A DNA stretch of 27,630 nucleotides from a virus. This document shows positions 1 to 27,630 of the stretch, piece by piece. The translations under genes and the position numbers were made by a program. A model generated the notes under the pieces. That model saw only the letters and a list, made by a program, of their open reading frames with translations. It had not been told where the DNA came from and made no database searches. The DNA is taken from the IMG/VR virus record IMGVR_UViG_3300025769_000655, positions 1 through 27,630 of that record; one strand, written 5' to 3'. Within the stretch, counting starts at the first letter, position 1, and each line of letters starts with the position of its first letter.

Positions 1-1142
1 TCTTGTGGTCTTAATCCATAAGTTTCAAAGTTTTCTGGTATTTCTTCTATTAAATTACCTTCTTCATCAACTTCTTCACTTGGTGGTTCATAAGAACCTT
101 GAACATACATTGCATAATTTTGTGTTGCACCTTTAGCGTCTATAAGTTTTTGCTTTACATCTTGTGCAGAAAAACCTAAATGTGTTCTTACACCGCCATC
201 TGCCCATTTAAACTCTATTGGTGTAAGTGTATCTATAAAATCTAATCCTAAAGTTGCTGGTACTACATCTGTTTTTTGAGTTATGTCAGAAGTGTTAATA
301 GTGCCATCTACTGCCCAAACATCTGTCCATCTAGAACCAGAAGAACCTAAACCGAAACTGTTATCTACATTGGGTCTAAAGTTAGTTCTTATATAGCTTG
401 TGGTAGTAGAGCCTAATTGTAAACCAGAAGTAGGTCCATTTGGTCTTAAATAAAATGTTGTTTGACCCATATCTATGTACTGAGAAGTACCGTGATTTAT
501 TCTGTCTCCAGTTTCTAAATTGCCAGTAGCTCTTACTGTTGCACCTTGAACTGTTAAAGCTGAAGTAATATTTGCAGATGTATTAATAAATACTGAAGCC
601 AAAGAAGTTGTATTTATTACACCAGCAGCTAAAGTTCCAGTAGTAATTTTATCAGCACTTAATGTTCCAGTTCTAATTGTTCCACCATTTATTTCAGTTG
701 TTCCTCCATAAAATAAATTGCTTTGTAAAGTACCTACTGTTCCATTAACAGAGTTGGCAGTGCTGTTTGCAGTATTAGCAGTTGACTCTGCAGAAGATGC
801 AGTGCTACTAGCACTATCAGCAGTTGACTGAGCATTACTTGCAGAAGTAGCAGCACTATCAGCAGTTGACTGAGCATTATTAACTTGTGATGTTGTAGCG
901 TAACCACTAATAGTTATACTTCTAAATATTGCACTACCATCTGAATTTAATTGAAAACCTTGGCTTGCACCAAAGTTAGTAGATTGTATAGATGAACTAG
1001 TAATAGATATACCACCTATATTTCCATCACTTGCTTTTATTTCTCCATCAGAAGTTACATAGAAAGGTGCAGTTGTATCAAGACTAACTTCTTGAGTAGT
1101 CCCCATCCATATTCCCTCAGTTGTTATATGTATACTTGACAT
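1..1142 (-). CDS. Tail fiber with C-terminal S74 intramolecular chaperone domain (3' end cut by window edge)
   Basis: An open frame runs from an ATG at 1142 off the left edge without a stop (380 codons visible). The ATG directly follows the TAA of the hub gene, with no gap. Order seen: beta-rich N-terminus (1-80) resembling the end of the hub protein; a Ser/Ala/Thr/Asn-rich stretch (about 87-135) built of 14-residue repeats, probably a trimeric coiled coil; a beta-rich shaft with Gly-Thr turns (about 140-265); then a motif reading WAVDGTINTSD-ITQK. Ser285 and Lys290 have the same +5 spacing as the Ser/Lys pair of endosialidase-type (peptidase S74) chaperone domains, which fold the fiber trimer and then cleave themselves off. 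Later residues (LDFIDTLTPIEFKW, HLGFSAQDV) also fit that family. The likely role is a distal or side fiber for receptor binding. The receptor is not visible. Confidence 0.87.
   Translation of the reverse strand, partial: MSSIHITTEGIWMGTTQEVSLDTTAPFYVTSDGEIKASDGNIGGISITSSSIQSTNFGASQGFQLNSDGSAIFRSITISGYATTSQVNNAQSTADSAATSASNAQSTADSASSTASSAESTANTANSTANSVNGTVGTLQSNLFYGGTTEINGGTIRTGTLSADKITTGTLAAGVINTTSLASVFINTSANITSALTVQGATVRATGNLETGDRINHGTSQYIDMGQTTFYLRPNGPTSGLQLGSTTTSYIRTNFRPNVDNSFGLGSSGSRWTDVWAVDGTINTSDITQKTDVVPATLGLDFIDTLTPIEFKWADGGVRTHLGFSAQDVKQKLIDAKGATQNYAMYVQGSYEPPSEEVDEEGNLIEEIPENFETYGLRPQ
811..879 (-). repeat. Two 27-bp direct repeats with 42-bp period inside the fiber gene
   Basis: The same 27 bases occur at 811-837 and 853-879. 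The 42-bp period equals 14 codons, or two heptads. At protein level a third, diverged unit follows, so the segment reads as NAQSTADSAATSAS, NAQSTADSASSTAS, SAESTANTANSTAN. This fits a coiled-coil stalk that grows or shrinks by recombination between repeats. Confidence 0.85.
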
Positions 1143-3737
1143 TTATAAATGTATCTCCGCTCCTGTAATAGTTATATTTTGAACTGTAGCATTTCCGTTT
1201 GCTTCTACTTTAAATGGAGCATCTCCAATCAAACCTGAACCTAACCACATATCTCCAGCTGAATTAACGTGAAAGCTAGAAGCATCCGAACCACCAATAT
1301 CTATTGTACCACCTGATAGATTACCTGAGAAGTTTCCACTTGCACCTGTTATGTCTCCTCTAAAATTTCCATTATTAAACTCTACATTACCATCTGAATT
1401 TATTCTAAATCCTGTAGTACCTGTGCTAAACCCTTGAGATTGTATATAAGAATCTACACCATCTTCTGTTGCAATAGTTATTTGTTTTGCAGATATAGTT
1501 CCAGAAGTTAATTTACTAACATTAGCAGTGGATATCAAAGCATCTGTAATTTGAGCTGTACCAATATGTGCAGTAGTGATAACTGCTGTACCAATGTGTT
1601 GAGAATCTAATAAAGGATTTGCACCACCACTATCAAATATATCAGAAGGTTCTGATTCTCTACCAGAAGTATTTACTGCTGTAATTCTAAAATAAACTGT
1701 ATCATCTGAATCAAGGTTTAGAGTAGATAAATTAATTGTGCCTACAGCTGCTACTCCTAAATCTATAGCAGCTACTCCTACAGGTATTTGACCTTTGTGA
1801 TAATCATCAATATCACTTTGAGATACTTTTTTCTCTGTAGAATCATATGACAATGTAAAACTAGATTTAGAAGCGTAAACATTCAAATGAGATAAATCTC
1901 TATCTAAAGTAAAGTTTGTAACATTACTTATTACACTCCCATCGTTATCTTTTACTTGTGCTAACTTATGAATTATTTGTGCTTGTAATATTTCTATAGC
2001 TAAACTACCTTGAGTATTTTCAGGAACAGCTGGTTTGTTGGGAGCAAAAGCAGCTCTAGGAATTTGAAGTGCTGCTTCTTGAACTACATCAGATGCGTGA
2101 CTAGCAGTGTCATATGCATATAATCTAACTGTATATGTGAAACCTATATTTAAATTTTCTATAACATATGAATTTTGATCAAATCCTATAGAAGCTGCCA
2201 TATAGTCGCCTGTATCTAAAGCAACATCATTTTCATCCAATATGTTATTACCATCTCTGTCGGAAACCATTCGCCATTGTATTAAGTAATGACTTCCGTC
2301 AAGTATCGTTGTACCATTTTTATTTTGAGGTGTTGTCCAATCAATTTTTATGAATCCTTTTGCCGAACCAGAACCATCTTTGTATGTTCCTACTACTGAA
2401 TCAAAACCTACTGTTCCGTCTGAAGGTTTTGTTGGTTGATCTGGATAAGTAAACTCTTTTGTTGTTTCAGCTGCTATAACTGCAGCAGCAGTAGAAAAAT
2501 TAGTACTTAAAGTATCTCCTACATCTCCAATTTCTAAAGATATGTCACCAGATTCAAATTCTACATAATCAGTTAAATCAATAATATTTCCTGTAAAACT
2601 ATTTCTATAATAAACACCCATACCTTCTTGTACTGGGTAAGACATACCTACTACTCTGATCTTTTCAGGATTTAATGTTTGACCTTGATAAACTACTTGA
2701 TTTATATCTCTACTTTCTAAATTTGCTTTTGATTGTGTATCTTCAAAACCAACTTCAGGATCATATATGAATATTTTGTCTCCAACTTTAAAAGATCCAG
2801 ATATATCATATCCTTCTAAAGATACTGCAACAGTTTTCTTTAATCTGTTATATTCAGTCAAAGCTAAATTAGCTCTAGCTTGCATATTTGATTCTGTAGC
2901 ACTCGAATCTTTTACTACTTGTATTCTTTTTAAATTGTCATTAAATAAATCTTTATATTCGTTTACTGAAACACTAGCATCAGCCATAGAAACTTCTTTA
3001 GATTCTCCTGTTGGTACAAGTTCCACTTTTGTAATGTATTCTTCTGCATTAAATCCTGTAGAAATACTTGCAGGTATAAAACCTTCTATGTTAGGATCTT
3101 CACCTTGACCTTCACGAATAATAATTGCTGTAGGATCTGTATTGTGTCCAGCAAATATGTCTTCGGGTCTACCAGCATAAAAATATCCTTCATTGTCAAC
3201 ATAAAATTCACATTCGAAATGTTCAGCAACAAACTTTATAGCTTTATAAGCAGATTCTAAATAGTGATCTCCCGTATAAGTAGTTGTTCCAGTTGTAGGG
3301 TTAATTATACTTCCTGCTTTAGTTCTAACAGCTTGTTGAGCTCCAGTATCTCCAGTTCTAAGTAATCCATAAGGTGTACTCGTAGTCCTGTCCAACACAT
3401 CACTAAAAGAATCAGCAGTATAACTTCTCACAGAACCACTAGCAGAAGTTTCAGCAATTATTAAACCTCTAGAGTCTGAATCACCAAGATAAACCATAGT
3501 TCCTTTACCACTTACAGAAAAAGAATCTAAATCATATTCTAAATTTTGTACAACACCTACATAACGAGCTTCTTTTATCATATCTTGATTAGACATAGTA
3601 TTTTCGTCTACTCTAGTTGAATGTATTAATATTTGACCCCAAGGATCAATAGAGTTAATTACTGAATTAGGAGTTGTTTCTGCAGATAATTGCACCGAAA
3701 ATGTACCCGGTGCCATAACCTTCTCTTGAATGCTCAC
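1143..3737 (-). CDS. Tail hub / tip protein with FnIII-like domains and fiber-like C-terminus
   Basis: An 864-aa protein in the hub position, between a Dit-like gene and the fiber. The N-terminal part (about 1-425) is a mixed beta domain like the gp27/Gp37-type hub proteins of siphoviruses. Two segments (about 431-560 and 565-705) look like fibronectin type III repeats, with Pro-rich starts and the closing patterns YTVRLYAYDTAS and VYFRITAVNTSGRESEPS. Residues 707-755 contain HIGTAVITTAHIGTAQIT and NVSKLTSGTISAKQI, the repeated beta pattern typical of the C-terminal part of lambda J-like tip proteins. The last 100 residues resemble the start of the neighbouring fiber. The start is GTG, overlapping the upstream stop as GTGA; an ATG seven codons later (MAPGTF) is an alternative. 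It probably caps the tail and carries the fiber. Hub assignment is good; finer function is inferred. Confidence 0.75.
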   Translation of the reverse strand: MSIQEKVMAPGTFSVQLSAETTPNSVINSIDPWGQILIHSTRVDENTMSNQDMIKEARYVGVVQNLEYDLDSFSVSGKGTMVYLGDSDSRGLIIAETSASGSVRSYTADSFSDVLDRTTSTPYGLLRTGDTGAQQAVRTKAGSIINPTTGTTTYTGDHYLESAYKAIKFVAEHFECEFYVDNEGYFYAGRPEDIFAGHNTDPTAIIIREGQGEDPNIEGFIPASISTGFNAEEYITKVELVPTGESKEVSMADASVSVNEYKDLFNDNLKRIQVVKDSSATESNMQARANLALTEYNRLKKTVAVSLEGYDISGSFKVGDKIFIYDPEVGFEDTQSKANLESRDINQVVYQGQTLNPEKIRVVGMSYPVQEGMGVYYRNSFTGNIIDLTDYVEFESGDISLEIGDVGDTLSTNFSTAAAVIAAETTKEFTYPDQPTKPSDGTVGFDSVVGTYKDGSGSAKGFIKIDWTTPQNKNGTTILDGSHYLIQWRMVSDRDGNNILDENDVALDTGDYMAASIGFDQNSYVIENLNIGFTYTVRLYAYDTASHASDVVQEAALQIPRAAFAPNKPAVPENTQGSLAIEILQAQIIHKLAQVKDNDGSVISNVTNFTLDRDLSHLNVYASKSSFTLSYDSTEKKVSQSDIDDYHKGQIPVGVAAIDLGVAAVGTINLSTLNLDSDDTVYFRITAVNTSGRESEPSDIFDSGGANPLLDSQHIGTAVITTAHIGTAQITDALISTANVSKLTSGTISAKQITIATEDGVDSYIQSQGFSTGTTGFRINSDGNVEFNNGNFRGDITGASGNFSGNLSGGTIDIGGSDASSFHVNSAGDMWLGSGLIGDAPFKVEANGNATVQNITITGAEIHL

Positions 3738-4987
3738 GACTTAACAACCCTGACCGTTTCAAATATAGAATCTAAATATTGATCTCTAACATTATCTGCT
3801 GTATTAGCACCAGAAGCAGAAGTTCCTACTTCTGCACCAATAAATCCTTTTACTGCTGTTGTTCCAGAAACTTCAATACCTAAATTAGTTGTATCCGCTG
3901 TATAAGAAGATGGACTACCAATTAAATATTTATTACCCTCGTTATTAGATGAAGTTGCAGCTACATAACCAGTTGCATTTGTTCCAGCCAAGACACTTGT
4001 TGATTTTACATTTAATTGTTGAGATGTCCATTGTGAAGCTACAAATTCAATACTTCTTGCACCACGTTTCATAGTTACATCAAAAACTAATCTACCATCT
4101 CTTGTATCAGCGTTATAGTGTGTTGTAAGCCTTATGGTTGCAATTTGAGGCTCGTTTTTAAGTATTTGGATAGATTGCCAGCTTTGCCATTCTGTTTCAG
4201 AACTTGTAGCTGATATAGCCCAAGTTTGTGCAGAAGCATAGTCATCTAAATCAGGGTCATAAATATAAGTAGTAAATCTACATTGTGAAGTATTGTCACC
4301 TAGAACAACTAGTTTCATTAAACCATTTTGTATAACAGCATCTGTAGGTTTATTGTGAGTGTCTCTACCAGCTTTAAGTCTTAAGATATCGTGATAATCT
4401 TTAATATATATTTCTACAGCACCTTCATAATAGTTTTCAGGTTCACAATTCCAAGTTGCATTACTATCTCTTAAGCTTCCAGAAGTTTTTATTAAAGTAT
4501 TATTACCACCATAAATTTCTCTTTCAGTATTAGTAATAGTTGCAGTGTGATAGTAAGCATAATGTTGTCTTGGTGGAGAATGCATTTGATTAGTTGTACT
4601 TGTTATGGAGTGATCATTTTCTATTAAAGCACCTGAAAAATGACTTTCCATATTGACTTGACCCGGTGGTCCTAACCAAATTAAATCTAAATTATATCCT
4701 ATATTTGCTAAGTTGTATCTAGATATGTCTACACTAGCACTTTTTACCTTACAGTAACCTTTTAATGTTGTATCACCTGTATAAGTCAAAGCAACAGGAA
4801 TATCTAATTTTGCCATAGATATTAATTCATCTCTATAATATTTTGCATCTTCTATTGTATCTACTGCTAAAGTTCCATCTAAGCTTAAATTAGTATTTAC
4901 ATCTCCTTCTCCACCAGCAAAATTTAAACTATTTGGAGAAAGAAATGTTAATCTACCTACTGTTAATTGATGATCGCTAATTGCCAT
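3734..4987 (-). CDS. Dit-like distal tail / minor tail protein
   Basis: 417 aa, beta-rich, with no signal peptide or membrane segment. It lies between the tape measure gene (with a microgene in between) and the hub gene, where siphoviruses carry the distal tail protein that joins tube to tip. The N-terminus (MAISDHQLTVGRLTFLSPNSL) and a region around 35-105 that reads like a tube-type domain (a DTIEDAKYYRDELISMA helix, then strands) support this. The central 140-340 region looks like an inserted beta-sandwich of carbohydrate-binding type, with many Trp and Tyr residues (ESEWQ-like and YIYDPDLDDYA patterns); that reading is inference. It ends with TGA overlapping the GTG of the hub gene, so translation is probably coupled. 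It could also be a minor tail protein not homologous to Dit. Confidence 0.55.
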   Translation of the reverse strand: MAISDHQLTVGRLTFLSPNSLNFAGGEGDVNTNLSLDGTLAVDTIEDAKYYRDELISMAKLDIPVALTYTGDTTLKGYCKVKSASVDISRYNLANIGYNLDLIWLGPPGQVNMESHFSGALIENDHSITSTTNQMHSPPRQHYAYYHTATITNTEREIYGGNNTLIKTSGSLRDSNATWNCEPENYYEGAVEIYIKDYHDILRLKAGRDTHNKPTDAVIQNGLMKLVVLGDNTSQCRFTTYIYDPDLDDYASAQTWAISATSSETEWQSWQSIQILKNEPQIATIRLTTHYNADTRDGRLVFDVTMKRGARSIEFVASQWTSQQLNVKSTSVLAGTNATGYVAATSSNNEGNKYLIGSPSSYTADTTNLGIEVSGTTAVKGFIGAEVGTSASGANTADNVRDQYLDSIFETVRVVKS

Positions 4988-5087
4988 AATATCTACACCT
5001 CATACATTCATTGTAATTTATTTTAAAAAAATATTCTCCACATTCTACACAAGGCTCTAAATCTTTTCCTGATTTATTATCAATCAT
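4977..5087 (-). CDS. 36-aa zinc-knuckle microprotein between tape measure and distal tail genes
   Basis: The apparent gap after the tape measure gene is one continuous small frame. Its ATG (5087-5085) overlaps the tape measure stop as TAATG, and its TAG (4979-4977) lies 11 nt inside the next gene. The 36-aa product contains CVEC and CMRC (Cys13-x2-Cys16-x11-Cys28-x2-Cys31), a complete four-cysteine zinc-knuckle pattern that would be unlikely in random AT-rich sequence. The tight overlaps at both ends suggest translational coupling and a real gene. Function is unknown; tail assembly or a host-directed role are both possible. No family is recognised beyond the metal-binding pattern. Confidence 0.7.
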   Translation of the reverse strand: MIDNKSGKDLEPCVECGEYFFKINYNECMRCRYYGN

Positions 5088-8000
5088 TACCTTAGTGTAA
5101 TCGAACTACTGTTCCCTTCCTTCTCTAAATTAATTAGAGCTTTTCTTATTTGTACAGCAGCTTTCCTAGCTGACATTCTATCTGCTGGTATTCCAGTAAC
5201 ATTTACATTAAGATTATTTACAATAATTCCGCCACCACCAGCACCACCTATTCCTGTAGGTGTTACCCTTACTCCACTAGGACTAGGAGTAATAATTTCT
5301 GGTCCAAACTCACCAACTAAAGCTCTTTTACCTAAGCCTAAAAATCCACCTTTATATAACATTTTAGGTAGAGGAGCATACGGATTTCTTTCTGGTGCAG
5401 GAGGATTTACAACAGATTCATCTATTCCTAAATCTGGAAATGGAAGAGGTGATATACCCGCTTTAGCGTAAATATTATTTATTCTTTTTTCTATTGATTC
5501 TATTTGTGCGTGAGCTGCAGATACATCAAACTGCATTCCTAGATTATTAGCTATTTCACCTACTTCAAAAAGCTTTGTAGTTGTTGCGTCTAGTTCACCG
5601 ACTAATTTGTCAGACATAGTTCCAGCAGTAGTAATCAAATTTTCGATTTCACTTTCAGGCATTCCAACAGCTTGAGCAATAGATCTAAACTGATCTTCAC
5701 CTTTTGGACCAAGATTTACTAATTGTTGTGCTAAATCTATTAAGCTAAGTTTTGCTAAGTATTGATCAAATTGAGCATCAGCTATTCCCCTTTGTGCTTT
5801 TGCTTCTCGTTCAGTTTGTTGAGCTATATCAGCTTTTAAGTCGTCTATTTCTTTTTGTAAATCTACAATTACTTGAGATTCTTCTTTAACACTTACTTTT
5901 AAAAGATCAAATAAAGCTTGTTGTTGTTCTATTTGGATATCGAGTTTATCATTTTCTAATTCTAAAATTCTCTTAAAACTTTCCTCATCTTGAAAATTAT
6001 CAATTCCAGCAGTAGTTCCTTGAAGCTCTGCTAACCTTTCTCTAGCTGCTTGAACTTCATCAGCAGTAGCAACACCTCTCTTTTCGGCTTGTTCTAAAAA
6101 TTGTAATTCTCTTTTAGCATCTTTTATAGCAAGTCTTTCAGAAGCAGTTCCAGTTCTATTTTCTGCATTTTTTAATTTAATTAATCTTAATTCTTGATTA
6201 ATTAAATCTAATTTTTCACTTTGTGTTACAACACCAACAGCTCCAAATTTATCTACAGCATCAGTCATTCTTTCATTTAACTTGGTTAATTTATCATTTA
6301 AGTCTATTGTTTTTTGTAATTCATCTTGATAATTTCTATTAGCATCAGCTACTGCATTAGTTGCATCTGCTTGATTTCTAAGTGACCTAGTAAAGTTTAT
6401 AAATGTTTTAAAAGCATCTTTGGCTGTGTTCTTAAATTCTTCAAATCTTTTTTTAGAATCACCACTGTTTAATAAACTAGCCACTTCTTTGTTATATTGT
6501 TCTATTGAATCTACTATAACTTTTTTTTCTTCTTCTAGTCCAGCTACATAAGCTCTTCTTTCTGCATTTAAAAAACCTCCATATGGATTGGTATATTTTT
6601 TAGGTGTTGAAGGAGCCATAGGGTCTGTAAATGTTTGAGGAGTACCAAAGTTTTTTTGTAATAATTTAGGGTCTAAAACAATCGGTGGTGGTGCAAACTC
6701 TCCAAAAAAATCAAAATCGCTAGCTGCATCAATTGAATTCTGCATTGCGTCTATAACAGCCTGCTCTAAAGTTGGTTGCTCGTCTTCAACAGCTTGAGCA
6801 ATACTTTTAACTGCGTCAGTACCTAATTGTGGAATAGGACCTTGAGTAGGAGGAGATGAATAATAAAATGCTATTTCTAGTCCATTTATAGCTTCTCCTA
6901 AAGCGTTTACTAAAGCTTCTTTCATTGTTGCTGCACCTTCTGTAATACCGTTAGATATACTAGAAGTCATATCAGCACCAACTCCGTAAAGTCTGTCTCT
7001 CAATTCACCACCACTAAGCTCTAATTCATCAGGTATTTCCATTAATCCTTGAATGAACGCTTCTCTAGTTGTAGCTAAGTTTGCTTCAGCTCTTGTTGCT
7101 AGTTCAGGATCAGCTAAGAATTGAGCAGCTGTTTCTAAAGCAGCAGGACCTTGTTCAGCTAAACTAGCAGCTAAAGCAATAAATCCTTGATCTGCTAAAG
7201 CTTGTATAGTTTCAAAGAATGTAGAACTTATAGCAGCTTGATCTTCTAAGTTTCTTACAGCTTCAGTTGCAGATAACCCTATTTGTTCAGGAACTTTTTG
7301 AAACATATTAATAACACCTTCTGCAGATTTTTTAGCAATCTTCATAGTGTTGATATAAGCAGTATCCGATTCGCTTAATGCTGTCATAATTTTTTGTGCG
7401 TTGCTTGCTTCTTGTTCTGCAAAAGCATCTTTTTCTGCTTGAAGTGCAGCCCTTACACTTGCAGAGTGCTCCATATTTTTAATTTCTTCCATAGTCATTT
7501 CGCCTCTAGCAACTGCATTTAGGGCTTCTTCTCTACCAAGATTTCTTTCATTAATAATCTTTTTAGCTATTGCATCATCAGTCATTCCTATAAGAATATT
7601 TTCTTCATCGTAAAGTTTTACTTTTTCAACCATTGCTGCTGCAGAATCTATATCAGCCTGTTTTGCTGCTTCTTTAATTTGAAGTGCAGCTTCTTCAGTC
7701 ATAGCTATGTCTTCTAGACCAAGACCTATTGCTTCTTGTCTTTCTAAAGCTCTTATTTCCAATACTGCTCTTGCTTCAAGACCAGTATTTATATTTTCAA
7801 GAGCATCCATTTGGAACTCATATGCATCTGTTCCTTCTTGTAAACCTAGAATATTCAACAACTCTTCATTGCTTACACCCTTAATATCTCTTAAATCACC
7901 AGTTACTACTTCATTTACATAATTTTGAAACTCTGAAGCAGCTATAACTGGATCAACACCATTTAACAAAATATCTCTAACGAATTGTTCTGCAGACATT

Positions 8001-9868
8001 CTGAAACCTTGAGGAAGTAAATCAGCATTATCACCAAATACTTCTTGTACTAATCTATTGAAACCACCATCGCCTGCTTTAGCTTTTTCTATTTGACCTT
8101 GAAATATTTCTTCTATGTTGTTTGCTAAATTAGTTTTGTCTAATTCTAATCCTGCTATTCCTTCAAAAAGAGTTATATAATTTTTTAATTCATTTTCTGT
8201 TGGAGCATTTTTTCCTGCTGTTACAAATACATCAGCTATTGCTTCTGCGTTAGTCATAATGCTTCCATCTTCAAGTCTAAATAAATCAAATGGTATTGAA
8301 GTTGCTTCTTCAAATTTTTCTTTTCTAATTTTTATAGCATCTGTTACAAAATCCATAGCTTTTAAAGGTCCAGTTCCAAAGTCTGAAGAATCTCCTAATA
8401 AACTAGCTAAAGATAAAGTATCTTTATTTCTATTTACATCTCTTATTAAGCTACCAATTTTTGCAAAAGCTGCGACTGTAGCTGCTACTCCTGCTACAAA
8501 CAATCCAATAGCTAAAGCTCCCGATGACATTACGGCTTGAATTGTAGCCATAACTCCAGCAAACAATGTTCCACTTCTAGCAGCATTTAGTAATACTTTT
8601 GTCAATACTTTGACACCAACCATAGCTGAAGCAATAAAGAACATAAACCTACCCATACCCATAGCTTTTTCTGGATCTAATGCATTTACCATAGATTGAA
8701 CTGAAAATATTACTTGTCTTAATGTAGGTAAAAATCTTTCACCAAGTTCCATAGAAAATTCTTTATATTGGTTTTTAAGTAGCTGAATTTGTTGAGCCGT
8801 AGTATTGAATTTTTTAGCTGCTTCTATTTCTAAAGCTATATTTGCTTCGTATGCATTTCTAGCTGTCATTAATGTATCTAATAACAATCCTCTAGCTTCA
8901 GCAAGACCTCCAATAGCTAACTGAGTTCTTCTCTGTGATAAGTTTAATTTTTGTAGAACATTCTGAACATTTTGTACTACATTTTCAGCATCTCCTAATC
9001 CTTCAATGAATCTTACAACAGTCATAGCTGCATCTTCACCGAAAGACCTACTAAACTCTGTCACTGTCATTCCAGATATTTCAGCAAATAGTTGTAACTG
9101 TTCACCACCAGATTGAATAGCTCTTTGAATTTCTTGGAACACACGAGATACAGCAGTACCACCAGCTTGTGATGGAACACCAATAGCTTGAAGTGCGGTA
9201 GCAAATGCTAAAGCGTCTTGTGTAGATGCACCTGTTTGTTCTGCAGCAGTTGCAATACGTAAAACAGTTGTTATGATTTCATCTTCAGTCGCAGCAAAGT
9301 TGTTACCTAAATCTACTAAAGAAGAAGCTGTTCTTTCAAAAAAATCATCTAATTGTGCTTCAGGTATATTAGCAATAGCTCCTAACCTAGCTAATGCTAA
9401 TGCAGCGTTTTCTGTACTTAATACAGTTGCTACAGATAGTTTTGTAACAGTTTCAATAAATGTAATTAAGTTTCCAGCTTTAATACCTAACTGACCACCA
9501 AGTTCACCAACTCTTGCTAATTCTGTTGCAGCGACAGGAAGAGTTGTAGCTAATGATCTAACTTCTGTTTCTAATTTCTTTATAGTTTCAGCATCTGCGT
9601 CTACAGTTTTCTTGATACCGGCAAATGCATCTTCAAATGCAATAAGACTTCTTATTCCACCAACTGTAGCTAAAGCTACACCTGCAAAAGATGCAGCTGC
9701 TGTGGCTAAAGCTGTATTAGCAGCTATAGAAATACCTTGAGTTGCTTTTTGCAATTGTGCATTCTGTTTATTAACATCTTGTAAGAATGCATCATTATCG
9801 ACCATCTGCATTGACACACCAAGTGTCAATAACATTTCTGGTGATAACGTTGATGAGGCTTTAGCCAT
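5087..9868 (-). CDS. Tail tape measure protein (TP901-type core)
   Basis: At 1593 aa it is the longest protein in the window and directly follows the tail assembly chaperones, overlapping the second one by 8 nt. Residues about 70-400 match the TP901-type tape measure core: Ala/Leu-rich helices with EDAFAGIKKTVDADAETIKKLE, LPVAATELARVGELGGQLGI and AIGVPSQAGGTAVSRVFQEI. A strongly hydrophobic segment follows at about 405-475 (MFFIASAMVGVKVLTKVL, ALAIGLFVAGVAATVAAF), as is common for the part that reaches the host membrane. Long helical, coiled-coil stretches fill 1100-1420. The C-terminal KGGFLGLGKRALVGEFGPE (about 1506-1524) is a motif often seen near tape measure ends. By the usual 0.15 nm per residue, the tail would be roughly 240 nm, which is an inference. 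No lysozyme or peptidase domain is evident. Confidence 0.95.
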   Translation of the reverse strand: MAKASSTLSPEMLLTLGVSMQMVDNDAFLQDVNKQNAQLQKATQGISIAANTALATAAASFAGVALATVGGIRSLIAFEDAFAGIKKTVDADAETIKKLETEVRSLATTLPVAATELARVGELGGQLGIKAGNLITFIETVTKLSVATVLSTENAALALARLGAIANIPEAQLDDFFERTASSLVDLGNNFAATEDEIITTVLRIATAAEQTGASTQDALAFATALQAIGVPSQAGGTAVSRVFQEIQRAIQSGGEQLQLFAEISGMTVTEFSRSFGEDAAMTVVRFIEGLGDAENVVQNVQNVLQKLNLSQRRTQLAIGGLAEARGLLLDTLMTARNAYEANIALEIEAAKKFNTTAQQIQLLKNQYKEFSMELGERFLPTLRQVIFSVQSMVNALDPEKAMGMGRFMFFIASAMVGVKVLTKVLLNAARSGTLFAGVMATIQAVMSSGALAIGLFVAGVAATVAAFAKIGSLIRDVNRNKDTLSLASLLGDSSDFGTGPLKAMDFVTDAIKIRKEKFEEATSIPFDLFRLEDGSIMTNAEAIADVFVTAGKNAPTENELKNYITLFEGIAGLELDKTNLANNIEEIFQGQIEKAKAGDGGFNRLVQEVFGDNADLLPQGFRMSAEQFVRDILLNGVDPVIAASEFQNYVNEVVTGDLRDIKGVSNEELLNILGLQEGTDAYEFQMDALENINTGLEARAVLEIRALERQEAIGLGLEDIAMTEEAALQIKEAAKQADIDSAAAMVEKVKLYDEENILIGMTDDAIAKKIINERNLGREEALNAVARGEMTMEEIKNMEHSASVRAALQAEKDAFAEQEASNAQKIMTALSESDTAYINTMKIAKKSAEGVINMFQKVPEQIGLSATEAVRNLEDQAAISSTFFETIQALADQGFIALAASLAEQGPAALETAAQFLADPELATRAEANLATTREAFIQGLMEIPDELELSGGELRDRLYGVGADMTSSISNGITEGAATMKEALVNALGEAINGLEIAFYYSSPPTQGPIPQLGTDAVKSIAQAVEDEQPTLEQAVIDAMQNSIDAASDFDFFGEFAPPPIVLDPKLLQKNFGTPQTFTDPMAPSTPKKYTNPYGGFLNAERRAYVAGLEEEKKVIVDSIEQYNKEVASLLNSGDSKKRFEEFKNTAKDAFKTFINFTRSLRNQADATNAVADANRNYQDELQKTIDLNDKLTKLNERMTDAVDKFGAVGVVTQSEKLDLINQELRLIKLKNAENRTGTASERLAIKDAKRELQFLEQAEKRGVATADEVQAARERLAELQGTTAGIDNFQDEESFKRILELENDKLDIQIEQQQALFDLLKVSVKEESQVIVDLQKEIDDLKADIAQQTEREAKAQRGIADAQFDQYLAKLSLIDLAQQLVNLGPKGEDQFRSIAQAVGMPESEIENLITTAGTMSDKLVGELDATTTKLFEVGEIANNLGMQFDVSAAHAQIESIEKRINNIYAKAGISPLPFPDLGIDESVVNPPAPERNPYAPLPKMLYKGGFLGLGKRALVGEFGPEIITPSPSGVRVTPTGIGGAGGGGIIVNNLNVNVTGIPADRMSARKAAVQIRKALINLEKEGNSSSITLR

Positions 9869-10160
9869 TATGTGTCTCTTTCATAAACTGTTCTAAACTT
9901 ATTTGCTTTCTTTGCTTACCTTCACGACCTCTAACTTTATCTAGTTGTCGTTTATAATATCTTCTATCTATCTCTTCTGGATTAGATGTGTAATCTTGAC
10001 CTTCTTGAGCAGCACGATACATTGGTAAGTAAAAACTAGACTTATCAAAAGGTAAATTAGAAAGTAATCTAATAAACTTTCTATAGCCTATTTGAAGTGG
10101 CTGATGTATTTGATAATGTCGATGAAAATCTGCCTCTATTGCACCCCAACGTTCAACCAT
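9861..10160 (-). CDS. Tail assembly chaperone, downstream frame (gpT-like), made by -1 frameshift
   Basis: This is the 3' reading frame of the chaperone pair upstream of the tape measure gene. It encodes ADFHRHYQIHQPLQIGYRKFIRLL-type sequence (shown here only as a pattern), which matches the helical second domain of siphovirus tail chaperones. It is in the -1 frame relative to the upstream gene, and reading from the slippery heptamer gives AAA-ATA-AAT-TTC-ACC-CCA-ATC-GAA and then the ATG at 10160. The natural product is therefore probably a fusion of about 226 aa covering 9861-10540, and the ATG need not be a start. The fused protein is expected to bind the tape measure protein while recruiting tail tube subunits. 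Its last 8 nt overlap the tape measure start. Confidence 0.8.
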   Translation of the reverse strand: MVERWGAIEADFHRHYQIHQPLQIGYRKFIRLLSNLPFDKSSFYLPMYRAAQEGQDYTSNPEEIDRRYYKRQLDKVRGREGKQRKQISLEQFMKETHNG

Positions 10161-10177
10161 TTCGATTGGGGTGAAAT

Positions 10178-10540
10178 TTATTTTGGGGCTTCTTCGTCAT
10201 CTCCTATTTCAGCAGTTTCATCAACCGCTTCTACATTTGCAGCTATACCGTATTCTTTTAGTAAGTAATTTAACAAAGCTTGTAGTTGCTCCCAAGATGC
10301 TCCATTTTCTAACATCTCATCTAAATTATCTTTACCTACGATAGTAGCTAACCAATCAGGAATTTGAGCTGCGGACAGTTGACCAGTGTCATCCATAAAT
10401 CTCAACTGAGACAATACTACCTTTGCAGGTAGCTCAGGTGGGAACTCATAATTCTTACCCGCTATTTTGACTTCGATAGATTTGTTGTCAGACTCTTCTA
10501 CCGCAGCGTCAAAATCCATAAATCTTGCCTTATCACTCAT
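10178..10540 (-). CDS. Tail assembly chaperone, upstream frame (gpG-like)
   Basis: A 120-aa acidic protein between the major tail protein and the tape measure gene, the standard place for the lambda G-like chaperone. A short beta segment (IEVKIAGKNYEFPPELPAKV, about 22-41) followed by helices (VLSQLRFMDD, PDWLATIVGKDNLDEMLENG, WEQLQALLNYLLKEYGI) fits chaperones of this type in many siphoviruses. The C-terminus is acidic and ends in APK-stop, where the codons CCA AAA form part of a -1 slippery site. Most ribosomes would stop at 10178, giving this short form in excess; a minority would continue into the downstream frame. A good ribosome binding site (AGGAG) precedes the ATG. Confidence 0.85.
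   Translation of the reverse strand: MSDKARFMDFDAAVEESDNKSIEVKIAGKNYEFPPELPAKVVLSQLRFMDDTGQLSAAQIPDWLATIVGKDNLDEMLENGASWEQLQALLNYLLKEYGIAANVEAVDETAEIGDDEEAPK
10181..10187 (-). promoter_or_regulatory. -1 programmed frameshift slippery heptamer C CCA AAA
   Basis: Reading the minus strand in the upstream chaperone frame, the last codons are GCC CCA AAA TAA. The heptamer CCCAAAA follows the X XXY YYZ rule exactly in this frame, and both tRNAs can re-pair after slipping one base back. The -1 frame then stays open through to the downstream chaperone frame. The zero-frame stop lies immediately after the heptamer, which may add pausing. I did not find an obvious stimulatory hairpin. Confidence 0.85.
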
Positions 10541-10564
10541 ACTTCTTTATTCTCCTATCTAATA

Positions 10565-11269
10565 TTATGGGTTATAAGAACCACCGGCTCCGGCACTGTT
10601 GGTGTTATCAACGATGTCGAATAGGTAGCTATAACCATTGCTATCTGAACCAACATTTAATGTTGAGTCAGGTACTAATATCTTGAACTCTGTTGCTAAA
10701 ACAACTTTTTGTGGGGCTTTAGCGTGTTGCATTGAGAAAGAACCTACGTTTACAGCACGTGGGATTCTAACGTGTCTTGTTGCAACTCCGTTAGTGCCTT
10801 TTGGACCGTCAGCAACTAAGAGTAATGCATACTCATTGAATGAGGATGATGTTGGAGGTACTAAGGTATCATAACCTGTAGCACTTGTTCCAGCAGCACC
10901 ATTTGCACCACTTCCGATTACATCGGATGTAGACGCTCCACCGCCAAGAGCAATGATTAACTTTGCGTGTGAAGCTTGTGAAAGTTCACCTGTTAATCTA
11001 ACTTCTTGAGCAGTTTTAATTGTTTTAATTGGATCAACTTCTTCAGCCACCATAATGTCTTCAAAAGTTTTATCCATTTCAAGAGTCCAACCATCTTCAG
11101 AATAGCCTACTTCTTCCCAAGCAACAGACATTGCTGTTGGGGATTCCCAAGCTCCTGCAGTACCGGAATCATCTCCCGGAAATGCTAATGAAGAAGTTGT
11201 TCTGTCCTTAATGTAAAGGACACCAGTACCAATCAATACTTCAGATATTGAACCGCTTGTAGCTGGCAT
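10565..11269 (-). CDS. Major tail protein (tail tube)
   Basis: 234 aa, beta-rich, without Cys or long helices. It is placed directly upstream of the tail assembly chaperones and downstream of the tail terminator, as in most siphoviruses. The N-terminal part (VLIGTGVLYIKDRTT, then WEEVGYSEDGWTLEMDKTFEDI) and the later AQEVRLTGELSQASHAKLIIALGGG segment (about 89-113) match the layout of tube proteins, in which one strand pair and a helix build the hexameric ring. The C-terminus is Gly/Ser/Asn-rich and probably flexible. A strong ribosome binding site (GTAGGAGAG) and two upstream hairpins suggest a highly expressed and perhaps separately controlled gene. A direct family match cannot be verified here. 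Confidence 0.85.
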   Translation of the reverse strand: MPATSGSISEVLIGTGVLYIKDRTTSSLAFPGDDSGTAGAWESPTAMSVAWEEVGYSEDGWTLEMDKTFEDIMVAEEVDPIKTIKTAQEVRLTGELSQASHAKLIIALGGGASTSDVIGSGANGAAGTSATGYDTLVPPTSSSFNEYALLLVADGPKGTNGVATRHVRIPRAVNVGSFSMQHAKAPQKVVLATEFKILVPDSTLNVGSDSNGYSYLFDIVDNTNSAGAGGSYNP

Positions 11270-11286
11270 ATTACTCTCCTACTATA

Positions 11287-11301
11287 TACTTATACTTCAA
11301 T
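11287..11301 (-). promoter_or_regulatory. 15-nt element shared with the region upstream of the capsid gene
   Basis: The minus strand carries ATTGAAGTATAAGTA, ending 17 nt before the major tail protein ATG. The identical 15 nt occur at 19712-19726, ending 22 nt before the major capsid GTG. Both copies are followed by ATAGT and an AGGAG ribosome binding site. It contains the -10-like hexamer TATAAG but no -35 box at standard spacing, so a phage-type promoter, a translation enhancer and an RNA-processing site are all possible. Confidence 0.45.
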
Positions 11302-11328
11302 TGTCGCGACAATTGACTTACGTCAATT
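11297..11328 (-). promoter_or_regulatory. Two overlapping hairpins upstream of the major tail protein gene
   Basis: The 61-nt gap holds a perfect 20-nt palindrome, TCAATTGTCGCGACAATTGA (11297-11316). It overlaps a second stem with arms 11311-11317 and 11322-11328 and a four-base loop. The two share 11311-11316, so they could be alternative folds, or a DNA operator followed by an RNA hairpin. There is no clear T-tract, so a simple terminator is less likely than an operator or an mRNA 5'-stabilising element. Confidence 0.55.
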
Positions 11329-11330
11329 AC

Positions 11331-11630
11331 CTATTCTTCTTCAGAATACCATTCTTCAGAAGAGTCTTCTTCCACGACTTCTTTGACTTCTACTTTGTCA
11401 GAGATGTCAAAGCGCTCAACTACTTGTTTAGAATCAATGGACTCATCTTCAGCAATGAAAACTTGTCCTTGCATATTTTCACTCATTGGCTTCATATGCT
11501 TTTTCATATCCTTCCAAGTAGATTCTGAGACTTCTACCCAAGAATCCTTCTTAATAAGAGTTTGTACACCATTGATTTCCCACCACGCTTGGGTGAAACT
11601 CATCATTGGATTTACACTAACTTTTTTCAT
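11331..11630 (-). CDS. Small acidic protein between tail terminator and major tail protein
   Basis: 99 aa; the family is not recognised. The N-terminal half (NPMMSFTQAWWEINGVQTL, then SWVEVSESTWKDMKKHMKP) is rich in Trp and looks folded. The C-terminal half is strongly acidic (EVVEEDSSEEWYSEEE). Its ATG overlaps the stop of the tail terminator gene as ATGA, so it is translationally coupled to it. The position suggests a tail-joining or tube-associated role, but this is only an inference from context. It precedes the structured gap in front of the major tail protein gene, so it is probably the last cistron of the neck block. Confidence 0.75.
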   Translation of the reverse strand: MKKVSVNPMMSFTQAWWEINGVQTLIKKDSWVEVSESTWKDMKKHMKPMSENMQGQVFIAEDESIDSKQVVERFDISDKVEVKEVVEEDSSEEWYSEEE

Positions 11631-12097
11631 TCGTCATACCTATATGTCATTCCTACAGTTATAGTATACAACCCCAACCCTGTTTCTGTCTCCTCTATTC
11701 TAGAAATTCCATCGTAGATTTCAAAACCATAAATTAAGGCTTTTGATCCATCTGACAAGGTTATTGGGTCGTTTGATTCATTAAAAGCTGCTTCTTGAAC
11801 AGCTGCAGCTAGCGAATATGCACCTGCATAATCAGCTTGTGCTGTTGTTCCAGATTCTCCCCATCTACCTGCGTAACAGCTAACTGGGAATATAGCTTCT
11901 TCAATCAAAACTTCACTTCGAGGAAATACTGGAGTTCCTCCAGCTCTAAAATAAGTAAGAAAAGGTAACTCTGCATTTCTAGGTAATCTAGTTGCTATTC
12001 TTGTAGAACATAAACTTGTTATAGCTGTTCTGTCTAAACACCAAGCTCTAAATACTATTTCTGCATCTGGTGCTGATTTTTGTATATTACTTACCAT
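11627..12097 (-). CDS. Tail terminator protein (DUF3168 / gp17-like)
   Basis: 156 aa. The pattern is that of the DUF3168-type tail terminator/neck proteins: an N-terminal helix with AEIVFRAWCLDRTAITSL, then RIATRLPRNAELPFLTYFRA (about 33-52), a strand with EEAIFPVSCYAGR, a helix YSLAAAVQEAAF, and a closing strand LGLYTITVGMTYRY. These proteins form a hexameric ring that ends the tail tube and docks it to the head. It lies between the 1179-aa neck-position protein (3-nt gap) and a small acidic gene (4-nt overlap). The order is the usual one for neck genes. Confidence 0.8.
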   Translation of the reverse strand: MVSNIQKSAPDAEIVFRAWCLDRTAITSLCSTRIATRLPRNAELPFLTYFRAGGTPVFPRSEVLIEEAIFPVSCYAGRWGESGTTAQADYAGAYSLAAAVQEAAFNESNDPITLSDGSKALIYGFEIYDGISRIEETETGLGLYTITVGMTYRYDE

Positions 12098-12100
12098 TTA

Positions 12101-15100
12101 TTATCTTTCTTCAAATCTTATTATATACCCTCTAGTTGATAGATTTGGTCCCAATCCATCATCATTAATAGCGTAAACGCCTGCTCTTTCAGTTGTAACT
12201 CTTCTTACTGTTTCACCTTCTTCTTTGTTAAACATAGCTCTAGCCATAATTGCATTAGTTATCATATTTTGAGCTTGTTCTTTACCTGCATTTGCAACTC
12301 CTGACATAAATTCTTGACTATACCTAACTATTCCATCTCCTGCACCTTGTTGAGTCTCAAATATGTTTCTTCTACCAGAAGTACTGCTATATTTAAATAT
12401 TTCTCTTGTTCTACCAGCACCACTAGGGTGACCAAATTCTACTCTAGGGGAAGATTTTACTTGACCTTTTCTTCCAACATTTTGATATAAGTAAATAGCT
12501 CTTGTTGGCATTTCTGGATCTCTAAACGCCAATGTGATATTATTACCATTTCTTTCAACTTTTGGTTTTACTTTTTTGAATGTTGCACCCGGTGCACCAG
12601 TAGGGCTTGTTCTTTTTAAATTCATTTCATAATTAAATATTCCTAATTTATCAGCTTGATCTCTAGATTTAGTTCCTTTCTTAAAAGTAAAAACTACTTC
12701 AGTTAAATTTTTTGATGGTGTATTTGTTAATGCTGTCATAGGATTAGTTAACCCTGCTCCTGAATAGTTGTAAGCTAAATAAGATTGAGCTGTTGTTGGC
12801 ATATTACGAGTAATAATTGCTGCTTGTTCAGACCCACCTAATCCTTTAAAATGTGACGCTGTTAAAAATCTGTTTTCACTTCCTTTAACTCCACCAAATC
12901 CACCGTGAATTAATTTAGGACCAGTATATCCTTCAATTCCTGCAGAAGTTGCTTTTGCAACTGCTCTTTGTTCCGCTAGTAAATAATTAGTTGTTCCTAT
13001 GTTTCTTGCATTTGTTCCCGGACCTACACCCATACCTCCAAGTTTGTCAGTTCTTCTGTTTATTCTTCCTTGAATAGAATCTCTTCTTTTTCTTAATATT
13101 TTTATGTCTTCTTTAGCTACTTTTATTGATTTCTTAACTGCTTTAATTTCATCAACAAAATCAGCTCCACTTCCTCTACCTATCTGGCTTATGTCTCTTC
13201 TGGTTTGTCCTGCATACATTGTTGTAGCGCCTTCATAAGATATTGAACCACCTCTAACCTGTACTCCTGTTACAAAGTAATCACCTGCACTTTGGGATAT
13301 AAGAGCACCATCTGTAGTTTTAAGGAAATCATCATAAGATTTTTTACCTTCAACTCTTCTGATTTCAGCTAAAAACTTTTCACCTGTATATACATTTTTA
13401 GCTTCTAATTGTGCTAATAATTCTGTTTTTGTAGTTCCTAATGTACTTAATTCTCCAAGTCTTTTATTACTTGTAGTGACAATGCTTTCAAGTCTAATAA
13501 TTTCTTGCTTTACATTATTTAACTCTGCTTGTAGAAGAGGAAGTTTAAATTGACCTGTAGTAGGATCATAAGCAACGTGTCTTCTTTCATAAACTGATCT
13601 TTCATAACTAACTGTTTTCTTTTTTCTCTTACCCTTAACTTTTCTTTGATAAGTAACTGTTTTTGTTCCTGTTTGAATTTTTTTGCGACCACTCATATTT
13701 GAAAACTTAATATTTAAATCATCAGCAATTGCACTCATAATTTTTGTTTGCTCACCTTCTAATATTTTTGCATATTGTGGATTTTTGCGTAGTTCGTTGA
13801 CGTAATGCTTACCAGCAGTTCTTCTTCTTTCTTCTGCTGAAGATATTTGAATTTTACCTTTTCGAGCACCAACAGAAGCAGCAGCTGTTGGGTTTACAAC
13901 TTCTACTCCAAATATTTTTACAAATTTATCAAAATCTACAACTTCTAGTTCTACTTTACCTTTTCTTTTTATAATTTTTACAGCACCTTCTTTTTGTGCA
14001 TATTCAATAGTCTGCTTTGCATTCATCTTTACAGCTTTACCACCTACTTGAACTTCAAAAGCAACTGTGCTTGATTTACTAAGATCTACAGCACCAACAG
14101 TCATATTGAATTTTTTATTAATTACAGCAGTGGGAGGCATAAGTATGTCATCTTTATATCTATTACCACCAGCAGTATATTTTCTAGCTTTACCTCTACC
14201 TTTAGCTTTTAATTTTTGAACAGGAGCATAAATAGGAACTAAACCTTCAAAGCCTGTTAGAGCACCTGCACTAACTTCTGTAATTTCACCTTTTTTATAT
14301 TTTTTTGTTTTATCGTCATATACTGATTTTCTAACTTTAGCTTTTCTTTCACCTTGCAATATCAACATAGTTTGTTTAGCACCTTCTTCTATTGCATCTA
14401 AATCTAAACCACCTTTCATCCAATCTGGAACTTCTTTACCTGTTGCACTAAAGTAATTAAACATAAAGTCATCAACTTCTGCACCTTGAACATTTTGCCA
14501 GTTTGGATTTGATTGATATGGATTTTTACCACCTTTGTAATTTAAATGTTCTTCACTACGTTTTTTAGCTTTTCCACGTTTTGTTTTCTTTTCAAATTGT
14601 TTTTGCCAAACTTCTCCATCTTTAGTCAACCACATATAACGTAGAGCATCTGCTCTTTCACTAGAAACAACTTTTACAAGATTTGCCATATTGTTTTTAT
14701 CTATTTTTTTACCTGCTGCTTTTGCTTTTTTTCTACCTTCTTCGTCTAAATAAAATTTAGCTAAACCTTTTACACCTATCTTTGCGTATCTACTAGCAAA
14801 CTGTAAGGATCTTTCGGCAAAATAAGAAGGAGGTAAAGGTTTTGGTTTTTTTGGATTTTTAGGATTGAACATTAAACCTCCGAAGTTTGCAATCATTGCA
14901 TAAGGAGCTTTGTCTGCAGTTGTAGAAGTAGCAGTTGCTCCACCAATTCTTATTTCCCAAAGTGCAGCAGTGTAAGGATCTGGCTTATAAACAGGGTCCA
15001 TTAACCACACAGATTCAGCTAGGTTATTTGCTGGATAATTTATCACACCTACACCCGGTCTTTTTTCTGAAAATTTAGTTCTAGGTATTGACACTTGAAG

Positions 15101-15640
15101 ACCCATAGCTACAACTCCTTGAAGCATATCTCCAAACTGTTTTAAGTTTCCAGCACCAGTCATAGCTTTATAAAATTTAGCTGTGGTCTTTGGACCATTT
15201 CTTTTAAACATTGCAGAAGTTACTTTGTGTAATCCTTTTTGTGCAAGTGGTTGTAAGTAACGACTTCCTACGTAACGACCAGCAATATTATCAGGAAGTA
15301 TGCTACGTATCATTGCATTAGATGCTTGACCAACCATTCTACCACCGATAGACCTTGGTATTCTTCGTCCAACAGCAGCTGGTCCTTGCCTAAAAGCTTG
15401 AATGTTTCTAATGCTTTTAAGACCACCGGCTAAAGAGTTAGAAAGTGGATTCATAATAGCTTTAGTAGTAGGTAATGTTGCAGCTACATCTCTAAATTTA
15501 CTTAATACACTATAACCAACACTTGTTAATCTGTTGACTGCTTTACCACCGGGTTTGCCTTTTTTACTTTTAAATGGCTCACCTTTATGTTTAGCGTTTT
15601 GAACGCCTGCGTCTCTAGGTCTACCTGATCCAGTAACCAC
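12101..15640 (-). CDS. Giant basic 1179-aa protein in the tail-completion (HK97 gp10-like) position
   Basis: The start is GTG at 15640, 6 nt after the head-closure stop. In HK97-like gene order this slot normally holds a tail-completion protein of about 130-150 aa; this one is roughly eight times longer. What can be seen: a basic Gly/Arg/Lys-rich N-terminus (1-160); 225-290 with KAPYAMIANFGG and PPSYFAERSLQFASRYA, which faintly recalls the YA-x-x-E-FGT and end-helix pattern of gp10-type proteins; Lys-rich linkers (300-500); a very basic patch near 660-690 (KGKRKKKTVSYERSVYERR); coiled coils about 700-745 and 825-865; and a C-terminal part with another gp10-like SPRVEFGHPSG (about 1064-1073) and a helix IVRYSQEFMSGVANAGKEQA. 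No signal peptide, membrane segment or catalytic motif is evident. It may be a hugely expanded neck protein or an internal, DNA-contacting virion protein. Function is unproven. Confidence 0.8.
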   Translation of the reverse strand: MVTGSGRPRDAGVQNAKHKGEPFKSKKGKPGGKAVNRLTSVGYSVLSKFRDVAATLPTTKAIMNPLSNSLAGGLKSIRNIQAFRQGPAAVGRRIPRSIGGRMVGQASNAMIRSILPDNIAGRYVGSRYLQPLAQKGLHKVTSAMFKRNGPKTTAKFYKAMTGAGNLKQFGDMLQGVVAMGLQVSIPRTKFSEKRPGVGVINYPANNLAESVWLMDPVYKPDPYTAALWEIRIGGATATSTTADKAPYAMIANFGGLMFNPKNPKKPKPLPPSYFAERSLQFASRYAKIGVKGLAKFYLDEEGRKKAKAAGKKIDKNNMANLVKVVSSERADALRYMWLTKDGEVWQKQFEKKTKRGKAKKRSEEHLNYKGGKNPYQSNPNWQNVQGAEVDDFMFNYFSATGKEVPDWMKGGLDLDAIEEGAKQTMLILQGERKAKVRKSVYDDKTKKYKKGEITEVSAGALTGFEGLVPIYAPVQKLKAKGRGKARKYTAGGNRYKDDILMPPTAVINKKFNMTVGAVDLSKSSTVAFEVQVGGKAVKMNAKQTIEYAQKEGAVKIIKRKGKVELEVVDFDKFVKIFGVEVVNPTAAASVGARKGKIQISSAEERRRTAGKHYVNELRKNPQYAKILEGEQTKIMSAIADDLNIKFSNMSGRKKIQTGTKTVTYQRKVKGKRKKKTVSYERSVYERRHVAYDPTTGQFKLPLLQAELNNVKQEIIRLESIVTTSNKRLGELSTLGTTKTELLAQLEAKNVYTGEKFLAEIRRVEGKKSYDDFLKTTDGALISQSAGDYFVTGVQVRGGSISYEGATTMYAGQTRRDISQIGRGSGADFVDEIKAVKKSIKVAKEDIKILRKRRDSIQGRINRRTDKLGGMGVGPGTNARNIGTTNYLLAEQRAVAKATSAGIEGYTGPKLIHGGFGGVKGSENRFLTASHFKGLGGSEQAAIITRNMPTTAQSYLAYNYSGAGLTNPMTALTNTPSKNLTEVVFTFKKGTKSRDQADKLGIFNYEMNLKRTSPTGAPGATFKKVKPKVERNGNNITLAFRDPEMPTRAIYLYQNVGRKGQVKSSPRVEFGHPSGAGRTREIFKYSSTSGRRNIFETQQGAGDGIVRYSQEFMSGVANAGKEQAQNMITNAIMARAMFNKEEGETVRRVTTERAGVYAINDDGLGPNLSTRGYIIRFEER

Positions 15641-15646
15641 TATAAG

Positions 15647-15982
15647 TTACTCTCTATATAAGCAAGATGCTACTGTATAACAGTCTTCTCCCTTTGCATC
15701 CCTTTGTGTTGTAATGCCTGTAATTTCATAATATTTACTTCCATCTTTAATTCTATCATTTGCTTTTATGCTTACGTTGTCATCAAAATATATAGTAATG
15801 CCTTCAATAATTGTATTTCTTCCATCTCTATCTTCAACGCTACCATTTTTAATTAATCTACAATTTGCATTAGTGTATTGCGTTGCCCAAGTGTCAGATG
15901 GGTTACCTCTGTCATCAACTCCAGAACTAGTTATTCTTTCTACGTTTACTTGATCTATTAATAAATTTGTGTTGAGAGCCAT
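15647..15982 (-). CDS. Head-closure / head-tail joining protein
   Basis: 111 aa, all-beta. The sequence VNVERITSSGVDDRGNPSDTWAT (read across positions 12-34), CRLIKNGSVEDRDGRNTIIEGITIYF and IKANDRIKDGSKYYEITGI is characteristic of the SPP1 gp16-like head closure family, small beta-barrels that form the ring below the connector and stop DNA leaking out. It is downstream of the connector gene, although three other genes now lie between them. It is followed 6 nt later by the 1179-aa neck-position gene. Confidence 0.8.
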   Translation of the reverse strand: MALNTNLLIDQVNVERITSSGVDDRGNPSDTWATQYTNANCRLIKNGSVEDRDGRNTIIEGITIYFDDNVSIKANDRIKDGSKYYEITGITTQRDAKGEDCYTVASCLYRE

Positions 15983-16012
15983 ATACTAATCATACAATAT
16001 GACCTCTATTGA

Positions 16013-16345
16013 TTAAAAGAAATCGTCTACAAAGATAGGTCCAAATTCTCCATACGATACCGAATATATACTATGACCGAAAAAATCTAAAGCCATTTGC
16101 CAAGCTTGGTCATCTTTAGTCATACCAACCTCTTCTTCATCTTCCCAATCAATACTTTTATCTGATATGTATTCATTAAATAAGTTATTTACAATTATTC
16201 CTTGAGAGTAAGCAACACATTCACCTAAATTAGGAACTGATGCTATACCTAATATTGCATTATCGTGTCCTTCAAGCATTTCTGCTTCAGGATTAGCATC
16301 CTGTATATATCTAATTACTTCCTGTATCTTCTCTTCCTGATTCAT
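16013..16345 (-). CDS. Hypothetical 110-aa acidic protein
   Basis: The protein has a short helical N-terminus (MNQEEKIQEVIRYIQDANPE), then MLEGHDNAILGIASV and a C-terminal GHSIYSVSYGEFGPIFVDDF. This arrangement (EGxxxAxxGI near the start, a variable middle, and a closing YxxxFGPIF) resembles a widespread unnamed family of small phage and plasmid proteins, of unknown function as far as I know. Its start lies 35 nt inside the end of the HNH gene, so the two are probably translated together. It belongs to the apparent insertion within the neck genes. It contains no membrane segment or metal-binding motif. Confidence 0.75.
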   Translation of the reverse strand: MNQEEKIQEVIRYIQDANPEAEMLEGHDNAILGIASVPNLGECVAYSQGIIVNNLFNEYISDKSIDWEDEEEVGMTKDDQAWQMALDFFGHSIYSVSYGEFGPIFVDDFF

Positions 16346-16616
16346 TCCACTTTCCCTTTAAATATGCTGTAAGCAACATCCTAAGTTCGTACTTACTATT
16401 CTTATACTGTCTACCATCATAAATGTCGTGATGATACATACATAACACTGCAACATTTTCTGGATCATATTTTCTTTTTTCATTACCACCCATTCCTTTG
16501 CCGTGTATGTGAGCTAACTGTAATTGAGATGTTTTAGTGCATTCAGCCCATTCACATTGATTATTAGCTCTCATAAATGCCATAAGCCTGAGCTTAGTCA
16601 TTCGTTCATCTGCCAT
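16311..16616 (-). CDS. HNH endonuclease
   Basis: I use the ATG at 16616 (MADERMTKLRL, 101 aa) rather than an upstream ATG, because the upstream codons pass through a terminator hairpin and a GAGG ribosome binding site precedes 16616. The motif is clear: Cys21-x4-Cys26 (zinc), LQLAHIHGKGMGG with His36 and His38, PENVAVLC with Asn54 and Cys59, and YHHDIYDG with His62/His63. HNH enzymes nick or cut DNA; in HK97-like phages one often works with the terminase in packaging. Here it is not beside terL but inside the neck genes, next to a zinc-finger DNA-binding protein, so a homing-type or cargo nuclease is a real alternative. Confidence 0.85.
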   Translation of the reverse strand: MADERMTKLRLMAFMRANNQCEWAECTKTSQLQLAHIHGKGMGGNEKRKYDPENVAVLCMYHHDIYDGRQYKNSKYELRMLLTAYLKGKWNESGREDTGSN

Positions 16617-16639
16617 ACAATATTTTACCTCATAAATAC

Positions 16640-16666
16640 AAAAAGCTGGGTTTTTACACCCAGCTT
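16640..16666 (-). terminator. Intrinsic terminator between the zinc-finger gene and the HNH gene
   Basis: On the minus strand a 9-bp perfect stem (arms 16643-16651 and 16658-16666) with a six-base loop is followed directly by TTTTTG. The GC-rich core (GCTGGG/CCCAGC) and T-run are those of a rho-independent terminator acting on transcripts from the zinc-finger gene side. It lies 24 nt upstream of the HNH start, so HNH would need read-through or its own promoter. Confidence 0.75.
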
Positions 16667-16702
16667 CTCGCAATCAATTAAGGAGGCTACTTATGTTCTA
16701 GA

Positions 16703-16740
16703 AAGGATTGGTTAAATCCTTAAGATCATTTATAACCAAT
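16703..16740 (-). promoter_or_regulatory. Mutually exclusive hairpins ahead of the terminator (possible attenuator)
   Basis: Two stems share bases. Stem A pairs 16703-16709 with 16715-16721 (7 bp, 5-nt loop). Stem B pairs 16707-16714 with 16733-16740 (8 bp). Both cannot form at once, and the terminator hairpin lies about 40 nt further downstream on the transcript. The layout resembles an attenuator or a 3'-UTR control element, but no leader peptide or ligand domain is visible. Confidence 0.4.
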
Positions 16741-16767
16741 TACATTATAGACAGAAAGTTTATTTTA

Positions 16768-17409
16768 TTACAACTCTTTTTCACGATTTGCTTTTCGATG
16801 ACAAAGCATACAAATTGATTCTCTTTTATTTCTATCTTTTTTAGATTTAGCATATTTATCTAATGATTTTTCTTTTGCACAAACTAAACATACTTTACTA
16901 TTTTCATCAGACTTTATGGTCTCTTTATATTGCTTAGTAGCTTCTCTAAGACCCACTAAACATTCTTTACAGTATTGAGTGTATCCACTTTTATATTTTT
17001 GAGATTTTTCAAATTCATTTACATCTTTTTCTTCTTGACATTCTAAACATTTTTTCCAATTAGGATTCCAAGAAAGCTTTTCTGCTTTAGCCTTAGCTTC
17101 TTCTACTTTTTCAACAAGTTCAGGCATCTCTTTCATCCAAGCTTTAAATCTTTCATAACCTATTGGAAGTTCTTCATATGTTTTTGTTGTTGTTAAAGAA
17201 CCTTTCCCTTCTGCAATTCTACTTAAAACAATTTCAGCTATTTCAGAATTGTAAGCTGACCTAGGTGCAACACCTGCTTGTTCTCTTAATTGTCTAACTC
17301 TTTCATCAGACACTCCCCATTCTTCAGCCCATAGAGATAACTTTTTATGTGGTTCTGATAAAAATAATTCTCTAGCTTCTTCTACTGTTGGTGCTATTCT
17401 ATTTGGCAT
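16768..17409 (-). CDS. HTH plus double zinc-finger DNA-binding protein
   Basis: 213 aa. The N-terminal part contains a helix-turn-helix-like segment (LSLWAEEWGVSDERVRQLRE, about 24-43). A helical linker (about 85-112) leads to two C-terminal metal-binding modules with the same spacing, Cys-x2-Cys-x22-Cys-x2-Cys: Cys121/124/147/150 and Cys174/177/200/203. Such Cys4 modules occur in phage DNA-binding and homing-nuclease-associated proteins. A strong AGGAGG precedes the ATG. It sits between the connector and the HNH gene and is followed by hairpins and a terminator. Likely a sequence-specific DNA-binding protein, either a late regulator or a partner of the HNH enzyme; neither role is proven. There is no nuclease motif of its own. 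Confidence 0.75.
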   Translation of the reverse strand: MPNRIAPTVEEARELFLSEPHKKLSLWAEEWGVSDERVRQLREQAGVAPRSAYNSEIAEIVLSRIAEGKGSLTTTKTYEELPIGYERFKAWMKEMPELVEKVEEAKAKAEKLSWNPNWKKCLECQEEKDVNEFEKSQKYKSGYTQYCKECLVGLREATKQYKETIKSDENSKVCLVCAKEKSLDKYAKSKKDRNKRESICMLCHRKANREKEL

Positions 17410-17427
17410 TATTCCTCCTAACTAGTT

Positions 17428-18078
17428 TTACTCGAAAAATATCCTTTTATATGGCATTAATGTTGTTATATCAAATGCAGACAAAGCAGGTCCTAAAGAT
17501 GTTCCCATAGGTTCTCCATAACTCAAACTTAAATCTCCTACTGATTCACTTTGTACTGAATAAAAATTACCGTCATTGTTTGTATCATCTGATTTATGTG
17601 AAGTTATTTCTGCTTTAGGTTGTAAAGAAGAAAGTTGTAAAGTGCTATTTATTAATCTTGCTACAGCTCTAGCAGAAGTATATCTAATTGTATCAGGAAT
17701 TGTTTGGAAACCAGCTGCATAAGTAACTATAACGTTTTGCATTCTTGCATCTGACCATCTTGATTTACCTGTTTTGACTAAAAATCCTTCTTCTAAATAA
17801 GCTACATAATCTTTGTCGTTTCCTTCTTCTAATGTAAAACCATCTTCAACTACAGAAGTCATAGAAACTACAGGAACTACTTTTAAAAATAAATGAGTTT
17901 TTTCTCTACCATCAAATTTTTCAACTATTGATGAATTGTATTCAGGATCATATCCTAAAAATCTTTTAATAGCTGAATCAACATATGGTATAAAGACATT
18001 AGTTATATCTGTTTCTAAAGCAGATGAATAATCAATTTGAACCATTGATTCTACATCAGATACGCTACATAGAGCCAT
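17428..18078 (-). CDS. Head-tail connector (adaptor, HK97 gp6-like)
   Basis: 216 aa. The start MALCSVSDVESMVQIDYSS, the helix ITNVFIPYVDSAIKRFLGYD (about 26-45), EKFDGREKTHLFLKVVPVVSMTSV and VIVTYAAGFQTIPDTIRYTSARAVARLINS fit the gp6/gp15-like connector family, in which an N-terminal helical bundle carries a beta loop with a conserved hydrophobic Y-x-x-G turn. These form a dodecameric ring under the portal. A clear AAGGAG site precedes the ATG. It follows a small basic protein gene by 10 nt, in the expected order after the capsid gene. Confidence 0.85.
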   Translation of the reverse strand: MALCSVSDVESMVQIDYSSALETDITNVFIPYVDSAIKRFLGYDPEYNSSIVEKFDGREKTHLFLKVVPVVSMTSVVEDGFTLEEGNDKDYVAYLEEGFLVKTGKSRWSDARMQNVIVTYAAGFQTIPDTIRYTSARAVARLINSTLQLSSLQPKAEITSHKSDDTNNDGNFYSVQSESVGDLSLSYGEPMGTSLGPALSAFDITTLMPYKRIFFE

Positions 18079-18088
18079 TTAGGACTCC

Positions 18089-18349
18089 TTACTTGTCTTC
18101 AGTATCTTTTGGCTTGACAGCCTTATTTTCTATTTCTTTTGATTCGGCAGCTTTTTTAGGTGCAGCTTTCTTTTTAGCAGGAGCTTTTTCTTTTTTACCC
18201 CAACCTTGCTCTTTTAACCAAGCTTCAGGATACTCTCTTCCAGCTTTGGCTACAATTGCAGCGTTACCTGATGGTGCATCGGCAAGATTACCTTCCCAGA
18301 TTGTTCCATCTTCTAGCTTCCAAATATTTTTTTCTACTACTACGAACAT
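18089..18349 (-). CDS. Small protein with folded N-terminus and Lys/Ala-rich tail
   Basis: 86 aa; family not identified. Residues 1-55 (KNIWKLEDGTIWEGNLADAP, VAKAGREYPEAWLKEQGW) look like a small compact domain. Residues 56-86 are a Lys/Ala/Pro/Glu-rich tail (KKKAAPKKAAESKE), likely disordered. Small proteins of similar layout are common directly after the major capsid gene, where they may be head decoration, head-fiber base or connector-associated proteins. Here it is the first gene after the hairpin that follows the capsid gene. The basic tail could contact DNA or the acidic tail of the protease-scaffold, but this is speculation. Confidence 0.75.
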   Translation of the reverse strand: MFVVVEKNIWKLEDGTIWEGNLADAPSGNAAIVAKAGREYPEAWLKEQGWGKKEKAPAKKKAAPKKAAESKEIENKAVKPKDTEDK

Positions 18350-18379
18350 AATTATATATTACCTCATCTACTCAATTCT

Positions 18380-18429
18380 TAAATAGTAAAGCGGTAGATA
18401 AATCTACCGCTTTGACTATACACTATTTA
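18380..18429 (-). terminator. Large composite hairpin after the major capsid gene
   Basis: The core is a near-perfect inverted repeat with 12-bp arms, AAAGCGGTAGAT and ATCTACCGCTTT (18388-18413). An outer 8-bp stem (18380-18387 with 18422-18429) continues it, separated by an 8-nt bulge on one side. It starts 7 nt after the capsid stop. The T-tract on the minus strand is weak (CTTTACTATTT), so partial termination or 3'-end protection of the capsid mRNA are both plausible. Confidence 0.7.
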
Positions 18430-18435
18430 CAAACT

Positions 18436-19689
18436 TTAGAAGTTTGTTATAGAACAGAAACTTTCAGCTCTGTAAATAGGGAAACCTAGTCTCATTGTAA
18501 GCCTGATTGCCAATTGATTCTTCGCAAAGAAGTCACTATGACTATCGGATACTGCTAGGTCAACACCTTGTCTCATAACAACGTGTGCAGCTTCGCCACC
18601 ACCGAATTTACCGACTAATGCGGTACCTTCAGCAATAACAGTTGATGGAACAACTTTTAGACCCCAAACTCTTGGAGCAGCATCAGCACCAAATCCACCT
18701 GCAACGACAAACAATGGGTTCTTAGAACCGGATGTTGTTACGTCAGATACGGATGTTACGATTTGATACCAATCTGAAGGATGCATCACAATAGCGTCTG
18801 CTTCTGTGAAGGCATCTTTTCTAATTTCTGTAATGGCTTGGTAAATTTGTCCAAGTCTTCCTAATTCACCAGCATATGGTAAAGCGTAATCAAATGTATT
18901 GATTCCGGATTTATTTAATATACCTGTTAGGTTTGGAGCAGAACCATCACCATTAATAAGTTGATTGTCCATATTAAGCTTCATCATTGTTGAGAGACGT
19001 GAGTTTACATAACCTTGAACACCTGCTACATCTGCTAGTAATTCATCAGTGACTGGCAAGAATGTTGCCATTTTTCTGATGGACTCTGTTCTCTCAGTGA
19101 ATGCTAATGCACCTTCATTAGATGTACTAATGTCAGCAGCTTCAGCAACTGATCCAGCATTGTTTGTGAAAGTGGTTTCTTCGAGATAGACATATGCATT
19201 TTGGTTTGTTTCGATTTGATCGAATAATCCAATAACACTATCTGGATCTCTAAGAGCAGTTTCTAAAATGCCCGGAGTTCTGAGAGACTCTGGCGGATAA
19301 CCAGTTGTGTTTAAAGTTGTTTTGTACTCGTATGGTGAAAATTCACCTTTAGAATCCACACCTTTAACTCCTTGATTCTTGTATGCATTATATGCATCTG
19401 AATCAGTAAGTTGTTCTCCAATTGTTTTAAAAGCTTTAGCTTCTTCAACTTGTGGAACAGGCATTTCATTTACAGGTTCATTATCTATTTCGAGAGCTTT
19501 TGCGTTAGCTGCTTTAGATTCTTCGATTTTGAGATCTTCGACCATACCTGCTAAGTCAGCATTAGCTTTTGCAATGCTTTCTTTTTGATCAGCAGTATAT
19601 TTGCCGTTTTCGTCTGCGCCATCGAAGATATTTTTAAGCTCTTCACGCGATTTTACAATCTGTTCTTTAAGATTGTCAACTTTACTCAC
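18436..19689 (-). CDS. Major capsid protein (HK97 fold)
   Basis: 417 aa, starting at GTG with a strong AGGAGAT site. Residues 1-65 are a charged coiled coil (VDNLKEQIVKSREELKNI, ESIAKANADLAGMVEDL), the delta-domain used as an internal scaffold and removed by the prohead protease. Then come an N-arm (about 85-140) and the HK97-type body: LRDPDSVIGLFDQIE, AEAADISTSNEGALAFTERT, IRKMATFLPVTDELLADV, a helix VQGYVNSRLSTMMKLNMDNQ, then LINGDGSAPNLTGILN, IVMHPSDWYQIV and a C-terminal LAIRLTMRLGFPIYRAESF. All are typical of the family. It sits directly after the protease gene and before a hairpin. The delta-domain cleavage point probably lies between about 80 and 130, not determinable here. Confidence 0.95.
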   Translation of the reverse strand: MSKVDNLKEQIVKSREELKNIFDGADENGKYTADQKESIAKANADLAGMVEDLKIEESKAANAKALEIDNEPVNEMPVPQVEEAKAFKTIGEQLTDSDAYNAYKNQGVKGVDSKGEFSPYEYKTTLNTTGYPPESLRTPGILETALRDPDSVIGLFDQIETNQNAYVYLEETTFTNNAGSVAEAADISTSNEGALAFTERTESIRKMATFLPVTDELLADVAGVQGYVNSRLSTMMKLNMDNQLINGDGSAPNLTGILNKSGINTFDYALPYAGELGRLGQIYQAITEIRKDAFTEADAIVMHPSDWYQIVTSVSDVTTSGSKNPLFVVAGGFGADAAPRVWGLKVVPSTVIAEGTALVGKFGGGEAAHVVMRQGVDLAVSDSHSDFFAKNQLAIRLTMRLGFPIYRAESFCSITNF

Positions 19690-19711
19690 TATTATCTCCT
19701 ATGATAACTAT

Positions 19712-19726
19712 TACTTATACTTCAAT
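19712..19726 (-). promoter_or_regulatory. 15-nt element shared with the region upstream of the major tail protein gene
   Basis: Identical to the 15 nt at 11287-11301. Here the bases also encode the last three residues and stop of the protease (ATT GAA GTA TAA). The two host sequences are otherwise unrelated, and both lie just upstream of the strongest expected structural genes. Confidence 0.45.
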
Positions 19727-20851
19727 GTCTACAGTCTCGGCTATAAGCCTTTGACCTTCGACCCATTCAGCGTCAAAATCTTCGTCAGCTGATTCGCTGT
19801 TATCCTCTGGTTCTTCGGTAACTTCTGAGACAGGAATCTCTTCAGTTTCTTCTTCCTCGGAATCGATGTCAGAGACATCGTTGTCGTATTCGTTAACTAC
19901 CGTATTCTCATCAACGTCTACGTCACCAGTTGGTTGCTCTTCTACTTCTGACTCTGAAACTTCTTCCGCACCGAACTCATCGACAAATGAGTCTAATTCA
20001 GCCCAAGCATCGCTGAGATCGTCCTGAACTGCGCGAAGTGCTTCAGTAGCTTTTTCGCCTAATTTTCTACCGTCTTTTTCACGGAGGGACGAAATTGCTT
20101 TCGCCCTTGTTATAAGGTTCTCTAATGCAGCAAGCACATCTTTGACCTCTTCAGAAAAAGTCTTATTGACTTCTTCTGAAACTTTTAATTCTTTTTCTTC
20201 TTCCTCAGCAGTTTCTTTAGCAATCTCTTCTGCTTCAGGATCTTCTGCTGGAGCTTCCTCAACAGGAGCTTCTTCAACCTCTTCTGGTTTTTCTTCAGGT
20301 TCTGGTTGATTCATACTTTCTGTAGTCATAACAGCTTTTTCTTCTGAAAGTTCTTCTAACAACTGAGTATTAGATTTAATAGCCATTGTGTATGTTTCTT
20401 GATTTGCTCCAACAAGAACTGGTGATACTTCGTAGACAGTTAGACCTTTAAGAAATCTAACATCTTCTTCTTCATCAGAACCGTCTTTTTTAAATTTACC
20501 GTATTCAGAATCATCAACTTTAAAACCGAAAGACCATTGTTGTAATTCACCCATAGCCTTTACTAAGTTATAAGCTTCTCTTCCTGATTCTGTATCCATA
20601 AAGAACTGACCTTTGAATGTCGCTTTATCATCGTCTTGTTCTATTTGACCTTTACCAATTGGCATATCCCATTTGTGAGCCCATACCATAGGCACATCTC
20701 CTGATTTAAAACCTGATTTGATAGAACCTGCTTTTACAATGTCGCCATCTGAATCTACTTTATCGAATACCGAAAAGACCGCAGCGACTTCGCCTTTTTC
20801 GTCATTCTTTATTTCTAAGTCGATTGACTTAATATCAAAATTATCTGACAC
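19715..20851 (-). CDS. Prohead protease (HK97 gp4-like, U35-type) with long acidic scaffold-like tail
   Basis: 378 aa from a GTG with AGGAG five bases upstream. Residues 1-155 are the protease: GEVAAVFSVFDKVDSDGDIV, then MVWAHKWDMPIGKG with His59, ELQQWSFGFKV with Ser107, and LTVYEVSPVLVGANQET with Glu141, the expected catalytic residues of this serine protease family. It should trim capsid delta-domains during maturation. Residues 156-378 are very rich in Glu and Asp, with one helical block (LAALENLITRAKAISSL, LRAVQDDLSDAWAELDSFVD) set in disordered acidic sequence; this resembles a scaffold. An ATG at 20329 (Met175) could start a separate scaffold product, but no strong ribosome site precedes it. 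The 85 nt between this gene and the portal hold no convincing small gene. Confidence 0.92.
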   Translation of the reverse strand: MSDNFDIKSIDLEIKNDEKGEVAAVFSVFDKVDSDGDIVKAGSIKSGFKSGDVPMVWAHKWDMPIGKGQIEQDDDKATFKGQFFMDTESGREAYNLVKAMGELQQWSFGFKVDDSEYGKFKKDGSDEEEDVRFLKGLTVYEVSPVLVGANQETYTMAIKSNTQLLEELSEEKAVMTTESMNQPEPEEKPEEVEEAPVEEAPAEDPEAEEIAKETAEEEEKELKVSEEVNKTFSEEVKDVLAALENLITRAKAISSLREKDGRKLGEKATEALRAVQDDLSDAWAELDSFVDEFGAEEVSESEVEEQPTGDVDVDENTVVNEYDNDVSDIDSEEEETEEIPVSEVTEEPEDNSESADEDFDAEWVEGQRLIAETVDIEV

Positions 20852-20936
20852 TTAAACTCCTAAATAAATAAAATTGCCAATTTCATATATAAGTTTATCA
20901 GTAGACCTTAATTCTCAACGACTACTTTTAATAGAT

Positions 20937-23765
20937 TTATTTAGTTATGTCAGATATGATTCTTAGACTTGAAATAGGCATTGTTACTCTTCTGTCTGTT
21001 CTCTTATGTGAACCGTCTTCCAAGATTTGCCAGACTTGCATAGTAGCTTCTTTATCTGTGTTATTTACAGATACAACTACACCGTGAACTGTTGATGGTG
21101 GCTGTGGACTTTTATCTATACTCCAAGATACAGATTGACCTGTTCTAACAGATTCTGCTTTAGTCATACTTTTACTAGAGTTAGGATGTCCTGATGGAAG
21201 TAGGTCTGTATCGTATGGTTTTCTTTTAAATTTACCATTTCTTAGTGCGTACAAAAAGCCGTTAACTCTGGCTAACGCCCACTGGTCAGCACCTGAAACA
21301 TTACCCCTAACTGAACCCGGATTTGTTCTATAAGCACCAACGCCTCTGTTAAATACTTTACCTAAAGTACCTGCAGAAGTTTTATATTTAGCACTACTTG
21401 AATTATGATCAGCAGCTTTCTGTCTTAAAATTTTTCTTATTCTAGGAGAGATAGCTTTCATTACCATTTCTGCTTCTAGTTCAGCAGCTTTTTTTCTACG
21501 TTCTCTAACAAGTTTTTTTCTTTCGTTAATAACAGCTTTCATAGCTGGAACACCTATGTTAAGAACTCCACCCCATTTGATAGCAGCAATAACACCGTTC
21601 AATCTTTTATCATTTTGATGTCTACCCATATAGCGTTCTCTTCTTCTTACCCAGTTAAGAACAGATTCACTTCTATCACCTGATTGATACTTAGTCCAAT
21701 TTCTAAAAGCATCATTACCAGTAAATGATGTTGGAGGATTACCACCATTGCCAGCCATTCTCCAAATCTCTCCCCAATTCTCTTTTAGATCTTTTGCGTA
21801 ACCGTATGGGAATTGTTTATACTTTGAATTTGAAATTCTAACTGCTTGATTCATACCCGGACTTGGAAAGTTAGTATCGTCTTTAGCTTTAACAATTAAT
21901 TTATTGTAATCTTCTTCACTTGAACAAGGCATATAAAATTTACCAGCAGGTCCTCTATCTACTTCGTGATATCCATCACAACCTAATTCCTGTGCTCTAG
22001 CTATAGCTTCTTCAGGAGTGGTAAAAGTATTTCTCATAAAAGCTGCTGGAGCTTTTTCTTCTGGACTATTCAATTTATCACCTCTCTCAAACATTGCTTC
22101 TGCTTCTTCTAAACTTACTTTTAATTCTTCTATTGCTCTATTTATCCAATGTTTTTTGGTTCTTTCAAAGGATTCGTGTGAACTACAAGGCATATAATAA
22201 GTCATACCTTCAATAGTATGTTCGTGATAACCTTCACAACCTATTTCTTTAGCCCTGCGTTCTGCCGCTTCTATCGTATCATACATCCACATATTCCTAG
22301 AAGGAGTTGGTTTGATCGTTTGTCTTGTAGATTCAGGTGCACCATCACCTGTGTCCATTACATCTTTCTTTTCTAATTCTTCTTGAGTTACAAATGTTTG
22401 ATCAATTGTTGCAGCAGGTATTTCTAATGGATCATCTTCACCAACAGGTATTGATTGATCTTCTGCATCTTCTTGAGCAGGTTTACCAGTTGCATCAACT
22501 TGTTGCATATTCATTGGTCTTAGGTAAACATTGTGAGAATCATCTGCGGCTAAACCAACTGCATTTCTAGCTTCACCAATTGTTGCCCACCCACCTGAAA
22601 CAGCAGTGTTCATTCTTTTGTAAAGCTCATCTTGATCTTGTGATAATGCTCTTACATCTTCAACATTATATTTACAATAAACATTGTCATCTTCATCAAA
22701 CTCAGGAAGTAGCTGATAAGTTAATTCTTCTGCAACTGTTCTCCACAAAGGAACAAGTTTTTGCTCAGTAAAATATTCTCTTAATTCTCTAGTATTGTTG
22801 TAGGTCGCTGAATTCAATCCAGCCCCGAGACCGGCGAGCACTGCTGGGACACCCATAACAGCTGCAACTCTTTCTTCAGGTAATCTTCTTAGTTCAATTA
22901 AGTTCATATCACTAGGACTAAAAGATACTACGTCTATATTCATAGCTCCAGTAAGAACCATAGGCATACCTCTATTAGCACCACCAAATTTAGATTTATA
23001 CATCTCTGATATTGCTTCTGCTTCTTCTCTTGTTGGACCACCCATAGCATCTGATGAAGGAGAAAGTATTACACCCGGTATTGCCATATTATGAAGCAAG
23101 GCTGTAGAATATTGACCTGCTGCTTCATCTCCTAATATTTCTCTAAGAACTGTTTTAATTGGAGCATATCCTTTTCTGTGATCGTTAGGATCAATTCCTG
23201 TTCTGATATGAATCATATCTTTAGGATCTATATCGACAGTATCTGTAGTAGGTGTGTATTCATATCTTGTAATTAATCTTTGTTGATCACCTTTTGGTTT
23301 TATAAAATTAGGCATAAGAGGAACTAATTGTACAACTTGTCCTTTCTTGTTTCTATTTTTAAAAAGGTAAGCATCTCCTTCTACGCTGATAGCTGATACT
23401 AAATAATGTGAAAGTATTGCACCAGACATAAAAGGATTTGGTCTTTTAAATAATTTTGAAACAGGGTGTTTAGCAAGAACTATATCTTGTCCAACTTCAT
23501 CTTCTTTAAATACATTTAATTTTGGTTCAGCAAAAGCTGTAGCTAAAACAGAAAGACAGGCAGCAACTGCGGAGTTACCAGAACCATTACCAATGTCTTC
23601 TAATTTGTCAGAAGGAAAGTATCCTGATTGTGTATTGTATCCGTATACAGATCTATCCAGCGCTGAGGCTAGTGATTGATTAAAATTTAATCTTTTTAAT
23701 TCTTGTCTCCCACTTGGGGTAAAACGTTTCGTAAATCTTTGAAACGCGTTTAATTCTTCAGCCAA
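20937..23765 (-). CDS. Portal protein (HK97 family) fused to a multi-domain C-terminal extension
   Basis: 942 aa from a TTG with AGGAG six bases upstream. Residues 1-425 are a normal HK97-type portal: SGNSAVAACLSVLATAFAEP, VSKLFKRPNPFMSG, GDAYLFKNRNKKGQ, PKDMIHIRTGID, GYAPIKTVLREI, ELRRLPEERVAAVMGVPAVL and GLNSATYNNTRELREYF. The extension then carries: two copies of a Cys/His module (about 493-535 and 579-621) with GCEGYHEH...YYMPCSSHESFE and GCDGYHEV...FYMPCSSEEDY; a region 640-735 with YGYAKDLKENWGEIWRMAGN, RRERYMGRH and GVIAAIKWGGV; a region 793-860 with GTLGKVFNRGVGAYRTNPGS and QWALARVNGFLYALRNGKF; and a Tudor/SH3-like end (867-942) with VRTGQSVSWSI and VHGVVVSV. Similar modules occur in other phage portal or protease fusions, as far as I recall. 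Portals are usually 400-500 aa. Whether the extension is cleaved off is unknown. Confidence 0.93.
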   Translation of the reverse strand: MAEELNAFQRFTKRFTPSGRQELKRLNFNQSLASALDRSVYGYNTQSGYFPSDKLEDIGNGSGNSAVAACLSVLATAFAEPKLNVFKEDEVGQDIVLAKHPVSKLFKRPNPFMSGAILSHYLVSAISVEGDAYLFKNRNKKGQVVQLVPLMPNFIKPKGDQQRLITRYEYTPTTDTVDIDPKDMIHIRTGIDPNDHRKGYAPIKTVLREILGDEAAGQYSTALLHNMAIPGVILSPSSDAMGGPTREEAEAISEMYKSKFGGANRGMPMVLTGAMNIDVVSFSPSDMNLIELRRLPEERVAAVMGVPAVLAGLGAGLNSATYNNTRELREYFTEQKLVPLWRTVAEELTYQLLPEFDEDDNVYCKYNVEDVRALSQDQDELYKRMNTAVSGGWATIGEARNAVGLAADDSHNVYLRPMNMQQVDATGKPAQEDAEDQSIPVGEDDPLEIPAATIDQTFVTQEELEKKDVMDTGDGAPESTRQTIKPTPSRNMWMYDTIEAAERRAKEIGCEGYHEHTIEGMTYYMPCSSHESFERTKKHWINRAIEELKVSLEEAEAMFERGDKLNSPEEKAPAAFMRNTFTTPEEAIARAQELGCDGYHEVDRGPAGKFYMPCSSEEDYNKLIVKAKDDTNFPSPGMNQAVRISNSKYKQFPYGYAKDLKENWGEIWRMAGNGGNPPTSFTGNDAFRNWTKYQSGDRSESVLNWVRRRERYMGRHQNDKRLNGVIAAIKWGGVLNIGVPAMKAVINERKKLVRERRKKAAELEAEMVMKAISPRIRKILRQKAADHNSSSAKYKTSAGTLGKVFNRGVGAYRTNPGSVRGNVSGADQWALARVNGFLYALRNGKFKRKPYDTDLLPSGHPNSSKSMTKAESVRTGQSVSWSIDKSPQPPSTVHGVVVSVNNTDKEATMQVWQILEDGSHKRTDRRVTMPISSLRIISDITK

Positions 23766-23779
23766 TTATATCTCCTAAA

Positions 23780-25009
23780 CTAATAAGCATTCCATTGCCT
23801 ACGCTCATTCAAGTTCAGGACACCGTATCCAAGCGCATCAACCATATCATCGTGTGCTCCAACAGGGAAAGTAAATAATTCTCTTTCCATATCATCAAGC
23901 CAAGGAGCGTCTCCCTTAAAATAGACATCTCCAGCTTCCATTCTAGCACTAAGTGTCAATGCTCGTGCAACTTTGTCCTTATCAGGTTTAACTTCTTTAA
24001 CACGCATTCCTTGACGTTTTGCCATTTGTATTAAAGAAAGTTGAAAACCTTGACGTTCCATAGTAACCCAACCAGCAGAATGTTTATCAATCATTCTTTT
24101 AATTGCACTTAAAATATCTGGTCCTTCAAATCTTTGTCTTAAACAATCAAGAACAATCATCTTATTATCTTTGGTCAAAGCAACAGCTATTATAGCAGTA
24201 TAGTCAGCATCTTCTTCTACTGAAGTAGCAATGTCTGTCGCTAAAAATATTGTGCATTCTTTTTTAAAATATGTTTCTCCATCTAATACAAAGTCTCCAT
24301 TATCATCGTAGTTCCAATATTTCATCCACTCAGGCTTAATCATTCCTTGACCAGCTTCTACAAACTCAGCCATATATTCTTGAGCAAAAACAATAGAACC
24401 AACTTCTGTTTTAGCTTGATCTACTTCATCAGGATCTATTCTTGGATTATCGTAAGTTGAAAATCTAAACCTTTCCCAGTTATCTGCAGTACCAGCAGTT
24501 TCCCATAAATTATAAAACCAATTATTCATACCCATAGGAGTACTAATAAATAATGCAGAACCTTTTCTTTCAGTTAATGTAGGTCTTAATACTTCTTGCC
24601 ATACTTCAGGTTTTACGAATGCAGCCTCATCCATAACAATAAAATCTAAACCTTCACCTCTTAGTCTTTGTGGATTATCTGCAGATCTTACAGCTATCTG
24701 TCCACCATTAGCCATAGTAAACTCCATATTAACAATTGAAATATTTGGTTCTATTTCTTTAGGGAATGATGCAGCTGAAGCAGCAATATCTCTCCAACCT
24801 ACACGAGCAATAGCAAAAGTAGGTGCTACCCACCAAGCACGACCACCTCGGAGTGCTACCTCCATACACATTTGTACACCAAGTCTAGTTTTACCAAATC
24901 GCCTACCAGCACATAATATTTTCCAACGTGCTTTTGAGTCAAATACTTTTTGTTGAGCTTCGTGTAAAGGTGGAAGCTTTGGATGATATAGTTGAGATTC
25001 AATTACCAT
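23780..25009 (-). CDS. terL: Terminase large subunit
   Basis: 409 aa. The ATPase half shows Walker A GRRFGKT (35-41), Walker B FIVMDEAAF with Asp127/Glu128, and the coupling motif FISTPMG (154-160). The nuclease half (RNase H-like) shows TDIATS with Asp259, and AHDDMVDALGY with Asp387, Asp388 and Asp391. It forms the motor that pumps DNA into the prohead through the portal and cuts the concatemer. The portal gene starts 14 nt after its stop. No small terminase subunit is recognisable in the window; it may lie further upstream or be too diverged to recognise. The ATG lies immediately after a 9-bp hairpin that overlaps its ribosome binding site. Confidence 0.97.
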   Translation of the reverse strand: MVIESQLYHPKLPPLHEAQQKVFDSKARWKILCAGRRFGKTRLGVQMCMEVALRGGRAWWVAPTFAIARVGWRDIAASAASFPKEIEPNISIVNMEFTMANGGQIAVRSADNPQRLRGEGLDFIVMDEAAFVKPEVWQEVLRPTLTERKGSALFISTPMGMNNWFYNLWETAGTADNWERFRFSTYDNPRIDPDEVDQAKTEVGSIVFAQEYMAEFVEAGQGMIKPEWMKYWNYDDNGDFVLDGETYFKKECTIFLATDIATSVEEDADYTAIIAVALTKDNKMIVLDCLRQRFEGPDILSAIKRMIDKHSAGWVTMERQGFQLSLIQMAKRQGMRVKEVKPDKDKVARALTLSARMEAGDVYFKGDAPWLDDMERELFTFPVGAHDDMVDALGYGVLNLNERRQWNAY

Positions 25010-25031
25010 ATGGCTATCCTAAGACAGCCAT
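25010..25031 (-). promoter_or_regulatory. Hairpin covering the terL ribosome binding site
   Basis: On the minus-strand RNA, arms ATGGCTGTC and GATAGCCAT (9 bp, one G-U pair) close a TTAG loop and end at the base before the terL ATG. The only good ribosome site, AGGA (25020-25017), spans the loop and the 3' arm. The wobble pair exists only in the minus-strand transcript, which fits an RNA function. A second small stem (25044-25048 with 25058-25062) lies just upstream. Confidence 0.6.
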
Positions 25032-25106
25032 TGATGGGAGGAAGTCGGAGTGGAAGACCGACAAATACATACTACCATACAACACCTTTTCTTACTGACT
25101 GTTTTT

Positions 25107-25112
25107 ATTATA
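25107..25112 (-). promoter_or_regulatory. Possible promoter -10 box upstream of terL
   Basis: The minus strand reads TATAAT within ATTATAATAAAAAC, in the only long non-coding gap of the window, about 95 nt before terL. The position of a -35 box (17 bp upstream) reads AAGATA, which is not close to the usual consensus. A phage-specific promoter is possible; chance in AT-rich DNA is also possible. Confidence 0.25.
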
Positions 25113-25115
25113 ATA

Positions 25116-25159
25116 CTCTCCTCTCATCTTATCTTATCTCCTCTCTTCTCCTCTCCTCT
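25116..25159 (-). other. Polypurine tract upstream of terL
   Basis: In these 44 nt the minus strand is purine except at 25126, 25131 and 25136, and 25137-25159 is 23 uninterrupted purines made of GA-rich units. The tract contains several GGAG cores without a following start codon. It lies between tandem palindromes and terL, so a packaging-recognition or bent/triplex-forming DNA element is possible. No coding frame explains it. Confidence 0.6.
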
Positions 25160-25163
25160 AGGT

Positions 25164-25191
25164 GCGTTAATAACGCGTTACTAACGCGTTA
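25164..25191. repeat. Tandem 10-bp palindromes TAACGCGTTA with 11-bp period
   Basis: TAACGCGTTA occurs perfectly at 25171-25180 and 25182-25191, and a half site GCGTTA lies at 25164-25169. The 11-bp period puts the sites on one face of the helix, as expected for a cooperatively bound protein. The block begins on the stop codon of the FmdB-like gene and ends before the polypurine tract. A terminase-binding (cos/pac-type) site or an operator are the main options. Confidence 0.65.
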
Positions 25192-25434
25192 CCATTTATA
25201 CTTTATTTTCTTAGCTTCGTTATATTGTTTAAAAGATTTTTCACTTAAATCACTAGGATCTCCGTTCCATTCTACATCTACAGGAGTTTCAAACATAACA
25301 TTACTGCTTATTTTTCTTTTAGTTGGACTTTCACAAAGTAGACACTTAATGACTGGGTCTTCAGTTATTTTATGAGTTATTTCGAACAAATGTTCGCATT
25401 TCTCATTTAAGCATATATAATCATATCTAGGCAA
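25189..25434 (-). CDS. FmdB-like zinc-ribbon protein
   Basis: 81 aa. The N-terminal pattern MPRYDYICLNEKCEHLFE, with Cys8-x4-Cys13 and later Cys31-x2-Cys34 (KCLLCESP), matches the FmdB/CxxC_CxxC_SSSS zinc-ribbon family, whose members usually begin MPxYDYxC. The C-terminal half (VEWNGDPSDLSEKSFKQYNE) is charged. The start overlaps the end of the glycosyltransferase gene by 8 nt. In bacteria some members are thought to be regulatory; in phages the role is unknown. It is the last gene before the non-coding region upstream of terL, where a small terminase subunit might have been expected, but it does not look like one. Confidence 0.85.
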   Translation of the reverse strand: MPRYDYICLNEKCEHLFEITHKITEDPVIKCLLCESPTKRKISSNVMFETPVDVEWNGDPSDLSEKSFKQYNEAKKIKYKW

Positions 25435-26320
25435 GTTTAACTCCTGTGTGTTTCTCTAATAATTTTACCTTATCTATGTGTTTTGATTTGTAATCTTCCC
25501 AAATAGTTATATAATCTAATTCTTGATGTTTGATCAATTCATAAGGTTGTAAGTAATCTTTGTAGTTCCACCTACTTTGCCCGTTATGTGTATGCAGTAT
25601 GGTTCTATCTTGATAAAGATGAGCAACAGTTGGTTGATTGAATAAAGGAGTTAGTAATGTATATCCCTTATGAAGTAATTCTGCTGTTTGTATCCAATGT
25701 TCTGTGTGCATTGGTAAATCTGATAAATCTTCAAAAAAATTACTTTTACTAAAAGAAAAGTTTCCATTCCAAAGTAAGCACTTCATTACACCGTTATCAT
25801 CATATTCGTGTATGTCAATATATTCAGGATACATTGTAAAGTATTCTTCATTTCCGTATTTATATTTTTGTCCTGTAAATTTAGGATATCCTAGTTTATA
25901 TTGATGTGGAGCAAACGACCTGTTTTCTCCGTCTGAATAAAAATGACCTGCAAGACCAGTAAATATAACATTATTACTAAATTTATCTATTTCTTTTTTA
26001 AGTAGAGTATCCCAATGTTTACCAAATAAAGTATGAGAATCAATAGACAAAACATACTCTTCTCCTTGATACATAGAACCAGCTTTTATTCTTCCTTTAC
26101 CAATTCCTAAGTTTTGCCAATTAAGATTATCAGTAAAGATAGACATATTGTGTTCTAAAGAAAAATCATATAACCATTTTTCCCAAAACTCATTTTCACA
26201 TAATGCATAAACACCAAAGTGTATTTCACTAGGATTATCAGCTTGTGCTAAACAGTTTTCTATTGTATGAAAAAATTCTTGATCGTGTATTACAGGAATA
26301 CCAATATATATTTTATTCAT
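25427..26320 (-). CDS. GlcNAc-transferase-type glycosyltransferase (GT-A, PF11397-like)
   Basis: 297 aa. The N-terminus (KIYIGIPVIHDQEFFHTIENCL) is a GT-A nucleotide-sugar fold start. VLSIDSHTLFGKHWDTLL carries the DSH metal-binding motif (Asp94-Ser-His96) in the form used by the Skp1-type UDP-GlcNAc transferase family. Later features also match: WNGNFSFSKSNFF, HTEHWIQTAELLHKGYTLLTP and PTVAHLY, like the E-x-x-x-x-A-x-L-x-x-x-G-Y and H-L-Y signatures of that family. It starts 8 nt inside a microgene and overlaps the FmdB-like gene. It may glycosylate a virion protein or a host component; the acceptor is not visible. There is no signal peptide or membrane segment, so it acts in the cytoplasm. 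Confidence 0.85.
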   Translation of the reverse strand: MNKIYIGIPVIHDQEFFHTIENCLAQADNPSEIHFGVYALCENEFWEKWLYDFSLEHNMSIFTDNLNWQNLGIGKGRIKAGSMYQGEEYVLSIDSHTLFGKHWDTLLKKEIDKFSNNVIFTGLAGHFYSDGENRSFAPHQYKLGYPKFTGQKYKYGNEEYFTMYPEYIDIHEYDDNGVMKCLLWNGNFSFSKSNFFEDLSDLPMHTEHWIQTAELLHKGYTLLTPLFNQPTVAHLYQDRTILHTHNGQSRWNYKDYLQPYELIKHQELDYITIWEDYKSKHIDKVKLLEKHTGVKLA

Positions 26321-26447
26321 CAGTGAATAGAGAATAAAAATAGTTTAAATATTGATTTCTTTTTTCTTTAGGAATCCACATCATAATCATTGCTGCAGCG
26401 TGTTCTAAATTTCTTCTTATTTTTTTATCGGCAGCTTTCTCCGGCAA
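26313..26447 (-). CDS. 44-aa microprotein upstream of the glycosyltransferase (TTG start)
   Basis: A frame of 45 codons including stop, from TTG at 26447 to TAA at 26313, fills an apparent gap. A near-ideal ribosome site, GGAGG, lies five bases before the TTG. The product is helical and charged with a hydrophobic core: KAADKKIRRNLEHAAAMIMM, WIPKEKRNQYLNYFYSLF. It begins 23 nt inside the end of the zinc-ribbon gene and ends 8 nt inside the glycosyltransferase gene, so it is embedded in a chain of coupled cistrons. No function can be assigned. An alternative is a later ATG (Met20), but that lacks a ribosome site. Confidence 0.7.
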   Translation of the reverse strand: MPEKAADKKIRRNLEHAAAMIMMWIPKEKRNQYLNYFYSLFTDE

Positions 26448-26565
26448 TTTCTCCTCCTTCACAACAAGCTATTGCTTTTTGTTTATAAACAATGCATTTT
26501 TTATTATAGCAGTATAATCCAGCGTGGATTTCAATTAATAATATTTGACAGACGGGACAGTTCAC
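26425..26565 (-). CDS. 46-aa zinc-ribbon protein
   Basis: The Cys pattern is Cys3-x2-Cys6, Cys19-x4-Cys24 and a Cys34-Cys35 pair (NCPVCQILL, GLYCYNKKCIVYKQKAIACC), a compact zinc ribbon of a kind found in many small phage proteins. I take the GTG at 26565, overlapping the stop of the upstream gene as GTGA, rather than an ATG at 26613: the latter would add 16 residues (MGCSSSFISC...) that run through the neighbouring gene and lack conserved features. The role is unknown; similar proteins are found near terminase or lysis genes. Confidence 0.75.
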   Translation of the reverse strand: MNCPVCQILLIEIHAGLYCYNKKCIVYKQKAIACCEGGEIAGESCR

Positions 26566-26759
26566 ATTAATGCTTGGACTAAAACAGCTAATGAAGCTAC
26601 TGCTACAACCCAACCACTTAATTCTGCTCTTGAAACTTTTGAATTTACCTTTTCGTGTAGTTGATCAATTCTTTCATTTATTTTTTCTTGTCCGTCTAAA
26701 ATCATAATTAGCATTTCTTTCTGCGTAAATCCATTACTGTTGTTTTTGTGATCTGTCAT
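26562..26759 (-). CDS. XhlA-like coiled-coil protein with C-terminal membrane segment
   Basis: 65 aa from the ATG at 26759, chosen because GGAAGG lies seven bases upstream; an upstream GTG at 26774 would place that ribosome site inside the gene. Layout: helical, charged QKEMLIMILDGQEKINERID and QLHEKVNSKVSRAELSG (about 15-46), then a single hydrophobic segment WVVAVASLAVLVQALM at the C-terminus. This is the arrangement of XhlA/hemolysin-type phage proteins, which work with a holin and endolysin in host lysis. Two other small membrane proteins are immediately upstream, which supports a lysis module. No endolysin is visible in the window. Confidence 0.65.
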   Translation of the reverse strand: MTDHKNNSNGFTQKEMLIMILDGQEKINERIDQLHEKVNSKVSRAELSGWVVAVASLAVLVQALM

Positions 26760-26854
26760 TAGATTTCCTTCCACTCATCACAAAATTCTGAACCATATTT
26801 ATGGTTACAGATTTGTACTGTTGTACCTTTATTGTTAGTTTTTACTAAACACAT
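26759..26854 (-). CDS. 31-aa Cys/His-containing microprotein
   Basis: The gap between the two membrane protein genes is a complete small frame: ATG at 26854, one base after the upstream stop, and TAA at 26759-26761 overlapping the next ATG as TAATG. The 31-aa product (MCLVKTNNKGTTVQICNHKY, then GSEFCDEWKEI) has Cys2, Cys16, His18 and Cys25. The exact start-stop coupling at both ends and the coherent composition argue for a real gene. The function is unknown. The same stretch contains the ribosome site of the next gene, so its translation probably affects that gene. Confidence 0.6.
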   Translation of the reverse strand: MCLVKTNNKGTTVQICNHKYGSEFCDEWKEI

Positions 26855-26855
26855 A

Positions 26856-27116
26856 TTATTTTCTCTTCTTCTCCATTATAGCAAAACTATCGTTAATTTC
26901 TTCAAGAGTTATTTTTCCATCATCTATATATGCTCTAGCTAAAGCTTCAGCTACTTTTATAACTCCTAAAGAACCAGCTAATAATATTGAACTTACAATG
27001 TCAACCCCTATAAGGCTTCCTGCACCTATAACTGCTAGTCCATTAGCAACAAATACTGCAATCATTCTTGCAAGTATTATTTTTATTTTTTGAACTGTCG
27101 TCATAGAAGATGTCAT
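26856..27116 (-). CDS. Small membrane protein, holin-like
   Basis: 86 aa from the ATG at 27116, which lies one base after the stop of the preceding gene. A further upstream ATG (27170) would add 18 residues that overlap the neighbour and is less likely. The sequence has a hydrophobic stretch of two probable membrane helices (IKIILARMIAVFVANGLAVI and VSSILLAGSLGVIKVAEALA), then YIDDGKITLEEINDSF, an acidic D-x-D-G-like tail, and a Lys/Arg-rich end. This resembles r1t-type holins of phages, which have two membrane segments followed by DDGKLT-E-E-I. The neighbours (another membrane protein and an XhlA-like protein) agree. Holin activity is inferred. Confidence 0.65.
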   Translation of the reverse strand: MTSSMTTVQKIKIILARMIAVFVANGLAVIGAGSLIGVDIVSSILLAGSLGVIKVAEALARAYIDDGKITLEEINDSFAIMEKKRK

Positions 27117-27117
27117 A

Positions 27118-27342
27118 TTAACAGTCGCAGTCTTTTTTCTTTTTGTCACCAGATATATAACCTGCGACAATACCTACTATTCCTGTAATAGACATTTGTA
27201 GTAATTCAATAACACTTGCATCTGGACCTTTATTTTCTTTTAGGGATATGTAGAAATCTCCTACAACTATGACACCTAGTAAAACAAATAATCCAATAGT
27301 ACAAGTAAGTATTACTTTATCTTTCATCAATAAGTCTTTCAT
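27118..27342 (-). CDS. Small two-helix membrane protein
   Basis: 74 aa with two membrane helices, about 10-31 (VILTCTIGLFVLLGVIVVGD) and 43-65 (SVIELLQMSITGIVGIVAGY), a short loop and a positively charged tail ending KKKKDCDC. The topology is compatible with a class II holin or an antiholin paired with the next gene. It could equally be another small phage membrane protein of unknown use. A weak ribosome site (AAGGGA) precedes the ATG; a second ATG follows at codon 6. Confidence 0.65.
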   Translation of the reverse strand: MKDLLMKDKVILTCTIGLFVLLGVIVVGDFYISLKENKGPDASVIELLQMSITGIVGIVAGYISGDKKKKDCDC

Positions 27343-27364
27343 TTTATTCTTAGTCCCTTCTGCA

Positions 27365-27630
27365 TTATCTACAACAGTTCGCTTCTATCCACGCAAGTCT
27401 AGTTTGTATTTCTCTAACTACATTTAAGTCTTGGTCTTGGTCTATAAGTTGTGTTTCAAGACGAGTAATTTGACTCTTGATATCGTCCCATTCCCATTTT
27501 TCGATTTGAACATATTGATTAGTGTCATTAGTTATTTCTAATTTCTGCACTTTTTCAAACAGAACAGCTATATCGCCTTGTACGAATGTGCTTTCTTTTA
27601 GCATTTCAAAATCTACTTCAACTTGATTCA
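27365..27630 (-). CDS. Small coiled-coil protein, start just outside the window
   Basis: The frame is open from 27365 to the right edge. An ATG at 27604 exists but has no ribosome site, while the codons upstream (AAT CAA GTT GAA GTA GAT TTT GAA) continue in frame to a TG at the edge, so the real start is probably an ATG or GTG whose first base is position 27631. The product (about 88 aa) is helical with heptad-like Leu/Ile spacing (IAVLFEKVQKLEI, WDDIKSQITRLETQLIDQDQ) and ends in a Cys pair. It may be a structural or lysis-associated helper; the function is unknown. Confidence 0.7.
   Translation of the reverse strand, partial: NQVEVDFEMLKESTFVQGDIAVLFEKVQKLEITNDTNQYVQIEKWEWDDIKSQITRLETQLIDQDQDLNVVREIQTRLAWIEANCCR

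Follow-up and report, generated by a model that had tools for sequence, protein, structure and literature searches.

The window, i.e., the whole 27,630-base stretch of DNA analyzed here, is an IMG/VR virus fragment from a marine virus of bacteria, and its minus strand (on which all window features given below lie) carries a head and tail gene cluster in the order TerL-portal-S78-MCP, then a head-tail adaptor, tail genes and the tape measure. The terminase large subunit (23780-25009) is followed by the portal ORF (20937-23765), an S78 prohead protease (19715-20851; PF04586, E 6e-21) with a 213-residue C-tail of net charge -62, and a major capsid protein of HK97 fold (18436-19689; PF05065) whose prodomain boundary reads EYK123/TTLNTTGYPPESLR, the slash here and below marking a cleavage position, known or predicted. 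Just upstream of the terminase lies a glycosyltransferase-like gene (25427-26320; GlcNAc family, E 2e-9), and such a gene also occurs near the head genes of Salinibacter phage L082. The head-tail connector cluster includes a small protein with endonuclease VII/HNH-like and Stc1-like matches (16768-17409), and a 1179-aa protein that matched nothing in PHROGs and nothing credible in Pfam (12101-15640) is encoded between the head and tail genes.

The extended portal gene

The portal ORF is a single frame of 942 codons, with TTG as its start codon and AGGAGA just upstream. Its HK97-type core (22557..23573, residues 65-403) matches the full-length Phage_portal profile PF04860 (positions 1-320 of 321, E 4e-62), the gene lies between terminase and protease, and the protein continues past the core with a C-terminal extension of ~510 residues. 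An initial annotation of the interval 20937-22490 (portal residues 426-942) had described a five-module extension of about 500 residues on a complete HK97-type portal, a description confirmed by the one 942-aa ORF with its PF04860 match and two DUF3721 matches.

The extension consists of a disordered linker and five folded modules, termed M1, M2, B, D and T. The linker (22293..22475, residues 431-491) is acidic, with a net charge of -11 and a pLDDT of about 32. M1 (22122..22292, residues 492-548), a DUF3721 module with the pattern GC-x-GYH...YMPCSSH, was assigned from PF12518 and conservation, and M2 (21891..22052, residues 572-625) from a second PF12518 stretch and phmmer; the two stretches give E 3e-16 and 59.4 bits, against a curated cut-off of 27. 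The helical B block (21459..21872, residues 632-769), delimited by alignments and AlphaFold, belongs to no family found in Pfam or PHROGs. The D block (21177..21458, residues 770-863), also helical, is DUF5824-like: it scores 24.0 bits against PF19141 in the window (curated cut-off 25) and 28.2 bits in the relative L053, and 82 of 85 relatives match that profile. The T block (20940..21176, residues 864-942) is a putative Tudor/SH3-like barrel from AlphaFold and weak Foldseek hits, with no match in Pfam. Within the window extension there was no match to the Phage_Mu_F profile PF04233; sequence searches returned no relatives of solved structure, and no cellular homologues were confirmed among the genome contigs searched. 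Nothing useful on DUF3721 or DUF5824 was found in open-access papers. Separate translation of the extension from an internal start was considered and is unsupported, a weak AGGA before M494 being the only signal.

An AlphaFold model of the extension based on 85 relatives predicted M1, M2, B, D and T well (pLDDT mostly 75-96), with low confidence in the packing between modules (pTM 0.42), and B-D modeled alone was all helical (pLDDT 88, pTM 0.70). Foldseek of the whole extension returned only Tudor/SH3 barrels, with probabilities of 0.98-1.0 but weak E values of 0.01-0.2; T is a beta barrel in the AlphaFold model. For B-D, Foldseek found no match in the PDB at E<=0.001.

Relatives of the extension were confirmed in 144 IMG/VR stretches in a first scan and in more than 500 in wider scans. 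L002, which comes from another sample, has the full 942-aa ORF with 100% identity over the extension; in L011 and L004 the ORF is open up to the contig ends, and diverged versions (50-90% identity) also keep the frame open across the junction. Core, B and D share one ORF in 60 of 82 loci. A stop codon between the two parts in close relatives, which would have pointed to two genes joined by an assembly or sequencing error, was looked for and none was seen in L002, L011 or L004; the sole broken relative, L003, has its portal core split, probably by a frameshift error, and given identical or related stop-free fusions on dozens of independent contigs, a joining error can be practically discounted as already refuted.

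Fusion partners of the B and D blocks

Profiles were built for each module and for the portal core, S78 protease, capsid and terminase, and all ORFs of 304 loci were scanned; these loci partly overlap, and counts of arrangements are therefore not independent. In nearly all loci showing both portal and S78 protease, B-D lies between the two, fused to the portal C-terminus, the protease N-terminus or a protease-capsid polyprotein, or encoded as its own gene. The window has the portal as P-M-M-B-D-T (P, portal core; M, DUF3721 module), followed by separate S78 and MCP genes. Other loci have P-K-B-D-T, then S78-M and MCP, with DUF3721 in the protease directly after the catalytic domain; K denotes an additional small module, KYIAEMPNGAYCVISHDDGEIIKCF. 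This KYIAEMPNGAYCVISHDDGEIIKCF module, weakly DUF2188-like, is seen between the core and DUF3721 or B in the portal linkers of L038, L053, L114 and others. L148 and L153 have P-B-D, a MuF gene, M-S78 and MCP. DUF3721 switches between portal and protease, and B-D does so too: it is found on the protease where a P gene is followed by B-D-M-S78 or B-D-S78 and then MCP, and, next to a lambda-type portal, in a B-D-S78-MCP protein that unites protease and capsid and occurs in the isolate Roseobacter phage CRP-831. When B-D is attached to the protease, related portals mostly measure ~400 aa and end 8-20 aa past the core, the exception being one group with portals of 633-642 aa and a different tail. 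The initial annotation had suggested a search for the extension as a separate gene in related phages, and B-D was indeed found alone in L156 and L163-L166, after P and a ~185-aa protein; no S78 protease was detected near these stand-alone genes. In the permuted portal L137:1030-3603 the order is core-D-T-B, which shows the modules to be independent units.

Among phages of Salinibacter ruber, 183 records have B-D at the start of a protein ending in an S78-like domain; in the single record inspected, that end matched Pfam weakly (E 0.08). The CRP-831 polyprotein (L083:4473-7397) is a 974-aa B-like/D-S78 protease-capsid protein labeled just "major capsid protein" in its record, and its arrangement is common to more than 60 IMG/VR loci. 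In L294:3-3782, a lambda-type portal, B2-D, S78 protease and capsid all stand in a single open frame of 1260 aa, perhaps through a frameshift error, perhaps as a genuine single polyprotein.

Judged from these arrangements, B-D is a separable head module that switches fusion partner and no feature of portals as such. Its fusion to either portal or protease suggests that it works with both, in the procapsid. Structural matches in the BFVD viral library, among which are proteins called prohead protease and XkdF (a PBSX protein), agree with the evidence from gene fusions.

The junction between core and extension

In this clade the boundary between capsid prodomain and mature capsid reads ExK/TTLNTTGYPPESLR. 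The clade capsid profile aligns with the HK97 capsid chains 1ohg and 3qpr (E about 1e-34), and the start of the mature chain 1ohg (282 residues), which we take to be S104, extrapolates to within about 3 residues of K123/T124. The HK97 capsid is cut at K103/S104 (PMC10275583). Portal junctions carry a similar site, ExK/ATLTTIGLPPEVER, with EKK467/DVMDTGDGAPESTR in the window; it lies in the linker ~15-40 residues after the core, for example as ESK/ATLTTIGLPPEVER (L114), EEGK/ALLGSVALPPESTR (L061), VETK/DVMDTGDGAPESTR (L017) and LEKK/DVMDTGDGAPESTR (window). The predicted prohead-protease cut in the window, assigned by a capsid-trained matrix and the ExK rule, is K467/D468, i.e., EELEKK/DVMDTGDGAPESTR (22362..22367).

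The position matrix was trained on capsid sites only (9 unique capsid 15-mers), and for 44 of 54 non-redundant portals its best site fell within the 75 residues that follow the core, against 4.7 expected by position and a mean of 7.1 (maximum 22) in 300 column permutations. With a first version of the matrix, none of 638 unrelated ORFs scored above 0.2 bits and portals reached up to 28.7. Glu occupies P3 in 22/23 capsid sites and 25/41 portal sites, compared with 12% Glu in linkers. The variable residue of PE-X-x-R was the same in the capsid and portal of one phage in 15 S/S and 6 V/V pairs, with 9 mixed pairs, a covariation confounded by common descent. Conservation of the site in portals is patchy, with 16 of 57 lacking it by pattern and several matrix scores negative. 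A search for a self-cleavage site in the protease with the same matrix was not significant (12/41 vs 5.9 expected, permuted maximum 26); in the window clade, a similar EEK/AVMTTESMN stands directly after the protease domain.

At the level of sequence, then, the junction of core and extension is a mimic of the capsid prodomain boundary, resembling the site cut in the capsid of the same phages. The earlier suggestion that the extension is a substrate of the prohead protease gains strong indirect support from this motif, which makes cleavage itself a prediction; as to its alternative suggestion of an internal head protein, a location inside the head fits.

Possible roles of the extension

In HK97-type portals the C-terminus points into the head, and the procapsid interior is where S78 proteases act. 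An interior location for the extension fits, as other loci have B-D on the protease or in a protease-capsid polyprotein, and the capsid-like joint makes it probable that the piece enters the immature head and is subsequently removed by cleavage. With modest confidence, we regard the extension as a probable assembly module of the procapsid interior; it would enter at the C-terminus of the 12-copy portal and be cut by the S78 protease at about K467/D468 with removal of the capsid prodomain. Both its entry on the portal and this cut are predictions with sequence support. Portal-borne B-D has a mean net charge of +21 (48/52 positive), vs about 0 to +5 elsewhere, and protease C-tails average -64, a contrast that common descent confounds; before cleavage, at a guess from charge as the one kind of evidence, basic portal-borne B-D might dock on the acidic C-tail of the protease and so link the portal vertex to protease and scaffold. 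The released piece of ~475 residues would then be degraded, leave, or stay with the DNA. Against this account, the motif could serve for binding, as a copied capsid N-arm, and in the polyprotein form B-D would be produced 1:1 with the capsid instead of in 12 copies. It follows that the general function of B-D cannot need the 12-copy number, and that a portal-specific role would not be general. More tentatively, and with rather less than an even chance, B-D may be a widespread unnamed procapsid module coupling the portal vertex to the maturation protease, hard-wired to either, with the copied capsid site tying portal trimming to the same proteolytic switch.

To our knowledge, entry of the prohead protease into the procapsid and its tie to the single portal vertex are poorly understood. 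A module encoded between portal and protease, and fused to either, is a natural candidate for a link between them, and this provides a function hypothesis for families without one (the B block, DUF5824 and DUF3721) as well as precise predictions, namely the position of the cut and the size of the fragment. HK97 itself (S78-type protease gp4, capsid delta domain) shares the portal-protease-capsid order, the S78 protease, the HK97 fold and a K/x boundary at the matching place, but the window portal also bears a capsid-type boundary and a 475-residue C-terminal piece. In giant phage SPN3US, a long propeptide of the portal gp81 is removed by the prohead protease (PMC10052503); that propeptide is N-terminal and 254 residues long, and the head, being of giant-phage type, is very different. 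Roseobacter phage CRP-831 and the Salinibacter ruber phages share the D module (and B or a B-like module) in the head gene cluster, but have it on a protease or protease-capsid protein annotated as hypothetical or as major capsid protein. Searches of the open-access literature turned up neither a C-terminal portal module with a capsid-like site nor protease-cleaved portal C-termini, nor any account of B-D.

A less probable, still credible reading is that the extension, whether still attached or cut off but kept inside, serves as an internal head protein touching the packaged DNA, and is itself ejected or aids ejection, like MuF-type minor head proteins. The basic charge of B-D and the Tudor-like end would suit such a role, as would the MuF gene directly after portal-B-D in L148 and L153. 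Moreover, the closest portals from isolates, 31-35% identical in the core, have long C-termini with MuF domains at the same place, so long portals as such are already known. These portal-MuF fusions (Sinorhizobium phage StopSmel, Microcystis phage Mwe-Yong1, phage ctLpZ231) share the HK97-type portal, the long C-terminal addition and the adjoining S78 protease, but what they add is Phage_Mu_F, with Pfam scores from weak to moderate, in place of the M, B, D and T modules of the window. However, Foldseek of B-D recognized no DNA-binding fold, B-D away from the portal is near neutral, and the capsid-like cut would sever the extension from the portal.

Rather improbable is an uncut junction that mimics the capsid N-arm for binding of capsid subunits at the five-fold vertex, with the extension as a permanent internal crown. 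The likeness is strongest on the primed side (T-T-x-x-x-P-P-E-x-x-R), the retained N-arm in the capsid, but the match extends to the unprimed ExK, and disorder is predicted for the linker, as expected of a protease site.

Finally, the DUF3721 modules could be metal or disulphide switches and the extension mainly a sensor of new-cell or maturation conditions. The C-x4-H-x13-C-x2-H set is nearly invariant: across 90 modules it reads C(98%)-x4-H(100%)...M(100%)-P-C(98%)-x2-H(89%), with Glu replacing the last His in M2 of the window. However, many portal-B-D-T proteins lack DUF3721 and it moves to the protease, which argues that it is accessory and makes a primary sensing role very improbable. The conserved residues are of ligand type, and the modules may bind metal, as the initial annotation suggested. 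One module lacks both Cys and keeps its His residues, a pattern compatible with a disulphide and equally with a metal.
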